Below, one piece after another: positions 1 to 64,000 of a stretch of 64,000 bases of DNA (within the stretch, counting starts at the first letter, position 1; every line of letters starts with the position of its first letter). This DNA comes from Halorhabdus utahensis DSM 12940 (GTDB lineage: Archaea > Halobacteriota > Halobacteria > Halobacteriales > Haloarculaceae): NCBI RefSeq assembly GCF_000023945.1, contig NC_013158.1, positions 2,108,001-2,172,000 of the forward strand. The letters run 5' to 3'. Made by a program: the position numbers and the translations under genes. Below the pieces are notes generated by a model. The model was not told the origin of the DNA. It made no database searches and worked only from the letters and a program-made list of their open reading frames with translations.

Positions 1-808
1 TCAGCTGGTTGCGCTTCTGTTCGTCGATGTCGAGGTGGATCCCCACTGACCGAAGCGGTGTCCCGTCATCGTCCTCCTCGACCACCGTGCCCATGGTTCG
101 CACCCACTTCCAGTCACCGGATTTCGTCTCCATCCGGTAATCACACTGATAGAAGTCCGTGTCCGTGTCGATATGTTCCGCGAGCGCCTCGTCGTGGCGC
201 TGCTTGCCGTCCGGATGGACGAGCTGTTCCCAATCGTCCAACTGATCGCCCATCTCTGCCGGTGAATAGCCCAGCATGTTCGCCAGCAGTTCGTCGCGCA
301 ATACCTCGTCGGCCTCCATGTCCCAGTCCCAGATTCCGAGTTTTGCCCCTTTAACGGCCAACTTCATTCGCTCTTCCGTGGCACTGAAATCCGCGTCAGT
401 GTCTCCACCAGTGTTTGAGACGGATCCTGCGCCGCTGGCCGTGTCGATTTCGGTGAACTGGCAGTGCGCGTTCTCGAATCTCCCATTATGGTCACGTTCG
501 ACGCGGATATCGAGCATCACCGTCACGGGATGGCCATCTGCATGTCGGATGTCCAATTCGATCGGGCTCGATCGCTCCCCAGCAACGAATCGATCGAACG
601 CCGTCCGGAAGTTGTCCCTGTCGCCCGAGTGGACGTACTCTCCAAACTGCTCACCACAGACGTTCGCTGCCTCGTATCCCAAGACAGTGACCCATGCCTC
701 GTTGACCGCGCTGATGTGTCCGTTCCGAGTCAGTCGCTGATACGGATACGGGAGAGCTGAGGGGTCGACACTCACCGGCTGTGCCGACTGTTGGGAGGGG
801 TCACTCAC
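1..808 (-). CDS. PAS-domain sensor protein, 3' part beyond the left edge
   Basis: This minus-strand frame starts at a GTG (808-806) and runs off the left edge, so only about 269 N-terminal residues are visible. An in-frame TGA lies two codons before the GTG, which fixes the start. Two PAS folds can be read: one near residues 20-120 and a second near 140-265, the latter with the PAS/PAC signature ending in VGIHLDIDEQK. PAS modules bind small ligands or cofactors and normally precede a histidine kinase or a Bat-type output domain; which of these follows is outside the window. It is divergent from the response-regulator/Bat gene starting at 1034 and shares a 225-base control region holding an 18-bp inverted repeat. 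Confidence 0.8.
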   Translation of the reverse strand, partial: MSDPSQQSAQPVSVDPSALPYPYQRLTRNGHISAVNEAWVTVLGYEAANVCGEQFGEYVHSGDRDNFRTAFDRFVAGERSSPIELDIRHADGHPVTVMLDIRVERDHNGRFENAHCQFTEIDTASGAGSVSNTGGDTDADFSATEERMKLAVKGAKLGIWDWDMEADEVLRDELLANMLGYSPAEMGDQLDDWEQLVHPDGKQRHDEALAEHIDTDTDFYQCDYRMETKSGDWKWVRTMGTVVEEDDDGTPLRSVGIHLDIDEQKRNQL

Positions 809-910
809 GAATTCTCACCGTCTACTACACTCTGGAGCAGCCTGATACAAGAAGGTGCCCCACAGTGGGCCCGAACAGGTGTTGCTGTGTCTCACGACCG
901 AGTCTGACCG

Positions 911-919
911 GGATATTTA
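911..919 (+). promoter_or_regulatory. TATA-like element for the Bat regulator
   Basis: GGATATTTA is an archaeal TATA-like box. Transcription would start about 25 bases downstream, near 940-945, inside the inverted repeat at 928-945 and just before a short leader ORF at 951. Confidence 0.45.
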
Positions 920-927
920 CAACCTAC

Positions 928-945
928 TACCTTCATGCGAAGGTA
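928..945. promoter_or_regulatory. 18-bp perfect inverted repeat, putative operator
   Basis: TACCTTC-ATGC-GAAGGTA is two 7-base arms around a 4-base spacer. It overlaps the predicted transcription start of the Bat regulator and lies in the divergent intergenic region with the PAS gene. A near copy (16/18 identical) is at 3138-3155. The operator role is inference. Confidence 0.5.
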
Positions 946-950
946 AACGG

Positions 951-1037
951 ATGACCTCCTCAGCACAGGACTGGGCCGCCCGTGGAAAGCGACAATGGCC
1001 AGCAGGGAGTGCTACAGCAGCGGCTGGTGCACAATGA
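951..1037 (+). CDS. Possible 28-residue leader ORF overlapping the Bat regulator start
   Basis: ATG at 951 opens a 28-codon frame ending in TGA at 1035-1037, which overlaps the ATG of the next gene at 1034 (ATGA). The predicted transcript start lies only a few bases upstream of 951, so a leaderless ORF is plausible, with translation of the regulator coupled to it. The peptide (begins MTSSAQDW) matches nothing I recognise and could be chance. Confidence 0.25.
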   Translation: MTSSAQDWAARGKRQWPAGSATAAAGAQ

Positions 1038-2995
1038 GCGGGAATGATGCGCCCGTAGTGAGTGGGGACGCCATCCACACGCTGTTAGTCGACGATAGCG
1101 ACCGATGGGCCTCGGTCGCTGCGAAGCGAATCGAACGCGAGACAGACGCGGTCAGTGTCTCGGTCGCGAACGATGCCAACGAGGCGCTCGTACATCTCGC
1201 GGAGGCCGACCGAGTCGACTGTCTGCTCGTGGACTACATGATGCCGGGCATCACCGGCCTGGAGTTGCTCGAACGCGTTCGCGAGGATCGTCCCGATATT
1301 CCGTTCATCCTCATCACCAGCGAGGGAAACGAGGACGTGGCTGCCCGGGCGATCGACGCCGGTGTGACCGATTACGTCGTCAAAGAGCCGGCAACCGATC
1401 AAACCCCACTCCTCGCCGAGAAAATCGAGTCAGTTGTGCGCCAGCATCGCTTACAATGCCAACTTGAAGAAAGCGAACGGCGCTATCGATCCGTCGTCGA
1501 GGAGAGCCGTGACGCGATCTGTCTGCTCGAAGACGGTCGCGTGCAGTTTTGTAACGAGCACTTTGCCGAACTCACGGGTAGCGACTGTGCGTCCTGGATC
1601 GGCGAGGAGCTCGTCGAAGACGCAATTCACCCGGACGACCGGACCGCAGTGCGTGAGGCATTCGCGAACTGGGACGACGGGAGCGCCGAGCCGGAACTGC
1701 AAGAAGCGCGCCTTCGTCGTTCCGACGGATCGGTTCGGGCCTGTGAGTTCACTGGCCGGCGGATCACCGACGAGGGTGAGCCGACACTGCTCGTCTCGAT
1801 CCGGGACGTCAGCGAGCGACGACGCCACGAGCGTGAGCTACAGTGGGAGCGAGACCTCAATCGAACGGTCCAGGAAGCGCTGGTCGAATCGCGGACGCGA
1901 GACACATTGGAAGAAGACGTCGTTACCCATTTACACGAGTACGGGTATCCGGTCGCGTGGGTTGCCGAACGGGGGGCCGGTGGACTGTCCCCGCGAGCCG
2001 TCGCCGGGGATCAGGCATTCGTCGACGCCATCTCCTCGACGGCAGAAGCCGACGAGGTGCAGGGCGAACCCGCCACGTGGGCTGCCCAGTCGGGAGAGCC
2101 ACAGTTCGTCCAAGATGTCGCTGAGTTGTTTCCCTCGGCGTGGCGAGAAGTCGTCACAGACGACGGGTATCGGTCCGGCGGGGCGGTTCCGCTCGAACAC
2201 AACGACGTCCCCTACGGCGTATTGGCGGTCTATCATGACGAGCCGGACCATTTCGGCGAGACCGAGCGCCGGTTGCTCACGGAGCTCGGGGATACCGTCG
2301 CGTTCGGGATCCACAGCCTCGCGACGGAGAATAGCCTCGCTGCAGACCGGACTGTCACGGCCCGGTTTCGCGTCGGCGACGACGCGTACTATCTCGCGGC
2401 ACTCGCGATAGACGGGGCCTTTCGGGACTGCAAGCGGGTCACCGTCCAGGGGACTGTCCCGGACGACGAGGACGGGATCGTCCAGTATCTCCGTATCGCA
2501 GGCGCGACGGACGCGATCCAGGACGTGCTGGCTGCTCACCCCGATGTGACAGCAGTCCACGGGATCGACATTGAGCCACGCAGACTCCAGGTGACGGTCA
2601 GCGGTCCCAGTCCGGAAGCCCATCTCGCGACGCGCGGCGTCGTCGTCGATACCACGACCCTCGACCCCAACGGGGCCGTCGTCGAGGCACAGCTCCAGTC
2701 CCGGGAGACCGTCACGCCGACACTCGAGCGGTTAGAAGCGGCGTTCGACGACGTCTCCATACTCGCGATCGGTAACGAGGACACGGTGAGTGACACCGGC
2801 GGCCAGCTGCGAGCGGCCCGACTCACCGACAAGCAACGCCAGGCTCTCCGCGCGGCGTACCATCACGGGTACTTCGAACAGCCTCGCGGGGCCACCGCGG
2901 CGGAGATCGCCGAGACCCTGGGCGTTGCCCACTCGACGTTCCTCCAGCACCTCCACCGCGCCCAGCAGAAAGTCTTCGAAGCGCGCTTCGAGTGA
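1034..2995 (+). CDS. Receiver-PAS-GAF-Bat transcriptional regulator
   Basis: A 653-residue cytoplasmic regulator. Order: response-regulator receiver (about 14-135, phosphoacceptor Asp67 in LLVDYMMPG, Lys117), PAS domain (about 141-262), GAF domain (about 275-440), bacterio-opsin activator domain (about 445-585), and a C-terminal HTH_10 DNA-binding domain (about 595-650, LTDKQRQAL...GVAHSTFLQHL). Proteins of this kind receive a phosphoryl or redox/light signal and control transcription in haloarchaea; the founding member is Bat of Halobacterium. ATG 1034 is preferred over the upstream in-frame start at 995 because it begins MSGND and overlaps the leader ORF stop. The gene sits between a truncated PAS sensor and a giant surface-protein gene, with similar 18-bp inverted repeats upstream and downstream, suggesting autoregulation and perhaps control of the downstream gene. 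No kinase partner is visible. Confidence 0.9.
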   Translation: MSGNDAPVVSGDAIHTLLVDDSDRWASVAAKRIERETDAVSVSVANDANEALVHLAEADRVDCLLVDYMMPGITGLELLERVREDRPDIPFILITSEGNEDVAARAIDAGVTDYVVKEPATDQTPLLAEKIESVVRQHRLQCQLEESERRYRSVVEESRDAICLLEDGRVQFCNEHFAELTGSDCASWIGEELVEDAIHPDDRTAVREAFANWDDGSAEPELQEARLRRSDGSVRACEFTGRRITDEGEPTLLVSIRDVSERRRHERELQWERDLNRTVQEALVESRTRDTLEEDVVTHLHEYGYPVAWVAERGAGGLSPRAVAGDQAFVDAISSTAEADEVQGEPATWAAQSGEPQFVQDVAELFPSAWREVVTDDGYRSGGAVPLEHNDVPYGVLAVYHDEPDHFGETERRLLTELGDTVAFGIHSLATENSLAADRTVTARFRVGDDAYYLAALAIDGAFRDCKRVTVQGTVPDDEDGIVQYLRIAGATDAIQDVLAAHPDVTAVHGIDIEPRRLQVTVSGPSPEAHLATRGVVVDTTTLDPNGAVVEAQLQSRETVTPTLERLEAAFDDVSILAIGNEDTVSDTGGQLRAARLTDKQRQALRAAYHHGYFEQPRGATAAEIAETLGVAHSTFLQHLHRAQQKVFEARFE

Positions 2996-3137
2996 ACCAC
3001 CGTGGGTGCCATGGGCCACGCTCCACGGTCGAGAACGCCCATCCTCATTCTCACAAATGATTCTGTACTGTCGCGCCAGCACGAGGCAAGCTGCCAGGAC
3101 TAATTTCGAAAAGATCGTCGCTATCGGGCCGACTAGA

Positions 3138-3155
3138 TGCCTTCATGTGAAGGTA
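3138..3155. promoter_or_regulatory. Second 18-bp inverted repeat, putative operator
   Basis: TGCCTTC-ATGT-GAAGGTA matches the repeat at 928-945 in 16 of 18 positions. It lies 142 bases after the Bat regulator stop and 380 bases before the giant gene. With the first copy it brackets the regulator. Function is inferred from repetition and placement only. Confidence 0.45.
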
Positions 3156-3340
3156 GTAAGTGCGAGATAGCATACCGGGCAGCGACCGCTTCTATCGGCA
3201 GATATTGCGTGTTTCGGGATGGCGCGATATTGTAGATACCCCCGTTTCCGGGTGTTTTGCGAATGTATCGATCGGGTCGCGCTCGCATCGTGGGCAGGAT
3301 ACCGTCACACGAAGATATTCTGCTTTTGTGTGTACAAACG

Positions 3341-3351
3341 AATATTTATGG
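3341..3351 (+). promoter_or_regulatory. TATA box candidate for the giant surface protein
   Basis: AATATTTATGG in an AT-richer stretch is the best archaeal TATA candidate upstream of 3535; a weaker one is CTCTTAACG near 3386. Confidence 0.4.
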
Positions 3352-3534
3352 TATGTTCAGACCTGCGCGGACACGAAGGACGACTCTCTTAACGTTCAAT
3401 ACTGATAACTCAGGCGATGCGAAACGACGATGGAAAGCCCCTCATTCAGGTGCGTCTGGCTCGAATGGAGCCGCGACGAACTGGCGTCGTGATCGCCCGG
3501 GGCCTGCCGGGGGTCGATCACGGGAGGTGGGTCG

Positions 3535-6500
3535 ATGAAACTCCGCGCGCTCGCGCTGTCAGTCCTGATGGTCATGTCGGTGGTTGCGGTCGGCGTCTCG
3601 TTCGGGCCGGGCGTCGCTACGGCGGCAGGCAATCAGACCGATGTCGCCGTGAGCGACCTGCCGGGGTCGGGGACGAGCAACGATCCCTACCAGATCAGCA
3701 GCGCCTCGGAGTTGCAGGCGATAGAGGACGATCTGGGGGCACACTACACGCTTGTCGCCGACGTCAACGCGTCGGACACGAGCGAGTGGAACGACGGGGC
3801 TGGCTTCGCCCCGATCGGTGACTCCGGCACGCCGTTCACCGGAACGTTCGACGGCAATGGCTACACGATTGCAGACCTAACGATCAATCGGTCGAGCGAG
3901 AACAACGTCGGCCTGTTCGGCTACACTGGAAGCAGCGCGGTGATCGCAAACGTCAGTATCGAAGACATTGACGTCACTGGATACCAATACGTGGGTGGCC
4001 TCGTCGGATACAGCTCTGGCACGATGGATTCATCGTACGCGACAGGCAACGTCTCCGCCACCGGAAATACAGTAGGTGGCCTCGTCGGATATGGCGAGGG
4101 CACGGTGGGTTCATCGTACGCGACAGGCAACGTCTCCGCCACCGGAAATACAGTGGGTGGCCTTATCGGTACCAACTTCGGCACGGTGGATTCATCGTAT
4201 GCGACGGGGACTGTCACCGGCCAAGATAGAGTGGGTGGCCTCATCGGGGCCAACCTCGGCACGGTGACCGACGCCTACTGGGACGTGAACACGACCGGCC
4301 AGTCCGACACGAACGATGGATATGATGACGCTGGCACCGGCCTCACGACGACCCAGCTCAAGGCCAACACCAGCCTCGATGGCTTCGACTTCACGAACAC
4401 CTGGGCTGTCAAAACTGGCGGCGAGGTGTCCTACCCCTACCTGCTGAACAACACCCAATCGCCCGCGCCCGGGCTGGAGAGTCTGTTCGCCGGCGGGAAC
4501 GGCACCGCAGCCAATCCCTACCAGATCGGGGACTGGAACGACCTCGACAGCGTGCGCAACGCGCTCGACGCCAACTTCACGCTCGTCGCCGACCTGAATT
4601 CCTCGACCGCAGGTTACGATTCGGTGGCGAGCCCGAGTGCAAACAACGACAAGGGCTTCGAGCCGATAGGATCATCTTCAACTCGCTTCAATGGCACATT
4701 TAACGGTAGTGGATACAAACTGGCCGACCTCGTGATCAATCGGCCAGACTCGAGGAATGTCAGTATCTTTGGAGTCGTTGGTTCATCAGGCACGGTTACA
4801 CTCACAGGAGTCGAAAACGCAAGTGTGACAGGAGGCACTTCTGTGGGAGGACTCGTCGGCTATAATGCGGGAATGGTGAACTTATCCTATACTACTGGGT
4901 CAGTCAGGGCTGACGATAGTGGGAATCAGTCTGGCAGTTCTGTTGGGGGACTCGTCGGTAATCTAACAGGTGATATTCGAAATGCATATTCGATGAGTGA
5001 TGTGACTGGTACTACCACTGTAGGTGGACTTGTAGGTAATATCTCGAAAAATTTTGGTACCAGGACGAAGTACACATATGCTACCGGAAAGGTTAGCAGT
5101 ACTGTAAATGCGACTGTGCGTGGTCACGCTGGCGGTGTCTTAGAATATGGCCAACAGCAAATAGCCTACTTTGACCAAAAAACGACCGGAGTGACTGAGC
5201 GAGTGGGCAATCCGTATCCAAGGCATACTGGTCAGCTCAAAGGATACGAGGGTCATAAAGAATTTTTCCATAAAGAATATGAAACGCAGGATGTTTTTGA
5301 CTCTCAGAATATTTGGACAATAAATAACTCCGACGGTGTCGTTTCGTATCCGTATCTACAGCAGAACCCCCAGACGGATATACCGGGGAAAGAGAAATTG
5401 TATTCGGCAGGAAATGGAACAAGTGGTCAGCCTTACGAAGTAGCTAACTGGACCCATCTCAACGATACACGTCAAAATCCTTCCGCGAACTTTACCCTAA
5501 CAGCGAACCTATCCAGAGAATCTGGAGGATATCGTAAAGAGGTAACGAATCCATCAGGTGGTTTCACGCCCATCAATGGATTCGGGAGTGGCGCCGGGAG
5601 TGAATTTAAAGGTAGGTTCGATGGCGCAGGAAATACGATAACTGATTTAGTTATTAACCGAAACTCAGACTTTGTGGGGTTATTCGGTATATCGTCCGGT
5701 ACAATCTCTAAAATTTCAATAAAGAACGTCTCTATTAGTGGTGATCGGGGCGTGGGAGGGGTCGTCGGTTTACAGGTTCATCCTGAATTAGGAGGGGCTA
5801 GGACAATCAAGAATGTTTCTGTTACAGGTGAGGTTAATGGAACATCGTTCGTAGGAGGAGTGGCAGGACAAATATATTTAGATACTGTCCGTGACACCAA
5901 TGCATCGGTGAACGTCACAGGAGAAACAGCAGTCGGTGGACTTGTCGGTTCTTCGGCAGCAGGTAAAATAACTGACTCGAATGTGGATGGGAGAGTTACC
6001 GGTGGAACGTATGTCGGTGGACTTGTTGGTGCTGTCGGCACTAATGGAAGATTCTTCAATAATAGAGGATCTATCCAGGCCTCGACAACGGATGTTTCGG
6101 TAACCGGCAATTCAAGTGTTGGCGGTATGGTTGGAGCGAATGGAGGTACATCTATCCCTGCGGTGTATTATGAGGGGAAAATCAATCATTTACCTCTGAA
6201 TGGAACTGAGATGCGCGCGTTAGAAGCAAGTGGATCCGTGCAGTCCCCGAGAAACGTAGGTGGTCATAAGATCGGCGGTCTCGTAGGGCAGCTCTATAGA
6301 GCTAATGTCACTCGCTCAAGTGCGACAGGAGAGGTCCAGGGTAGACTCAATTCTGGTGACGTGCAGGCGGGCAATGCCACTAAGATTGGTGGTCTCGTCG
6401 GTTACATGAGCGGGACGAATGCGGTCCTCAAACGCTCCGTTGCGGTGGGGAACGTCACTGGCTCGTCGAACGTCGGTGGCCTCGTCGGAGCTAACGGCAA

Positions 6501-9500
6501 CGCCTCCGCCTTCAAAAAGGGCGGAACGATCGAAAACGCGACCGCCAGCGGCACGGTCACCCTCGCTGGTGACAGTACCGATCCCGAAAATCTGGGCGGC
6601 CTCGTCGGCCAGATCTTCCAGGGCACCGTCACGCAGTCGAATGCCACCGGTAACGTGAACGCTGGCGACGCGACGAACGTCGGTGGCCTCGTCGGCTACA
6701 ATGACGCGACCGAGCCAAGTACGATCCGGGAGACGTACGCGACGGGCGCAGTGGACGGCGGCAACAACGTCGGCGGTCTCGTCGGCAAGAGCGTCAACGA
6801 CCTCGTGACCGAAAGCTACGCGATTGGGTCGGTCAACGGGTCGGCATCAGTTGGCGGCCTCGTCGGCAACAACACCGGTTCGATCGCCAAAGTGAACAAC
6901 TCCTATGCGGCCGGGTCGGTCACCGGGGATTCCGCTGGCGGTCTCGTCGGCACCATTGAGAACGGTGCGTCCGTGACTGACGCCTACTGGGACACCCAGA
7001 CGACTAATCAGTCCTCTTCAGCCGGCAACGCGACGGGGCTCACGACCAGCCAGCTGAAGGCCAACACCAGCCTCGCGTTCGACTTCGAAACGACGTGGGC
7101 TGTCAAAACTGGCGTCGAGAAATCCTACCCCTACCTGCTGAAAAACACGCAATCGCCCGCGCCCGGACTGGAGAGTCTGTTCCCCGGCGGCGATGGCACC
7201 GAGGCCAGCCCCTACCAGATCGCAGACTGGAACGACCTCGACAACGTGCGCGACGCGCTCGACGCCAACTACACGCTCGTCGCCGACCTCGACGAGAACA
7301 CGGCGGGCTACGATTCGGTGGCGAGCGCCTCGGCAAACAACGACAAAGGCTTTGACCCATTCGGTGACAGAGGGGCCAGTTTCAGTGGGACGTTCGACGG
7401 ACAGGACCACACCATTGCGAACCTGACGATCAATCGGACGGATAGGGACTACGTCGCTCTCTTCGGCCGCACTGGCGGCGGGATGATTGTAAACGTCAGT
7501 CTGGAAGACGTCGAGGTCACCGGCAACAGGCAGGTGGGTAGCCTCGTCGGATCCCACGGAGGTGGTGTGGTAAGCGCGTCCTCCGCTACCGGCACTGTCG
7601 ACGGTTCCACGTCGGTTGGGGGCCTCGTCGGAGACAGTTACGGACGAGTGAGCAACTCGACTGCCGCGGTATCCGTCACTGGTTCTGAGCAGGTGGGTGG
7701 CCTCGTCGGTCTGAGTTCAGGCTACTCCACATCCAAGGGAATCGTGAACACGTCGCACGCAACTGGGACTGTCGACGGTACCTCCTATGTAGGTGGGCTT
7801 GTCGGACGTAACTACGATGGTGGGGGAGTGCCGACTGTGAAGACATCCTCCGCCACGGGGTCGGTTAACGGCTCCGACTACGTTGGTGGCCTCATCGGAG
7901 GAAATAGTGGCGAAACGAAGACCTCGAACGCCAGCGGGACTGTCACCGGAAGCGAAAGCGTCGGCGGTCTCGTCGGTGCGAACGGCGTCGAATCGGATGG
8001 AACCTCCGGCGGCAGCATTGAAGCCTCGAATGCCAGCGGGGAGGTAGCCCTCAACGCTAACGTAAGGGCGGGAGACAAGATGGGCGGTCTCGTCGGCCAG
8101 CTCTACGGTGGTTCGGTCACTCGTTCCAACGCAACTGGCGACATTAGCGGTGGCTTCCAATTCCAGGGGAAGAATATTGGTGGTCTCGTTGGCTATGCGG
8201 ATGGCACGACCAGTACCGCGACAATCACTGACTCCTATGCTGTTGGCGATGCCCTCGGAGACAAGCGCGTTGGCGGCCTCGTCGGGACGGCCATACAAAC
8301 AGAAATCAACCGCACCTATGCGACTGGCGGAGCTACTGGGACGCAATCGAATATTGGCGGACTCGTCGGCAATGCGACTGGAACGAACACTCGCGTATCC
8401 AACTCGTACGCTGTTGGCTCGGTCACTGGCAACTCACCAGTCGGCGGTCTCATCGGCACCAGTGAGGACGGTGCGTCCGTGACCGACGCCTACTGGGACC
8501 TGAACACGACTGGCCAGGACACCTCGGCCGGCGGCACCGGTCTCACGACGAGCGAACTGAAGGGCAACGAGAGTCTGGCCGGCTTTACCTTCACGAACAC
8601 GTGGGGTGTCCGAACTGGCGGCGAGGTGTCCTACCCCTACCTGCTGAACACCACCCAATCGCCCGCGCCCGGACTGGAGAGCCTGTTCGCCGGTGGGAGC
8701 GGAACCGAAGCCGACCCGTATGAACTCTCCTCACCGGACACGTTGGGGAGTGTCAGTTCGGCACCGAACGCCAGCTACGAACTCACGGCCGACCTGGACA
8801 TGGCGGGCGTCAGCCACGACCCGATCGGAACGGCCGCGACGCCGTTCAACGGCTCGTTTGACGGCAACGGCTACACGATCGCGAACCTGACCATCGATCG
8901 GCCCGGCGAAGACAACGTCGGTCTCTTCGGCCACGTCGCGACCAACGGAACGGTGGCGAACGTCACGATCGAGAACGCGACTGTGACCGGCGACAGCAAC
9001 GTCGGTGGCCTCGTCGGAGAAACCACCGGGACGATAACGGGCTCCTCGGTGACCGGCCGCATCACCGGCAACGAGAGCGTCGGCGGTCTCGCCGGGGCGA
9101 ACGGCGTCGAATCGGACGACACCGCAGGTGGCACGATCGAATCCTCGACTGCCAGCGCCACCGTGACTGTCAACGCGAGCGCGACAGCCCCGACGCAGTT
9201 CGGCGGCCTCGTCGGCCAGAACTACCAGGGCACGGTCACTACCTCGAACGCCACGGGTGACGTGCAGGCGGGCGACGCCACCAGCGTCGGCGGCCTCGTC
9301 GGGTACACCAGCGGAACGGGCGCGAGTGCGGTCGTCAACGTTTCGTATGCGACCGGGAACGTCACCGGCAGCGAGCGCGTCGGCGGGATTGCCGGGACCA
9401 CGATCAATGCCACGATCACCCAGACGTACGCGACAGGCGGCGTCAACGGCTCAACGGACCTTGGCGGCCTCGTCGGGAACGTCACCGGACGGAACAGTGA

Positions 9501-12500
9501 GGTAGTCTACGCCTACGCAGTCGGTCCCGTCACCGGGAACAGCAGCGTCGGCGGCCTCGTTGGGACGACGACGGACAATCCCAGGGTCGCGAACTCATAC
9601 TGGGATGTCGAGACGACCGGCCAGGACAACTCGGCTGGCCTCCGGGAGTTCAGTGGCAGGACCACCGCAGAGATGACGGGACCCTCCGTTCGAGGGTCTC
9701 TCGGTCTCTTCGACTTCGATGCAACGTGGGATGTGTTGATATCGAACGGAACAGTCTCCTACCCCTCCCTGCGGGCAAACCCACAGGAACCCGCCCCAGG
9801 GAAACGAACACTATACGCCGATGGTAACGGGACAGCAGACAATCCTTACGAGATCGAAAACTGGTATCACCTGGATGCCACCCGGGAGAACCCCCGGGCG
9901 AACTACACGCTCGTGGCCGACCTCGACCCGGAGACGGCCGGCTACGACTCGGTGGCTGCTCCCTCGGCCAACGGCGGACACGGGTTCGACCCGATCGGAG
10001 CGGATCGCCGTGGATTCGAAGGCGAATTCGACGGCGAGGGTCACACCATCACGAATCTCACGATCGACCGCCCCGGCGAGGACACTGTCGGGCTGTTCGC
10101 CATTGTTCCGGCCGGGCAGTACGCCGATGGAACGGTCAAGAACCTTCGGCTCTCGAACGTCGATATTACCGGGGCCAGATCCGTCGGTGGCGTGGCTGGA
10201 TTCCACGGGCAAGCCGCGAAGACGATCGCGAACGTCTCGGTCTCGGGGACCGTCGACGGCACCGAAAACGTCGGTGGTGTCGTCGGGACGAACCTGGGGC
10301 TGGTCGAAAACCTGACCGCGACGGCGACCGTCAACGGCTCGACGAACGTCGGCGGTCTCGCCGGTTCGAACAGGGGTATCGTGACCGAGTCCGACGCGGC
10401 CGGGACCGTCAGCGGATCGACGAACGTTGGCGGCCTCGTCGGGGCCAACGAACTCGGCACGGTACGGGACTCGAACGCGATGGGCGACGTTACCGGCGAC
10501 TCCACCGTCGGCGGACTCCTCGGGACAAATAACGGTGGTCTGGTGACCGGGAGCTATGGCACCGGAAACGTGACCGTATCCGGCGATAACGCCGGTGGCC
10601 TCATCGGCTGGAACACCGATTATTCAGACTGGAGTGGTGTGCACAATGCGACGGTCACGAACACCTACGCCACGGGTGACGTTTCTGCCAAAGGCGGGAA
10701 CGTCGGTGGTCTCCTCGGCAACAACACCGTCACCGATGGTGGCCAGAGCGTGATCAACAACTCCTACGCTGTCGGTGCGGTCTCGGGATACGCGAGTCTC
10801 GGCGGTCTCGTCGGGACGAACAACGCGACAGTCGAAAACGCCTACTGGGACACCGAGACGACCGGTCTGTCAGACTCCGACGGCGGTATCGGCCTCACGA
10901 CGAGCCAACTGAAGGCCAACACCAGTCTCGCGTTCGACTTCGGAACGACGTGGGATGTCGAGACTGGCAGCGAAGTGTCCTATCCTTACCTGCTGAACAA
11001 CACGCAATCGCCCGCGCCCGGGCTGGAAACGATCGACACAACCTCACCGTCCATCTCGACGTTCAGCGTCACCAACCCGTCCGACCAGGACGTCCAGGTG
11101 AGCTTCGACACTTCAGAGCAACTCTCGACGATCGAAGTGACAATCTCGGGTGCTGAGTCGGCCACCCTCATGACGGGTGAATTCAGCGAGACCGACAATA
11201 GCGACGGTACCTACACCTACACCGCGACCCACGCAGTCAGTACCGACGGCGACTACACCGCGACATTGACCGCCGCAGCGGATGCCGCCGGCAACGACGG
11301 GGCAAGCGGCGAGTCCGGGAACGTGACGATCGACGTGACGCCACCGACGATCGACTCATTCGCTGTCTCGAATCCCTCGGGCCAGGACGTTCAGGTAGCC
11401 TTCAACAGCACAGAACAACTCTCGACGGTCGAAGTCTCGATCACTGGTGCCGAAAGCACGACATTGACGAGTGGCGACTTCACGGCAACTGCCAGCGACG
11501 GCACCTACACCTACGAAGCCATCCACGCCGGCAATAGCGATGGCACGTACATTGCCACGCTGGAAACGGCGACCGACGACGCCGGCAACGATGGCGCGAG
11601 CAACCAGTCCGGCAGTGTCGAGGTCGACACCGCCGACGATGGCGGTTCGGGCGGTGGTCCCGGCGCAGGCGACATGTCTGCCCCGTCGATCTCCGGGTTC
11701 GAGGTTACCAACCAGTCGGGACAGAACGTGCACATCACCTTCGTCGCAAACGAACAAGTGTCGACGATTTCGGTGGCGATCACCGGTGCTGAATCGGCCA
11801 CGCTCGCGACGAGCGACTTCAGCGAGACCGACAATGGCGACGGTACCTACAGTTACACCGCGACTTACGCCGGTAGTACCGACGGCACGTACACTGCAAC
11901 GTTGACAAGAGCTGAAGACCACGCCGGCAACGACGGTGCGAGCGGTCAGTCCGGCAGCGTGACGGTCGACGTGACTCAGCCGTCGATTTCCGGATTCGAG
12001 GTCACCAACCCGTCCGAACAGGCTGTTCGCGTGGCCTTCGACGCAGACGAACAACTCGCCACCGTCGAAGTGACAATCTCGGGTGCTGAGAACACCACGC
12101 TCGCGACGAGTGACTTCAGCAAAATCGACAACGGCGACAGCACCTACACCTACGAAGCTACCTACGAAGGCAGTACCGACGGCAATTACACTGCCACACT
12201 GAAAACGGCGACTGACGATCTCGGCAACGACGGTGCGAACGCTCAGTCCGAGACGGTCATCGTGGATACGACAGCCCCGTCGATCTCCGGGTTCGCAGCC
12301 ACGAACCCATCCGGACAGGACGTTCGAGTCACATTCGATGCCGACGAACAGCTATCGACGCTTCAGGTGGCGATCACCGGCCCGGAATCGGCCACGCTCG
12401 CGACGAGCGACTTCAGCGAGACCGACAATGGCGACGGTACCTACACCTACGAAGCTACCTACGCCGGCAGCACCGATGGCACGTACACCGCCGCTCTCTC

Positions 12501-13536
12501 GACCGCTGCTGACGACGCCGACAACGACGGTGCCAGTGGGCAATCCGACACCGTGACGATCGACGTGACTGCACCGTCGATCTCCGGGTTCGCAGCCACC
12601 AACCCGTCCGGACAGGATGTCCGGATCGCATTCGACGCGTCCGAGCAACTCTCGACGATCGATGTGTCGATCACCGGTGCGGAGTCGGCCACGCTGACAG
12701 AGAGTGACGTCACGGAAACGGCTAACGGTGACGATACCTACACCTACGAAGCTACCTACGCCGGCAGCACCGATGGCACCTACGAAGTCACGCTGGAGAC
12801 AGCAACCGATGACACAGACAACGACGGCGCGAGTGGTCAGTCCGCTACCGTACAGGTCGATACCGACGAAGACGACGGTGACACCACCACTGATGAAGAC
12901 GACGGTGACACCACCACTGACGAAGACGACGGTGACACCGCCACTGATGAAGACGACGGTGACACCACTGACGCAGAGCGGAAACCCAGCGGCGAAACCA
13001 ATCCGGGCGAGACGTGGGTCGAGCCGTCCGAACTGCAGGAGGTCAGAATCGTCGACGTCCGGCTGGAAACGGCACCCGCAAACAGTGTGAAGACGACGAA
13101 CATCGTCACGCTCGAAAACCCGTTCCAGACTGAGCGGTCTGTCGACGTGCGATTCGTCATCGACGGCGACGTCGTCGGCGAACGCGAGGTCTCGGTGCCG
13201 GCTGAACAACGGATCAATGCGACCCAAAGTATGATCGTCGAAGAATCGGGAACCCACGAGGTTGCGGCCAACGTCGCGACGAAAGGCGACGACGGCGGCA
13301 CCGTCCGGACGTTTGACTTCATGATCGGCACGCTCGAACTCGACGACAACGGCGACGAGATCGCCAGCTCGAGTGCCGACCCGCCAGGACAGCGAGATAC
13401 AGACGAACTGACGGCTGAGGACGGCACTGACGATGACGGCGGCAGCGGCGTTAGCCCACTTGTCGTGGTCGGTATCATTGTCCTCGTGGCCCTGGTTCTC
13501 GTAGGTGTCTACGTCCGGCGACGAAGCGGCTCCTGA
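3535..13536 (+). CDS. Giant GLUG/Ig-repeat cell-surface protein with C-terminal anchor
   Basis: A 3333-residue exported protein. An N-terminal signal peptide (about 1-31, hydrophobic, ending AxA: GVATAAG) is followed by six modules (about 32-2500), each made of many GLUG motifs (pattern VGGLVG) and closed by a YWD...YPYLL...PAPGLESLF segment. Next come six Ig-like/cadherin-like repeats of about 100 residues (about 2501-3110, each beginning like PSISGFxxTNPSGQ), a DEDDGDTTT acidic linker, a CARDB-like beta domain (about 3165-3285), and one membrane helix followed by RRRSGS. GLUG repeats occur in bacterial and archaeal surface proteins, often adhesins. NxS/T sequons are abundant. The hydrophobic tail lacks a PGF-type sorting motif, so it should be a plain transmembrane anchor. 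Start chosen from the signal peptide and a GGAGGTG ribosome site. Roughly 4670-6410 is visibly AT-richer than the rest. Adhesion or substrate contact is inferred. Confidence 0.9.
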   Translation: MKLRALALSVLMVMSVVAVGVSFGPGVATAAGNQTDVAVSDLPGSGTSNDPYQISSASELQAIEDDLGAHYTLVADVNASDTSEWNDGAGFAPIGDSGTPFTGTFDGNGYTIADLTINRSSENNVGLFGYTGSSAVIANVSIEDIDVTGYQYVGGLVGYSSGTMDSSYATGNVSATGNTVGGLVGYGEGTVGSSYATGNVSATGNTVGGLIGTNFGTVDSSYATGTVTGQDRVGGLIGANLGTVTDAYWDVNTTGQSDTNDGYDDAGTGLTTTQLKANTSLDGFDFTNTWAVKTGGEVSYPYLLNNTQSPAPGLESLFAGGNGTAANPYQIGDWNDLDSVRNALDANFTLVADLNSSTAGYDSVASPSANNDKGFEPIGSSSTRFNGTFNGSGYKLADLVINRPDSRNVSIFGVVGSSGTVTLTGVENASVTGGTSVGGLVGYNAGMVNLSYTTGSVRADDSGNQSGSSVGGLVGNLTGDIRNAYSMSDVTGTTTVGGLVGNISKNFGTRTKYTYATGKVSSTVNATVRGHAGGVLEYGQQQIAYFDQKTTGVTERVGNPYPRHTGQLKGYEGHKEFFHKEYETQDVFDSQNIWTINNSDGVVSYPYLQQNPQTDIPGKEKLYSAGNGTSGQPYEVANWTHLNDTRQNPSANFTLTANLSRESGGYRKEVTNPSGGFTPINGFGSGAGSEFKGRFDGAGNTITDLVINRNSDFVGLFGISSGTISKISIKNVSISGDRGVGGVVGLQVHPELGGARTIKNVSVTGEVNGTSFVGGVAGQIYLDTVRDTNASVNVTGETAVGGLVGSSAAGKITDSNVDGRVTGGTYVGGLVGAVGTNGRFFNNRGSIQASTTDVSVTGNSSVGGMVGANGGTSIPAVYYEGKINHLPLNGTEMRALEASGSVQSPRNVGGHKIGGLVGQLYRANVTRSSATGEVQGRLNSGDVQAGNATKIGGLVGYMSGTNAVLKRSVAVGNVTGSSNVGGLVGANGNASAFKKGGTIENATASGTVTLAGDSTDPENLGGLVGQIFQGTVTQSNATGNVNAGDATNVGGLVGYNDATEPSTIRETYATGAVDGGNNVGGLVGKSVNDLVTESYAIGSVNGSASVGGLVGNNTGSIAKVNNSYAAGSVTGDSAGGLVGTIENGASVTDAYWDTQTTNQSSSAGNATGLTTSQLKANTSLAFDFETTWAVKTGVEKSYPYLLKNTQSPAPGLESLFPGGDGTEASPYQIADWNDLDNVRDALDANYTLVADLDENTAGYDSVASASANNDKGFDPFGDRGASFSGTFDGQDHTIANLTINRTDRDYVALFGRTGGGMIVNVSLEDVEVTGNRQVGSLVGSHGGGVVSASSATGTVDGSTSVGGLVGDSYGRVSNSTAAVSVTGSEQVGGLVGLSSGYSTSKGIVNTSHATGTVDGTSYVGGLVGRNYDGGGVPTVKTSSATGSVNGSDYVGGLIGGNSGETKTSNASGTVTGSESVGGLVGANGVESDGTSGGSIEASNASGEVALNANVRAGDKMGGLVGQLYGGSVTRSNATGDISGGFQFQGKNIGGLVGYADGTTSTATITDSYAVGDALGDKRVGGLVGTAIQTEINRTYATGGATGTQSNIGGLVGNATGTNTRVSNSYAVGSVTGNSPVGGLIGTSEDGASVTDAYWDLNTTGQDTSAGGTGLTTSELKGNESLAGFTFTNTWGVRTGGEVSYPYLLNTTQSPAPGLESLFAGGSGTEADPYELSSPDTLGSVSSAPNASYELTADLDMAGVSHDPIGTAATPFNGSFDGNGYTIANLTIDRPGEDNVGLFGHVATNGTVANVTIENATVTGDSNVGGLVGETTGTITGSSVTGRITGNESVGGLAGANGVESDDTAGGTIESSTASATVTVNASATAPTQFGGLVGQNYQGTVTTSNATGDVQAGDATSVGGLVGYTSGTGASAVVNVSYATGNVTGSERVGGIAGTTINATITQTYATGGVNGSTDLGGLVGNVTGRNSEVVYAYAVGPVTGNSSVGGLVGTTTDNPRVANSYWDVETTGQDNSAGLREFSGRTTAEMTGPSVRGSLGLFDFDATWDVLISNGTVSYPSLRANPQEPAPGKRTLYADGNGTADNPYEIENWYHLDATRENPRANYTLVADLDPETAGYDSVAAPSANGGHGFDPIGADRRGFEGEFDGEGHTITNLTIDRPGEDTVGLFAIVPAGQYADGTVKNLRLSNVDITGARSVGGVAGFHGQAAKTIANVSVSGTVDGTENVGGVVGTNLGLVENLTATATVNGSTNVGGLAGSNRGIVTESDAAGTVSGSTNVGGLVGANELGTVRDSNAMGDVTGDSTVGGLLGTNNGGLVTGSYGTGNVTVSGDNAGGLIGWNTDYSDWSGVHNATVTNTYATGDVSAKGGNVGGLLGNNTVTDGGQSVINNSYAVGAVSGYASLGGLVGTNNATVENAYWDTETTGLSDSDGGIGLTTSQLKANTSLAFDFGTTWDVETGSEVSYPYLLNNTQSPAPGLETIDTTSPSISTFSVTNPSDQDVQVSFDTSEQLSTIEVTISGAESATLMTGEFSETDNSDGTYTYTATHAVSTDGDYTATLTAAADAAGNDGASGESGNVTIDVTPPTIDSFAVSNPSGQDVQVAFNSTEQLSTVEVSITGAESTTLTSGDFTATASDGTYTYEAIHAGNSDGTYIATLETATDDAGNDGASNQSGSVEVDTADDGGSGGGPGAGDMSAPSISGFEVTNQSGQNVHITFVANEQVSTISVAITGAESATLATSDFSETDNGDGTYSYTATYAGSTDGTYTATLTRAEDHAGNDGASGQSGSVTVDVTQPSISGFEVTNPSEQAVRVAFDADEQLATVEVTISGAENTTLATSDFSKIDNGDSTYTYEATYEGSTDGNYTATLKTATDDLGNDGANAQSETVIVDTTAPSISGFAATNPSGQDVRVTFDADEQLSTLQVAITGPESATLATSDFSETDNGDGTYTYEATYAGSTDGTYTAALSTAADDADNDGASGQSDTVTIDVTAPSISGFAATNPSGQDVRIAFDASEQLSTIDVSITGAESATLTESDVTETANGDDTYTYEATYAGSTDGTYEVTLETATDDTDNDGASGQSATVQVDTDEDDGDTTTDEDDGDTTTDEDDGDTATDEDDGDTTDAERKPSGETNPGETWVEPSELQEVRIVDVRLETAPANSVKTTNIVTLENPFQTERSVDVRFVIDGDVVGEREVSVPAEQRINATQSMIVEESGTHEVAANVATKGDDGGTVRTFDFMIGTLELDDNGDEIASSSADPPGQRDTDELTAEDGTDDDGGSGVSPLVVVGIIVLVALVLVGVYVRRRSGS
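3660..11035 (+). repeat. Six long GLUG-repeat modules within the giant gene
   Basis: Module ends are marked by a recurring segment at about 4429, 5347, 7126, 8629, 9760 and 10978 (consensus YPYLLNNTQSPAPGLES, with variants NPQTDIPGKEK and NPQEPAPGKRT at the second and fifth). Module lengths vary from about 0.8 to 1.8 kb because the number of internal GLUG motifs differs. The arrangement is typical of duplication and unequal recombination. Confidence 0.8.
11035..12861 (+). repeat. Six Ig-like repeats of about 300 bp
   Basis: Repeats begin near 11035, 11341, 11683, 11974, 12277 and 12571. Shared cores are EQLSTIEVxITGAESATL, SDFSETDNGDGTYTY and STDGTYTATL. A glycine-rich linker (DDGGSGGGPGAG) interrupts the run before repeat three. 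The last repeats are close in sequence, implying recent amplification. Confidence 0.8.
12865..12969 (+). repeat. 27-bp minisatellite encoding an acidic DEDDGDTTT linker
   Basis: Four units starting at 12865, 12892, 12919 and 12946, the last one codon short, encode DEDDGDTTT-type repeats. Unit length is a multiple of three, so copy-number change would keep the frame. It links the Ig-like repeats to the membrane-proximal domain. Confidence 0.85.
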
Positions 13537-13694
13537 ACTGACGACCCACCACGGGAATTTCGAGTCAGGCACGAACCATTGCCCGCGGATATCTGTCGAG
13601 GAACCGCTCTCTGTTCCGGAGCTGACGGGCGCTGTCTATCCGGTCAGGGAGTCACAGGATAGTCCAAAATCCGTAGCGGCGGTTCTGGGTCGCC

Positions 13695-14375
13695 CTACGC
13701 GGTCGGGTCGTCTCGCGTCTGCTGTCCGAGCGCCCGAGCGAGGGAAATCACGACGCCCAGTCCGGCCTGGACGTCCGGATCCCGAACGGCCTTCACCAGC
13801 CCGATCGCGCCGACTCGCTCGGGTTCGTCGCTGCTCGCCTCGCCGAGTGCAGCCAGCACGTCTTCCAGCCCACGGGCGACGTCGTCGTCCGCGGCGGTGT
13901 CGGCGACCTCGCCCAGTCTGGTTCCGGTCGAGGCCAGGGACATCACCATCTCGTCGTCCATGGCTGCGCTTGCAAGCGAGGCCAACTCGGCCAGTTCCAG
14001 CAGATCGTCGAGCGTCCCCGTCCGCTGGAGCTGTGCGACCGTCTCGACGCCCTCGGCGAGGTCGTCGGCATTTTCGCCGACCGCTTCGCCGAGCTGAACG
14101 GTTTCGTCGGTCGCCATGCCGTCGGCGGCCATCGCGAGATTGGTGCCCGTGCCGGCCAGCGATTGGACCATCTCGTCGTCCATCGCCGACGTGGCGACGT
14201 CGGCGGCGTCCAGCAGGTCGTTGACCAGCCCGAGGCGTTCGAGCAATCGGGCGACTTCTTCGGGATTGTCTGCAACCAGGGATTCGAGATCCGCAGGCTG
14301 GTCGGTGCCAGCTTCGGTCGCGTCGTCCGTCCGCTCGGCTGCGCCATCCGTCGGTTCTGATTCGGAATCGCTCAC
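13695..14375 (-). CDS. DUF1641 family protein
   Basis: A 226-residue acidic soluble protein resembling DUF1641, a family commonly encoded next to sulfide:quinone oxidoreductase or FAD-linked dehydrogenase genes in archaea and bacteria. Two similar segments containing AMDDEMVQSLAGTGT and AMDDEMVMSLASTGT show an internal duplication. I chose the GTG at 14375 (MSDSESEP) because GAGGTG sits a few bases upstream, over the stop of the preceding gene; GTG 14384 lies inside that ribosome site. It is the last gene of the DsrE-TusA-oxidoreductase operon. The biochemical role is unknown; an accessory role for the oxidoreductase is suggested only by position. Confidence 0.8.
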   Translation of the reverse strand: MSDSESEPTDGAAERTDDATEAGTDQPADLESLVADNPEEVARLLERLGLVNDLLDAADVATSAMDDEMVQSLAGTGTNLAMAADGMATDETVQLGEAVGENADDLAEGVETVAQLQRTGTLDDLLELAELASLASAAMDDEMVMSLASTGTRLGEVADTAADDDVARGLEDVLAALGEASSDEPERVGAIGLVKAVRDPDVQAGLGVVISLARALGQQTRDDPTA

Positions 14376-14385
14376 GCGAACCACC

Positions 14386-15525
14386 TCACAGGAGTCCCCT
14401 GGCGGTCAGCCAGTAGGACTCGTTGTACCCCAGTTTCGCCCAGTGGACGGGTTTCGAGGGTTCGCGCATCGTCGGCTCGCTACCGTAGCCGAACTCGACG
14501 AACGTGGCCTCGTCCATCCCCGTCTCGATGAAGCAGACTGTCTTGCCCTCGTAGACCGAGGTTGGCGTCTCCCCGCGAACCCGGCTGGCGATGCGGTCGG
14601 CGACGACGCCCGCCTCGTAGTGGGCGACGCTGCCGGCTTTGCTCGTCGGGACGTCGGCGACGTCACCGATGGCGTAGACGTCCTCGGCGTGTTCGGCTTC
14701 CAGCGTCGCGCGGTCGACCTCGACCCAGGTATCGCCCAGGCCCGCCTCACTCACGAGATCGCTGGCCGTGTGTGGCGGGATGGCGACGAGGAGATCATAC
14801 TCCAGTTCGTTGCCCTCCATCGTCTCTAAGACTCCTTCGTCGGGATCGACCGCCTCGGCGTTGAAGAACGTCTCGAGGGTGATGTCCCGCTCGTCGAGTT
14901 TGGGCGTCGCCCAGTCGGCGATGGATTCGAGGCCGTGGGCCCGCTGAATGGGATAGGTGTAGGTTATCTCGACGTCCTCCCGGAGCCCGCGCTTGCGCAG
15001 CCAGTCGTCGGCCATGAAGACGAACTCCAGGGGGGCCGCCGGACACATGTGTGGCACGCCGATGACCGACAGCACGAGGTGACCTTCCTCGAAGTCGGCG
15101 AGTTCGTCCCGGAGGGACTCGGCACCCTCGGGACCGTAGAAGTGATGCCCGCCCTCGGTGAGGCCCGGCACCGCATCGGGATCGAGATTCGCGCCTGTAG
15201 CGAGCACCAGGTGGTCGTAGGCGAGTGACTCGCCGCCTTCGAGCGCGACGGCCTTGTCGTCGGTGTCGATCTCCGTCACGCGGTCGACGCGCAGATCGAC
15301 GCGTCGATCGAGGAGATCCGAAAGCGGTCGTTTGGCCTCCTCGACGGTCTTCTTCCCGAAGGGGACGTAGAGGTAGGCGGGTTTGTAGTGCTGGTGCTCG
15401 CCGTCGTTGATCACGGTCACGCTGGCGTCGCCGGCGTCGATCGCCGGCCCGAGTTTCTCGGCGAGGCGGTTCGCCAGGACGGTGCCGCCGGTGCCGCCAC
15501 CGACGACGACGATGTCTTCGGTCAT
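14386..15525 (-). CDS. Sulfide:quinone oxidoreductase-like FAD/NAD(P) flavoprotein
   Basis: A 379-residue flavoprotein with an N-terminal FAD-binding Rossmann motif (VVVGGGTGG, about 6-14), a second dinucleotide region with LVLATGANLDP, and a C-terminal half with YAIGDVADVP, where FAD contacts are usual. Cys161 (VPHMCPAAP) and Cys331 (KTVCFIET) are placed like the two redox cysteines of sulfide:quinone oxidoreductases; I see no counterpart of the third cysteine of canonical enzymes. Likely reaction: oxidation of sulfide or a sulfane-sulfur carrier with electrons to quinone, on the inner membrane face. The start ATG overlaps the stop of tusA (ATGA), indicating translational coupling. A related ferredoxin- or NADH-linked flavoprotein cannot be excluded. 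Confidence 0.8.
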   Translation of the reverse strand: MTEDIVVVGGGTGGTVLANRLAEKLGPAIDAGDASVTVINDGEHQHYKPAYLYVPFGKKTVEEAKRPLSDLLDRRVDLRVDRVTEIDTDDKAVALEGGESLAYDHLVLATGANLDPDAVPGLTEGGHHFYGPEGAESLRDELADFEEGHLVLSVIGVPHMCPAAPLEFVFMADDWLRKRGLREDVEITYTYPIQRAHGLESIADWATPKLDERDITLETFFNAEAVDPDEGVLETMEGNELEYDLLVAIPPHTASDLVSEAGLGDTWVEVDRATLEAEHAEDVYAIGDVADVPTSKAGSVAHYEAGVVADRIASRVRGETPTSVYEGKTVCFIETGMDEATFVEFGYGSEPTMREPSKPVHWAKLGYNESYWLTARGLL

Positions 15526-15761
15526 GTGGTCTCGATGTAGATGGCCCAGTAGTCGTCTTCCGCTTGTACTTCGAGCAACTCGTGGCCGGCCTCCTCGAGC
15601 CACTCGGGCACGTCGTTCTTCGAGCCCTCGTCGCTCGTGAGCAACTCGATCGTCGTCCCTGCATCGACCTCTTTGACTTTGCCGATCAGGTCCATCAGCG
15701 GACCGGGGCAGGCTGCACCGCGGGAATCGATCTCGACGTCGGGGGTTGGTGTGTCACTCAT
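15522..15761 (-). CDS. tusA: TusA/SirA-family sulfur carrier protein
   Basis: A 79-residue protein with the TusA hallmark CPGP (Cys18 in RGAACPGPLMD) followed by the expected helix. TusA proteins carry persulfide sulfur on this cysteine for tRNA thiolation, molybdenum-cofactor work or dissimilatory sulfur metabolism. The in-frame ATG at 15761 (MSDTPTPD) is preferred to an upstream start at 15803, which would overlap the preceding gene. Placement between a DsrE-like protein and a sulfide:quinone-type oxidoreductase favours a sulfur-trafficking role over tRNA thiolation, but this is inference. Confidence 0.9.
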   Translation of the reverse strand: MSDTPTPDVEIDSRGAACPGPLMDLIGKVKEVDAGTTIELLTSDEGSKNDVPEWLEEAGHELLEVQAEDDYWAIYIETT

Positions 15762-15771
15762 GATGATCACC

Positions 15772-16173
15772 TCAGACGAACAGCACCTGTTTGTCGGACG
15801 CACGATTCAGGAAGCCGGCGACGCCCAGCGTGTCGTCGAAGATGTCGACGTAATCGTCCAGGTCCGTGTCCATGAGATCCATGATCATCTCACAGGCATA
15901 GACCTCCAGCGGACCGATCCCCTTGGCGCGCTCGAGTTGCTCAGTGAACAGCGGTACCTCGTCGCCGCCGCCCTGCAGCATCGCTTCACCGGCCGGGCCG
16001 GCGACCTGGAAGTCGCCGCTCTCGACGCGGTCTTTCTCAAACGCCGAAAGACCGTTCATCGTGACGAACACCTGCACCGGTGTGTCTGACGACGCTGCGA
16101 TCGAACTGATCATACTCACTGCCTGTACACGCTCGAGTTCGCCGGATGCGAGGACAACTGCGTAGCCTGTCAT
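15772..16173 (-). CDS. DsrE/DsrF-like sulfur-relay protein
   Basis: A 133-residue protein starting MTGYAVVLASGE with the alternating strand-helix pattern of the DsrE/DsrF-like (peroxiredoxin-like) fold. A cysteine in LEVYACEMIMDLM lies where DsrE-like proteins hold persulfide. DsrE partners usually pass sulfur to or from TusA, encoded ten bases downstream. First gene of a four-gene operon: DsrE-like, TusA, oxidoreductase, DUF1641. A TATA box lies about 30 bases upstream. Confidence 0.85.
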   Translation of the reverse strand: MTGYAVVLASGELERVQAVSMISSIAASSDTPVQVFVTMNGLSAFEKDRVESGDFQVAGPAGEAMLQGGGDEVPLFTEQLERAKGIGPLEVYACEMIMDLMDTDLDDYVDIFDDTLGVAGFLNRASDKQVLFV

Positions 16174-16201
16174 TGTTCGCTCACTATATCATTGGTTCCG
16201 G

Positions 16202-16213
16202 CTCTTTATAGTC
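16202..16213 (-). promoter_or_regulatory. TATA box of the sulfur-relay operon
   Basis: On the minus strand GACTATAAAGAG is a strong archaeal TATA box, 29-40 bases before the DsrE-like ATG at 16173. Confidence 0.7.
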
Positions 16214-16354
16214 TTTCACATTACTTCCAAGATAGTGAGAACGGTGTGTAAAACTCTCACACGGAAGAGGGAGACACCCACGCGATAGGGTGAGACGTTT
16301 CGGGAGGGTAGTTTACTCGGTCGTTTTTTGAGGTGGCCGACCGTCTGTCCGGCA

Positions 16355-16930
16355 ATGACCATCCGCGAGGTCGCCGTCAGGGCCTACAGAGAGGGGCTGC
16401 CGGCGTTGTCTGCGAGTCTCGTGGGCGGCTTGCTCGCGGGGGTCGTCCTCGGCGGCATGCGGGCGGAACTCACTGCCATCGACGGATTGCTCGTCCTGGT
16501 TCCGGCGTTGCTCGCCACCCGGGGGAACGTCTATGGCTCGCTTGGGGCGCGGATCGCGACCGCGCTCCACCAGGGGTTTCTCGAACCGCGATTGGGCGAT
16601 GCTGACGATCGGTTGCTTCGGGCAGTGGCGGCGGCGATCGGAAACGGCCTGCTCGCCAGTGCCTTCGCGGCAGTCGTCGCGACGGCCGCGCTTGCCTGGC
16701 TGGCCCGGCCTGCCGCCGGCCTGCCAGTCCTCCTGACTGTCGCCGTCATCTCCGGGTTGCTCTCCGGCATCGCGCTGGCGACGACTGTCGTTGTCGTCGT
16801 CTTTGCGGGCTTCCGGCGCGGATATAACCCCGATACGCTGGTCGGCCCGCTGGTGACGACCGCGGGCGACGTCTTCGGGATGGCCGCCCTGCTGATCGCC
16901 GCCAGGCTGGTCATCTGGGGGGTGGGCTAA
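16355..16930 (+). CDS. SLC41/MgtE-like integral membrane protein, half A
   Basis: A 191-residue protein with about five hydrophobic helices and the SLC41/MgtE core motifs: PALLATRGNVYGSLGARI followed by TALHQG, and near the C-terminus NPDTLVGPLVTTAGDVFGM, where a conserved Asp lines the Mg2+ pathway in MgtE. MgtE-type proteins transport divalent cations. It lacks the cytoplasmic N and CBS domains of bacterial MgtE. The next gene is a matching half, so the two probably form a heterodimer equal to one two-repeat SLC41 transporter. ATG 16355 is preferred to TTG 16328. Confidence 0.8.
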   Translation: MTIREVAVRAYREGLPALSASLVGGLLAGVVLGGMRAELTAIDGLLVLVPALLATRGNVYGSLGARIATALHQGFLEPRLGDADDRLLRAVAAAIGNGLLASAFAAVVATAALAWLARPAAGLPVLLTVAVISGLLSGIALATTVVVVVFAGFRRGYNPDTLVGPLVTTAGDVFGMAALLIAARLVIWGVG

Positions 16931-16932
16931 CC

Positions 16933-17493
16933 GTGGCCCGCACGGCCTGGACGGTGCGGGCGATCACGCGGGCGATGTTACCGGTCTTGCTCGTGTTGAC
17001 CACGATCGAGATCGGTAGCGGCCTCGTCCTGGAAACCTTCGAGGCCGATCTGCTGGCCTATCCATCCCTCCTGATTCTCGTGCCCGTCACGATCGGGACG
17101 GCGGGGAATCTCGGATCGATCCTCGCCGCGCGACTCTCGACGGCGTTTCACCTCGGGACGCTTTCCTTTGCCGTCGACGACGATCGATTGCTAGGCAACG
17201 CCGTTGCCACGGTCGCGCTCGCGCTGACGGTCTTCCCGGTGATCGGCGTCGGTGCCTGGGGACTGGGCGTCCTCACCGGCGGCCCCTCGCTCCCGGTGAC
17301 GACGGTGCTGGCTGTCGCCGTCACCAGCGGCGCGGTGCTGTCGGTGCTGGCCGTCGCGGTGACCGTCGTGGCGACGTACGTCGCCTACCGGCTGGAACTC
17401 GACCCCGACGACGTGGTGATCCCCGTCGTCACGAACGTCTGTGACGTGCTGGGGGTGGTGGTGCTGTTCGTCGTCGTCCAGGTGCTCGTCTAG
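16933..17493 (+). CDS. SLC41/MgtE-like integral membrane protein, half B
   Basis: A 186-residue membrane protein starting at GTG 16933, two bases after the stop of half A. It repeats the same motifs: PVTIGTAGNLGSILAARLS, then TAFHLG, and DPDDVVIPVVTNVCDVLGV. Sequence symmetry and tight spacing indicate a two-subunit divalent-cation transporter. No regulatory domain or riboswitch is evident. Confidence 0.8.
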   Translation: MARTAWTVRAITRAMLPVLLVLTTIEIGSGLVLETFEADLLAYPSLLILVPVTIGTAGNLGSILAARLSTAFHLGTLSFAVDDDRLLGNAVATVALALTVFPVIGVGAWGLGVLTGGPSLPVTTVLAVAVTSGAVLSVLAVAVTVVATYVAYRLELDPDDVVIPVVTNVCDVLGVVVLFVVVQVLV

Positions 17494-17506
17494 GCCCCGA
17501 CATCGC

Positions 17507-18127
17507 TCAGGCCAGCGCCCGCAATGTCGTCCAGAAGTCCGGCACGTCCTCGCCGCGTTCGACCCGGACCGGCGTAAATCCGGCCGCGCGGGCACCTTCG
17601 ATATCGGCGTCGCTGTCCCCCACCATGACGTACTCCTCGGCGTCGATCGCCTCGCGTGCGCGGTCGAACATCGACGCGTCGGGCTTGTGTGCGCCCACGT
17701 CGTAGGAGGCGATCACGGTCTCGAAGTGGTCGAGAAGATCGTGCTGGTCCAGCTTGGCACGCTGAAAATCGGCGACGCCGTCAGTCAACACGCCCAGCGC
17801 GTTCGCTTCGCCGAGCGCATCGAGGCTTGCGCGAGCGTCGTCGCTGACCTGCGTGCGCTCACACTCGGCCTCGCGGAGGGCGTCGACCAGCGCATCCGGG
17901 TCGGTGTCGGCCTCGATGTCCTCGTGCTCACAGACGGCTACCATTCCGGCCCGGTAGGGGTCGGATTCGAGTGCATCGAAGTGTTCGTCGAAGGTCGCGA
18001 AGTACGTCTCGACTGCCTCGCTCGGCTCGGTGACGTAGTCCGCGAGAACGTCCGCGACGACCTCCTCGTACGGTTCTGCGAACGTGAGTAGTGTCCCGTC
18101 CAGGTCGAAGTAGATGGCCGTCCCCAT
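17507..18127 (-). CDS. HAD-superfamily hydrolase
   Basis: A 206-residue cytoplasmic phosphatase-like protein. Motif I is FDLDGTLLTF (nucleophile Asp in DLDGT), motif II is seen as GVLTDG, the Lys region as VGAHKPDASMF, and motif IV as MVGDSDADIEGARAAG. An alpha-helical cap lies between motifs I and II, as in phosphoglycolate phosphatase-like members. The natural substrate cannot be told from sequence. It converges with the SLC41 pair and is divergent from the frameshifted membrane protein gene. Confidence 0.85.
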   Translation of the reverse strand: MGTAIYFDLDGTLLTFAEPYEEVVADVLADYVTEPSEAVETYFATFDEHFDALESDPYRAGMVAVCEHEDIEADTDPDALVDALREAECERTQVSDDARASLDALGEANALGVLTDGVADFQRAKLDQHDLLDHFETVIASYDVGAHKPDASMFDRAREAIDAEEYVMVGDSDADIEGARAAGFTPVRVERGEDVPDFWTTLRALA

Positions 18128-18243
18128 GAGAGGATTGGCTGATAATTCTCACCGCTATGTTTCTCTTCTTCGATCTACGGGTCTTCTGACTCAATTTCTG
18201 GAAATCCACGCTGTCCGTGATGGGTGAAACGTCATTCACAATG

Positions 18244-18252
18244 TTTTATATG
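18244..18252 (+). promoter_or_regulatory. TATA box, leaderless promoter
   Basis: TTTTATATG lies 25-30 bases before the tandem ATGATG at 18272-18277, as expected for a leaderless archaeal transcript. Confidence 0.65.
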
Positions 18253-18274
18253 GGGTATGTGTAAATGGAATATG

Positions 18275-18975
18275 ATGAGTGGGAGCGACGACGAGTTTGA
18301 TCCCGAAGTAGATCTCCTCCGTCGGTATCACGACATGCTCAATACGCAGATGAATTCCATCAACGAAATCGATAACAAAGCCTCGAATACAGCGAAGTTA
18401 ATCGGAATTCTCTTTAGTCTCACCCTTACAGCCGTTTCTCTCGGAGTAACGACGGAGATTGTTCAGCTTTCAGATACGTCAATACCGTTTTTCGTGATGC
18501 TTGCTCTTTCACTCGTGACGTTTCTTCTTGCCCTTCTGTTAAGTATCACTACCTATCTGAGTAGCACGATCATCCATGGACCCACAGCCTCGGTCGGAAG
18601 CTACATGGCGAATTACCAGGTAGAGAGCCAGCAATATATCGATATTATGTTGCGAACCTACAGTAAGGCAGTCCGTGAAAACAAAACGGTGATTTTCAAG
18701 AATGCGAGCCGATTCAAGAAAGCGCTTGCCGTGCTGATGGCTGGATTGATCTACCTGCTCACGTCTGGAATCCTCCTTGTCGTTTCTGTTCTCGAAATCG
18801 GTTCGATTTTCAGTGGCCGATTCTGGCAGTATTTGGGGCCGCTGGCGGGATTGTCGCGTATTATATCGGCGTCAAAGACTACTTAACAATTGAAGCCGAA
18901 AATCTTGTCAAGAACAATGGCAACAGAGAATCAGAAACAGAACGCAAAGCCGAGGGGGGATCTGACGGAAGCTGA
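18275..18975 (+). pseudogene. Four-helix membrane protein gene with a one-base frameshift
   Basis: The open frame from ATG 18275 (or 18272) has an acidic N-terminus, a helix with INEIDNKASNTAKLIG, and three membrane helices (about 18391-18450, 18484-18550, 18730-18795), then stops at 18886 after an unconvincing tail. Adding one T to the TTTT at 18807-18810 opens another frame: a fourth helix (WPILAVFGAAGGIVAYYIGV) and a charged tail ending at TGA 18973-18975. The corrected protein would have about 233 residues and four membrane helices. The helix-D-KA-helix layout recalls small membrane effectors of SLATT/Pycsar type, but only by pattern. Base composition is clearly lower in GC than its neighbours, suggesting transfer. 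Either a real lesion or a sequencing error. Confidence 0.6.
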
Positions 18976-19075
18976 CGGCGTGATCGAGGGGGAAGACGGT
19001 GCCCGGATGGAACTCGAATACATCCAAAAGGGTGGCAGTAAAGCGGAAGATGCAGGCGGCGATGACGAGGAGTGA

Positions 19076-19256
19076 CGACAACAGGAGGGCGACCTTCGGG
19101 AGTCGGAAGCCGTCGGATTCACCGAAGACGATCGCTGAAAAATAATATCTGCTGATCACTAGCGTACGTTTTCGAACTTCTCATTGAGCAATCCAGCAGC
19201 CGTTCCGGCTGTATGTGGCAATAATCAGTTCTGTACTCGCATGAGTCGACGTAATG
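19076..19256. other. Intergenic region without a recognised gene
   Basis: An AT-rich patch (about 19134-19150, GAAAAATAATATCTG) follows the frameshifted gene. No convincing ORF, hairpin or repeat was seen. Confidence 0.5.
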
Positions 19257-19682
19257 TTAGGCGCTCCTGTCGGGATCGATCGGTCGGCCGTCCTGAGTTG
19301 GCGGTGCGATGTGGTCGATGAACGACTCCACGTCTGGTTCTTCCACCCGGACGCTGACGTGGATCTCGCCGAGTTCGTCGGGTTCGCCGACCGAGAACGT
19401 CACGACGCCCTCGAAGGCCGCCTGTTTCTTCAGGGTGAAGCTGAACCGATCGCCCTGCAGCGTGTCGAAGAACACGCCCCGAGCGGTGTCGAGGATTTCC
19501 CGCCGGTGGAGGAGTTCCGAAAAGTGCGCTAGATCGTGGGTCTCAGCGTGGAGTTCGCCGGGTCGCTGCTCGACATCGGCGTTCGGGAAGACGTTCGTGA
19601 TCGCGTCGGCGACCCGGTCGGTCACCTCGGTGTCGTAGACCGGGGCCGTGATCTCGACGTCGACGCTGTAGACTTCGCTCAT
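19257..19682 (-). CDS. UPF0201 family protein
   Basis: A 141-residue archaeal protein (starts MSEVYSVDVEITAPVYDTEVTD in two adjacent segments) of the UPF0201/DUF54 family, described as having an RNA-binding-like fold. In many archaea it is encoded beside the UPF0200 nucleotide kinase, as here; the ATG overlaps the stop of that gene by four bases (19679-19682), so the two are translationally coupled. Function is unproven. Confidence 0.85.
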   Translation of the reverse strand: MSEVYSVDVEITAPVYDTEVTDRVADAITNVFPNADVEQRPGELHAETHDLAHFSELLHRREILDTARGVFFDTLQGDRFSFTLKKQAAFEGVVTFSVGEPDELGEIHVSVRVEEPDVESFIDHIAPPTQDGRPIDPDRSA

Positions 19683-20275
19683 GCGTTTCCCTCCGCGAGT
19701 TCGATACGCTCGTCGTCGGCCAGCGCCGACGGGCCATCGGTCAATAGTGTCTCAATGCGCTCCTGGAAGTCCGCGAGACTGTCGACGTTCTCGATCGTCA
19801 CGTCGGCCATCTCCATCGCCTCGCCCATGCCGAAACCGAGTTCGCGCTCGTCGCGGTCTTGCAGGCTCTCGCCCCCGTCCTCGACGCTCGCATCCCGGCC
19901 GCGGAGGTCGAGCCGGTCGGCCCGCGTCTCGAATGGGGCCTCGACGCTGACGAGCAGGAACTCCTCGCCGAAGGCCGCCTGGAAGCGTTCGACTTCGACG
20001 TCCGACCGGATCCCGTCGACGACGACGTGCTCGCTGTCTTCGAGTCCGTCCTCGATGTGGGGGAGCGACGCCTCGGCGATGGCGGCGGGGCCGTTCTCCG
20101 CCCGGAGTGCCTTCGCCACTTCGCCGTGGTGGGTCGCCGGGTCGAGTCCGCGGTCGCGACACGCCCCCCGGATCACGTCGCCCATCGTGACGACCGGCAC
20201 GTCCAGCTCGCGGGCCACCGCCGCGGCCTCGCTCTTCCCGCTGCCCGGTAGCCCCACGATTCCGAAGACTGTCAT
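19679..20275 (-). CDS. UPF0200 family P-loop kinase, dephospho-CoA-kinase-like
   Basis: A 198-residue P-loop NTPase. Walker A is GLPGSGKSE near the N-terminus; a GDVIR segment and VVVDGIRSDVEVERF follow the adenylate/dephospho-CoA kinase layout. Archaeal UPF0200 proteins were proposed as dephospho-CoA kinases, but another family was later shown to do this in some archaea, so the substrate is open. ATG 20275 (MTVFGIVG) is chosen since a TATA box lies 24-32 bases upstream, giving a leaderless transcript; upstream in-frame codons would start before the promoter. Confidence 0.85.
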   Translation of the reverse strand: MTVFGIVGLPGSGKSEAAAVARELDVPVVTMGDVIRGACRDRGLDPATHHGEVAKALRAENGPAAIAEASLPHIEDGLEDSEHVVVDGIRSDVEVERFQAAFGEEFLLVSVEAPFETRADRLDLRGRDASVEDGGESLQDRDERELGFGMGEAMEMADVTIENVDSLADFQERIETLLTDGPSALADDERIELAEGNA

Positions 20276-20298
20276 TGGGATTGATAGGCCGAGGCCGG

Positions 20299-20307
20299 CT
20301 ATAAGAA
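20299..20307 (-). promoter_or_regulatory. TATA box, leaderless promoter of the UPF0200-UPF0201 operon
   Basis: Minus strand TTCTTATAG is centred about 28 bases before the ATG at 20275. Confidence 0.65.
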
Positions 20308-20527
20308 CTATCATCTCCTGCTTCGACGCCAGCGTCGAGTCGACGGTGATCCCGGGCACAAATAAAATCAAACGAATGTAGGGAATTACTAGGGTATAGA
20401 CCAGCCCCTATCGAAATTCGTGAATTTCTCGCTGGTCACGACATATTGTGACTGGATACCATGACGTATGTGCATCGGTAACAAACCTACATAAACAATT
20501 ATTACGGTTCCGCTCTCACTGTTGTGT

Positions 20528-20647
20528 ATGGCGACAAGCCAGCAATCCCAGTCGGGGTATCACACCTGTAGCTGTGGTGCGTCCTTCGAAACGACGGAGG
20601 ACCTTCTCGAACACGCACGAGACGCCCACGGCTTGCACGTATTCTAG
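20528..20647 (+). CDS. 39-residue zinc-finger microprotein
   Basis: A small frame of 39 codons. The protein has Cys14 and Cys16 (CSCGASF) and His29 and His34 (LLEHARDAH), spaced like a compact CxC...HxxxxH zinc finger. Haloarchaea encode many such microproteins; several affect growth or biofilm formation in Haloferax, but this one has no assigned role. An AT-rich TATA-like ACATAAACA lies about 35 bases upstream. Confidence comes from the motif and the clean start and stop. Confidence 0.7.
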   Translation: MATSQQSQSGYHTCSCGASFETTEDLLEHARDAHGLHVF

Positions 20648-20874
20648 GAGTGCTGGCGACCCGCGGTTTTCAGCGAGTTACCGGTGAGCGAACCGCTTCC
20701 GATTCGTTTCACCGAGTCTCGACTGTGTATCGTTCATGGGTCCAAACGAGGGCTTACGGGCGTGTTCGAACCGCCGATTCGACGCTCGATTGGGTCTGCT
20801 GTCGAGCTCTCTTCGCAGTCGCAACTGAGTGCGTTCTCACGCGGCTCGACGCCGAGCGCGAGTAGTGTCGGCAG
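20648..20874. other. Intergenic region
   Basis: No gene, repeat or RNA structure could be supported; frames here look like chance. Confidence 0.4.
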
Positions 20875-21108
20875 TCACGTCGAGAAGCCGTATTCGTCAG
20901 CCGCTTCTTCGCTTTCGTCCTCAGCGTTCTCGACTGCCAACCCAAGGATGTACGGCGTCACGATCGCGTCGAGGACGGCGACGCCCAGGACGACCCACCG
21001 GATTGTCCCGTCGAGGAAGAAGATCGCGATCGCCGCGAGTGCGAAAGCACCGGAGAGGCCGATCAACCTGCGAACGCGTGCATCCGCCAGCGGGTTGTCG
21101 TCGGTCAT
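20875..21108 (-). CDS. Small two-helix membrane protein
   Basis: A 77-residue protein (MTDDNPLADARVRRLIG...) with two hydrophobic helices at about residues 16-35 and 38-58 and a short acidic C-terminal tail rich in Glu. No family with a known activity is recognised. The N-terminal arginines suggest a cytoplasmic N-terminus. Confidence 0.65.
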   Translation of the reverse strand: MTDDNPLADARVRRLIGLSGAFALAAIAIFFLDGTIRWVVLGVAVLDAIVTPYILGLAVENAEDESEEAADEYGFST

Positions 21109-21191
21109 GCGGCTGGCATCTTTTGTGCCTGAATCATAAAATCCGATGGTCGCGGCCGTTCGTGCCGAAAGTCGGCGTCCGTCTCGGTGCG

Positions 21192-21902
21192 CTATTCCTC
21201 GCTCGGATCGACTTCGGTGACCAGCCCCGGCTCGTCGCTCGCGATGACGATGATCTGATCGGTGACGTCCTCCATCGTGTTGGCGAGGTCGTCGAAGAGA
21301 ATGGCGAGTTCACGGTACATCAGCGCCTCCGCGGTCCCCTCGTCGGCGAAGGCCGTCCGGATGACATCGTTTTTGATCGAATCGCATCGGCTCTCCATAT
21401 CCCGGATCGCCTTGATCTCGTCGTAGAGGGTGTCCGAGCCGCTGGTCGTCCCGAGGCCGTGGACGAAGCGCTCGACGACCTCCTCTAGGGTCTCGGTCAT
21501 GTCGGCGACGTGTTCGGCCATCTCGCGCAGTCCCTGGTAACAGTCGGTGTCAGTCGGCGGCTGCATCATGGCGATCTCGTCGGCGATGCGCTCGGTGACG
21601 TTCGCCAGCGAGTCGACCTGCTTGTAGAACTCGATGAGTCCCGACTGGTTGTAGTTGATCCGGGTGTTGAGTAGCCCCATGTCCTCGGGGTCGGAGTTCG
21701 TGATCGAACTGATGATCGAGCGGATCATCGTATCCCCCTCGCTCTCCAGTTCGCCGATGCGCTCGACGGTCGCCTCGAAGTCCTCACCGGCCTCGTACTC
21801 TTCGAGTAACTGTGGGAGCAACCCGAGACAGTCCTTGAGGGTATCGAGGTACGCGTCCGTCTGCGTTTCGAGCTCTTGCCCGAAGTCGGATTTTCCGGCC
21901 AT
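21192..21902 (-). CDS. DUF47 (PhoU-like) family protein
   Basis: A 236-residue all-helical acidic protein resembling the DUF47/TIGR00153 family, related to PhoU. Family members are often encoded with Pit-type inorganic phosphate transporters and are thought to regulate them. Long amphipathic helices and repeated Glu/Asp-containing segments (ELESEGDTMIRSI, DMESRCDSIKNDVI) match the metal-binding EExxxD-type pattern of PhoU. No phosphate transporter is adjacent here, so its partner is elsewhere. Confidence 0.85.
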   Translation of the reverse strand: MAGKSDFGQELETQTDAYLDTLKDCLGLLPQLLEEYEAGEDFEATVERIGELESEGDTMIRSIISSITNSDPEDMGLLNTRINYNQSGLIEFYKQVDSLANVTERIADEIAMMQPPTDTDCYQGLREMAEHVADMTETLEEVVERFVHGLGTTSGSDTLYDEIKAIRDMESRCDSIKNDVIRTAFADEGTAEALMYRELAILFDDLANTMEDVTDQIIVIASDEPGLVTEVDPSEE

Positions 21903-22027
21903 GCGAGAGCCCAGGTTCCCCGAATGGAAAGAGTATTCGTTCCACTTCCGGCACGAAGCTGTCCGATACAGTTGTTTTTCTCTATTTCATAGTGAGAATC
22001 GTCGATTTCCGCTCGAACATCTATGGC

Positions 22028-23260
22028 TCAGTGTTCGTAGATGTAGACGGCTTGTTCCTCGGCATGCGTGCCTGTGAGGACTGTTGTTCCGTCCGTGGTC
22101 GCTATCACGTGGCCGAGCTGTCGGGACGGATCGGGCGCTGTATAGTAGGTTCCGTCTGGCTCAGCTGCCCCTGTGTCAGTGTCGAGTTGGTATACCGCTC
22201 CCCCCGAGTCACCGAACTGAGCGTTGTACGCCGCGACGAGGACCGTCTCGCCGTCTATCGTGACTGTGTCACCGAAGTACTGGTGTCCACCGCCCCCGGT
22301 CGCGGTGTACATCTGCTCGCGTGTCCACTCGCCACCCGCTGAACTGAACACGTACGCTGTATCGTTGATATAATCGCCGATCACTGCCCGTCCACCGTCG
22401 ACCGACACCGACCAGCCAAAATGATCGGTTCCCGGCGCGCCGGAGAGCGCCGTCTGGTGGTGCCAACCGCCAGCCGACCGTTCGAAAACGTGGACCACGC
22501 CCGCCTTGGCGCGGCGGGATTTTGGCCCGCTCTTCGGCGGGGCTCCGATCAGTATCGTCTCGCCGTCTTTGCCGACACGCCTCACAGTCCGTCCATCGTC
22601 CAGCGGATCTATCCGGAGTGTCGCCTGTTGGTCCCACGCCCCGTCCTGGCGTTCGAAGACGGTCGCGTGACTGTCACCTGACTCCGTTTTCATGACGGCT
22701 GTATCACCGTCTATCGCCATCGAGTCGACGTAGACGGGATCGGTTAGCTCCGTCGTCAGTTGCCAGCCGTCACTGCTCGATCGTTCGAATACGGAGACGG
22801 GAATCGGTGGCTGTCCGGAGTACCCGTATTCATTCCCGACCAGGAGTGTCGACCCGTCGGCCGCCACTTGCTTCCCGAATCCACCCCGTTCGTGACCTCG
22901 GCCGGTAAGCGTCGTCGTCTGTTCCCAGTCTCCCCCTGCTCGTTCGAAGACGGCAACTGCTCCCACATTTTCGACACTGCCCTGGTCGGCTCCGGGAACG
23001 CCGACGAAGACTGTGTCGCCTGTTGTGGCGAGTGCCGCCCCAAAGGACTGGGTCCATTTGGGGCCGCCGAATCTGGCGACCGGCGACCGGGACTTGGCAA
23101 CAGCAGTGAACGGCTGTGGCGAGACTGTCTCCCAGTCTTCCTCGACAGTGGACTCCGGACCCATTTCGGGTATCACCAGCGAACAACCCCCCATGCCGGC
23201 GAGCGCCCCACTCCCGACCAGCCCCAGGACTCCCCGCCGCGTCCGCTCGTCTCCTGCCAT
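22028..23260 (-). CDS. FG-GAP-type beta-propeller lipoprotein, Tat exported
   Basis: A 410-residue exported protein. The N-terminus has twin arginines (RTRRGVLGLVG) and a lipobox ending GMGGC (Cys at about 26), so it should be Tat-exported and lipid-anchored outside the membrane, as usual for haloarchaea. The rest consists of about seven repeats of roughly 50 residues with the pattern FGxxVxxDGxTxLVGA...VFE, the FG-GAP/integrin-like propeller repeat. Such propellers bind carbohydrates, ions or proteins; the ligand is unknown. It stands alone. Confidence 0.85.
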   Translation of the reverse strand: MAGDERTRRGVLGLVGSGALAGMGGCSLVIPEMGPESTVEEDWETVSPQPFTAVAKSRSPVARFGGPKWTQSFGAALATTGDTVFVGVPGADQGSVENVGAVAVFERAGGDWEQTTTLTGRGHERGGFGKQVAADGSTLLVGNEYGYSGQPPIPVSVFERSSSDGWQLTTELTDPVYVDSMAIDGDTAVMKTESGDSHATVFERQDGAWDQQATLRIDPLDDGRTVRRVGKDGETILIGAPPKSGPKSRRAKAGVVHVFERSAGGWHHQTALSGAPGTDHFGWSVSVDGGRAVIGDYINDTAYVFSSAGGEWTREQMYTATGGGGHQYFGDTVTIDGETVLVAAYNAQFGDSGGAVYQLDTDTGAAEPDGTYYTAPDPSRQLGHVIATTDGTTVLTGTHAEEQAVYIYEH

Positions 23261-23839
23261 GGCCGGATTTCACCGGCCATTGTCATAATTGCTGTCATCT
23301 ACTCTGACACATCCCGGCTAGAGTGTTGTCCCAGGGATTCCGGATCGACCGCCACAGACGGACGCTTCCACCGAGCAACACTGAGTCCTCGAATCACCCA
23401 AAAACGAAGTATCCGTTGCTCTACCTAGCCTGACCGTCTCATCGTCGGCTGCGTCTTGGCACTGGGCAATGGCCCACACCGACGCAGACTGTCGCCGTTC
23501 GCTTTTCCGAGCCGCTCCCGTTGGTCGCGACTCGCGTCAGTCGTCTGCCTCGCCTTTCTCCGCGGGTCGGCCGCTGGCCTCCCCGCTCCGATTCGAGGCT
23601 TCGTTCGCTCCGCTCATTCAGCCTCGCCTTGTTCCACGGCTCGCGCGAAGCGCTCGCCGTTCCACTTCGAAGCGGCCTCCAGCGCTTCGCTTAGTCGTCC
23701 GCTTCGCCCTTCTCCACGGCTCCCTACCGGTCGCCGTTCCGATTCGAGGCTTCGCTCACTGCCTTCACTCAGCCTCGCCCTGCTCGCGGGTCACTCCGTT
23801 CCCCGCTCGCGTTTTCCGAGGCGGACTCCCTCGTTTCAC
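23261..23839. other. Non-coding stretch containing degenerate repeats
   Basis: 579 bases between convergently separated genes. The first ~190 bases show nothing recognisable; from about 23455 the sequence is a repetitive CTTCGCTC/GCCTCGCC-rich tract (see repeat). No ORF here is credible. Confidence 0.6.
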
Positions 23840-23870
23840 TCAGTCGTCCGCCTCGCCTTTCTCTATCGGG
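23530..23870. repeat. Degenerate ~150-bp tandem repeat reaching into a rhodanese gene
   Basis: AGTCGTCCGCCTCGCCTTTC and close variants recur at 23842, 23693 and 23539 (spacing 149 and 154). GATTCGAGGCTTCG recurs at 23741 and 23590 (spacing 151). The copy at 23842 contains the last codons (GEADD and stop) of the rhodanese gene read on the minus strand; the other copies repeat that end-of-gene string without the gene. Confidence 0.65.
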
Positions 23871-24703
23871 GCACCAACCAAATTGCCCCACTCGGTCCAG
23901 GAACCGTCGTAGTTGATGGCGTCATCATAGCCCAGCAGCTCGTGCAGGGCGAACCAGGCGACCGAGGAGCGCTCGCCGATCCGGCAGTAGGCGACCGTCG
24001 TGGAGTCGCCGTCGATGCCGTAGTCGCTGTAGAGCTCTGCCAGCTCGTCGAAGTCCTTGAACGTGCCGTCGTCGTTCGTGACGGCCGCCCAGGAGATGTT
24101 CTGGGCACCCGGGACGTGACCGCCGCGCTGGGCCGTCTCCTGGAGGCCCGGCGGCGCGAGGATGTCGCCGCGGAACTCCTCTGGGCTTCGAACGTCGACC
24201 AGCGGCAGGCCACGCTCGATGGCGTTCTCGACGTCCTCGCGATACGCACGGATGGATTCTCGCGGCCCGCTTGCGTCGTACTCGACGGCCGAGAAGTCAG
24301 GCTCCTCGCTCGTGGTCGGATAGTCGTTCTCGACCCAGTACTCGCGACCGCCGTCGAGCAGCTTCACGTCGTCGTGGCCGTAGTACTTGAACTGCCAGTA
24401 GGTGTAGGCGGCAAACCAGTTGGAGTTGTCACCGTAGAGGACGACCGTCGAGTCCTCGCTGATGCCGTGGGAACCCAGCAGGTCCTCGAAGTCCGCCTTG
24501 CTGAGGATGTCCCGCGTCGTCTGATCCTGGAGCTGGCTCTCCCAGTTGAACCCGATCGCGCCGGGGGCGTGGGCCTCGTCGTATGCTTCGGTGTCGACGT
24601 CTACTTCCACCAGTCGATGCGCCGGATCGTCACTTTCGAATTCCGAAAGGTTGTCCTCGACCCATTCCGCGGAGACGAGAACGTCGTTTGCGTACTCAGT
24701 CAT
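23840..24703 (-). CDS. Two-domain rhodanese (thiosulfate sulfurtransferase)
   Basis: A 287-residue cytoplasmic sulfurtransferase with two rhodanese domains: an inactive N-terminal domain (about 1-135) and a C-terminal domain (about 155-285) bearing the active-site loop CRIGERSS. It would move sulfane sulfur from thiosulfate to a thiophilic acceptor through a cysteine persulfide. ATG 24703 (MTEYANDV) is chosen: a TATA box lies 26-35 bases upstream and the longer frame lacks coding character. It is divergent from a second rhodanese. Its stop lies inside a degenerate tandem repeat. Confidence 0.9.
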   Translation of the reverse strand: MTEYANDVLVSAEWVEDNLSEFESDDPAHRLVEVDVDTEAYDEAHAPGAIGFNWESQLQDQTTRDILSKADFEDLLGSHGISEDSTVVLYGDNSNWFAAYTYWQFKYYGHDDVKLLDGGREYWVENDYPTTSEEPDFSAVEYDASGPRESIRAYREDVENAIERGLPLVDVRSPEEFRGDILAPPGLQETAQRGGHVPGAQNISWAAVTNDDGTFKDFDELAELYSDYGIDGDSTTVAYCRIGERSSVAWFALHELLGYDDAINYDGSWTEWGNLVGAPIEKGEADD

Positions 24704-24728
24704 GATGCATCCGATCATATACACGGTA

Positions 24729-24738
24729 CCCATAAAGC
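24729..24738 (-). promoter_or_regulatory. TATA box, leaderless promoter of the first rhodanese
   Basis: Minus strand GGCTTTATGG is centred about 30 bases before the ATG at 24703. Confidence 0.6.
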
Positions 24739-24968
24739 CGCTGACGTATCGGCAGGTACGGCCACTCCTCGCCCGTAGTGGCAGGTCTTGCCGTCTGGGG
24801 GTCATCGCATGCCCGACCGGCCGACGCTGAACACCGGCCCGCTCGCCGGTCGTCCACGCGACGTCCGCCCGAGCGGCCCGAGACTGCAAATGTCGCCGCT
24901 ATCTCCGAGCACTGGCAGGTGGGGGTGGCGTCCACACGTTCAAATCACGGGCGAGCGAACGGCAGGTA

Positions 24969-25745
24969 ATGACTGATATCGTCACGACAGCGTGGGTCGC
25001 CGATCGGCTGGGGGACGTCCACCTTGTCGACGTCCGGGATGCCTGGGAGTACGAGGGGATCGGGCACCTCCCCGGTGCAGTGTCGATCTCCTTCGACTCG
25101 TTCCGGGCCAGCGAGGGCGACGAGGGCATGTTGCCCGGCGAGGACGTCTTCGCCGACCTGCTGTCGGATGCGGGGATCGCACTCGAGGACGACATCGTCG
25201 CCTACGACGACACCCACGGCGTCTTCGCCGCGCGGTTTCTCGTGACTGCGGAACTCTATGGTCACGACCCCGACCGGCTACACCTGCTCGACGGGGACTT
25301 CAGCGCCTGGCAGCGCGACCACCCGACGACCGACGAGGTGCCCGATGTAACTCCCACCGCGTACGAGGTCGATCGACCGGCCGAGTCGACGCTGGTCGGT
25401 CGCGAAGCCGTCGCGGCGGCCATCGACACCGACGCGGTGATCGTCGACACGCGCGAGCGATGGGAGTACGAGGAGGGACACATCCCCGGCGCGGTTCAGG
25501 TCGACTGGCGGGACCTCGTCGACGATGAAACTCGCGGGATCAAACCACGCGAGGAGATCGAGGCGATCCTCGAACCGAAGGGGATCACACCCGAGAGCCG
25601 GATCGTTCTCTACTGCAATACTGCCAGGCGGATCAGCCACACCTACGTCGTCCTAAAGCACCTGGGGTATCGGGACCTCGCGTTCTACGAGGGGAGCCTC
25701 ACGGAGTGGGAAGCGGCCGGCGAGCCGATCGAGACGGCCGAGTAG
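24969..25745 (+). CDS. Second two-domain rhodanese-family sulfurtransferase
   Basis: A 258-residue protein with two rhodanese domains (about 1-115 and 140-255). The second has the active-site cysteine in YCNTARRIS, a loop different from the CRIGERSS of the divergent neighbour, so donor or acceptor preference probably differs. It is shorter than the first enzyme and only distantly alike. The 265-base divergent intergenic region may let both genes be co-regulated. Together with the upstream DsrE/TusA operon they indicate active sulfane-sulfur chemistry. Confidence 0.88.
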   Translation: MTDIVTTAWVADRLGDVHLVDVRDAWEYEGIGHLPGAVSISFDSFRASEGDEGMLPGEDVFADLLSDAGIALEDDIVAYDDTHGVFAARFLVTAELYGHDPDRLHLLDGDFSAWQRDHPTTDEVPDVTPTAYEVDRPAESTLVGREAVAAAIDTDAVIVDTRERWEYEEGHIPGAVQVDWRDLVDDETRGIKPREEIEAILEPKGITPESRIVLYCNTARRISHTYVVLKHLGYRDLAFYEGSLTEWEAAGEPIETAE

Positions 25746-25776
25746 CGACCGCCGTCGATCATGGCGAGGACCTCGA

Positions 25777-26787
25777 TCACGGCTCGGCCGGTTCGACGGC
25801 GTCCGGGTGCTGTTCCGATGCCAGTAGTTCCACCGATTCAGCGAGTAGCGCAACCACGACCGGTCCGGCGATGATGCCGATGGCCCCCATCGAGAGGACG
25901 CCGCCGGTGAACCCGATGAAGTAGAGGCTTCCCGGCAGATCGGCCGCGACTGCCGAGAGTCGCGGACGGATGAGAACGTCCGGCAACCCGGCGACGAACA
26001 CGAAGCCGACGACGCCGACGAGAATGGCCGCCGTCACGTTCTCGGCGAGGACTTCCGTGAGCACGAGCACGCCGATCAACACGCTCGGACCGATGATCGG
26101 GACGAACTGTAAGACGCCACTCAACACCGCGAGCGTGACCGCAGCGTCGTATCCAAGCAGGAAGAATACCGGTAGGGCGATGACGAAAGTGCCGACGCCG
26201 GTCGCCCCCTGCAACACGTACAGCCCGAAGAGCGTGTCACGGAGCCGCTCGTGGAGCGCCTGGACGACGTCGTGGTACTCGGCGGGAACGACCCGTCGGG
26301 CTGCCCGCGCCGGCATTCTCGGCTTGAGCAGGAGAGCGTACACCAACAGCACGAACAGGAAGAACTTCAACGCGAGGACGGGCGCGGCACTCGCCGCATC
26401 GAGTGCCATCGACCCGGCTGTCTCCCGAACCACGTCCACCACCGTCGTGACGTCGATCGTGTGGCTCATCTCCAGGACGGTGATCGAAAACTCCGGGGGT
26501 AGATCCCCGACCATATCGAAGAAGGCGGACCGCCGGACGTAGACCGCGTACCCGAGCGGGGCGAGCACGCCAAGCGCGCCGACGAAGGCGACGGCTGTGC
26601 TGAGTCCCGCAGCGACTCGGGGACCGAGACCCCTGGCGGCGAGTCGACGACGGACCGGATACAGGACGTACGCCACCGTGATAGCAAAAAAGACCGTCCA
26701 GAACACGCTCCAGAGCGTCAGTATCGCCAGCAGTGATATCGCACCGAACAGCCCGGCTAACACGAGAACGCGGCGAGACGGTGACAT
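25777..26787 (-). CDS. AI-2E/PerM-family membrane protein
   Basis: A 336-residue integral membrane protein with about eight helices, arranged as in the AI-2E exporter/PerM family: N-terminal helix pairs, a central charged segment (about residues 135-205), and C-terminal helices with GLPDVLIRPRLS and GAIGIIAGPVVVAL, the usual conserved region. Members are linked to autoinducer-2, Na+(Li+)/H+ antiport or solute export; AI-2 signalling itself is not shown in haloarchaea, so the substrate is open. Confidence 0.85.
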   Translation of the reverse strand: MSPSRRVLVLAGLFGAISLLAILTLWSVFWTVFFAITVAYVLYPVRRRLAARGLGPRVAAGLSTAVAFVGALGVLAPLGYAVYVRRSAFFDMVGDLPPEFSITVLEMSHTIDVTTVVDVVRETAGSMALDAASAAPVLALKFFLFVLLVYALLLKPRMPARAARRVVPAEYHDVVQALHERLRDTLFGLYVLQGATGVGTFVIALPVFFLLGYDAAVTLAVLSGVLQFVPIIGPSVLIGVLVLTEVLAENVTAAILVGVVGFVFVAGLPDVLIRPRLSAVAADLPGSLYFIGFTGGVLSMGAIGIIAGPVVVALLAESVELLASEQHPDAVEPAEP

Positions 26788-26810
26788 ACCCCGCTGTTCT
26801 GGTGGAACCC

Positions 26811-26820
26811 GCTTAACCCT
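26811..26820 (-). promoter_or_regulatory. TATA-like element, leaderless promoter of the AI-2E gene
   Basis: Minus strand AGGGTTAAGC is centred about 28 bases before the ATG at 26787. Confidence 0.5.
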
Positions 26821-27020
26821 TTTCGCGTCCTGGCCGCATCTGGTGGGTTCGCGAATCGTTCACTTAAATTCTTCAATCTAGGAGGATGTTTGCAAATCGA
26901 TCTTTCATTCCTATTCTGCGTGTACTATCGCATTCAATACACTCGATGGGTACTGAATCACGACCAGTCCATCACATTCTACCATATATGTTTTCATGGA
27001 GTGAGAATACGGTACATTCC

Positions 27021-27030
27021 TTTACAGGTT
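27021..27030 (+). promoter_or_regulatory. TATA-like element of the hydrogenase operon
   Basis: TTTACAGGTT lies about 27 bases before the hoxE ATG at 27052, so the operon transcript should be almost leaderless. The upstream 200 bases (26850-27020) are strongly AT-rich compared with the flanks and could hold regulator sites. Confidence 0.5.
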
Positions 27031-27051
27031 GTACCGGTAATACTCACCTAT

Positions 27052-27612
27052 ATGGCAACGCTAGAACGCGTCAAACAGTCAGTGCGGTCGGCGGGGTCCG
27101 ACGCCGGGGCTGATTCCGGCGTCATTCCGGCCGACGCCGGGGTCGAGGACGTCTGTGACGACGAGATCGAGACGGTCCGGGAAGTTCTCGTCGACGTCCC
27201 GACTGCCAAGGAGGGGGTCATTCCGGCGTTGCAGGACGTCCAGGAGGAGTATGGCTATCTGCCGAAGTTCACGATGGAGCTCATCGCCGAGCACACCGGG
27301 ACGTCGATCGCACACGTCTACGGGACGGCGTCGTTTTACTCGCAGTTTCATATGGAGCCCCGTGGCGATCACACGATCAAGGTCTGTACGGGCACGGCCT
27401 GTCACGTGAAAGGTGCCGACGAAGTCTCGGAGGCCTTCTGTGACGAACTCGACGTCGACCTCCAGGACGTAACCGACGACGGGAAATTCACCGTCGATCA
27501 CGTCCGGTGTATCGGCGCGTGTAGTCTCGCCGTCGCCGTCATGGTCGGTGACGAGGTCTACGGCGATGTCCAGCCAGACGAAGTCGATCAGGTCATCGAG
27601 GAATACCGCTAG
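27052..27612 (+). CDS. hoxE: HoxE/NuoE-like [2Fe-2S] subunit of NAD-linked hydrogenase
   Basis: A 186-residue thioredoxin-like ferredoxin. Cluster ligands are Cys112, Cys117, Cys153 and Cys157 (VCTGTACH and RCIGACSLA), the classic C-x4-C...C-x3-C pattern of NuoE/HoxE. It passes electrons between the HoxF flavin site and the hydrogenase. ATG 27052 is chosen over a longer AT-rich frame beginning 26890, because the extension is hydrophobic, unlike the family, and precedes the promoter. First gene of hoxE-F-U-Y-H. Confidence 0.9.
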   Translation: MATLERVKQSVRSAGSDAGADSGVIPADAGVEDVCDDEIETVREVLVDVPTAKEGVIPALQDVQEEYGYLPKFTMELIAEHTGTSIAHVYGTASFYSQFHMEPRGDHTIKVCTGTACHVKGADEVSEAFCDELDVDLQDVTDDGKFTVDHVRCIGACSLAVAVMVGDEVYGDVQPDEVDQVIEEYR

Positions 27613-27624
27613 GGGAGATCATCT

Positions 27625-29529
27625 ATGTCAACTGTACTCACCGAACCGCGAAGGGTTCGCACGGAAGACGATCTGGCCGACCTGCAAGCCGAAGGGAAAC
27701 AGTCCCTCTACCCCGACGAGACGAAAGTCCTTGTCGGGATGTCCTCCTGTGGGAAAGCCGCCGGGGCGGACGATGTCTACGGGCTGCTATCCGCTGAACT
27801 CGGGCCCAACGACGACGCCACGGTCGAGAAGACCGGCTGTATGGGCTTCTGTGATCGGGAACCGCTTGTCGAGGTCATCCGCCCCGACGGGGTCTCGATC
27901 ATCTACGAGAACGTCACGCAGGAAGACGCCAGCCAACTCGCCGGGGCCGTCGAAGACGGCGAGTTGCCCGCTGAAGGGGCTCTCGCCGCCCGGAGCCACG
28001 CCGAGGACTGCAACCACGATCACGGTGTCCCGCAAATCGACGAGGTTCCGTTCTACGAGTCCCAGCAGCGCGTCGTGCTGGGCAACAGCGGCCTCGTCGA
28101 TCCCGAGAGTCTCGAAGAATACGTCGCCCGTGACGGCTACTTCGCGCTCTGGGAGTCCCTTTCGGCGGGCTCGCCCGAGGAGGTCATCGAGGAAGTCAAG
28201 GAATCGAACCTTCGGGGTCGCGGTGGCGGTGGCTTCCCGACGGGGATGAAGTGGGAGTTCCTCGCCGGCAACGACGCCGATCTGAAGTACCTCATCTGTA
28301 ATGCCGACGAGGGCGACCCCGGTGCGTACATGGACCGGACGCTCTTAGAGAGCGATCCCTACGCCGTTCTGGAGGGCATGACCATCGCCGGGTACGCCCT
28401 GGGTGCCGAGAAGGGGTACATCTACGTCCGCGCCGAGTACCCCCTGGCGATCGAGCGCCTCCAGCACGCCATCGAGCAGGCTCGCGAGGCCGGACTGCTG
28501 GGCCAGGATATCTTCGGCGAAGGATTCGATTTCGATCTGGAGATCAAGAAGGGCGCGGGGGCGTTCGTCTGCGGTGAGGAGACCGCGATGATCAACTCCC
28601 TGGAAGGCGGCCGCGGGATGCCCAAACCCCGTCCGCCGTACCCCGCCGACGAGGGGCTGTGGGCCGAGCCGACCAACGTCAACAACGTCGAGACGTGGGC
28701 GAACGTGCCGGCGATCCTCCGGAACGGCGCGGAGTGGTTCGCCGACATCGGGACCGAGGAGTCCGGCGGGACGAAGGTGTTCTCGGTCACGGGCGACGTC
28801 GAGAACACCGGTCTCGTCGAGGTCCCGCTTGGCACCCGACTCGAGGAAGTCGTCTTCGAGATCGGCGGCGGGACCACCGGCGGCGAGTTCAAGGCCGTCC
28901 AGACCGGCGGTCCCTCCGGCGGTGTCATTCCCCGGGAGCACGCCGAGACGCCAATCGACTACGAGACGCTGATGGAACTCGGCTCGATGATGGGCTCCGG
29001 TGGGATGATCGTCATGGACGAGTCGACCTGTATGGTCGATCAGTCCCGGTTCTTCCTCGAGTTCAGCGTCGACGAGTCCTGCGGGAAGTGCCCACCCTGC
29101 CGGTACGGGACCAAGCAGATGCTCGAAATGTTGGAGGGAATTACCAACGGGGCGGCTGATCCCGACGTCATCTCCGAGCTCCGGTCGCTGGGCGATTCCA
29201 TGGAGGAGATGTCGCTGTGTGGTCTGGGCCAGACGGCGGCCAACCCGGTGATGAGCACGCTGGATTACTTCGAGGACGAGTACCGCAACCACGTCGAAGA
29301 CGAGGAGTGTCCCGCCGGGGACTGCGAACTCGGCAGTGGCGAACACGCGGGGACGTACAAGATCATCGCCGAGGATTGTATCGGCTGTCAACAGTGTGTC
29401 GACGCCTGTCCGATCGACGCGATCTCGGGCGAACCCGGCGAGGTTCACGAGATCGATCCGGCGGCCTGTGTCGGCTGTGGACAGTGTGTCGACCCATGTC
29501 CGGTCGACACTATCGAGTTGAGGGGTTGA
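27625..29529 (+). CDS. hoxF: HoxF/NuoF-like diaphorase subunit with ferredoxin tail
   Basis: A 634-residue cytoplasmic NAD(P)H-binding flavoprotein. An N-terminal thioredoxin-like domain shows Cys42, Cys72 and Cys76. The NADH motif GRGGGGFPTG is at 198-207, the FMN region GAGAFVCGEETAM at 310-322, and the NuoF [4Fe-4S] ligands are Cys486, 489, 492 and 532. The C-terminus adds two [4Fe-4S] clusters (Cys585/588/591/595 and Cys615/618/621/625). That tail is normal in HydB/HndC-type electron-bifurcating hydrogenase subunits but not in standard group 3d HoxF. It oxidises or reduces NAD(P)(H) and may exchange electrons with ferredoxin. GGGAG precedes the ATG. Confidence 0.92.
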   Translation: MSTVLTEPRRVRTEDDLADLQAEGKQSLYPDETKVLVGMSSCGKAAGADDVYGLLSAELGPNDDATVEKTGCMGFCDREPLVEVIRPDGVSIIYENVTQEDASQLAGAVEDGELPAEGALAARSHAEDCNHDHGVPQIDEVPFYESQQRVVLGNSGLVDPESLEEYVARDGYFALWESLSAGSPEEVIEEVKESNLRGRGGGGFPTGMKWEFLAGNDADLKYLICNADEGDPGAYMDRTLLESDPYAVLEGMTIAGYALGAEKGYIYVRAEYPLAIERLQHAIEQAREAGLLGQDIFGEGFDFDLEIKKGAGAFVCGEETAMINSLEGGRGMPKPRPPYPADEGLWAEPTNVNNVETWANVPAILRNGAEWFADIGTEESGGTKVFSVTGDVENTGLVEVPLGTRLEEVVFEIGGGTTGGEFKAVQTGGPSGGVIPREHAETPIDYETLMELGSMMGSGGMIVMDESTCMVDQSRFFLEFSVDESCGKCPPCRYGTKQMLEMLEGITNGAADPDVISELRSLGDSMEEMSLCGLGQTAANPVMSTLDYFEDEYRNHVEDEECPAGDCELGSGEHAGTYKIIAEDCIGCQQCVDACPIDAISGEPGEVHEIDPAACVGCGQCVDPCPVDTIELRG

Positions 29530-29533
29530 TAGT

Positions 29534-31363
29534 ATGAGCAATGCAACCAACGCGGACGTTGACAGCGTCACGCTGACGATCGACGGTCAGGAGGTACAGG
29601 CAGCGGCGGGCGAGACGATCTTAGAGGCAGCCGACCGGGCCGGCATCGACATTCCGACGTTGTGTGCCCACGCCGACCTCGCGAACGTCGGTGCGTGCCG
29701 GATGTGTCTGGTCGACATCGACGGCGAACGACGTGAGACGGCCTGTACGACCGCCGTCGACGAGGGGATGGCGGTCGACTTCGACAGCGAGGAACTCTGG
29801 GAGAAACGACGGTCCATCCTCGAGTTGCAGTTCACCGAGGAGAACCACTACTGCATGTACTGCGAGATGGAGGGCGACTGCGAACTCGAGGACATGTTCA
29901 ACCGCGCGGGCCTGGACAAGGACCGCTTCCCACTGGAGTACAAGGACATCGAGCCGGACACCTCAAACGAGTACATCACGATGGATCTCGACCGCTGTAT
30001 CAGCTGCGGTCGGTGTGTCCGGACCTGCGAGGAAGTCGTCGGCAACGACACGCTGAACTTCGGCAACCGCGGGAAGGACACGACGATCATCGCCGACTCC
30101 GGCGTCCCGCTGGGTGAGTCCTCGTGTACGTCCTGTGGTGGGTGTGTGCAGGCCTGTCCGACGGGGTCGCTGTACAGCCCGCTCAGCGCCTACAAGGGCC
30201 GCGAACGGGACTGCGAGGTCGAGACGACGACCTGCAGCGAGTGTTCGGTCGGCTGTGAGATGGAGGTCTACACCAACTCCGGGCGGATCGTCAAGATCGA
30301 GGGCGTCAAAGGCGGCGCGGACGGCAGCCAGCTGTGTGAGATGGGTCGCTTCGAACTGCTCGATGACCGCCGTGATCGGATCACCGAGCCTGAGATCGAC
30401 GGCGAGACGGTCGATCTCGACACGGCTATCGAGACGGCCAGTGCGGAACTGGCCGACGCCAACTCCATCAACGCGGTCGCGTCGGATCGGCTTCCCACGG
30501 AGACCCTGGACGCGTTCGCCGACGCGATGGACGATCTCGACGCCGACCTGGAGATTCCCGGGGCAGCGCGACGGGCCACGGAGGCGACGATCCGCGAGGA
30601 ACTGGCCGCCGACGGCCACGAGGATCTGCCGGCCGACTCGGTCGAGGATATCCTCGAGGCCGAGGGGATCGTCGTCTACGACACTTCGATCGTCGACACC
30701 CATCCCGTCGCCGCGTCGTACGTCCGCCGCGCGGCCACGGATGGCGCGGAACTCGTCACCGTCGACGGCGACGAAGATCGCCTGAAGCGGTTCAGCGACG
30801 AGAGCCTGACGGTCGGCTCGCCGCTCGCCCAGGCCACCGCGGAGGCCGCCGGTGCGGTCGCCGACGGCGGGAGCGCCTCGCCGGTCGCGGGCGTTGCCGA
30901 GGCCGCGACCCGCACGCTCGACGCCGAGGACAGCGTCGTCGTGCTCGGCCCCGAGATCGAGGACACCGAGGCACTGGTCGACGCCTACGGGCTTGCGGCG
31001 ATGACCGAGAGTGAGGTCGTGAGCCTGGATCGGGGTGCCAACCGTGCCGACTTCACGGCCGACGGCATCGACGAAGCGAGCGAGGTCGCGTACCTGCTTG
31101 CCGCCGCCGACCGAGGCGAGGATCTCGACCGGGCGATCGAGGTCGCCCGCGGGGCCGACACCGTGATCGTCCAGGCGACCCGTGAGTCCGCCCTGACGCA
31201 GATCGCCGACGTCGTGCTCCCGGCCGTCGACTGGTTCGAGCGCGAGGGGACGATCGTCGACGCCGACAACGAGGAGCGAGCGGTCGAGCAGGTGCTCGAT
31301 CCACGCGGTGAGATCGACGACGACCGTGAAATCATCGCGGAACTCCAGGAGGTGGCAGCATGA
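29534..31363 (+). CDS. hoxU: HoxU/NuoG-like multi-cluster subunit
   Basis: A 609-residue iron-sulfur protein. Ligands: [2Fe-2S] Cys44/55/58/71; a His-Cys cluster His105/Cys107/110/116; two [4Fe-4S] clusters Cys155/158/161/165 and Cys198/201/204/208; and a fourth NuoG-type cluster Cys234/237/241/268. The remaining 330 residues resemble a reduced, molybdopterin-oxidoreductase-like domain as in NuoG. Usual HoxU has about 240 residues and ends after the ferredoxin clusters, so this one is closer to NuoG or HydA-type diaphorase subunits without an H-cluster. It wires HoxF to HoxY. The stop overlaps the next ATG. Confidence 0.88.
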   Translation: MSNATNADVDSVTLTIDGQEVQAAAGETILEAADRAGIDIPTLCAHADLANVGACRMCLVDIDGERRETACTTAVDEGMAVDFDSEELWEKRRSILELQFTEENHYCMYCEMEGDCELEDMFNRAGLDKDRFPLEYKDIEPDTSNEYITMDLDRCISCGRCVRTCEEVVGNDTLNFGNRGKDTTIIADSGVPLGESSCTSCGGCVQACPTGSLYSPLSAYKGRERDCEVETTTCSECSVGCEMEVYTNSGRIVKIEGVKGGADGSQLCEMGRFELLDDRRDRITEPEIDGETVDLDTAIETASAELADANSINAVASDRLPTETLDAFADAMDDLDADLEIPGAARRATEATIREELAADGHEDLPADSVEDILEAEGIVVYDTSIVDTHPVAASYVRRAATDGAELVTVDGDEDRLKRFSDESLTVGSPLAQATAEAAGAVADGGSASPVAGVAEAATRTLDAEDSVVVLGPEIEDTEALVDAYGLAAMTESEVVSLDRGANRADFTADGIDEASEVAYLLAAADRGEDLDRAIEVARGADTVIVQATRESALTQIADVVLPAVDWFEREGTIVDADNEERAVEQVLDPRGEIDDDREIIAELQEVAA

Positions 31364-31935
31364 GCGCACAGACTGAAGCGGAGGCACAGGATGACGACCG
31401 GACGACCGTCGCGACGGTGTGTCTGGGCGGCTGTTCGGGCTGTCACATGGAGTTTCTGAACGTCGATCACGGCCTCGTGGATCTGGTCGAGGAGGTCGAC
31501 ATCGTCGCCAGCCACATGATCGTCGACGAGAAGGGCGTCCCGGAGGCCGACGTCGGCATCGCCGAGGGCGTCGTCACCAACGAGGAGAACGTCGAGGTCG
31601 CCGAGGAACTTCGGGAGAACTGTGACACTGTCGTCGCTTGGGGCGACTGTGCCGCACTGCGCGGGATCATGTCCCTGCGCAACTACCAGGATCGCGACGA
31701 GATGTTAGAAGAGACGTTCATGGGCGAGGCCGACGACGAGAGCGAGGTACCCTTCGGCGACGACGAGGGCGTCCCGAAACTGCTCGAGGACGCCCGACCG
31801 CTCGATGAGTACATCGACGTCGACGTCTACGTGCCTGGGTGCCCACCCGACGCCGAGGTCATGAAGGAGAGCCTCGAAGCGCTGGCTCGCGGGGAGACCC
31901 CCGAGATCGAAGGCGACAAACTACAGTACGACTAA
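31360..31935 (+). CDS. hoxY: HoxY, [NiFe] hydrogenase small subunit
   Basis: A 191-residue small subunit carrying the proximal [4Fe-4S] cluster: Cys25 and Cys28 in CLGGCSGCHMEF, Cys97 in WGDCAAL and Cys161 in PGCPPD. The short length and single-cluster pattern fit cytoplasmic group 3 HoxY/NQO6-like subunits, with no Tat signal. ATG 31360 overlaps the hoxU stop (ATGA), indicating coupled translation. The acidic insertion around residues 115-150 is typical haloarchaeal adaptation. Confidence 0.92.
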   Translation: MSAQTEAEAQDDDRTTVATVCLGGCSGCHMEFLNVDHGLVDLVEEVDIVASHMIVDEKGVPEADVGIAEGVVTNEENVEVAEELRENCDTVVAWGDCAALRGIMSLRNYQDRDEMLEETFMGEADDESEVPFGDDEGVPKLLEDARPLDEYIDVDVYVPGCPPDAEVMKESLEALARGETPEIEGDKLQYD

Positions 31936-31945
31936 AGAGACAACA

Positions 31946-33364
31946 ATGAGCAAGAAGGAAGTCATCGATCCGGTCACGCGCGTCGAGGGGCACGGCAAGA
32001 TCACGATCCACCTCGACGACGAGGGGAGTGTCGAGGACGCACAGTTTCACGTCACGGAGTTCCGTGGCTTCGAGGAGTTCGTCGAGGGCCGCCCCATCTG
32101 GGAGATGCCCGAGATCACGGCCCGCATCTGTGGGATCTGCCCGGTCAGCCACCAGCTGGCCGCGGCGAAGGCCGCCGACGACGTCATGGACGCCGACGTG
32201 CCCGAGAGCGCCCACAAGCTCCGGGAACTCATGCACATGGGCCAGGTGCTCCAGAGTCACGCACTGAGTTTCTTCTATCTCTCCAGCCCCGATCTGGTGC
32301 TCGGCTACGACGCCGATCCCGCCGATCGGAACATCGAGGGCGTCTTAGCGGAGAACCCACAGCTGGCCGAACGCGGGATCGACCTGCGCAGCTTCGGCCA
32401 GAACGTCATCGCCGCGCTGGGCGAGAAGAAGGTCCACCCCGACTTCGCGGTGGCCGGCGGCGTCTCGAACACGCTCGACCGGGAAGACGGCGAGGACCTG
32501 CTCGAAGAGAGTCAGCCACTCGCCGGATACGTCCGGGAGACGATCGACCTCCTCAAGGACATCTTCGAGGAGATGGACGACGACACCCTGGACTACGCCA
32601 CCTACCCGACGGGCTATATGGGCCTCGTGACTGAGGAGGGTGGCCTCGAACACTACGACGGGGACATCCGGCTGGTCGACGAGAGTGGTGACCAACTCGA
32701 AGAGATCGACGACGGCGCGTATCGGGATATCATCGCCGAGCGCTCCAAGGAGTGGAGCTATCTCAAGTTCCCCTACTACAAGGACCGCGGCTTCGAGGAC
32801 GGCCAGTACCGCGTCGGCCCGCTCGCACGCCTGAACGCCGTCGACGACGTGCGGACCCCACAGGCCCACGAGGAGTGGGTCGAGTTCATGGATGCGGCCG
32901 AGGGGGCAGTCCACGAACGCTCGACGTACTACCACTGGGCGCGGCTCATCGAGATGCTGTACTGCGTCGAGCGCATCCAGGAGTTGCTCGAAGACGACGA
33001 TGTCTACGACGGGATCACGAACATTCCGACCAAGCCGAAGGCGGGCACGGGCGTCGGCGTCATCGAGGCCCCGCGCGGGACGCTCATCCACGAGTACACC
33101 ATCGACGACGGCGGCAAAGTCGAGAACGCCAACTTCATCGTCGCCACGACGCACAACAACGGCGCGATGAACAAGGGCGTCACCTCCGCCGCCGAGACGT
33201 TCATCGACGGCCCCGAGATCCCGGAGGGCATCCTCAACAAGATGGAGAGCGTCATCCGGTGTTATGACCCCTGCCTGTCGTGTTCGACCCACGCCATCGG
33301 CGAGATGCCCCTGGAACTCGAACTCGAACAGGACGGCGAGACGGTCGCCTCGATGAGTCGCTGA
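31946..33364 (+). CDS. hoxH: HoxH, [NiFe] hydrogenase catalytic subunit
   Basis: A 472-residue catalytic subunit. The L1 motif [10 protein letters not shown] gives Cys62 and Cys65; the L2 motif DPCLSCSTH gives Cys443 and Cys446, the four NiFe ligands. A 23-residue tail follows the L2 His449 and should be cut off by the maturation protease encoded just downstream. L1 and L2 context ([22 protein letters not shown]) matches bidirectional NAD-reducing group 3d enzymes. Reaction: H2 to 2H+ plus NAD(P)H and the reverse, cytoplasmic. No Hyp maturation genes (HypA-F) are in the window. Confidence 0.93.
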
Positions 33365-33433
33365 GAACGGCGGACACCACGACACGACACCGCACCACGG
33401 CACGACACCTACACATCACACCGCATCCCCATC

Positions 33434-33913
33434 ATGAACGCACTCTTACTCGGCCTGGGCAACGACATCAAGCGCGACGACGTGGTCGGTCTGGACGTCA
33501 CGGAAGCGCTCGGCGAGCGCTTTGGCGACCGGCTGGATGTCGAGACCTACACCTCCGGTCGACTCATGCTCATCCAGGAACTCAGCGGGTACGACCACGT
33601 CTTCCTCGTCGACGCGATCAAGACCGACGGCGGGACGCCCGGCGATTACTACGAGTTCTCCCCGAGCGAGGTCGAGCCGGGCGATGACTCGGGCGGACTG
33701 GCGACCCACAACGTCGGGCTGGGGACACTCCAGACGTTGGGCGAGGCGATGGGCCAGTCGATGCCCGAGATCACCATCTTCGCCATCGAGGTCGAGAACC
33801 CCTTCGAGTACGGCGAGGGGATGACCGACGCCGTCGAGGCGGCCGTGCCGGACCTCATCGAGGAAATCGGTGACGACATCGAGACGGCACTCGCGGCAAC
33901 CGCGGCGGCGTAA
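33434..33913 (+). CDS. [NiFe] hydrogenase maturation endopeptidase
   Basis: A 159-residue protein of the HyaD/HybD/HoxW family (starts MNALLLGLGNDIKRDD). Probable nickel-sensing ligands are Asp16, Asp60 (FLVDAIKTD) and His92 (ATHNVGL), matching Glu16/Asp62/His93 of HybD. It cleaves the C-terminal tail of HoxH once nickel is inserted. It follows hoxH after 69 bases of CACGACAC-like low-complexity spacer with no obvious ribosome site. Confidence 0.9.
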   Translation: MNALLLGLGNDIKRDDVVGLDVTEALGERFGDRLDVETYTSGRLMLIQELSGYDHVFLVDAIKTDGGTPGDYYEFSPSEVEPGDDSGGLATHNVGLGTLQTLGEAMGQSMPEITIFAIEVENPFEYGEGMTDAVEAAVPDLIEEIGDDIETALAATAAA

Positions 33914-34193
33914 TTCGTTCGGGGGTTCCTCTTTCTGGTCCTGCTGTGCCTGTCGCCGTGTGCGTTTGTCACGACACTCGTCAGTGGGGCGTCACCCCGC
34001 GTAGCGAGGGTGTCTCTCCGCCGGTTCCGAGTTCGCCCCCCGATAGTGACGTTCTCACCGGACACGGCAAATCTAATTAGATGTAATTAGATATTTGGGG
34101 GTGGCGTCCGCAGGCCCACCTACGAATGCAACACTCGTTGCCCCGCCGCCCGGATACTGGTCCCCGGACCGGCAGACGGATCGGAGGTGAGGG
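33914..34193. other. Intergenic region with an AT-rich palindrome
   Basis: 280 bases between the hydrogenase protease and the DUF2061 gene. The only notable structure is the TAATTAGAT repeat at 34071-34092; a CCTCTTTCT run after the protease stop is at most a weak terminator. Confidence 0.5.
34071..34092. promoter_or_regulatory. Palindrome and direct repeat, putative operator
   Basis: ATCTAATTAGAT (34071-34082) is a perfect palindrome. TAATTAGAT occurs at 34074-34082 and again at 34084-34092, ten bases apart, one helical turn. The AT-rich element stands out from GC-rich surroundings about 100 bases before DUF2061. Regulator unknown. Confidence 0.45.
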
Positions 34194-34400
34194 ATGGACA
34201 AACATCGTCGTTCGATCGTAAAGGCGGCGTCCTACCGGGTGTTCGCCACGTCACTGGTGTTTCTCGTTGCCTTCGTCTACACCGGCCAGCTCGGCTCCTC
34301 GGCGAAGATCGGACTCACGGCCGCGGTCGGGAAGACCGTCCTCTATTACGTCTGGGAGCGCCTCTGGGCGAACATTCAGTGGGGCGTCACCGAGGGCTGA
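34194..34400 (+). CDS. DUF2061 family membrane protein
   Basis: A 68-residue protein with the DUF2061 signature: RSIVKAASYRVFATSLVF, then GLTAAVGKTVLYYVWERLW. Two membrane helices are expected. In bacteria this domain is sometimes fused to adenylylsulfate-kinase-type proteins, but its role is unknown. GGAGG (34183-34187) precedes the ATG at a suitable distance. Confidence 0.85.
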   Translation: MDKHRRSIVKAASYRVFATSLVFLVAFVYTGQLGSSAKIGLTAAVGKTVLYYVWERLWANIQWGVTEG

Positions 34401-34493
34401 GAATCGCGTCTCGCCGGGTAGCTTCGGTGAGTACATCTGATCCGATGCTGGTGGCGCGTCATCGACAGCTCATGGATGACAATCGCCGTCGAA

Positions 34494-35030
34494 TCACAGG
34501 GCTTCGTCGACGAAGGGCGCTTCCATCTTGCCGATCTCGAGGATGACTTCGTCGCCGGTGCCGAGGATCTCGAGTACCTCGCCGACCACGACGAGGTCGA
34601 ACTCCGGCGTCGGGCCGACGGCGAGGGCGTCGCCGATGTCGATGCCGTCGAGGATGTCCTGGAAGTGGACCCGGGCACGACAATCGGTTGGGTGGTGGAC
34701 GTTCGTGAGCGTGACCTCGTCGACAGTCACGTCGACGCGCTCGAAGTTCTGGGCGACGACGACCTTTTCGCCGTCGGCGTCCTGATCGCGTTCCAGCGCC
34801 TGGAAGGCCTTCTCCGTCGGTTGATAGCCGCCACGTGGCCCCGGAACGCTGTCGACCAGCCCGAGCGCTGACAGCTTTCGCATCTGGTTTTTGACCGACC
34901 CTTCCGTTCGGTTTACCTGCTCGGCGATCCGGGCGCTTTTGACCGGCGAGTCGGACTCGGCGTACTCGTTGACCAGCGTCGTCAGTGCGCTCTGGTGTGG
35001 AGGAGAGAGATCCAGCGTGTTCGAATCCAT
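34494..35030 (-). CDS. Winged-helix transcriptional regulator with C-terminal beta domain
   Basis: A 178-residue protein. Residues about 10-75 form a winged helix (ALTTLVNEYAESDSPVKSARIAE, split here as two helices, and RTEGSVKNQMRKLSALGLV). A GPRGGYQPT turn follows, as in Rrf2-like haloarchaeal regulators, then a beta-rich C-terminal domain (about 90-178) that may bind a ligand. It lacks the cysteine triad of [Fe-S] Rrf2/IscR proteins. Located between the hydrogenase operon and redox genes, it could regulate either; this is positional inference. A TATA box 27-36 bases upstream gives a near-leaderless start. Confidence 0.75.
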   Translation of the reverse strand: MDSNTLDLSPPHQSALTTLVNEYAESDSPVKSARIAEQVNRTEGSVKNQMRKLSALGLVDSVPGPRGGYQPTEKAFQALERDQDADGEKVVVAQNFERVDVTVDEVTLTNVHHPTDCRARVHFQDILDGIDIGDALAVGPTPEFDLVVVGEVLEILGTGDEVILEIGKMEAPFVDEAL

Positions 35031-35056
35031 CAGTGATGAGTAATAATGACAGACAG

Positions 35057-35066
35057 CTATTTATAG
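35057..35066 (-). promoter_or_regulatory. TATA box of the winged-helix regulator
   Basis: Minus strand CTATAAATAG is a consensus archaeal TATA box and itself nearly palindromic. Confidence 0.7.
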
Positions 35067-35122
35067 GGTTCGACACGCCATATTCGTCGCTTCTCTCACA
35101 GGAAACCGCCGCCCGACGGGTT

Positions 35123-36133
35123 TCACTCGAAGTCGGCGACGAAGTCGTCGGTCGACTCCCGCCAGGCGGCGACGAGGTCGTCCTCGAAGGCGTCACCCTC
35201 GCCGACCTCGATCCCGTCGTGTTCGTCCAGCCATGCGACGGTCCGTTCGACGCCGTCCTCGAAGGAAACCGTGTACTCGAAGTCCAGATCGCGTTTGGCC
35301 TTGCTGTTGTCGAAGACGGTGCTGTACTGGAAGTGATCCCGGAGCATCTCCGTGCGCTCCGGTGCGACGTCCCGGAGCTCGTCGGTCGGGATGTGGACGA
35401 GGTCGGGTTCCGGTGCGTCGAGTGCGGCCGCGACCCGGCGGTGGTACTGGTTCCAGGTGATGACCTCCTCGCTGGTGACGTGATAGGTCTCGCCGTAGGC
35501 CGTCTCGTTGCCGACGGCGTTGACGTACGCGGCGGCGACGTCGTCACGGTGACACGAGCCCCACAGCGAGGTCCCGTCACCGTGGACGACGATGGGTTTG
35601 CCCTGCCGGATTCGTTCGATGTAGTAGGTGTCGCCGCCGAAGGTGTGGAAAATACTCCCGCCCTCGCCGTAGGTGCTCCACGGGCGGATGATCGTCACGT
35701 CGAAGGCACCCTCGGCCTCTGCCTCACGGAAGCGATCTTCGGCGGCGGCCTTGCCCTCGGCGTAGTCGCTGACCGGCGGCTCGCGGGCGGCGTCCTCAGT
35801 GACCGGATTACGCTCGGGCGGCCGGTGATAGACGTCGACCGTACTGGTGAAGATGCACTGCTCGATCTCCCCGGCGAAGGCCCGGATGTCGCTTTTGGCG
35901 TCCTCCACGCTGAAACACATCATGTCGATCACGACGTCCACGTCGACGTCCGCGACTGTGGATTCGAACGCATCGTGATCGAAGCGATCTCCGTGGATCT
36001 CTGCGACTGCCTCGGGGATGTCGATGTCAGTCTCCCCGCGGTTGAAGATGGTCACGTCGTGGCCCGCCTCGACGAGTTGTCGCGTGATGCCGGTCGAGAT
36101 GACGCCAGTACCGCCGATAATCAGTACGTCCAT
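35123..36133 (-). CDS. NAD-dependent epimerase/dehydratase (extended SDR)
   Basis: A 336-residue extended short-chain dehydrogenase. The nucleotide-binding motif is LIIGGTGVISTG near the N-terminus, the catalytic YxxxK is seen in DYAEGKAAAE, and TIIRPWSTYG matches the conserved RP strand. These enzymes modify nucleotide sugars; the exact substrate is not determined. ATG 36133 (MDVLIIGG) is chosen since the glycine motif must lie at the very N-terminus. Divergent from the glutaredoxin gene. Confidence 0.85.
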   Translation of the reverse strand: MDVLIIGGTGVISTGITRQLVEAGHDVTIFNRGETDIDIPEAVAEIHGDRFDHDAFESTVADVDVDVVIDMMCFSVEDAKSDIRAFAGEIEQCIFTSTVDVYHRPPERNPVTEDAAREPPVSDYAEGKAAAEDRFREAEAEGAFDVTIIRPWSTYGEGGSIFHTFGGDTYYIERIRQGKPIVVHGDGTSLWGSCHRDDVAAAYVNAVGNETAYGETYHVTSEEVITWNQYHRRVAAALDAPEPDLVHIPTDELRDVAPERTEMLRDHFQYSTVFDNSKAKRDLDFEYTVSFEDGVERTVAWLDEHDGIEVGEGDAFEDDLVAAWRESTDDFVADFE

Positions 36134-36260
36134 AACTCGGGTCCGGGCGGGAGCTACATGACGGTTTGGCCTCGCTCGGCGGTCGCGTCGGGCCCGTCCT
36201 CGAAAACTGCAGCCAGCACAGTGTTTACCCGTTGTTCGCCCCAAGCCAGCATAGAACGCC

Positions 36261-36545
36261 ATGAGCGAGTCCACAACCGACGCGTCCGAGGAAGGCGACG
36301 CGACCATCACCCTGTATCGACTCCAGGCCTGCCCGTTCTGTGAGCGCGTTGCGCGGACGCTCTCGGAATACGACCTCGACTATCAGTCACGCTTCGTCGA
36401 GCCGCTGCACTCCGAGCGCAACGCCGTCAAGCGGGTCAGCGGCCAGCGTGCGGTCCCGGTGATCATCGACGAACGCACCGGCGTGACGATGAGCGAGAGC
36501 GAGCGCATCGTCCAGTACCTCGATCGGACCTACGGGGAGGCCTGA
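36261..36545 (+). CDS. Glutaredoxin
   Basis: A 94-residue thiol oxidoreductase with the dithiol active site CPFC (Cys24, Cys27), the cis-proline loop RAVPVIID and a GST-N-like tail (MSESERIVQYLD). Haloarchaea lack glutathione but many make gamma-glutamylcysteine, so the partner thiol may be that. One base separates its stop from the peroxiredoxin-like gene, so the two form an operon. Confidence 0.9.
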   Translation: MSESTTDASEEGDATITLYRLQACPFCERVARTLSEYDLDYQSRFVEPLHSERNAVKRVSGQRAVPVIIDERTGVTMSESERIVQYLDRTYGEA

Positions 36546-36546
36546 C

Positions 36547-37062
36547 ATGGAGTTGCCCTTCGACGTCGTCGACCTCGGCCCGGCCGAGCATCCTCAGTCC
36601 GGCGAAGCGGCCCCGGACTTCGAGCGCCCGCTGGTCACCGATGAGTACTGGGAGGACGTCGCGCTGTCAGATCTCACGGCCGACGGTCCCGTCCTGCTCG
36701 TCTTCTTTCCGATGGACGGGAGTTTCCCGGCGACGTACATCTGGAACGAGATCACCGAGCGCGGGTGGGGCAGCGGCGACGACCTGACCGTCGTCGGGCT
36801 CTCGATCTCCTCGCCCTACGAGCACAAGGACTTCATCGCGGAGGCGGCCCTGCCCTATCGGCTGTTCAGCGACCCACAGAATGGTGTTGCCGAGACCTAC
36901 GGGATCGTCCACGATCTCGACGGGATGGCGGGCGTCAGCGAGCCCCGCCCGGCCGCGTTCCTCATCGACGGAGACCGGACTGTCGAATACGCGTGGGTCG
37001 CGGCGGAATGGCCGGAGTTCCCGGACTACGACGCGATCGCGGCGGCGATCGGCGATCTCTGA
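36547..37062 (+). CDS. Peroxiredoxin-like (AhpC/TSA fold) protein without cysteine
   Basis: A 171-residue protein with the thioredoxin/peroxiredoxin fold: APDFERPLV at the N-terminus, LLVFFPMDGSFPATYIW where the peroxidatic cysteine motif (FxPxxFTxxC) should be, and LFSDPQNGVAETYGIV followed by RPAAFLIDGD. No cysteine occurs anywhere in the protein, so it cannot act as a thiol peroxidase. A binding, chaperone or regulatory role is possible. It is directly downstream of glutaredoxin. Confidence 0.8.
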   Translation: MELPFDVVDLGPAEHPQSGEAAPDFERPLVTDEYWEDVALSDLTADGPVLLVFFPMDGSFPATYIWNEITERGWGSGDDLTVVGLSISSPYEHKDFIAEAALPYRLFSDPQNGVAETYGIVHDLDGMAGVSEPRPAAFLIDGDRTVEYAWVAAEWPEFPDYDAIAAAIGDL

Positions 37063-37103
37063 GCGGCGAGCGACACACAGACGGTGACCGCTCGTTTTCG
37101 CCG

Positions 37104-37262
37104 TCAGACCTCGATCTTGCGGAGTGGTTCCGTCTCCCCGCAGTAGGGACACTGGAAGTCCGCGACGGTGACGTCCTCAGGCATGTCGTAGGTGTAGTGG
37201 AGTTCGACCATGTCGAGTTCGCAGTCGTCGTTCTCGCAGGCGACTTCGAGTGTTTCGGGCAT
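37104..37262 (-). CDS. Small zinc-ribbon protein
   Basis: A 52-residue protein with four cysteines: Cys9 and Cys14 (CENDDC), Cys38 and Cys41 (CPYCGE), likely one zinc site. ATG 37262 (MPETLEVAC) is preferred over the longer frame from 37316, which has no coding character. It is a typical haloarchaeal microprotein; function unknown. Confidence 0.75.
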   Translation of the reverse strand: MPETLEVACENDDCELDMVELHYTYDMPEDVTVADFQCPYCGETEPLRKIEV

Positions 37263-37349
37263 ACGCGTCGGTAGCGGTGGCTCCCGGATAAGCGAGTGGG
37301 TCACGGCAGCGATCAATCCTGGTCAGCCTCGCCACTCCTGAGGTAGAAA

Positions 37350-37757
37350 CGGTGGCTGCGGGGAGTAAGCCCCCTTCTGTTGTCGGCATTCGGCTACGCG
37401 TCCGCGTCGTGTCCAGGCTACCAGTCACGCGGACTTGCACCGGCGAGGATTCGCCGTTCCAGCCGTTCTCGCCCGTCGACGCGCCCTCGGTGGGTTGGGC
37501 TTCCCGTCGTTTGTTCGCCCGGCCGACCGGCCGCCTTGCGGCGGGGATCGACCGCACTTTGTCACTCAGGGGTCACACACCTCATCGGTCGGGGCGAGTG
37601 GTCTCGTTTCTGTTCCAGCGCCGGCGGTCTCCCGCCCCGGGCTTGCGCCCGGTCGCCTGCCCGGACGGTGGGGGGACTTTCCTCATGCCCGTAAGCAGCG
37701 TTCCGACGCTGTCGGAACGCACGTCCCGGGCACGGGAGCCGGGCTCCCGCTGCCACT
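37350..37757 (-). ncRNA. rnpB: RNase P RNA
   Basis: Minus strand, about 408 bases. Conserved region I GAGGAAAGTCC is at 37684-37670; the 3' conserved ACAGAAGGGGGCTTACT is at 37380-37364; the L15-like GGTGCAAGTCC, which pairs with the tRNA CCA end, is near 37444-37430. The 5' end GTGGCAGCGGG can pair with the 3' end CCCGCAGCCAC with one A-A mismatch, giving helix P1. A local stem CGGGAGCC/GGCTCCCG near the 5' end fits P3. It is the catalytic RNA of the tRNA 5'-end processing enzyme. Exact ends are estimates. Confidence 0.9.
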
Positions 37758-37775
37758 CGAGGATAGGCCGGCAGG

Positions 37776-37787
37776 GGGATTAAGGGG
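37776..37787 (-). promoter_or_regulatory. Promoter element of rnpB
   Basis: Minus strand CCCTTAATCCCC is TATA-like and centred about 25 bases before the inferred 5' end of the RNA near 37757. Confidence 0.5.
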
Positions 37788-37820
37788 TTCGATCGGTCGA
37801 CCGCCCGTTGGTTGGGTGGC

Positions 37821-38462
37821 CTAGAGGGCTCCCTTGACTTCCTGGAGGAACTGCTGGGGCGGGAGCGCACCCGTGAACTCGCCGTCGGTCCCGTTGACGT
37901 TGATCTGAGGGACGCCCCGGACGCCGAACTCCTGGGAGAGCTCCATGAACTCCTGGGATTCGACCGAGTTGGCGGTGATGTTCTCGTTGGCCACGGCGAA
38001 GTTGTGGGCCGTCTGGACTGCCTTCGGGCAGTGCGGGCAGGTCGGCGTCACGAAGACGGTGATCTCGACCGGGTCGTCGATTTCGGCGATCTCTTCGAGG
38101 ACGCTCTCGTCGATATCCGGCTCGCCGGTCGAGACCGTGATCATGTCCTGGAGGAACGAACTGAACTCCTGACCCGATGGGATCCCGAAGTACCGGACGC
38201 CATCGATATCCTCACGGGTGATGACCGTCACGGGGCCGCCCTCGTAGCGATCAGCGCCGAGGTCGCTCGCCAGCGGGTCGTCCATGTCGTGGACGCCCAT
38301 CTCGACCGCGTCACTGAGATTGGCAACGTCCTCGACCAGTGCCACCGTCTCTTCACAGTACTCACAATCGTCCTGGGTGAAGACGTGGATGTCGATCGGC
38401 TCGTCCATGTCTTCGAGTAGCTCCGAGACTTCCGCTCTATCGTCGTCGTCGAGTATTGACAT
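37821..38462 (-). CDS. Protein disulfide oxidoreductase with two thioredoxin folds
   Basis: A 213-residue archaeal PDO-type protein. Both thioredoxin-like units have a CxxC site: Cys33/Cys36 (DCEYCEE) and Cys142/Cys145 (TCPHCPK), the latter followed by GVRGVPQINV with the cis-proline. These proteins form or isomerise disulfides, or act as thioredoxin with thioredoxin reductase. ATG 38462 is selected; an A/T-rich TATA (near 38490) precedes it. The downstream neighbour on the same strand is rnpB's promoter region. Confidence 0.88.
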   Translation of the reverse strand: MSILDDDDRAEVSELLEDMDEPIDIHVFTQDDCEYCEETVALVEDVANLSDAVEMGVHDMDDPLASDLGADRYEGGPVTVITREDIDGVRYFGIPSGQEFSSFLQDMITVSTGEPDIDESVLEEIAEIDDPVEITVFVTPTCPHCPKAVQTAHNFAVANENITANSVESQEFMELSQEFGVRGVPQINVNGTDGEFTGALPPQQFLQEVKGAL

Positions 38463-38573
38463 CGTACCTTCGCTAGCAGCTACAGCGCAATTATATTTTG
38501 CGATATACACAATACCACGCAATCAATATGGACAGACCGGACGGTTTCGGATCAGTCCGGAAGACAGGAACGC

Positions 38574-40937
38574 TCACTCCGGGGCCTGAACCGGGATCGT
38601 CACCTCGTCGCCCTCGAGGCCCTCGACGTCGGCCGTGATCGTCACCTCGCCGGGCGAACGATCAGCCTGGACGATCGCCAGCGCCGTTCCGTGGTAGGCC
38701 GACCGCCGGGAGTCGGTGTAGGACTCGTTGCTCGCCAGGTCGCCGTTGTCGACGCCGGCGAGGTCGCCAGCGCCGCTGACGGAGCATTCGATCTCGTGGT
38801 CGGCCCGCGGCACGACGACGCCGTCGTCGTCGACGATCCGCGCGTCGGCGTACACCAGATCCTGCCCGTCGGCCGTGATGGCCTCGCGGTCGGGATCGAG
38901 TTCGACCCGGGCCGGATCGCCCGCCGTCTGGAGTTCGTGAGTCGCGACGACCTCGCCGTCGGTCTCCGCCACGGCCCGCAACGTCCCCGACTCGTAGGGG
39001 ACGTACCACTCGATCATGTGGTCGGGGTTGTCCGCGAGGTGCTGGACGCCGAGGCGCTCGTCGTTCTGATAGAGCGTCACCGTCTCGGCGTTGGTGAACG
39101 TCACGACGTGGACGAACCCGCGGGAGTCCTCGCGGTCGGGGAACGTCCAGTGACCGGCGAGCGCCGGCCAGGACCACGCCGGTCGGGCCGGCGCGCGCTC
39201 GCGAGCAGGATCGAACGCCGCGATCTCGACCATCGGTTCGTCGCTCCAGACGCTCCGATGGAAGGCGGCCGGGGGCTTGGGCACGCCGCAGGTGTCGATC
39301 AAGCCGGTCGGCCAGCCCTTGCTCGGCCACTCGCGCGCCTCTCCGAGATAGTCGAAGCCGCTCCAGATGAACTGCCCCACAACGTCGTCGCGCTCGGCGA
39401 CGTCGAACCACGGGTTCGGCGGGACGAACGCCAGCGGATCGTCGCCCGACCCACGGAAGAACGGCCGGCACTCCGAACCGACGATCGGCACGTCGACGCC
39501 CCGCTCGCGGAGGTCGTCGTAGTGGTGTTCCATGTAGTTGCCCGAGAAGAGATCGACCCGCTCGGCGACCGCCTCGGCGTTCTTGAGGATCCCCTCGTGG
39601 CCGTCGCCCCAGGCCGGGCTGCCGTAGGTCGCCGGCCGCGTCGGATCGAGGTCGTTGGCTGCCTCGACCAGCATTTCCAGATCGTCGAGCATCTCCGCCT
39701 CGCCGTGGTCGTAGCTTTCGTTGCCGACGCTCCAGGCGATCACCGACGGGTGGTTGCGGTCCCGGCGGATCATCGCTGCGAGGTCCTCGCGCCACCACTC
39801 CTCGAAGAATTTCCCGGTCTTCTCGTGACGCCACTTGTCGAACGCTTCGTCGATGACTAGAAAGCCCATCCGGTCACAGAGTTCCAGTAGCTCGGGCTGG
39901 GGCGGATTGTGGGCGGTCCGGATGGCGTTCGCCCCCATCGCTGCCAGAGTTTCGAGTCGGCGTTCGAGCGCGCGCTCGGGCACGGCGGCCCCGAGCGCAC
40001 CGGCGCTGTGATGGAGGTTGACTCCCTTGAGGTTCATCGACTCGCCGTTGAGCAACACCCCCTCGTCGGCCGAGAACGTGACCGTCCGGATGCCGAACTG
40101 CGTCACGTAGTCGTCGACCGGTTCGCCCGTCGTCTCCGCCGTCCCGTCCGGGTCCTGGCGGTGGACGACGCTTCGGACGTGATACCGTTCGGGCGTCTCC
40201 GGCGACCACAACGCGGGCTCCGCGACGGCGAGTTCCTGCTCGAACGTGTGTTGCTGTCCGGCGGCGAATCGCTGCTCGGTCGCGGCCTCGGCGACGACCT
40301 CGCCCGCCGGGTCGTAGACCGTCGTCGAGAGCGTACAGACGGCCGCCTCCTCGGCGTCGTTGGCCACCTCGGTGTGGACGTCTACCCTGGCACGACGCTC
40401 CGTCACGGCCGGCGTGCGGACGTCTGTGCCCCACGGGACCACGTGCAGCGCAGATGTCTCGATCAGGTGGACGTGTCGATAGATACCCGACCCGGAGTAC
40501 CACCGGCAGTTCGGCAGGTCGGTATTGTCGACCCGGACGGCGAGTGTCTCGCTACCCTCGACCCCGCTGACGTCGTGATTGAAACTCGTGTATCCGTTCG
40601 GCCGGTTGCCGACGTGCTCGCCCTTGAGATAGACGTCGCTGTCGCGATAGACGCCGTCAAAGCGAAGGTAGACGGTCTCGCCTTCGACGTCGCTCGGCAA
40701 CTCGCGGCGGTACCACCCGACGCCACCGGGCAGGAACGCCTGCGCGCTGCCGGCCGGACTCTCCGGATCGAACGGTCCCTCGATGCTCCAGTCGTGAGGG
40801 GCCTCGACGGGACGCCAGTCGTCGTCCGCGAAGTCCGGGTCGGCTGCCCCCTCGGCGTCCCCATGGTGAAATCGCCAGCCCGTTTCGAGGCGGCGGGTCC
40901 GTCGATGCTGCTCGGTCGGTCCCGTGAAGGCAGTCAT
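38574..40937 (-). CDS. GH2 family beta-galactosidase
   Basis: A 787-residue glycoside hydrolase. Order: sugar-binding jelly roll (about 14-170, WSIEGPFD, GVGWYRREL), Ig-like domain (about 175-285), TIM-barrel catalytic domain (about 286-580), C-terminal beta domains (about 600-787). Glu407 (WSVGNES) is the acid/base and Glu489 (PIVGSE) the nucleophile of family 2. No signal peptide, so it acts inside the cell on imported oligosaccharides; beta-glucuronidase or mannosidase activity is possible. ATG 40937 lies 24-33 bases after a TATA element, a leaderless start. It stands alone on the minus strand. Confidence 0.9.
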   Translation of the reverse strand: MTAFTGPTEQHRRTRRLETGWRFHHGDAEGAADPDFADDDWRPVEAPHDWSIEGPFDPESPAGSAQAFLPGGVGWYRRELPSDVEGETVYLRFDGVYRDSDVYLKGEHVGNRPNGYTSFNHDVSGVEGSETLAVRVDNTDLPNCRWYSGSGIYRHVHLIETSALHVVPWGTDVRTPAVTERRARVDVHTEVANDAEEAAVCTLSTTVYDPAGEVVAEAATEQRFAAGQQHTFEQELAVAEPALWSPETPERYHVRSVVHRQDPDGTAETTGEPVDDYVTQFGIRTVTFSADEGVLLNGESMNLKGVNLHHSAGALGAAVPERALERRLETLAAMGANAIRTAHNPPQPELLELCDRMGFLVIDEAFDKWRHEKTGKFFEEWWREDLAAMIRRDRNHPSVIAWSVGNESYDHGEAEMLDDLEMLVEAANDLDPTRPATYGSPAWGDGHEGILKNAEAVAERVDLFSGNYMEHHYDDLRERGVDVPIVGSECRPFFRGSGDDPLAFVPPNPWFDVAERDDVVGQFIWSGFDYLGEAREWPSKGWPTGLIDTCGVPKPPAAFHRSVWSDEPMVEIAAFDPARERAPARPAWSWPALAGHWTFPDREDSRGFVHVVTFTNAETVTLYQNDERLGVQHLADNPDHMIEWYVPYESGTLRAVAETDGEVVATHELQTAGDPARVELDPDREAITADGQDLVYADARIVDDDGVVVPRADHEIECSVSGAGDLAGVDNGDLASNESYTDSRRSAYHGTALAIVQADRSPGEVTITADVEGLEGDEVTIPVQAPE

Positions 40938-40960
40938 ACCGTCCGGGTACGAAAACGATC

Positions 40961-40970
40961 GGGTTAAGCG
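40961..40970 (-). promoter_or_regulatory. TATA-like element, leaderless promoter of the GH2 gene
   Basis: Minus strand CGCTTAACCC is centred about 28 bases before the ATG at 40937. Confidence 0.55.
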
Positions 40971-41043
40971 TGGTGACGGTTCTCGGGGCAAAACTGTCGA
41001 TCAACGGGCGAGAAAACGTGCCTACCGTTTCGAAAGCGCTCAG

Positions 41044-41361
41044 TCAGACCTTCGACGCCTGTCGCTGCTGCCAGACTCCGAGGAGTCGGAGGATGATGTC
41101 GAAGAACAGTCCCAGCAGGATGAACGAGAAGCCCCACACACCGAACATCCCTGCCATGATGTTCTGCAACGGTGCCTCGTACACTCCTGGCGCTGCCCCC
41201 GGACCCTGAAGAACCGCTGCTCCGATCACCATCAACAGCGCGCCGAAGATGGCGATCGTGAGCGAGACGTGACTGCTGATCCAGTACCAGACGGCCAGCA
41301 ATACCATCCGGATCCCACTCGCTTCTTGCCTGGCCGAGTTGAGTGCCCGAATCTCTACCAT
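41044..41361 (-). CDS. Small membrane protein
   Basis: A 105-residue protein (MVEIRALNSARQEASG...) with hydrophobic helices at about residues 18-53 (probably two) and 70-96. No conserved family is recognised. Its C-terminal tail is basic (RQASK), putting it on the cytoplasmic side. It separates the GH2 gene from a thermosome gene. Confidence 0.65.
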   Translation of the reverse strand: MVEIRALNSARQEASGIRMVLLAVWYWISSHVSLTIAIFGALLMVIGAAVLQGPGAAPGVYEAPLQNIMAGMFGVWGFSFILLGLFFDIILRLLGVWQQRQASKV

Positions 41362-41475
41362 AGTTCAAACAAACGTAATCGAGTATTTGTATCTTGTGGA
41401 GTCCGGCCGAGCCACTCCCACAGAAACGGTCGAAACCGCAGGTCGACGACAGAACCGAGTGGTGTCTCGACGGCG

Positions 41476-43116
41476 CTACATTCCGGGTGCGCCGCCGTCG
41501 TCGTCGCCGCTCGTCGAGAGATCGCCGGCGGAGACGACGTCGTCGATCCGGAGGATCGTCCGTGCCGCCTCGATCGCTGCGTCGAACGCCGTCGCCTTCA
41601 CACGGCGGGGTTCGACGATTCCCTCGGCGGCTGCGTCGATGAGTTCGCCGCTCTCGGCATCGATTCCGGCGCTCACCTCGCCGTCGGTGTGGCGCGCGCG
41701 GAGGTCGACGAGCGCGTCGATCGGGGAGTGGCCGGCGTTCTCCGCGAGCGTCCGCGGCGAGATGTCGAGCGCGTCGGCGAAGGCCTCGACGGCGAGTTGC
41801 TCGCGCCCGCTGACCCCGTCGGCCGCGTCCTCGAGTGCGAGTGCGAGTTCGATCTCGACCGCTCCGGCCCCCGGCAGGATCTCGCCGTCCTCGATGGCCG
41901 CCGCGAGCACGTCGAGGCTGTCCTCGAGTGCGCGTTCGACCTCGTCGACGACGTGTTCGGTCCCGCCCCGGAGGACGATCGTCCCGGCCACGCTGTCGAC
42001 GTCGGTGAAGGACGTGATCCGCTCGGGTCGGGCGTCACCGCGCCACAGCGGCATCCGAACCCGTTCCTGGCCGACTTCCCCGGCCCGTCCTAGATCCTCG
42101 GGTGTCGCGGCTTCGAGGTCCGAAATCCGCGACGCACCGGTCGCCTCGGCGAGTCGCCGTCGGTCCTCGTCGTCGACACGGCGCAGTGCCAGGATGTCCG
42201 CCTCAGCAAGCAGTTTCTGGGCCGGATCGTCGATCCCGCCCTCCGTGATCAGGACGTCCGCCCCGGTTTCGAGGATGGCCTCGACGTCCTCCTGGATGGC
42301 CGCCTGCTCTTGATCGAGGTACTCGGTCACCTCCTCGAAGTCCGAGACGCGGGTCTCGGTCGCGGTCTCGAGTTCCGGGACTTCGATCTCTCCCTCGTAC
42401 ACCAGTACGTCGGCCTCGGCGAGGTCCGTCGGCATCGCGTCGTGTGGCGGGTTCTTGCTGACGGTGACCCCTTCGATCAGCCGCGAATCGGCGAGGTTGC
42501 TGCCCGCGAAGGTCTTGATCGTGACGGCGTCGCGATCGACCGTGCCGTCCGCCTGCACCGCCGCCCGGATGGCGTCGACGACCAGCGTCGTCAGATGGTC
42601 CTTCTCGGATTCGGCCCCCTTGCCGGTCATCGCTGTCGAGGCGATCGCTTCGAGCGTCTCCGTGTCCTCGGCGTCGAGATCAATCGCCAGGTCGTCGAGG
42701 ACACTCGCGACGTGGTCGCCCGCTTGCTCGAACCCGGCGGTGATCGTCGTCGGGTGCACGTCGTTTTCAAGCAAGTCCTCGGCCGCGTCGAGCAACGCGC
42801 TCGTGAGAATCACCGCCGAGGTGGTGCCGTCGCCGACCTCCTGCTCCTGGCTCTGTGCCACCTCGACGACCATGTTGGCCGCTGGGTGCTCGACCTCCAT
42901 CTCGTCGAGGATGGTGACGCCGTCGTTCGTGACGACAGTGTCGCCCGTCGAGTCGACGAGCATCTTGTCCATGCCTCGCGGACCGAGCGTCGTCCTGACG
43001 GCCTCGCCCATCGCCCGGGCGGCCGTGAGATTCATCGAACGCGCGTCCTTGCCGTCGATGCGCTGGGACTCCTCTGAGAGTACCGAAAGCGTCGGGTCGC
43101 CAGCCTGTTGTGCCAT
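41476..43116 (-). CDS. Thermosome (group II chaperonin) subunit, divergent paralogue
   Basis: A 546-residue chaperonin subunit. ATP-binding and hydrolysis motifs are NDGVTIL, GDGTTSA (the catalytic Asp) and a GAGAVE segment near the nucleotide site. It forms the double-ring ATP-driven protein-folding complex in the cytoplasm. The C-terminus ends GGAPGM without the long GGM tail of the other subunit at 52083, and it is more divergent, fitting a third-type haloarchaeal subunit that may mix into hetero-oligomers. A TATA box gives a leaderless or near-leaderless start. Confidence 0.92.
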
Positions 43117-43137
43117 GTTATAGAGAGGCCACTCGAC

Positions 43138-43148
43138 GGCTATAAATC
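43138..43148 (-). promoter_or_regulatory. TATA box of the divergent thermosome gene
   Basis: Minus strand GATTTATAGCC is centred about 27 bases before the ATG at 43116. Confidence 0.65.
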
Positions 43149-43173
43149 TGTTTTTACATCCACAAACGGCGAG

Positions 43174-43183
43174 ACAAAAAATA
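43174..43183 (-). terminator. T-tract terminator of the ABC transporter operon
   Basis: On the minus strand, TATTTTTTGT follows the dppF stop by about 15 bases; oligo-T runs end archaeal transcription. It lies between dppF and the thermosome promoter. Confidence 0.55.
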
Positions 43184-43196
43184 CCGCCCGTCGACG

Positions 43197-44327
43197 TCAG
43201 TCGTCCGCCGGCTCTTCCTCGTCCAGGCTTGAGGTGAAGCCGAGTTCCTCGCGATCCGTGAGTTCCTCACTGTGCCAGTACTCGTGGTTGTCCAGCGCCC
43301 GGAAGCACTTCGCATCGGTGCCATCGGCGTCGTAGAGGTCCGGGTCCTCTTGTTTACACACCTCGCGAGCGTGCTCACACCGGGTGTGGAACTTACAGCC
43401 TTCCGGCGGATCTGCGGGGTCGGGGATGTCGATCCGGCGGACCGGCGGCTGCATGTGCATGGTCTCGCTGGCCACGTCCGGGTCGGCCGGCGGCGTCGAC
43501 CACCGCAGCACCTTCGTGTAGGGGTGGGTCGGGTTCTCGATGAGCTCGTCGGGATCACCGATTTCGACGATGTCGCCGAGGTACATCACGGCGATGCGGC
43601 CGTCGGACTTCTTCGTGAGATAGCGGGCGTTCGCCAGGTCGTGGGAGACGAACACGAACGAGGTCCCGAACATGTCCTGGAGTTCGAGCAGCAGGTCCAT
43701 CATCTCGACGCGCAGGGAGACGTCCAGCGCCGACACCGCCTCGTCCGCGAGCACGAGGTCGGGATTCGTCAACAGCGCCCGCCCGAGGACGACCCGCTGT
43801 TGTTCGCCGCCCGAGAGCTGGTGGGGGAACCGCTCGGCGTAGTCCTCGACCGGCGTCATCCCGACGTACTCGAGGAAGTGATAGATCGTCTCGAGGCGCT
43901 CGTCGGGGCCGAGTTCCTTGCGCCACCGCTTGAGTGGGTCAGCCAGGGTCGCCCGAACGCGCCGGGAAGAGTTGAGCGCACTCCCCGGGTCCTGGTGGAT
44001 GATCTGCAACGCCTGCTGGATCTCGTCCTTCGAGATCTTGGCGTCGCTCGAGCGGTCCTTCGCCTTCCAGATGTTCTGGCCACGGTACTTGATCGAACCG
44101 CCGGTCGGTCGCTGGAGGCCGATCGCGGCCTTCCCGAGCGTGGTTTTGCCACACCCGCTCTCGCCGACCAGTGCGACGATGTCCTCCTCCTCGACTTCGA
44201 GGGAGATTCCGTCGACGGCCCGAACGATCTCCTCGGAGAGCGCTTTCTCGATAACGCCGCCGGGTTTGAAGTGTACCTCGACGTCCTCCATCGAGAGCAG
44301 TGGTTCGTCTGATTCAGTTTCGCTCAT
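43197..44327 (-). CDS. dppF: Oligopeptide/dipeptide-type ABC transporter ATPase, DppF-like
   Basis: A 376-residue ATPase. Walker A is GESGCGKTT, the ABC signature is LSGGEQQR, Walker B is LVLADEAVSALD, and the OppF-type C-terminal domain has CKFHTRCEHA with further cysteines (possible [4Fe-4S] or zinc site seen in Dpp/Opp ATPases). It pairs with the DppD-like ATPase encoded just upstream (one base gap) to power import of peptides or oligosaccharides. Confidence 0.9.
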   Translation of the reverse strand: MSETESDEPLLSMEDVEVHFKPGGVIEKALSEEIVRAVDGISLEVEEEDIVALVGESGCGKTTLGKAAIGLQRPTGGSIKYRGQNIWKAKDRSSDAKISKDEIQQALQIIHQDPGSALNSSRRVRATLADPLKRWRKELGPDERLETIYHFLEYVGMTPVEDYAERFPHQLSGGEQQRVVLGRALLTNPDLVLADEAVSALDVSLRVEMMDLLLELQDMFGTSFVFVSHDLANARYLTKKSDGRIAVMYLGDIVEIGDPDELIENPTHPYTKVLRWSTPPADPDVASETMHMQPPVRRIDIPDPADPPEGCKFHTRCEHAREVCKQEDPDLYDADGTDAKCFRALDNHEYWHSEELTDREELGFTSSLDEEEPADD

Positions 44328-44328
44328 G

Positions 44329-45435
44329 TTACATGTCCTCCTCTACGACGCCTGAGTGAAGCGAATACGTGATCGTCTCTCGCGACTCTTCCGGATAGAA
44401 GCATGCGGCTACCTGTTCGTCCTCGACGTCCATCAGATCGGGGTCCTCGACGGTACATTGCTCGTCGGCGATCGGACACCGCGGATGATACCGACACCCC
44501 GATGGAATACTCACGGGGTCGGGAGCCGCCCCCTCGATCGGTTGCATCTCTTCGACGACCGAGTCGATGCTCGGCAGTGAACGCAGCAGTGCCCTGGTGT
44601 AGGGATGGGACGCGTTCTTGAGGACTTTGTAGGCAGAGCCGACCTCCACGAACTCGAAGGCGTACAGCACGGCGAGCCGGTCTGCCAGCCCGGCCACCAG
44701 CGGCAGGTCGTGGGTGATGAACAGGATCGTCAATTCGAACTCGTCCTGGAGCTCCCGCAACATTGCGATGATCGAGCGCTGCATCAGCATGTCCAGGGCC
44801 GCGGTCGGCTCGTCCATCACCAGCATCTCCGGCTCGAGGACGAGGCTGAGCGCGATCAGCGCGCGCTGTTTCATCCCGCCGGAGAGTTCGTGGGGGTAGG
44901 ACCCGAACACCCGGTCCGCGTCGAGGTGCAACGCGTCGAAGAGGTCCCGTGCGTGGGTCATTCGCTCGTCTAAATCCGCGTTGTGCGCGCGGATGGTCTC
45001 CTTGAAGTGGGCCCCGATCTTCATGGTGGGGTTGAACGAACTCATCGCGCCCTGGAAGACCATCGCGGCCTCCTCCCATCGGTAGCGCCGCTTCTGTTCT
45101 TTGTTCAGGTCGAGGATCTTGACCGCGCCGTCGGCGTCGGTCGTGATCCCTTGCGGGAGGGTCTTCGGGTTCTCCGGGTAGTAGGTAATCTCGCCAGTCA
45201 GCAAGCCGGGATCCTCGACCACGTCGAGCAGCGACGCGGCGAACATCGACTTCCCGGACCCGGACTCGCCGACGATTCCGATGATCTCGTTGCGGCGGAT
45301 GTCGAGGCTGGCGTGATCCAGTACCGTCGACTGTCCGCGATCCAAGTCGAAGCGCACGGTCGCGTCCTCGACCTCGAGGATGTGGTCCTCAGTCGATACC
45401 TGTCGGCCGTACTGCGTCGGTTCTTCGGTTGCCAT
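44329..45435 (-). CDS. dppD: Oligopeptide/dipeptide-type ABC transporter ATPase, DppD-like
   Basis: A 368-residue ATPase with Walker A GESGSGKSM, signature LSGGMKQR, Walker B LVMDEPTAALD and a C-terminal OppD-type region with CRYHPRCPIA. ATG 45435 (MATEEPTQ) is chosen: GGAGGTG lies six bases upstream, whereas the longer frame would start at TTG 45450 inside that ribosome site. A 74-base gap separates it from the permease gene. Confidence 0.9.
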   Translation of the reverse strand: MATEEPTQYGRQVSTEDHILEVEDATVRFDLDRGQSTVLDHASLDIRRNEIIGIVGESGSGKSMFAASLLDVVEDPGLLTGEITYYPENPKTLPQGITTDADGAVKILDLNKEQKRRYRWEEAAMVFQGAMSSFNPTMKIGAHFKETIRAHNADLDERMTHARDLFDALHLDADRVFGSYPHELSGGMKQRALIALSLVLEPEMLVMDEPTAALDMLMQRSIIAMLRELQDEFELTILFITHDLPLVAGLADRLAVLYAFEFVEVGSAYKVLKNASHPYTRALLRSLPSIDSVVEEMQPIEGAAPDPVSIPSGCRYHPRCPIADEQCTVEDPDLMDVEDEQVAACFYPEESRETITYSLHSGVVEEDM

Positions 45436-45509
45436 ACTTAGCACCTCCAACTCACGTTACTCGGCTCCGGTACGCCCCGATCGGATCCGTCCGTTGTCGT
45501 CTCCAACAC

Positions 45510-46550
45510 TTACATCACCTCACCGCTCGACTGGGGCTCGCTTTCCTCGTCAGGTGTCGTCTGTGCGTGCCGGGCACGCAGCCGCGGGTTGAACACCTTG
45601 TCGAGCCCCTGGGCGAACAACACGAGCACGAACGTCATCCCCGAGAGGAACGCTGCGGGGAAGAACAGCCAGTGCCCGGCGTGGCCGATCTGTGAGACCG
45701 CGTTGCCAGTCTCGTATGCGTTGTTCATCATCACGCCCCAGTTGAGCGTCGAATACGGCAGGACGCCCAGGAAGTAAAGCGCAACAGAGGCTTTCAGCAC
45801 CTGTGTGGCCGCGCCGGCCATGTTGACGAGGATGTACGGCGCGAGCTTCGGGATCAGATCCTGTCTGATCAGTGTCGCCGAAGACAGCCCCAGTGCTCGC
45901 CCTGCCTCGATGTAGTCCTCCTCCCGGAGCGTCAATACCTGTGACCGTAGTGCCCGTGCCAGCCCCGGCCACGTGTCGATCGCGAGGACGACACCCACGA
46001 TGAACGGTTCCCTGGGCGAGAAGATCCCCGCGAGCACGATGATCAGCGGGAGGCCCGGCAGGACCGCCTGAATGTCCGTGATCGTCATCATGACCCGATC
46101 GACGAGACCGCCCTTGTATCCGCCGACGAAGCCGACGAGGACGCCCGCGCCGACCGTCATAAGTGCGCCCCCTGCGGCCATCTTGAGCATCGCCGGGGTG
46201 GCATGGACGATCAGTTCGAAGATCGACTCTCCGAGATTGTTGGTCCCGAAGGGCACACTCCAGTCGACGAACGCACCCTGGTATCGCGGCCCCTCGTTGA
46301 GTTCCGGCTGGTCGACCAGCACGACGCCCGCCGTCGCCAGGAAGATGTAAAACAGCAATCCGAGGCCACCGACCCGGGTCCGCCAGTCGCTCCATCCGAT
46401 CCGGAGCGGCGCGAGGATGTACCGGTCGGCGAACCGCGTGAGCCGCTCACGCGTCGACATCCTTGCCGCCTCCATATCCTCGCCGGTTCCGAAGATCATC
46501 TCCTCGGCCGTGCCACCGTCCGTCCGCAGTTCAGAGTCGTTATCAGTCAT
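45510..46550 (-). CDS. dppC: ABC transporter permease, DppC-like
   Basis: A 346-residue inner-membrane permease with a cytoplasmic N-terminal region of about 70 residues, six membrane helices and the EAA-type loop EAGRALGLSSATLIRQ, which contacts the ATPases. ATG 46550 is preferred to 46586; it lies one base from the stop of the DppB-like gene. Substrate path for peptides or oligosaccharides. Confidence 0.88.
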   Translation of the reverse strand: MTDNDSELRTDGGTAEEMIFGTGEDMEAARMSTRERLTRFADRYILAPLRIGWSDWRTRVGGLGLLFYIFLATAGVVLVDQPELNEGPRYQGAFVDWSVPFGTNNLGESIFELIVHATPAMLKMAAGGALMTVGAGVLVGFVGGYKGGLVDRVMMTITDIQAVLPGLPLIIVLAGIFSPREPFIVGVVLAIDTWPGLARALRSQVLTLREEDYIEAGRALGLSSATLIRQDLIPKLAPYILVNMAGAATQVLKASVALYFLGVLPYSTLNWGVMMNNAYETGNAVSQIGHAGHWLFFPAAFLSGMTFVLVLFAQGLDKVFNPRLRARHAQTTPDEESEPQSSGEVM

Positions 46551-46551
46551 G

Positions 46552-47577
46552 TTAGAAGCTCTCCCGTGTTGAACCGGTTCCGGCACGCGGGTCGATCAGC
46601 CCGTACGTCAGGTCGGCGAACAGGATCCCGAGGATGGTGATGAACGTGAAAAACAGGAACGATCCCATCAACAGCGGGTAGTCCCGTTGGATCAGGGCCT
46701 CGAACGTGTAGTACCCGAGCCCGATGTACTGGAAGATCTGTTCGGTGATGACGCTCGAACTGAACAGCCGTGCGATCCCGATCATCATGCCGGTGTAGAT
46801 CGGCAGGATCGCGTTCCGCGTGAGATACCGCGTCAGTATTCGGTTGACGCCGATCCCCCGGATCTCCGCCGACCGGATGAAGTCTGACCCCATGATCCGG
46901 ACCGCGTTCCCCCGCATGTTGAGCGATCCGGACGCGAACCCGACGACGAAGCTAGAGAGGATTGGCATCGCCCCGTGTCGCACCATTCCAATCATGAATT
47001 CGAGGTTGAAGCCCGGCGTCGCGTTCGATGGGTACCGGCCACCGGTCGGAAGCAGTTCCCACTCGTAGCCCAGGAACACGAGCATCACGACCGCGATGAC
47101 ATAGTACGGAATGGAGTTCATCGTCAGGACGTACGCGACCAGCCCCGAGTCGATCCTGGTCCCCTCGTACCACGCCATGATGGCGCCGATGACGATCGTC
47201 GCCGTGTACCCGAGCAGGAGACCGTAGACGCTGATGAAAATCGACCACGGCATCGCCCGGAAGAGGATGTCGAAGACCCCCCTGTTATAGAAGATGGACT
47301 GCCCGAAGTTCTGATAGAGGACGATGTCAGTGCTATACCCGATGAACCCCTCGATGATCCCCTCATCAGGATTGATCCCGGTCAACTGTTCTGCCTGCCG
47401 GGCGATCTCCTGTGGGTTGACTCCCCCCGATCCACCGCCCAACTCTTGTTGGATCAGGTCCGCGATGATGGCGTCCAGCGGACTTCCGGGCATGAACCGG
47501 TACAACGCGTACGTAACGAACATCCCGGCGATCATTGTAATAACCGCCTGTGCGATACGGTTGATGTAGTAACCCAT
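46552..47577 (-). CDS. dppB: ABC transporter permease, DppB-like
   Basis: A 341-residue permease with the N-terminal INRIAQAVITMIAGMFVTYA helix, a large extracellular loop (about 30-100), five further helices, and the EAA motif around SAEIRGIGVNRILTRYL. First gene of the dppB-C-D-F operon; the solute-binding protein gene is separate at 49122. A TATA box lies about 30-40 bases upstream. Confidence 0.88.
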   Translation of the reverse strand: MGYYINRIAQAVITMIAGMFVTYALYRFMPGSPLDAIIADLIQQELGGGSGGVNPQEIARQAEQLTGINPDEGIIEGFIGYSTDIVLYQNFGQSIFYNRGVFDILFRAMPWSIFISVYGLLLGYTATIVIGAIMAWYEGTRIDSGLVAYVLTMNSIPYYVIAVVMLVFLGYEWELLPTGGRYPSNATPGFNLEFMIGMVRHGAMPILSSFVVGFASGSLNMRGNAVRIMGSDFIRSAEIRGIGVNRILTRYLTRNAILPIYTGMMIGIARLFSSSVITEQIFQYIGLGYYTFEALIQRDYPLLMGSFLFFTFITILGILFADLTYGLIDPRAGTGSTRESF

Positions 47578-47605
47578 ACTCTGAACGTATATGGTGAATT
47601 CGTCC

Positions 47606-47616
47606 TATTATATTTT
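47606..47616 (-). promoter_or_regulatory. TATA box of the dppBCDF operon
   Basis: Minus strand AAAATATAATA lies about 30-40 bases before the dppB ATG at 47577, in the region divergent from the HEAT-repeat gene. Confidence 0.6.
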
Positions 47617-47761
47617 CCGTCATCGAATCCCTTTTACTGTGTCCAATTCCAATCTGAAGTATTATGTCATTCAGGGATAGGAATGGAATTCTCACCGCGA
47701 ACCCTCGACACAGCGATTCGAGCGACACCGTTTTTCGGGTGGGCACCGCAACGTGGTACTG

Positions 47762-48904
47762 ATGACTGACGACCCACGCGAGCGCGCGACCACGCTCCTT
47801 CGACAAAACCGATCGGATCCGGATCCCGAGGACGCTTCAGAGTTCGGTGCCATGCTCTCGGCCGACGATCCGACGCTCCGTCGGTACGGCCTCGACGGGC
47901 TTCAGATCCTTGCCGGTCGGGACCCGTCAGTGCTTGATGACCGTGTGGCGTCGATCGCCGACCTCCTTACGGACACTGACCGCGAGGTTCGGGCCGGCGC
48001 GAGTGCCATCTTCGCGGGATCACTCCCCGGCGACACTGTTCTCGACGAGAGCGACACTCTTGCCGACCTGCTGACGGACGAGTACCCCATCGTCCGATGG
48101 AACGCCCTCGAGGCACTGCTCGAGGCGGCCCGGACCGATCCTGCAGCCTGTGCAGACTACGTCGAAGACGTGCGTTCGTTCCTCGACGCCGACGCCGGCC
48201 ACGCCCGTACCCACGCCGTGCGGTTTCTCGGCCTGGTCTCGATGGAGCGACCCGACGCCGTCGCACCCGTGACCGACCGGCTCCTCGCGGTGCTGGACTC
48301 GAGTGCGGACGTCGAGGTTCCGGTCGACGCGTCGGCCCGTCGACGTGCCCCGGACATGGGCTCGCGGGTCGACGACATGGCCGACGAAGGCCGCAAGCGT
48401 CTCCGTGACGCCCGACAGGCCGCCGGCCACGCGATCTACGAAGTCGCGGCCGCCGATCCCGATGCTGTCCGGCCGGCCGTCGGTACCCTCTGTGAGCTAC
48501 TCGCGGACCCGGATCCCCAAATCCGGGCGGTCGTCCTCGACGCCCTGGTCGCACTCGCGAAGGCCGACCCCGAACCCGTGGCCGAGCACGTCGATCGGGT
48601 CGCCGAACGCCTCGACGACGACGCAACGATGGTCCGGGCCAGCGCCAGTCAGGCTCTCACGGGAATCAGTCCCGCGGCCCCGGACGCCGTCGCGTCGGCC
48701 GCCCTCGACGCCACCGATGCCCTCGGCGACCTCCTCGATCACGAGTCACCGGCCGTCCGGGCGAGCGCCGCGTCGCTGCTGGCGTTGGCTGCGGAGCGTA
48801 ATCCCGACGCCGTCGCCGGCGTGAGCGACCGACTGGCCGAGCTTCGCGAGGACGACATCGGCTTCGTCCGTGAGGCTGCGGTCGACGCGCTCGCCAACCG
48901 GTGA
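47762..48904 (+). CDS. HEAT-repeat protein
   Basis: A 380-residue soluble protein made of about ten helical repeats of 35-40 residues (e.g. RADPDPQIRAVVLDALVALAK, ATMVRASASQALTGI as examples split by position), the HEAT/PBS-lyase type. Such solenoids bind other proteins. It lies between the dpp operon and its probable substrate-binding protein gene on the other strand. ATG 47762 is preferred over GTG 47753. Confidence 0.82.
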   Translation: MTDDPRERATTLLRQNRSDPDPEDASEFGAMLSADDPTLRRYGLDGLQILAGRDPSVLDDRVASIADLLTDTDREVRAGASAIFAGSLPGDTVLDESDTLADLLTDEYPIVRWNALEALLEAARTDPAACADYVEDVRSFLDADAGHARTHAVRFLGLVSMERPDAVAPVTDRLLAVLDSSADVEVPVDASARRRAPDMGSRVDDMADEGRKRLRDARQAAGHAIYEVAAADPDAVRPAVGTLCELLADPDPQIRAVVLDALVALAKADPEPVAEHVDRVAERLDDDATMVRASASQALTGISPAAPDAVASAALDATDALGDLLDHESPAVRASAASLLALAAERNPDAVAGVSDRLAELREDDIGFVREAAVDALANR

Positions 48905-48995
48905 TCGAGGCCCCAGCTGTCCGGGCTGTGGTCGAGGACGTTGTGTCCTTGACGGAAGACTCTACAACACGGGTTCGGTAAGGGGCAGTCCTTGT

Positions 48996-49004
48996 CGCTT
49001 TTTG
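48996..49004 (+). terminator. Possible T-tract terminator after the HEAT-repeat gene
   Basis: CGCTTTTTG, five Ts, about 95 bases after the stop codon at 48904, is the only oligo-T run in this gap. Confidence 0.3.
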
Positions 49005-49121
49005 TCTCCGTTACGTCGGTCCACTGAGCGCCGAGACCGGGGTTCGAACGTGGGAAAAACGAACGCTTGCGATCGAAAATCAGTCGGTCGGTACCGAACC
49101 TGACCGGGTGTCAGGCGGGAC

Positions 49122-51311
49122 TTAGCTTCGGTGATCCGCGGGCGGGTCGGGGTAGTCCGAGTCGTACTTCAGCTGTGGCATCCCGGTGAGGACGCTGTAG
49201 TTGCGCGATCCGTACTCCTTGGTCGAGCCCCAGACGTCGTGGTCCGCCGGCGGGAAGTTGTGATCCCGGACGTTGCCGAAGACGCCGTTGTAGTAGGAGT
49301 GGAACACGAAGTTCGGCAGGTAGTAGTTGTAGTACCTGGCCGGAACTTGCGCGCGCTCGCGAACCTGCTCGATGGTGATCCCGGGCTCACGCAGACCTTC
49401 GACGACTTCCTTCATGTCGTAGGTCTCCGAGCCGCCCGGAATACTGTCCGGGATCTTGTAAGCGCCATCCGGCGCTTCGATCGAGCCGGGCTCCGAGGGG
49501 ATCGGGGCTTCCTGGACCGGCCGACCCAGCCCGTCGACTTCGTCGTCATCCGTGATGTCGTAGTACGGGGCGTCGTCAGGACTACCCTTGAGCAGCGGGT
49601 TCGACCACCATGCGCCCTGGTAGTCGTAGGCGCCGGTGATGGTCTGGAAGTTCGCCCACTGCAGCGCGATGTCGTAGTCGTAGCTCGGCGAGTCGAGCCG
49701 CGAGGTGTAGGTCGACCAGGCGTTGCCGTCGAGCGTAACGCCCAGGCCGAAGTCCTCCAGGTTGGCCATCACGGTCTGGACGCCGCCGATCCAGGAGGCT
49801 TCGCCGGAGTTGAACGACAGGTTCCAGTCGACTCGGTCGCCGTCCGGGCCGACCCACGAGCCGCCCTGTTTCTCGTAGCCCGCCCGGCGCATCCACTGGC
49901 CGGCCAGTTCCTGGTCGGCCTCGATCGGGTAGGAGTACATCTGATCGAGGAACTCGTCGGAGAAGTTCCCTTCGGCGACGGACTCGAGTGTGCCGACGTG
50001 GTGGGGGTTGGCTTCCGAGACTTCGGGACCCCATCCGTTGGCCCCGACCTGGTTCCAGTCGATCGCGGCGACAGCCGCACGCCGGACCCACAGGCGACCG
50101 AGGTGTTTGTTGTTGAAGTTGAAGATGAGCTGGTCCCCACCGATCTGGAGCCAGCGGGCGATCTCCTGGGTGTAGTCAGGCACGGAGTTCCGGTTGATGT
50201 TCCCCGTCGACATCGGCAGGACGCCGTTCTCGAGATCGATCTGACCACGCGCCCGCATGACCTGTGCACGGTCTTCGGTCGCAAAGCGGATGCGGAGTGT
50301 TGGGATGTTGATGTGCTCGTTGGGATGGTTGTCCCGCAGGGTCAGGGTTGCGTCGGTCCCGGAGATGGCGTCGGCGGACGGGATCTTGTAGACGCTGCCA
50401 CCCCAGCCCTCGTCGGCGTAGCGCTGCATGGAGACGCGGTCGCCTTCGAGCTCGTCGGTGATCGTCGTCACGGCGTCCGAGTCCGCGGCGTCCGCGTACC
50501 GCTCGGCGTACGGCGTGGTGAACGCCGGGTGCATCGGCTGGGCCTCGGTCTGGGCGACCCCTTCGACCGTGTCGGTCTCCATGACGTACGCGTTGGTCCC
50601 GTCGTCGGGCAGGTCGGACTCGCCCGTCGGCGCGTTGGAGTTGCGCGGCTCAAGTCGACGCGTGCCGTCCTCGTACCAGAAGTGACGCCGGAACTGATCG
50701 ACAGCCTCGCTGGCGAACGAGACGTCCGAGGCGAAGATGTTCCCATCGTACCCGTAGTACACGTAGTCGTGTGTCACCCGGGCCTCGGCGTCGATGTTCG
50801 TTTCCTCGTCCCAGTAGTACATGTCCTGGTTGTAGGTGTTGTACATGTCATACGGGGGCTCGACCGTATAGTCCGTGAGTAGCGTCGGGATCTCGACCTC
50901 CTCGACGCCATCGACGTGGGGCATCTCGTAGGTGTGCCCGTCGATGATGATGTTGAGCCCCTGGGTCCGCGCCGACGTGATCTCCGTCATCCAGTTGATG
51001 CCGGTGGAGCGGTCCCCCGTCTGCCAGGTGGACATGTTGGCCTGCTCGGGAATGTTGTTGTCGACGACGGTGAACACCTCGTCGACAGGCTGTTGGCCAT
51101 CCCCGTTGCCATTGCCGTTGCCATTGCCGTTGCCGTTGCCATTACCATTGCCGTTGCCATTGCCATTGCCGTTTCCGTTGCCTCCGGGTCCGTCGGTATT
51201 TTCCCCCGAGTCGTCGGAACAACCAGCGGCACCGGCGACGCTGGCTGCGACAATTGCCTGAACGTATTTACGTCTGGACAGTTCATCCAGCGGATTATTG
51301 GGTCTCCGCAT
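49122..51311 (-). CDS. Solute-binding lipoprotein of oligopeptide-type ABC transporter
   Basis: A 729-residue extracellular binding protein (SBP_bac_5 type). The N-terminus has a twin-arginine-like SRRKYVQAIVAASVAG followed by the lipobox AAGC (Cys31), so it is Tat-exported and lipid-anchored. A flexible acidic linker with 13 GN pairs (see repeat) leads to the periplasmic-type binding fold, with motifs such as WVRRAAVAAIDW and ELAGQWMRRAGYEKQ. It most likely delivers substrate to the DppBCDF transporter. Larger than most family members (about 550 residues). A TATA box suits a leaderless start. Confidence 0.88.
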   Translation of the reverse strand: MRRPNNPLDELSRRKYVQAIVAASVAGAAGCSDDSGENTDGPGGNGNGNGNGNGNGNGNGNGNGNGNGNGDGQQPVDEVFTVVDNNIPEQANMSTWQTGDRSTGINWMTEITSARTQGLNIIIDGHTYEMPHVDGVEEVEIPTLLTDYTVEPPYDMYNTYNQDMYYWDEETNIDAEARVTHDYVYYGYDGNIFASDVSFASEAVDQFRRHFWYEDGTRRLEPRNSNAPTGESDLPDDGTNAYVMETDTVEGVAQTEAQPMHPAFTTPYAERYADAADSDAVTTITDELEGDRVSMQRYADEGWGGSVYKIPSADAISGTDATLTLRDNHPNEHINIPTLRIRFATEDRAQVMRARGQIDLENGVLPMSTGNINRNSVPDYTQEIARWLQIGGDQLIFNFNNKHLGRLWVRRAAVAAIDWNQVGANGWGPEVSEANPHHVGTLESVAEGNFSDEFLDQMYSYPIEADQELAGQWMRRAGYEKQGGSWVGPDGDRVDWNLSFNSGEASWIGGVQTVMANLEDFGLGVTLDGNAWSTYTSRLDSPSYDYDIALQWANFQTITGAYDYQGAWWSNPLLKGSPDDAPYYDITDDDEVDGLGRPVQEAPIPSEPGSIEAPDGAYKIPDSIPGGSETYDMKEVVEGLREPGITIEQVRERAQVPARYYNYYLPNFVFHSYYNGVFGNVRDHNFPPADHDVWGSTKEYGSRNYSVLTGMPQLKYDSDYPDPPADHRS
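51103..51180 (-). repeat. Hexanucleotide microsatellite encoding a GN linker
   Basis: Thirteen 6-base units (CCGTTG/CCATTG on the plus strand) give (Gly-Asn)13 in the binding protein. The unit keeps frame whatever the copy number, so linker length can vary without loss of function. Confidence 0.9.
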
Positions 51312-51729
51312 GGTACGATATTCTCAATCAGACATTAATAAAACTTTCCATTATAATTTCAGCCCGATTCTACGATAACGAAACCACGGGGCACCGTGAT
51401 GCATCCCGTTCTCTCCCGGGAGTCGCTTCCGTTCGGCCAACCCCTAACTCGGAACCCATTCTCAGTAGTGCTGTTCGTTCAATATGTGTCGGCCCGTTCA
51501 TAGAAATGGCGTACTATTTCTTCACAATACTATCACGAACGTATGCGCGCGCGTAAGAGCCAATCAATCCAGGAATCCAGTTTGGGAACTGACGAGGGCA
51601 TGCAGCGTCGACTCGGCGATCGAAGATCCGTCTCAGCACACCGCAGATCGGGAGGGAAACGTTTTTTCAGCGGCGTCCAAGAGTGCTTAGTATGTCCGCT
51701 CGCCTGAACGCTGTTGGGAGGCCACACCA
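51312..51729. other. Intergenic region
   Basis: 418 bases. The TATA box of the binding-protein gene is at 51334-51345; a T6 run (51662-51667) and a TATA-like CTTAGTATG near 51686 precede the small membrane-protein gene. No other gene, repeat or structured RNA is supportable. Confidence 0.5.
51334..51345 (-). promoter_or_regulatory. TATA box of the solute-binding protein gene
   Basis: Minus strand AGTTTTATTAAT is centred about 28 bases before the ATG at 51311, so the mRNA is probably leaderless. Confidence 0.55.
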
Positions 51730-51957
51730 ATGACGGACGAGCCATCGATGTTCATGGTGGAAATCTGTGATCGCCGGATGCAGTTTTTCTACATTTTCGC
51801 CTTTTCGCTGTTTTTCCTGTTATTGATGATTCCGTACCTGTTCGTGCTGGATCCGAACTCGGCGGTCTACGTCGTTTCGGCGATGAATGCGTTCGGCCTC
51901 GGGGTGTTTGCGCTCCTCAGTGGCGGTGCGATCTGGTATTGTAAGCGTTACTACTGA
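51730..51957 (+). CDS. Small two-helix membrane protein
   Basis: A 75-residue protein with two hydrophobic helices (about 17-38 and 46-66) and a KRYY tail. No family is recognised. It is transcribed alone, convergent with the thermosome gene. Coding status rests on the two clear helices and a reasonable start. Confidence 0.55.
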   Translation: MTDEPSMFMVEICDRRMQFFYIFAFSLFFLLLMIPYLFVLDPNSAVYVVSAMNAFGLGVFALLSGGAIWYCKRYY

Positions 51958-52082
51958 GTGTCCGTTTGTCGATCTTTGGGGGACGCGTTACTCTCCGCGG
52001 ATACCTTCCTTCGACGGGTGTCGTCCGTTCGTCAAAAGAGCGAATCGAAGTCTGGTTTTGGCGAGTTGCAACCGGGCAGTTC

Positions 52083-53762
52083 CTACATCATGCCGCCCAT
52101 GCCGCCCATGCCACCCATGCCGCCGCCCATACCGCCCATGCCGCCACCCTGGCCGTCGTCCTCGTCCTCGTAGTCTTCGCCCAGCGCGGTCGCCGAGATG
52201 ATGTCGTCGATCTTGAGCACGAGGTTTGCGGCCTCGACCGCACTGCTCACTGCCTGGGATTTCGCGTGTGCGGGTTCGACGACGCCAGCCTCGAACGTAT
52301 CGACGACATCGCCGTCGAAGACGTCAAGCCCCGCGTGACCGTCGCCGCTCTCGTGGGCCGAACGCAGTTCCACCAGCGTGTCGATGGAGTCGAGTCCGGC
52401 GTTCTCCGCGAGGACGCGCGGGATGAGATCGAAGGCGTCCGCGAACGCCTCGACGGCGAGTTGCTCGCGACCGCTGACGCCGTCAGCGTACTCCCGGAGT
52501 CGGTCGGCGAGTTCGACCTCGGTCGCGCCACCACCGGCCAGCACGCGGCCGTCGGTGATCGTCGCCGCGACGACGTCGAGTGCGTCGGTGATACCGCGTT
52601 CGAGCTCGTCGCTGACGTGCTCGGTCGAGCCCCGGATGACCAGTGTCACGCCGTGGTTGCCGTCGCTTTCGACAACGTACCACCCGTCTTCGGGGTCCCG
52701 CGAGATATCGCCCGTGGCGAGGTCCTCCGCCGACAGTGACTCGAAGTCCAGGTTCGAGTGGAGCTGGGTTCCGAGGACTTCGCTGAGGAACTCGAGGTCA
52801 CTTCGCTTGATCTGGCTGATCGAGAGGATTCCTTCGCGCGCGAGCAGGTGCTGGGCCATCTCGTCGATGGACTTCTTCGAGAGCACGACGTCGACGCCGG
52901 CGTCGGCGACCGCCTGGACCTTCTCCCGGATCGCCTGTTCCTCCTGCTCGATGAACTCCTGGAGCTGGTCGGGGTCGTCGACGCTCAACTGCGCGTCGTT
53001 TTCCATCTCGTTGACGGTGAAGGGCGCATCCAGCAGCAGGATGTCGGCGTCCTCGGCCTCTTTCGGCATGTCCTCGTGGTCGGGATCCGTGTCGATGGTG
53101 CCACCACGGACGATCTGGGAGGCGTCGACGGGCCGTCCGGGCGCGGACTTGATGTCGACGAACTCCAGATCGACGACCGTCGAGCCGTCGTCGGCCTCGA
53201 CGGCGACCGCCTGCGCCGTGTCGACGACCAGATCGGAGAGGAGGTCCAGATTGAGTTCCGCACCCTTGCCGGTCATGCTCGTCGCCGCGACGCTCTTGAG
53301 CATCTCCTCGTCGTCGGGCTCGACCGGGACCGCGATGTCGTCGATCTCTTCGCGGGCCCGCTTGGCTGCCATGTCGTACCCGCGGATGATCGAGGTCGGG
53401 TGAATATCCTGTTCGAGGAGGTCTTCGGCGTTTTTCAGGAGTTCGCCAGCAAGCGAGACGGCCGTGGTCGTGCCGTCGCCCGCCTCGTCCTCCTGGGTCT
53501 GGGCGACCTCGACGATCATCTTCGCCGTCGGGTTCTCGATGTCCATCTCGTCGAGGATCGTCACACCGTCGTTCGTGACGGTCACGTCCCCGATCGAGGA
53601 GACGAGCATCTTGTCCATCCCTTTCGGTCCGAGCGTCGAGCGGACCGACTCGGCGACCGCGCGGGCTGCCGAAATGTTGTGGCTCTGGGCGTCTTTGTCC
53701 TTGAGACGATCCGCATCGTCGCCGAGGACGATCATCGGCTGTCCCTGCATTCGCTGGCTCAT
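52083..53762 (-). CDS. Thermosome (group II chaperonin) subunit
   Basis: A 559-residue chaperonin subunit with canonical motifs: [23 protein letters not shown] (catalytic Asp), and GGGATEVEL. The C-terminus is the mobile GGM-repeat tail (about 30 residues of G and M) that lines the folding cavity. It assembles into the ATP-dependent thermosome. A strong TATA box (CTTATATAG) and short leader predict high expression. It is the second thermosome subunit within 11 kb, and is closer to the family consensus than the one at 41476. Confidence 0.94.
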
Positions 53763-53788
53763 AAGTCGATAGCATGTTTGTCTGTGGT

Positions 53789-53798
53789 TCTATATAAG
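53789..53798 (-). promoter_or_regulatory. Strong TATA box of the thermosome gene
   Basis: Minus strand CTTATATAGA is a consensus TATA box about 30 bases before the ATG at 53762. Confidence 0.75.
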
Positions 53799-54010
53799 CG
53801 TGCGGGTTTCGATCGACTCTCGGTTACCCGAGCACGAAATCTCTATCGTGGCGAAATCGGTGTCTCGCGCGGTAGAACCCATCTCTGCAGGAGTTAGCGC
53901 AATTGGTGGTCACCGTTCCCAGGATCCGATGGGGAGATACTTATATGCGATACGGGCGCAACGAGTGCCAGTTCGGCTACGACTCACGGTTCAGCCGCCG
54001 GACCGACACG

Positions 54011-54017
54011 CTTTACG
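54011..54017 (+). promoter_or_regulatory. TATA-like element of hisA
   Basis: CTTTACG is centred 27 bases before the ATG at 54041; a stronger TTATATG near 53941 is an alternative with a longer leader. Confidence 0.4.
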
Positions 54018-54040
54018 CCTGCGCCAGTCGATCCAGGGAC

Positions 54041-54763
54041 ATGTTCCCTGACTTCGAGGTGATCCCGGCGGTTGACATGCAGGACGGGCAGGTCGTCCAG
54101 CTCGTCGGCGGCGAGCGTGGCACCGGAAAGACCTACGGCGACCCCGTCAATGCGGCCGAACGATGGGTCGAGGCGGGCGCGGAAACCCTGCACCTGATCG
54201 ATCTCGACGGTGCCTTCGAGGGCGAACGTGCGAACGCCGACGCCATCGAGGCGATCCAAGCAACCGTCGATGTCGACCTCCAACTCGGCGGCGGGATTCG
54301 CACGGCCGAGGACGCCCGGGCCCTCCTCGATGCGGGCGTCGATCGCGTCATCCTCGGGACCGCCGCCGTCGAGGATCCCGAGATCGTCGCCGAGATCAGC
54401 GAGACCCATCCGGACAGCGTGCTCGTCAGCCTGGATGCCAGCGGCGGCGAGGTCGTCGTCTCGGGGTGGACCGAATCGACCGGTCTCGATCCGGCGAAAG
54501 CCGCCGGCAGGTACGCCGAGCTGGGCGCGGCGGGCATCCTCTTCACCGACGTCGACGTCGAGGGGCAACTGGGGGGCGTTCGGACAGCCCCCGTCGAACG
54601 CGTCGTCGAGGCCGTCGACATCCCCGTGATCGCCAGCGGCGGCGTGGCGACTGTCGATGACATCCGGGCCCTGGAAGCCACCGGCGCGGCGGCGGTCGTC
54701 GTCGGCAGCGCGCTCTACGAGGGGAAGTTCACACTCGAAGACGCGATCGCGGCCGTCGAATGA
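54041..54763 (+). CDS. hisA: HisA, phosphoribosylformimino-AICAR ribotide isomerase
   Basis: A 240-residue TIM barrel catalysing the fourth step of histidine synthesis (ProFAR to PRFAR). Seen motifs: VIPAVDMQDGQVVQL (catalytic Asp in the first strand), LQLGGGIRT, VDRVILGTAA, and VIASGGVAT with a second phosphate-binding glycine loop. ATG 54041 (MFPDFEVIPAVDM) matches the family start; upstream in-frame residues are not conserved. hisB is 1.3 kb downstream past an MFS gene. Confidence 0.93.
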   Translation: MFPDFEVIPAVDMQDGQVVQLVGGERGTGKTYGDPVNAAERWVEAGAETLHLIDLDGAFEGERANADAIEAIQATVDVDLQLGGGIRTAEDARALLDAGVDRVILGTAAVEDPEIVAEISETHPDSVLVSLDASGGEVVVSGWTESTGLDPAKAAGRYAELGAAGILFTDVDVEGQLGGVRTAPVERVVEAVDIPVIASGGVATVDDIRALEATGAAAVVVGSALYEGKFTLEDAIAAVE

Positions 54764-54828
54764 GTCGATAGCGGGCGTCGACTGGGCGACCGGTGGACTG
54801 AACACGGCCGCGAACCGACCTCTGAGGC

Positions 54829-56016
54829 GTGACAGACGACCCGCCAACCGCCCTCCGCCGTCAGTGGACCATCGTCATTCTGGGTGCGATTGTCCTCTCC
54901 GGGCTCGGCCTCCAGATGCGCGGGGCTGTCATCCCGGAACTCCACATCGATTTTGGGGTTAGCATGGGGCTGCTTGGACTGCTCAGTCCGGCCGGCACGC
55001 TTGGCTATGTCATCGCGATCTCGGCCGTCGGGGTGGTCGCGGGGCGACTCGACATCAAGCGATGGTACGTCCTCGGACTGGGGGTCATCGCGCTCACGAT
55101 TGTCGGCCTTGGCTTCGCCTCGACGTTTTTGATCTTCCTGGGTGTGCTCGTGGTCCGCGGACTGGGTGACGGCGTCGTCCGCGGCCTCGATCGGCCGATC
55201 CTCAGCCACCTTTACCCCGACGGTCGGGGCCGGGCGTTCGGTATCTACGACCTGGCGTGGGCGGTCGGGTCGGCCGCGGGGCCGCTGGTGATGACCGCCG
55301 CGATCGCTATCGGCGACTGGCGGCTGGCCTATCTCGGACTCGGCATCGCGTTGCTCCCGCTGGTTGCGTTCGCCTGGCGACTCGACCTGCCCTTCGAACA
55401 GGGCCGTGAGGCCGTTCTGGATCGGGCGGCGCTGGCGAAACTCCTTCGGACACGGGAAATCTCGGCGATGGCACTGGCGATGTTTTTCCACACCGGGATC
55501 GAGGGCGCGCTGTTCATCTGGTTGCCGACCTTCGGGATCGAGGCCGCCGGGCTGAGCCAGCCGACATCGAACCTCCTGCTGTCGGCGTTCACCGTGGCGT
55601 ACATCCCCGGTCGGTTGCTGTCTTCGGCCGTCGCGGATCGATTTGCGTACAGTCGGCTGTTGATCGCGATCCAGCTCGGCGTGTTGCCGCTGTTCTACGT
55701 CACCTTTTTCGTCGTTTCCGGGCTGGCAACGTTCCCGGCGGTGTTCGCCCTCGGCGTGTTCGTCTCGGGGGTGTATCCGCTTCTGGTCGCGTTCGGAACG
55801 GACGCCGCACCCGAGTACAGCGCGCCGGTCAACGCCATCGCGGCGACGGCCTCCTCGATCAGTTTCGCCCTCGTGCCGATGGTGATGGGCTTCGTCGCCG
55901 AGGCCGAAACCATCCGGCTCGCGATGTGGCTCCCGCTCGCGCTCGGGGTCGGCGTCCTGCCGACGATCTTGGCCGCCCAGCGATCGATCTCGATCCGGGA
56001 CGGACTCACCGAATAG
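54829..56016 (+). CDS. MFS transporter
   Basis: A 395-residue permease with twelve membrane helices and the MFS loop motif in GRLDIKRWYVLG after helix 2. The charged segment around residues 185-200 is the central cytoplasmic loop. It starts at GTG 54829. The substrate is unknown; location between hisA and hisB may be coincidental. Confidence 0.85.
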   Translation: MTDDPPTALRRQWTIVILGAIVLSGLGLQMRGAVIPELHIDFGVSMGLLGLLSPAGTLGYVIAISAVGVVAGRLDIKRWYVLGLGVIALTIVGLGFASTFLIFLGVLVVRGLGDGVVRGLDRPILSHLYPDGRGRAFGIYDLAWAVGSAAGPLVMTAAIAIGDWRLAYLGLGIALLPLVAFAWRLDLPFEQGREAVLDRAALAKLLRTREISAMALAMFFHTGIEGALFIWLPTFGIEAAGLSQPTSNLLLSAFTVAYIPGRLLSSAVADRFAYSRLLIAIQLGVLPLFYVTFFVVSGLATFPAVFALGVFVSGVYPLLVAFGTDAAPEYSAPVNAIAATASSISFALVPMVMGFVAEAETIRLAMWLPLALGVGVLPTILAAQRSISIRDGLTE

Positions 56017-56050
56017 CACGACCGTCTCGATATCGCGGGAGTGAGGTAGA

Positions 56051-56060
56051 CACTTAACCC
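56051..56060 (+). promoter_or_regulatory. TATA-like element, leaderless promoter of hisB
   Basis: CACTTAACCC is centred about 26 bases before the ATG at 56081. Confidence 0.55.
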
Positions 56061-56080
56061 ATGCCGACGTGCAATCGGAT

Positions 56081-56668
56081 ATGACCGACCGGACCGCCGC
56101 AGTCACCCGCGAGACGGGCGAAACCGACATCGAGGTGACGCTCGATCTCGACGGCGACGGGGAGTCGACCATCGAGACGGGGATCGGCTTCTTCGACCAC
56201 ATGCTCGATGCGTTCGCCACGCACGGCCTGTTCGATCTGACCGTTCGATGTGACGGCGACCTCGCTGTCGACGACCACCACACCGTCGAGGACGTCGCGA
56301 TCACGCTCGGCGAGGCCGTCACCGAGGCTTTGGGTGAGAAACGCGGGATCGACCGCTTCGCCGACCGGCGCGTCCCGCTGGACGAGGCCGTCGCGACCGT
56401 CGTCGTGGACGTGAGTGGCCGCCCTTACTTCGAGTTCGGGGGGGAATTCTCCCAGGCCACTGTCGGGGAGTTCACCAGTGTCATGGCGAAGCACTTCCTG
56501 CGCTCGCTCGCGATGAACGCCGGCCTCACCCTGCACGCGAGCGTCGAGGGCGAAAACGCCCACCACGAGGTCGAGGCGCTGTTCAAAGGGCTGGCCCGGG
56601 CACTCGACGACGCGACCCGGATCGACGACCGGCGCGCCGACGCTCCCTCGACGAAAGGGGAGTTATGA
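56081..56668 (+). CDS. hisB: HisB, imidazoleglycerol-phosphate dehydratase
   Basis: A 195-residue enzyme of the sixth histidine step. Metal-binding motifs are [15 protein letters not shown], and [12 protein letters not shown], which hold the Mn2+ pair. The protein is monofunctional, without the phosphatase domain of E. coli HisB. ATG 56081 (MTDRTAAV) is chosen because of the TATA spacing. Its stop overlaps the start of the ACT-domain gene. Confidence 0.94.
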
Positions 56669-57189
56669 CAGCCGACCAGTCCGCCTCCTTCGAAGCGATC
56701 ATGGAAAAGTTCGAGGACAGCCCGAGCCAGCAGCGGGTCATCCGTCTGTTGCTCGAACGCGGCTTTTCCGTCAACGACGACGGTCGGGTCGTCTCCGGCG
56801 GGATCGAGATCCCGAACACGGGCATCGCCCGCGAGGTGGATGTCGACCGCCGGGTCGTCGACGCGACGACTGATGCCATCCTGGAGGACCCACAGTTGCG
56901 GCGGATCTTCCAGAACATCTCGGCGATCCCGAGCCTGATGGATCTCGCGCCGGTGCTGGATCTGGCGGTGATGACCGTCGCCGTCCGCGAGGCCGAGGAG
57001 TCCGGCATCGTCGCGACCGTGACCGAACTCCTCGCCGACCGGGACATCTCGATCCGGCAGGTCATCACCGAGGACCCGGAGTTCACCGACCAGCCACGGC
57101 TGTACGTCATCACTGACGACGCCGTGCCGGGCGACCTGCTCAACGAGATCCGCGAACTGGCGTTCGTCCACAAGATCGAATTGCAGTAG
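56665..57189 (+). CDS. ACT-domain amino-acid-binding regulatory protein
   Basis: A 174-residue protein with an N-terminal helix-turn-helix-like half (about 10-75; [18 protein letters not shown]) and a C-terminal ACT domain (about 95-170; [16 protein letters not shown], then [13 protein letters not shown]). Predicted regulators of this kind bind amino acids to control metabolic enzymes or genes. The four-base overlap with hisB couples translation, hinting at histidine or aromatic amino-acid sensing; that link is inferred. Confidence 0.8.
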
Positions 57190-57250
57190 TCGAGCCGCTC
57201 CGCCAGCGCTGATCGACAAAGGTAGGTGGGAGCCACTGGATGGCCTTCAT

Positions 57251-58543
57251 ATGCAGGTAGACATCGGAAACGCACTCGCCGAGGTCGCCACGCCGGGGAT
57301 TCCCCGTGAAGCGCTCGAACGACTCGACGATCGCGTCGCCGCGGCCCACGCCCGCATCGAGGAAGGCCGAGCGAACGACGAACACGGCTACGCGACGCTG
57401 AACCAGCCCGACAACGTCGACGTCGACGCGATCGAAGCGGCCGTCGAACCCTTCGCGGACTGTGAGACCCTCATCAACGTCGGGATCGGCGGCAGCGCGC
57501 TGGGCGCGGCGACGATCTCGGCCGCTCTCGACAGCGACGTTGAGGCCTACTATCTCGACAACGTCGACCCGAAGTGGGTCGCCGATCATCTCGACGACAT
57601 TGACCTCTCGAAGACAGCACTCAACGTCGTCTCCAAATCCGGAATGACCGCCGAGACGCTGTCGAACTTCCTCGTCGTGCGCGAGGCGATGGAAGACGCA
57701 GGGGTCGACTGGACCGAACGAACCTGGGTCACGACCGGGCCGGAGGGCAACCTCCGGGATCTCGCCGAGAAACACGACCTGCCGTCGCTTCCCGTTCCTG
57801 ACGGCGTTCCCGGTCGCTTTTCGGTACTCTCGACGGTCGGCCTCGCGGCAGCCGCACTGCAGGGTCACGACATCGAGGCGATCCTCGACGGTGCCCGTGA
57901 CGCCGACGACGCGCTCGGCCCCTCGCTGTTCGACTCGCCCGCCTACGCTTACGGCGCGGTCAACTACGCGCTCGACCAGCGCGGTGCCGGCATCAACGTC
58001 CTGTTGCCCTACGCCGAATCCCTGGAAACCTACGCCGAATGGTACTCACAGCTGTGGGCCGAGAGCGTCGGCAAGGACGGCGTCGGCCAGACGCCCGTCC
58101 GGGCGCTTGGGGCGACCGACCAGCACTCCCAGCTCCAGCTCTACCGGGCCGGCCCCCACGACAAGATGGTCACGTTCATTCGACCCAAAGAGCGGGCGGA
58201 CACGACGATTCCCGAGACAGACCTGGCGGGGCTCTCGTATCTCGGCGGGTCGACGCTGGGCGAGTTGATCGACGCCGAGTTCGAAGCGACGGAGGCCAGC
58301 CTCGCGAATGCGGGACTGCCGAACGTCCGCATCGAGATCGACCGCGTCGACGAGGCGGCGATCGGCGAGTTGCTGTACAGCATGGAGGCGGCGACGATCC
58401 TCGCGGGCGAACTCTACACCGTCGACGCGTTCGTCCAGCCGGCCGTCGAATGGAGCAAGAAAGCCACCCGCGGCCTGCTCGGCGGCGGCGACTTCGAGGA
58501 AGCCGACGAAGTGGCGGAAAAGACTGAACTCACGATCGAGTGA
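57251..58543 (+). CDS. pgi: Glucose-6-phosphate isomerase
   Basis: A 430-residue phosphoglucose isomerase interconverting glucose-6-P and fructose-6-P. Motifs: NVGIGGSALGAATIS (phosphate loop), VVSKSGMTAETLSNF, GATDQHSQLQLY, and the C-terminal QPAVEWSKKATRGLL with the catalytic Lys region. Starts at ATG 57251. The bases 57242-57259 spanning the start resemble the inverted repeat beside the Bat regulator. Confidence 0.93.
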   Translation: MQVDIGNALAEVATPGIPREALERLDDRVAAAHARIEEGRANDEHGYATLNQPDNVDVDAIEAAVEPFADCETLINVGIGGSALGAATISAALDSDVEAYYLDNVDPKWVADHLDDIDLSKTALNVVSKSGMTAETLSNFLVVREAMEDAGVDWTERTWVTTGPEGNLRDLAEKHDLPSLPVPDGVPGRFSVLSTVGLAAAALQGHDIEAILDGARDADDALGPSLFDSPAYAYGAVNYALDQRGAGINVLLPYAESLETYAEWYSQLWAESVGKDGVGQTPVRALGATDQHSQLQLYRAGPHDKMVTFIRPKERADTTIPETDLAGLSYLGGSTLGELIDAEFEATEASLANAGLPNVRIEIDRVDEAAIGELLYSMEAATILAGELYTVDAFVQPAVEWSKKATRGLLGGGDFEEADEVAEKTELTIE

Positions 58544-58569
58544 ACGCGTTCAGGCCGCTGCAGACTCGA

Positions 58570-58743
58570 TTATTCCGCTCGAAACGACTCGATCAGGTCG
58601 GATTTCGACTCGAACGCCCGATCGACCATCCGATCGAGGAGTTCATTTTTCGACACGCTGTGGCCCGTCTCGCGCTCGATTTCGGCCTGCAACTGTTCGA
58701 GCTTCTCGTTCGTCTCCGCGATGATTGGAACAGTCGGTGCCAT
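58570..58743 (-). CDS. Small ribbon-helix-helix-like protein
   Basis: A 57-residue protein (MAPTVPIIAETNEKLEQLQ) with a short strand, two helices and a basic N-terminal half, the pattern of CopG/MetJ-type DNA-binding proteins. No toxin gene is adjacent. It overlaps no other gene. The ATG at 58743 is favoured over 58767. Confidence 0.5.
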   Translation of the reverse strand: MAPTVPIIAETNEKLEQLQAEIERETGHSVSKNELLDRMVDRAFESKSDLIESFRAE

Positions 58744-58786
58744 ACGAGTTGTCAGCGGACACGACAAAATATAGCTTTCTACAAAC

Positions 58787-59032
58787 TCACGGCACCAACT
58801 GCTCGCCCTCGTCGTCGTAGACCGTGATCGCGTCGACCGGGCACGTCCGGGCGGCGAACTTCGCGTCGAGTTCCTCGTCCGCCGCCACGTCGAGTGTCAC
58901 CATGCCGTCGTCCGTCTCCTCACCATCGACGAGCACGGCTTTCCCGGCGTCCTCGTCCCGTTCGAAGGCATCGTACTCGACGACACACTGGAACATCCCG
59001 ATGCAAGTCTCCCGATCGAATTCAATGCGCAT
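58787..59032 (-). CDS. Ferredoxin with a single three-cysteine cluster motif
   Basis: An 81-residue protein with Cys10 and Cys16 (CIGMFQC, C-x5-C) and a third cysteine in ARTCPVDAI. This three-cysteine pattern usually binds a [3Fe-4S] cluster, as in ferredoxins serving P450s. Its redox partner is unclear. ATG 59032 (MRIEFDRET) is set by a minus-strand TATA (CTTATGTATGG) about 25 bases upstream. Divergent from Hel308. Confidence 0.85.
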   Translation of the reverse strand: MRIEFDRETCIGMFQCVVEYDAFERDEDAGKAVLVDGEETDDGMVTLDVAADEELDAKFAARTCPVDAITVYDDEGEQLVP

Positions 59033-59050
59033 GGGCCTCTCTCGGGGCTG

Positions 59051-59062
59051 GCCATACATAAG
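59051..59062 (-). promoter_or_regulatory. TATA box of the ferredoxin gene
   Basis: Minus strand TCTTATGTATGG is centred about 25 bases before the ATG at 59032, giving a leaderless transcript. Confidence 0.5.
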
Positions 59063-59080
59063 ACTCTCCGCCGACGAACG

Positions 59081-59090
59081 AACCCTTAAA
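59081..59090 (+). promoter_or_regulatory. TATA-like element of Hel308
   Basis: AACCCTTAAA is about 30 bases before the ATG at 59117, fitting a near-leaderless start. Confidence 0.5.
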
Positions 59091-59116
59091 CCGGGGGCCG
59101 ACCCAAAACATGCCCA

Positions 59117-62083
59117 ATGGACGTTGCGGACATTCCGGGGGTACCCGCGTGGTTGCCCGAGCACCTGCAGGCGGAGGGCATCGAGGAGTTGTATCCACCA
59201 CAGGCCGAGGCCGTCGAAGGTGGCGTCACCGACGGGGCGAACCTCGTCGCGAGCGTGCCCACGGCCAGCGGCAAGACACTCATCGCCGAACTCGCGATGT
59301 TCTCGGCGATCACCGACGGGGAAGGCGATGAGGCCGGCGACGACGAAGGTGTAGACCACGCGGCGGAAACTGACGGCACCGCGCTCTACATCGTGCCGCT
59401 CCGGGCGCTCGCCAGCGAGAAACGCACCGAGTTCGAACAGTTTGAGGCCTACGGCCTGGAGGTCGGCGTCTCGACAGGTAACTACGAGAGCGACGGCGGA
59501 TGGCTCGGTGACAAGGATGTCGTGGTCGCCACCAGCGAGAAGGTCGATTCCCTCGTGCGAAACGATGCGCCATGGATCGACGACCTCGATTGCGTCGTGG
59601 CCGACGAGGTCCACCTCGTCGACGACGGCGAGCGCGGCCCGACCCTGGAGGTCACGCTCGCCAAACTTCGAAAGCGCAATCCGGATCTCCAGACGGTCGC
59701 GCTGTCGGCGACGATCGGCAACGCCGACGCGCTCGCCGAGTGGCTGGACGCCGAACTCGTCGACTCGACCTGGCGGCCCATCGACCTCAAAAAGGGCGTC
59801 CACTACGGGCAGGCGTTGCAATTTGAAGACGGCAGCCAGCAAGAACTCCGAGTCCACGATAATGAGAAGGCAACTGCTGCCATCCTCAGGGACACTTTAT
59901 CTAGTGAAATTCAGGATCTAGCACAGGTACCCAAAAATAAGAGAAATCTGATAAAAGAAACTCTTGATGGAACTTTTGACCCCCAAGTGGAATATCAACA
60001 GTCAATAAAGGAAGAGATACAAAATCTGTGTATCGATCCTCTTCAATATGATATTGGTGAAGAGTTTGGAATATTTGGCATCGCGATAACGCACGATATT
60101 GGCTCTGCAGAAGATATTGCTGTTCGACTTTCGGAAGATACGACGGCTTTCGTCTCATCCTCTGAGAGAGACACACTCAACGAGGTTGCAAAAGAAGTCC
60201 AGGCCGCAGGCAATTCACGCTCTGTACAAAAGTTATCTGAACTAATTCCGACTGGGGTTGGATTCTATCACGGAAAATTACCGGAAAAGTGTCGTCGTCG
60301 AGTCAAAGAATTAGCTAACGACGGGTTGTTAAAATCTATAGTCTCGACCACTTCGCTTGATCTTGATAACGTTGATAACACCAACACATTCCATGAGGGT
60401 GGCTCTTTGCTTGTATTTGTCAACTCTCGGAAAAACGCCGAAGCCGCGGCTCGACGGCTCGCATCAACGACCGATCCCCTCCTTTCCGGCGACGAACGCG
60501 ACCGTCTCGCCGAGATCGCGGCGGAGATCCGCGATGTCAGCGACACCGAGACCAGCGACGATCTGGCCGACGCTGTCGAGGGTGGCGCGGCCTTCCATCA
60601 CGCCGGGCTCTCCCGGGAACACCGCTCGCTCGTCGAGGAGGCGTTCCAGGAGCGTCTCGTCAAAGTGATTTCGGCGACCCCGACCCTGGCGGCGGGCGTC
60701 AACACCCCCTCCCGGCGGGTCGTCGTCCGGGACTGGCGGCGCTACGACGGGACGGCGGGCGGGATGCAGCCCCTCTCGGTGCTGGAGGTCCATCAGATGA
60801 TGGGGCGGGCGGGCCGACCCGGGCTGGACCCCTACGGCGAGGCGCTGCTGCTGGCGAGCAGCCACGACGAACTCGACGAACTGTTCGAGCGCTACGTCTG
60901 GGCCGACCCCGAACCGGTCCAGTCGAAACTCGCCGCCGAACCCGCGCTCCGGACGCACATCCTCTCGACGGTCGCCTCCGGGTTCGCCAACTCCCGGGCG
61001 GGCTTGCTCGACTTTTTGGAGGCCACGCTCTATGCCAGCCAGACGACCGAGGGCGGCCGCCTGGAGACGGTCGTCGACGAGGTGATCGCCTACCTCGAGG
61101 CCAACGACTTCCTCACGCGCGAAGACGATCCGGACGGCACCCTTCGGGCCACATCCATCGGCCAGACTGTCTCGCGACTCTACCTCGACCCGATGAGCGC
61201 GGCGGAGATGCTCGACGGCTTGCGCGAGTTCGAGCGGACGGCCGGGGAGCGATCGACTCGATCACCCCACGACGGGGAGCGGGACGACGAGCCGCCGGGC
61301 TTCGAGCCGGCCAGCGAACTGGTGTCGGACGCGGGCGACGACATCGGTGAGTCCGACGACACTGACGACACCCCCCAGCCGACCGCGATGGGGCTGTACC
61401 ACCTCGTCTCCCGGACGCCGGACATGTACGAACTCTACCTCCGGTCGGGTGACGAGGAGGAGTACTCCATGGAAGCCTACGAGCGCGAAGCGGAGTTCCT
61501 CGGCGCGATGCCCAGCGAGTTCGAGGAGGGTCGCTTCGAGGACTGGCTGTCGGCGCTGAAGACCGCCCGACTCCTCGAAGACTGGGCCGACGAGGTCGAG
61601 GAGGGGACGATCACCGAGCGCTACGGCGTCGGGCCGGGCGACATCCGCGGGAAGGTCGAGACGGCGTCCTGGCTGCTCAACGCCGCCGAGCGACTCGCCG
61701 GTGAAGTTGGCCTGGACGTGACGCCGGCGATCAGGGAGGCTCGCGTGCGCGTCGAACACGGCGTCCGGGCGGAACTGGTCGACCTCGCGGGCGTCCGCGG
61801 CGTCGGTCGGAAACGTGCCCGCCGACTGTTCGCCGCCGGCATCGAGTCTCGCGAGGACCTCCGAGAGGCCGACAAGGCGGTCGTGTTAGGGGCGCTTCGT
61901 GGCCGGGAGAAGACCGCTGAAAACATCCTGACGAACGCCGGCCATCGCGACCCCTCGATGGATGGGGTAACGCCGGCGGCGGGGAGTGACGAACTCACAG
62001 CCGCGAACGGCGCTGGATCCGGAGACCGGGACGGTGCCGAAGACGAGCAACCGGCCGATCAGTCCAGCCTGGGTGATTTCTGA
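59117..62083 (+). CDS. hel308: Hel308-type DNA helicase with internal insertion
   Basis: A 988-residue Ski2-like superfamily 2 helicase that unwinds 3'-tailed forks in repair and recombination. Walker A is VPTASGKT (47-54), the DEVH box is at 163-166, motif [11 protein letters not shown] is about 195-202. An extra segment (about 261-427; bases 59897-60397) then interrupts the fold. Motif [20 protein letters not shown] is at 428-445, motif [17 protein letters not shown] at 516-531, motif [12 protein letters not shown] at 561-570, and an HhH ([14 protein letters not shown]) near the end. The C-terminus QSSLGDF (982-988) resembles a PCNA-binding motif. Typical length is about 700-830; the insertion explains the excess. 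The AT-rich tract is about 59860-60440. Confidence 0.9.
59860..60440 (+). other. AT-rich insertion tract inside hel308
   Basis: Base composition drops sharply here while the reading frame is intact. Residues 261-427 have no place in standard Hel308. Within them, residues about 347-425 align with the host's own residues 457-535 (both run ERDxL...E, then G/A-x-F-Y/H-H-x-xL, then a motif V-like stretch), so the insert carries a degenerate second copy of the RecA2 segment. No intein motifs are seen. Confidence 0.65.
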
Positions 62084-62619
62084 TGGAGGTCCTCGAGGGC
62101 GAACTCCGGATCGACGACCTGGACGGCGTGCTGGAGCGACTCGACGCCATCGGGGACGAACACGGTGTGGCGGTTCAGGCGTTCGACGCGCGGTACGTCG
62201 CCGGTCGCGAACATCTCCGGCGGGCCTGTGCACTGGCTGATCGCGCACACGTGCGAGATGAGATGATCGCCCGTGATCCCGGCGTCGAGATCCTGCTGTA
62301 TGCGGCGGGTCGCCGCCAGATTCAGGACGCCCTGGAGATGGGCGTTTCACCGGGCCAAACCCCCGCAGTCATCGTCTGTCATGCGGTGGGCGACCGACCG
62401 GGTGAGGCCGGGGCCGAGAGGGCGACCGAACGCGAACGCGCGGCCTGTGAGGTCATCGAGACGATGGCGTGTCTCGATCTGACGGCGACGCGCGAGGCCG
62501 CCGATCCCCAACTGATCGCCGAGTTCTTCGACATCACGGACGCTGAGCGGGCCGCGACCGACGCGACGCTTTCCGAGCTCGTGTGTGAACGCGTCGCGAT
62601 GCTTGTCGTCGAGAAGTAG
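62083..62619 (+). CDS. cgi121: KEOPS complex subunit Cgi121
   Basis: A 178-residue protein of the Cgi121/TPRKB family, a KEOPS subunit that binds tRNA for N6-threonylcarbamoyladenosine formation. Features: LLYAAGRRQIQDALEMGV and AVIVCHAVG with the usual helix arrangement. Its ATG overlaps the hel308 stop (TGATG), a neighbourhood known in archaea. The other KEOPS genes are not in this window. Confidence 0.88.
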   Translation: MEVLEGELRIDDLDGVLERLDAIGDEHGVAVQAFDARYVAGREHLRRACALADRAHVRDEMIARDPGVEILLYAAGRRQIQDALEMGVSPGQTPAVIVCHAVGDRPGEAGAERATERERAACEVIETMACLDLTATREAADPQLIAEFFDITDAERAATDATLSELVCERVAMLVVEK

Positions 62620-62770
62620 GGCAAGAGAGTCCGTTCGCCAGGGCTCGTCGTCGATCAGGGCGACCGCTTCGCCGACATCGACTGGACCGCTCCTCTCGAC
62701 TATTGGCTCTCGTTCTTCCCCGAGCACGCCGTTCGTATCGGGCAGGTCAACGACGACAAGTCGGTGATTT
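62620..62770. other. Intergenic region
   Basis: 151 bases between convergent genes; no terminator run or gene is recognisable. Confidence 0.4.
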
Positions 62771-64000
62771 TCACTGATCGTTCCGGGACTGTACTGCCTG
62801 GGCCGAAAGTTCCGTGTCGTTCAACGCACGCTCATAGAGCCGGATCTCGTCGATCGTCCCGTCGAACGTATGCGTCGGGTCACCACCTCCGCCGAACGTC
62901 AGTTGCCCACCCCAGGAGGGAGGCCCGACATCGACGGTGTCGGTCGCAACGGCCGCCCCGTCGACATACAGCGTTCGCTGGCTGCCGTCGTAGGTCGCGG
63001 CCACGTGCGTCCAGTTGCCGACCGGGACGGACCCACCACCCAGTGCCTTCGCGTCAGTTCCCGGCAGCCGGAAGGTAAGGCGTCCACTCTCCTCGACGTT
63101 GAGCACCAGTCCGCGTCCACTCCGCGCCAGGATGCGATAATCGTTCGCCTCGGTCGTGTCCAGCGCCTGGGGCTTGAGCCACATGCTTACCGTGAACTCC
63201 GGGGGCGACTCGACGGCCGCCCGGACCTGGCTGTCGTTCTCGCGGGTGAATTCGAGGGCAGTGCCGTTGACGCCGTTTTCGGCTACCGTCGCGTTCGATA
63301 TGTCCCCCTGAATGCCGCCGACCCGGTCGTAGGCGACGGTTCCGTCGGTCGCATCGAAGGGCCAGTGGGCAAGCCCGTCTCTGGCGTGGCGTACCACTCT
63401 GGTCCCGTTCTCGACGGCGGAGGCAGCAACGTCGACCTGGTCGCCGGCGATCGAATACGATCCAGGGTACGGGACGGTCACCGCATACGTTCCGTAGGGG
63501 TTGGGTGCTGCGTTCCGCTCGTAGGTATGGGATTTCCCCGAAACGGTCGGACTCGTCTCGGCCGTGACGGTGTCACTGGTCCGGTCGATCCCGACGATCG
63601 TCGCTCCTTCGACCAGCTGAAACACCCGTTTCGGACCGCTCGTATGGACCAGACGATACTGGGCGAAACCCGGCGTGGAGTCCCCGGTTTCCAGCTGTCT
63701 TTCGACGGTCGGGCCGCTCGACCCATTCATCGGCCTGCTGTAGACGACGAACCCGTACCGGTCCCGCAGTCGCTCGTACCACGCGTCCGGAGTAGTCGAC
63801 CCGAGGAACGACTCGAAATACTGTTGTTCGAACCAGTAGGAGTCCGCGTGGCCGTTCACGAAGTAATTGTAGATGCGCGTCGAACTCCACCCGGTGAAGA
63901 CGCCGTTTTCGGGATACTCCAGGTTCCGTTCGTCGCTGTAGCCGTCGATCCACTGTGCCGTCTCGTAGGTATCCTCGGAAACGACGAGTTGACTTTGCTT
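62771..64000 (-). CDS. AglB/STT3-like extracellular region with C-terminal LamG domain, 5' part beyond the right edge
   Basis: The minus-strand frame is open from the right edge and ends at 62771; 409 residues are visible. The N-terminal visible half (EDTYETAQWIDGYS, NGVFTGWSSTRIYNYFVNG, VFQLVEGATIVG, TYERNAAPNPYGTYAVTVPY) resembles the extracellular end of archaeal oligosaccharyltransferase AglB or related STT3-like proteins. The last ~190 residues (about 220-409) are a LamG/concanavalin-like sandwich: AHWPFDATDG, SMWLKPQA, WTHVAATYDG and DEIRLYERALNDTEL. Such an addition is unusual for AglB. The membrane-embedded catalytic part is outside the window, so the enzymatic class is tentative. Confidence 0.6.
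   Translation of the reverse strand, partial: KQSQLVVSEDTYETAQWIDGYSDERNLEYPENGVFTGWSSTRIYNYFVNGHADSYWFEQQYFESFLGSTTPDAWYERLRDRYGFVVYSRPMNGSSGPTVERQLETGDSTPGFAQYRLVHTSGPKRVFQLVEGATIVGIDRTSDTVTAETSPTVSGKSHTYERNAAPNPYGTYAVTVPYPGSYSIAGDQVDVAASAVENGTRVVRHARDGLAHWPFDATDGTVAYDRVGGIQGDISNATVAENGVNGTALEFTRENDSQVRAAVESPPEFTVSMWLKPQALDTTEANDYRILARSGRGLVLNVEESGRLTFRLPGTDAKALGGGSVPVGNWTHVAATYDGSQRTLYVDGAAVATDTVDVGPPSWGGQLTFGGGGDPTHTFDGTIDEIRLYERALNDTELSAQAVQSRNDQ

Follow-up and report, generated by a model that had tools for sequence, protein, structure and literature searches.

The question raised by this locus is how a single open reading frame, encoding a giant surface protein in Halorhabdus utahensis DSM 12940, comes to carry an internal stretch of markedly lower GC content that is entered and left abruptly. 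Archaeal surfaces are the point of contact for viruses, symbionts and mating partners, and to our knowledge within-gene variation of such surfaces has been little described beyond a few species. The window analysed here is a stretch of 64,000 nucleotides (positions 2,108,001 to 2,172,000 of NC_013158.1). The host genome comprises one contig of 3,116,795 bases, and the genome report for strain AX-2T gives a single replicon with 62.9% GC (PMC3035240).

The gene lies at positions 3535–13536 on the forward strand and encodes 3333 amino acids, as defined by the open reading frame, its translation and profiles from Pfam and NCBIfam. A score of 254.3 bits against the Pfam Glug profile PF07581 (cut-off 20.5) places the product among the GLUG-motif proteins; the motif is common to the whole gene and to the low-GC stretch, and membership in PF07581 says nothing on composition or mosaic structure. 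Residues 2–30 match the haloarchaeal signal peptide profile TIGR04207 (halo_sig_pep) with 35.2 bits (cut-off 24.6), in keeping with a haloarchaeal surface glycoprotein. Read by eye, the protein has some six GLUG modules along with Ig-like and acidic repeats, and a hydrophobic segment lies at its C-terminus. Each module, likewise by eye, has its own N-terminal domain (..PYxI..W..L..F.PIG..F.G.FDG..), followed by a series of GLUG repeats and by a linker (YWD..TTGQ..SYPYLLNNTQSPAPG). The whole gene additionally resembles the N-terminal region of the M26 IgA1 proteases (PF05342; PDB codes: 3n6z and 6xja) with 42.4 bits (cut-off 27.7), spread over the gene with no single significant stretch; in difference to those proteases, the catalytic M26 domain is absent among the four Pfam families detected.

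The GC content per 300-nt window falls from about 0.63 to 0.43–0.51 between approximately positions 4650 and 6300, and is 0.61 again by 6301–6600. Likelihood segmentation of third codon positions delimits a block at positions 4666–6393 on the forward strand (576 codons), with GC3 of 0.40 versus 0.76 in the remainder of the gene and a log-likelihood ratio of 175.6, versus 21.3 as the top value among 2000 codon shuffles. The first-pass annotation had proposed an AT-rich block at 4670–6410, which agrees with the segmentation to within about 20 nt, and the run that it pointed out near 5047 is present (AAAAATTTTGG). The sliding-window profile that it called for is clearly not flat across the gene, and the abrupt return to GC-rich codons that it described is borne out. 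It had, however, equated the block with the second and third modules. The block instead starts within the module 2 N-terminal domain and ends partway through the GLUG repeats of module 3, so that it spans the end of one module and the start of the next. Frame and GLUG pattern are kept throughout, as had also been claimed: the coding frame contains no stop, versus 16 to 45 in the other five frames, and nine GLUG motif matches lie within the block. Simple decay of the block was rejected on the strength of the retained open frame and motifs.

Such a composition is rare in this genome. Only 4 of 605 genes called in a 780-kb sample have a GC3 of 0.40 or lower, and no window as GC-poor as the block was found among 3660 overlapping windows of 1741 nt from a 400-kb sample. 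The difference in codon choice noted at first pass holds with the amino acids fixed: under the normal usage of the genome the block stands at -2.26 bits per codon, versus -1.48 and -1.52 for the GLUG parts on either side. Its codon cost under the usage of the genome's own low-GC3 genes is 1.80 bits per codon, a model built on crude gene calls of which some of the low-GC3 ones are probably in the wrong frame. The charge of the encoded protein shifts as well. The block is almost neutral (D+E 7.1%, K+R 7.7%), with a net charge per 100 residues of +0.5 versus -9.8 and -5.8 in the GLUG sequence before and after it. Its windows are the least acidic among 755 sampled from 45 haloarchaeal GLUG ORFs, in which the best value from another gene is -2.2, and its charge is unmatched in 205 GLUG windows from 21 ORFs of further genomes in the phylum, which reach -2.9 at most. 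Segmentation, charge and codon likelihood all set the block apart, and it combines the atypical composition and sharp edges looked for in an imported segment.

Both edges of the block lie within repeat motifs common to the modules. A GC-rich direct-repeat tract at positions 4401–4670 (forward strand) ends at the 5' edge and has a second copy at 7095–7364 (forward strand), in the linker between modules 3 and 4, 2694 nt or 898 codons downstream. The identity of the two copies is 0.67–0.93; when followed in 30-nt steps at a shift of 2694 nt, it amounts to 77–93% over 4401–4580 and 67–80% up to 4670, and drops to 43% in the next step. The tract consists of a module linker and the beginning of the following module, so that, at a resolution of 30 nt, homology to module 4 runs out at the 5' edge of the block. 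Near the 3' edge, an exact 18-nt repeat at 6355–6372 (forward strand), about 20 nt inside the block, recurs at 9256–9273 (forward strand) in module 5. The similarity to module 5 around this edge is short, with 30-nt steps of 0.83, 0.67 and then 0.43, and the longest exact word within the block is 14 nt. The protein near this edge has an extra, partially duplicated repeat (GEVQGRLNS / GDVQAGNAT) that is missing from the other modules with which it was aligned, three in a first alignment and four in a second; in the first, module 4 has a small insertion nearby, and in the second the register of the GLUG repeats is ambiguous.

The locus could be compared with its counterpart in a second genome of the genus (G001). 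A regulator gene at positions 995–2995 (forward strand), identified by Pfam as carrying response regulator, PAS, GAF, BAT and HTH_10 domains, serves to anchor the orthologous locus. It adjoins a giant GLUG gene both here and in G001; a copy in a third genome of the genus, G003, is 63% identical. The G001 regulator is 86–87% identical, and the adjoining GLUG gene encodes 2341 residues with a like signal peptide and tail, an additional N-terminal part and modules that differ widely. The GC content of this orthologue is even, at about 0.57–0.70, and no low-GC block is seen in it, an observation from one orthologue whose module set is widely different. In the search of the genus, the G003 genome returned no match to the block.

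Searches with the block returned matches in 4 of 7 genomes of the genus, 47 of 146 of the family, 111 of 392 of the order and 66 of 392 of the phylum, in sets that overlap and include the block's own genome. Beyond the block itself, the top matches among the 392 order genomes were to another stretch of its own gene (46% identity), to G001 (41%) and to a genome from another family, G357 (42%). The top match in the 392-genome phylum set was G052, of the same family, with 41%; G001 is absent among the genomes listed there with a match. Short stretches outside the giant gene reach about 54% identity among the matches listed for the family and order sets. The first-pass annotation had expected best hits in a different lineage from those of the flanking modules. 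This expectation failed, as a control stretch from module 4 also has its best outside matches in G052 and G001, and stronger ones (50% and 57%, respectively). For twelve 120-residue windows lying wholly in the block, the best match elsewhere scored 46–109 bits (median 65) versus 74–182 in the GLUG flanks; these ranges overlap, and the database was gathered with the block as the query, which should favour the block.

No donor of the block was found among the genus, family, order and phylum genome sets, plasmids and phages. The phage search gave no match, pattern scans of genome contigs and viral contigs gave no relative, and the plasmid search gave seven weak records, the top one being from Methanohalobium evestigatum (NC_014254.1), with 31% identity over 100% of the block. 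The block is thus diverged from everything sampled and assignable to no donor. The block has no sequence match to solved structures at E 0.01, and a predicted model of its module 3 part, with a pLDDT of 59.5, supports no more than regularly spaced strands. A fold search with this low-confidence model returned no match at E 0.001 or better, and the best, weak match was once more to the N-terminal region of the M26 IgA1 proteases (E 3.5e-3).

An internal change in GC3 is seen in other GLUG genes, too. Among 45 haloarchaeal GLUG ORFs scanned, the giant gene had the strongest switch, at 139.7, with other strong ones at 59–79 (e.g. L132, L128, L111, L028 and L127); the maximum among 116 genes of at least 500 residues sampled from the genome itself was 50.6, a rough comparison, as these statistics grow with length. 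In a different setting, one GLUG gene with an open frame of 3646 codons (G353 C1:658001-674000) lies, together with its flanks, at about 47% GC as a whole low-GC island, in a genome with 69–70% GC in 9 of 10 sampled stretches. Over 40 haloarchaeal ORFs, windows with GLUG motifs were lower in GC3 than GLUG-free windows in 31, with a median difference of 0.03. Less conserved GLUG windows also have lower GC3 (pooled rho 0.25, or 0.21 without the giant gene; positive in 26 of 36 ORFs).

A second family of GLUG proteins, of about 780 residues, was assembled from 20 stretches fetched by ORF size from the match lists. Eleven of these yielded 12 ORFs, which with three ORFs from the genus make 15; left out were six stretches with no ORF by the motif filter, one with a masked run and two of other architecture, together with four shorter ORFs from stretches that were kept. 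The genus members, presumed orthologues from the H. utahensis genome and two congeners (L029, L026 and L028), have a GLUG part in the first 300 or so codons with a GC3 of 0.31–0.38, versus 0.72–0.77 in the rest. All 15 members, which represent three families of the order, have a lower GC3 in the GLUG part than in the rest, by 0.04 to 0.41 (sign test p = 6e-5). The test overstates the case, because the members are related and because long genes often start out slightly lower in GC3: this was so in 81 of 116 long genes of the genome, with a mean difference of -0.03 and a single gene at -0.30 or below. This first-part effect does not account for how large the shift is in the six members with a difference of at least 0.30. 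The GC3 of the GLUG part correlates with that of the rest (r = 0.86). Since low GC recurs in a second family, where it goes along with the GC3 of the remaining gene, it does not by itself prove one recent import.

In the nine closest pairs of this family, identity is 0.44–0.59 in the GLUG part versus 0.71–0.85 in the rest; across the full set of 105 pairs the two parts have equal means (0.39 and 0.38), and the contrast is confined to close pairs. Three of the five profiled pairs have an abrupt change, for instance from 0.38 to 0.78 between L029 and L026 and from 0.50 to 0.94 between tandem paralogues in G195, and L192/L197 and L196/L197 a more gradual one. The variable GLUG part in close pairs is flanked by a conserved C-terminal part and, in four of the five pairs, by conserved upstream DNA. 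The neighbouring paralogues of G195 (C2:16001-23500), of about 770 residues, are 85% identical in the C-terminal part and 49% in the GLUG part, an arrangement that looks like a variable head on a constant stalk. At fourfold sites of shared residues, the variable part was more diverged at p < 0.05 in seven of eight pairs (L029/L028 p = 0.22), the eight having been picked among the close ones of the 105, with three other close pairs omitted. For six of the tested pairs it comes within 0.12 of the saturation value; in the other two, L196/L197 and L197/L199, it is clearly unsaturated. Such a contrast would not be expected from protein selection alone and should arise from the exchange of older, divergent alleles, although a local rise in mutation rate, slips in alignment register or the setting of boundaries after the profiles were seen could partly imitate it.

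Elsewhere in the window, a second sharp low-GC block lies at positions 59819–60466, inside a gene for a Hel308 helicase of 988 residues. It covers 216 codons with a GC3 of 0.38 versus 0.85, and its log-likelihood ratio of 89.8 was obtained at finer settings than the scan of the genome's own genes. The insert, of about 170 residues, holds a diverged (about 30%) partial copy of the adjoining helicase C region; it has matches in 126 of 142 family genomes, all of them weak (up to 38 bits) apart from the insert itself, and most of the listed open frames are of about 750–850 codons. Another low-GC stretch holds an ORF of 220 residues (18224–18886) that resembles a membrane protein by eye and has no Pfam or NCBIfam match. 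An archaeal RNase P RNA is found at 37354–37754 on the reverse strand, with 140 bits.

Taken together, we consider the block somewhat more probably than otherwise (roughly 0.55) to be an exchanged, variable GLUG cassette from a lower-GC pool. Exchange is favoured by the sharp GC3 switch, the position of the edges, the low match scores, the shift in charge, the blockless gene of G001 and the synonymous divergence in the second family. According to this proposal, DNA of lower GC content for the end of one diverged GLUG module and the start of another would have joined the giant gene in frame, through recombination at motifs that the modules share, with the 5' junction in the PIG motif of the N-terminal domain and the 3' junction in a GLUG repeat. 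The type of repeat scaffold would be retained, so that the surface protein may stay intact while a part of it changes. We infer the direction of transfer, the donor pool, the exposure of the patch at the cell surface and its benefit, which could conceivably lie in an altered surface as met by viruses or partner cells. Against exchange stand the absent donor, the unmatched charge, the covariation in GC between GLUG parts and the remainder of their genes, and the equal mean identity of the two parts over the 105 pairs. Of the import from a lower-GC relative put forward at first pass, recombination accordingly gains backing from the edges in shared motifs and from the second family, but the relative does not, the top matches being the gene itself, G001 of the same genus and G052 of the same family.

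The main rival is a drift towards AT in place, in which fast-evolving GLUG segments under relaxed or diversifying selection turn low in GC and less acidic with no import, either through AT-biased mutation or because GC-biased gene conversion is missing. It accounts naturally for the lower GC3 of the GLUG part in every member of the ~780-residue family and its correlation with the rest, for the lower GLUG windows in 31 of 40 ORFs and the association with low conservation, and for the similar GC3 of the block (0.40), the GLUG parts of the three genus members (0.31–0.38) and the helicase insert (0.38). Drift would not be expected to stop abruptly at both edges inside motifs shared by modules, to spare GLUG flanks in the same gene that keep a GC3 of 0.58–0.88 per 60 codons, or to leave synonymous sites more diverged in the variable part of seven of eight pairs; nor do the frame and motifs of the block have any sign of decay. 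On balance we regard it as rather unlikely. A reversed history, in which modules 2 and 3, with their low GC, came first and gene conversion from module 4 then pasted the GC-rich 5' tract over them, would fit the end of the 67–93% identical tract at the 5' edge with its 2694-nt spacing from the module 3/4 linker. It leaves unexplained both the 3' edge, with its short similarity to module 5, and the evenly GC-rich orthologue in G001, and seems improbable. Least probable of all is that a halophilic methanogen, such as Methanohalobium or a relative, passed the block on directly. The full-length plasmid match at 31% identity speaks for it, as does a GC3 of 0.15–0.45 in 18 of 21 non-haloarchaeal GLUG ORFs, and non-haloarchaeal genomes of the phylum score 0.79–1.07 of the best haloarchaeal match in windows lying wholly in the block. 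The same ratio is about 0.5–1.11 in the GLUG flanks, and Methanohalobium reaches up to 60% identity to the GC-rich flanks, so the block is not specially close to these organisms; all 205 sampled non-haloarchaeal windows are, moreover, acidic.

The resemblance between the Methanohalobium plasmid GLUG protein (L162) and the GC-rich modules of the giant gene, seen in 120-residue windows, in itself suggests that GLUG surface genes may have been exchanged between haloarchaea and halophilic methanogens. More speculatively, and with slightly less likelihood than the drift described above, the GLUG segments of haloarchaea could form a shared, hypervariable pool of lower-GC cassettes, swapped in frame across genes and species, possibly including halophilic methanogens, with the anchoring part inherited normally; the whole would then act as a switching surface scaffold.

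Among the open-licence titles listed for the terms searched, none concerned the giant gene or AT-rich GLUG parts, and a search for GLUG with haloarchaea led only to papers on Haloquadratum walsbyi. Two systems from that species bear on the exchange of a cassette, in opposite directions. Cell-wall islands of H. walsbyi are reported to differ through homologous recombination, one of the events being of about 250 bp and affecting the S-layer protein (PMC4535781), which lends exchange in the giant gene some further backing. Genomic island 1 resembles the present case in being composed of recombining haloarchaeal surface genes, with conserved and variable clusters; it differs in that the changes concern whole genes or islands, apart from the one ~250 bp event, within one species (PMC4535781), whereas here a 1.7-kb composition block lies in one gene of one genome. 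Halomucin of H. walsbyi is likewise a giant secreted repeat protein with conserved ends, a variable middle and a composition unlike its genome, and has matches to GLUG-domain proteins among others. In contrast to our block it is reported to rise above its low-GC genome in GC content, and that study ascribes its variation to repeat-mediated length change and not to lateral transfer (PMC3119063), in line with drift in place.

For the biology of haloarchaeal GLUG proteins, the finding warns against relying on low GC by itself as a sign of one recent import in surface genes of this kind. At the same time, the patch in the giant gene and the second family together would provide a concrete and testable case of cassette exchange below the level of the gene.
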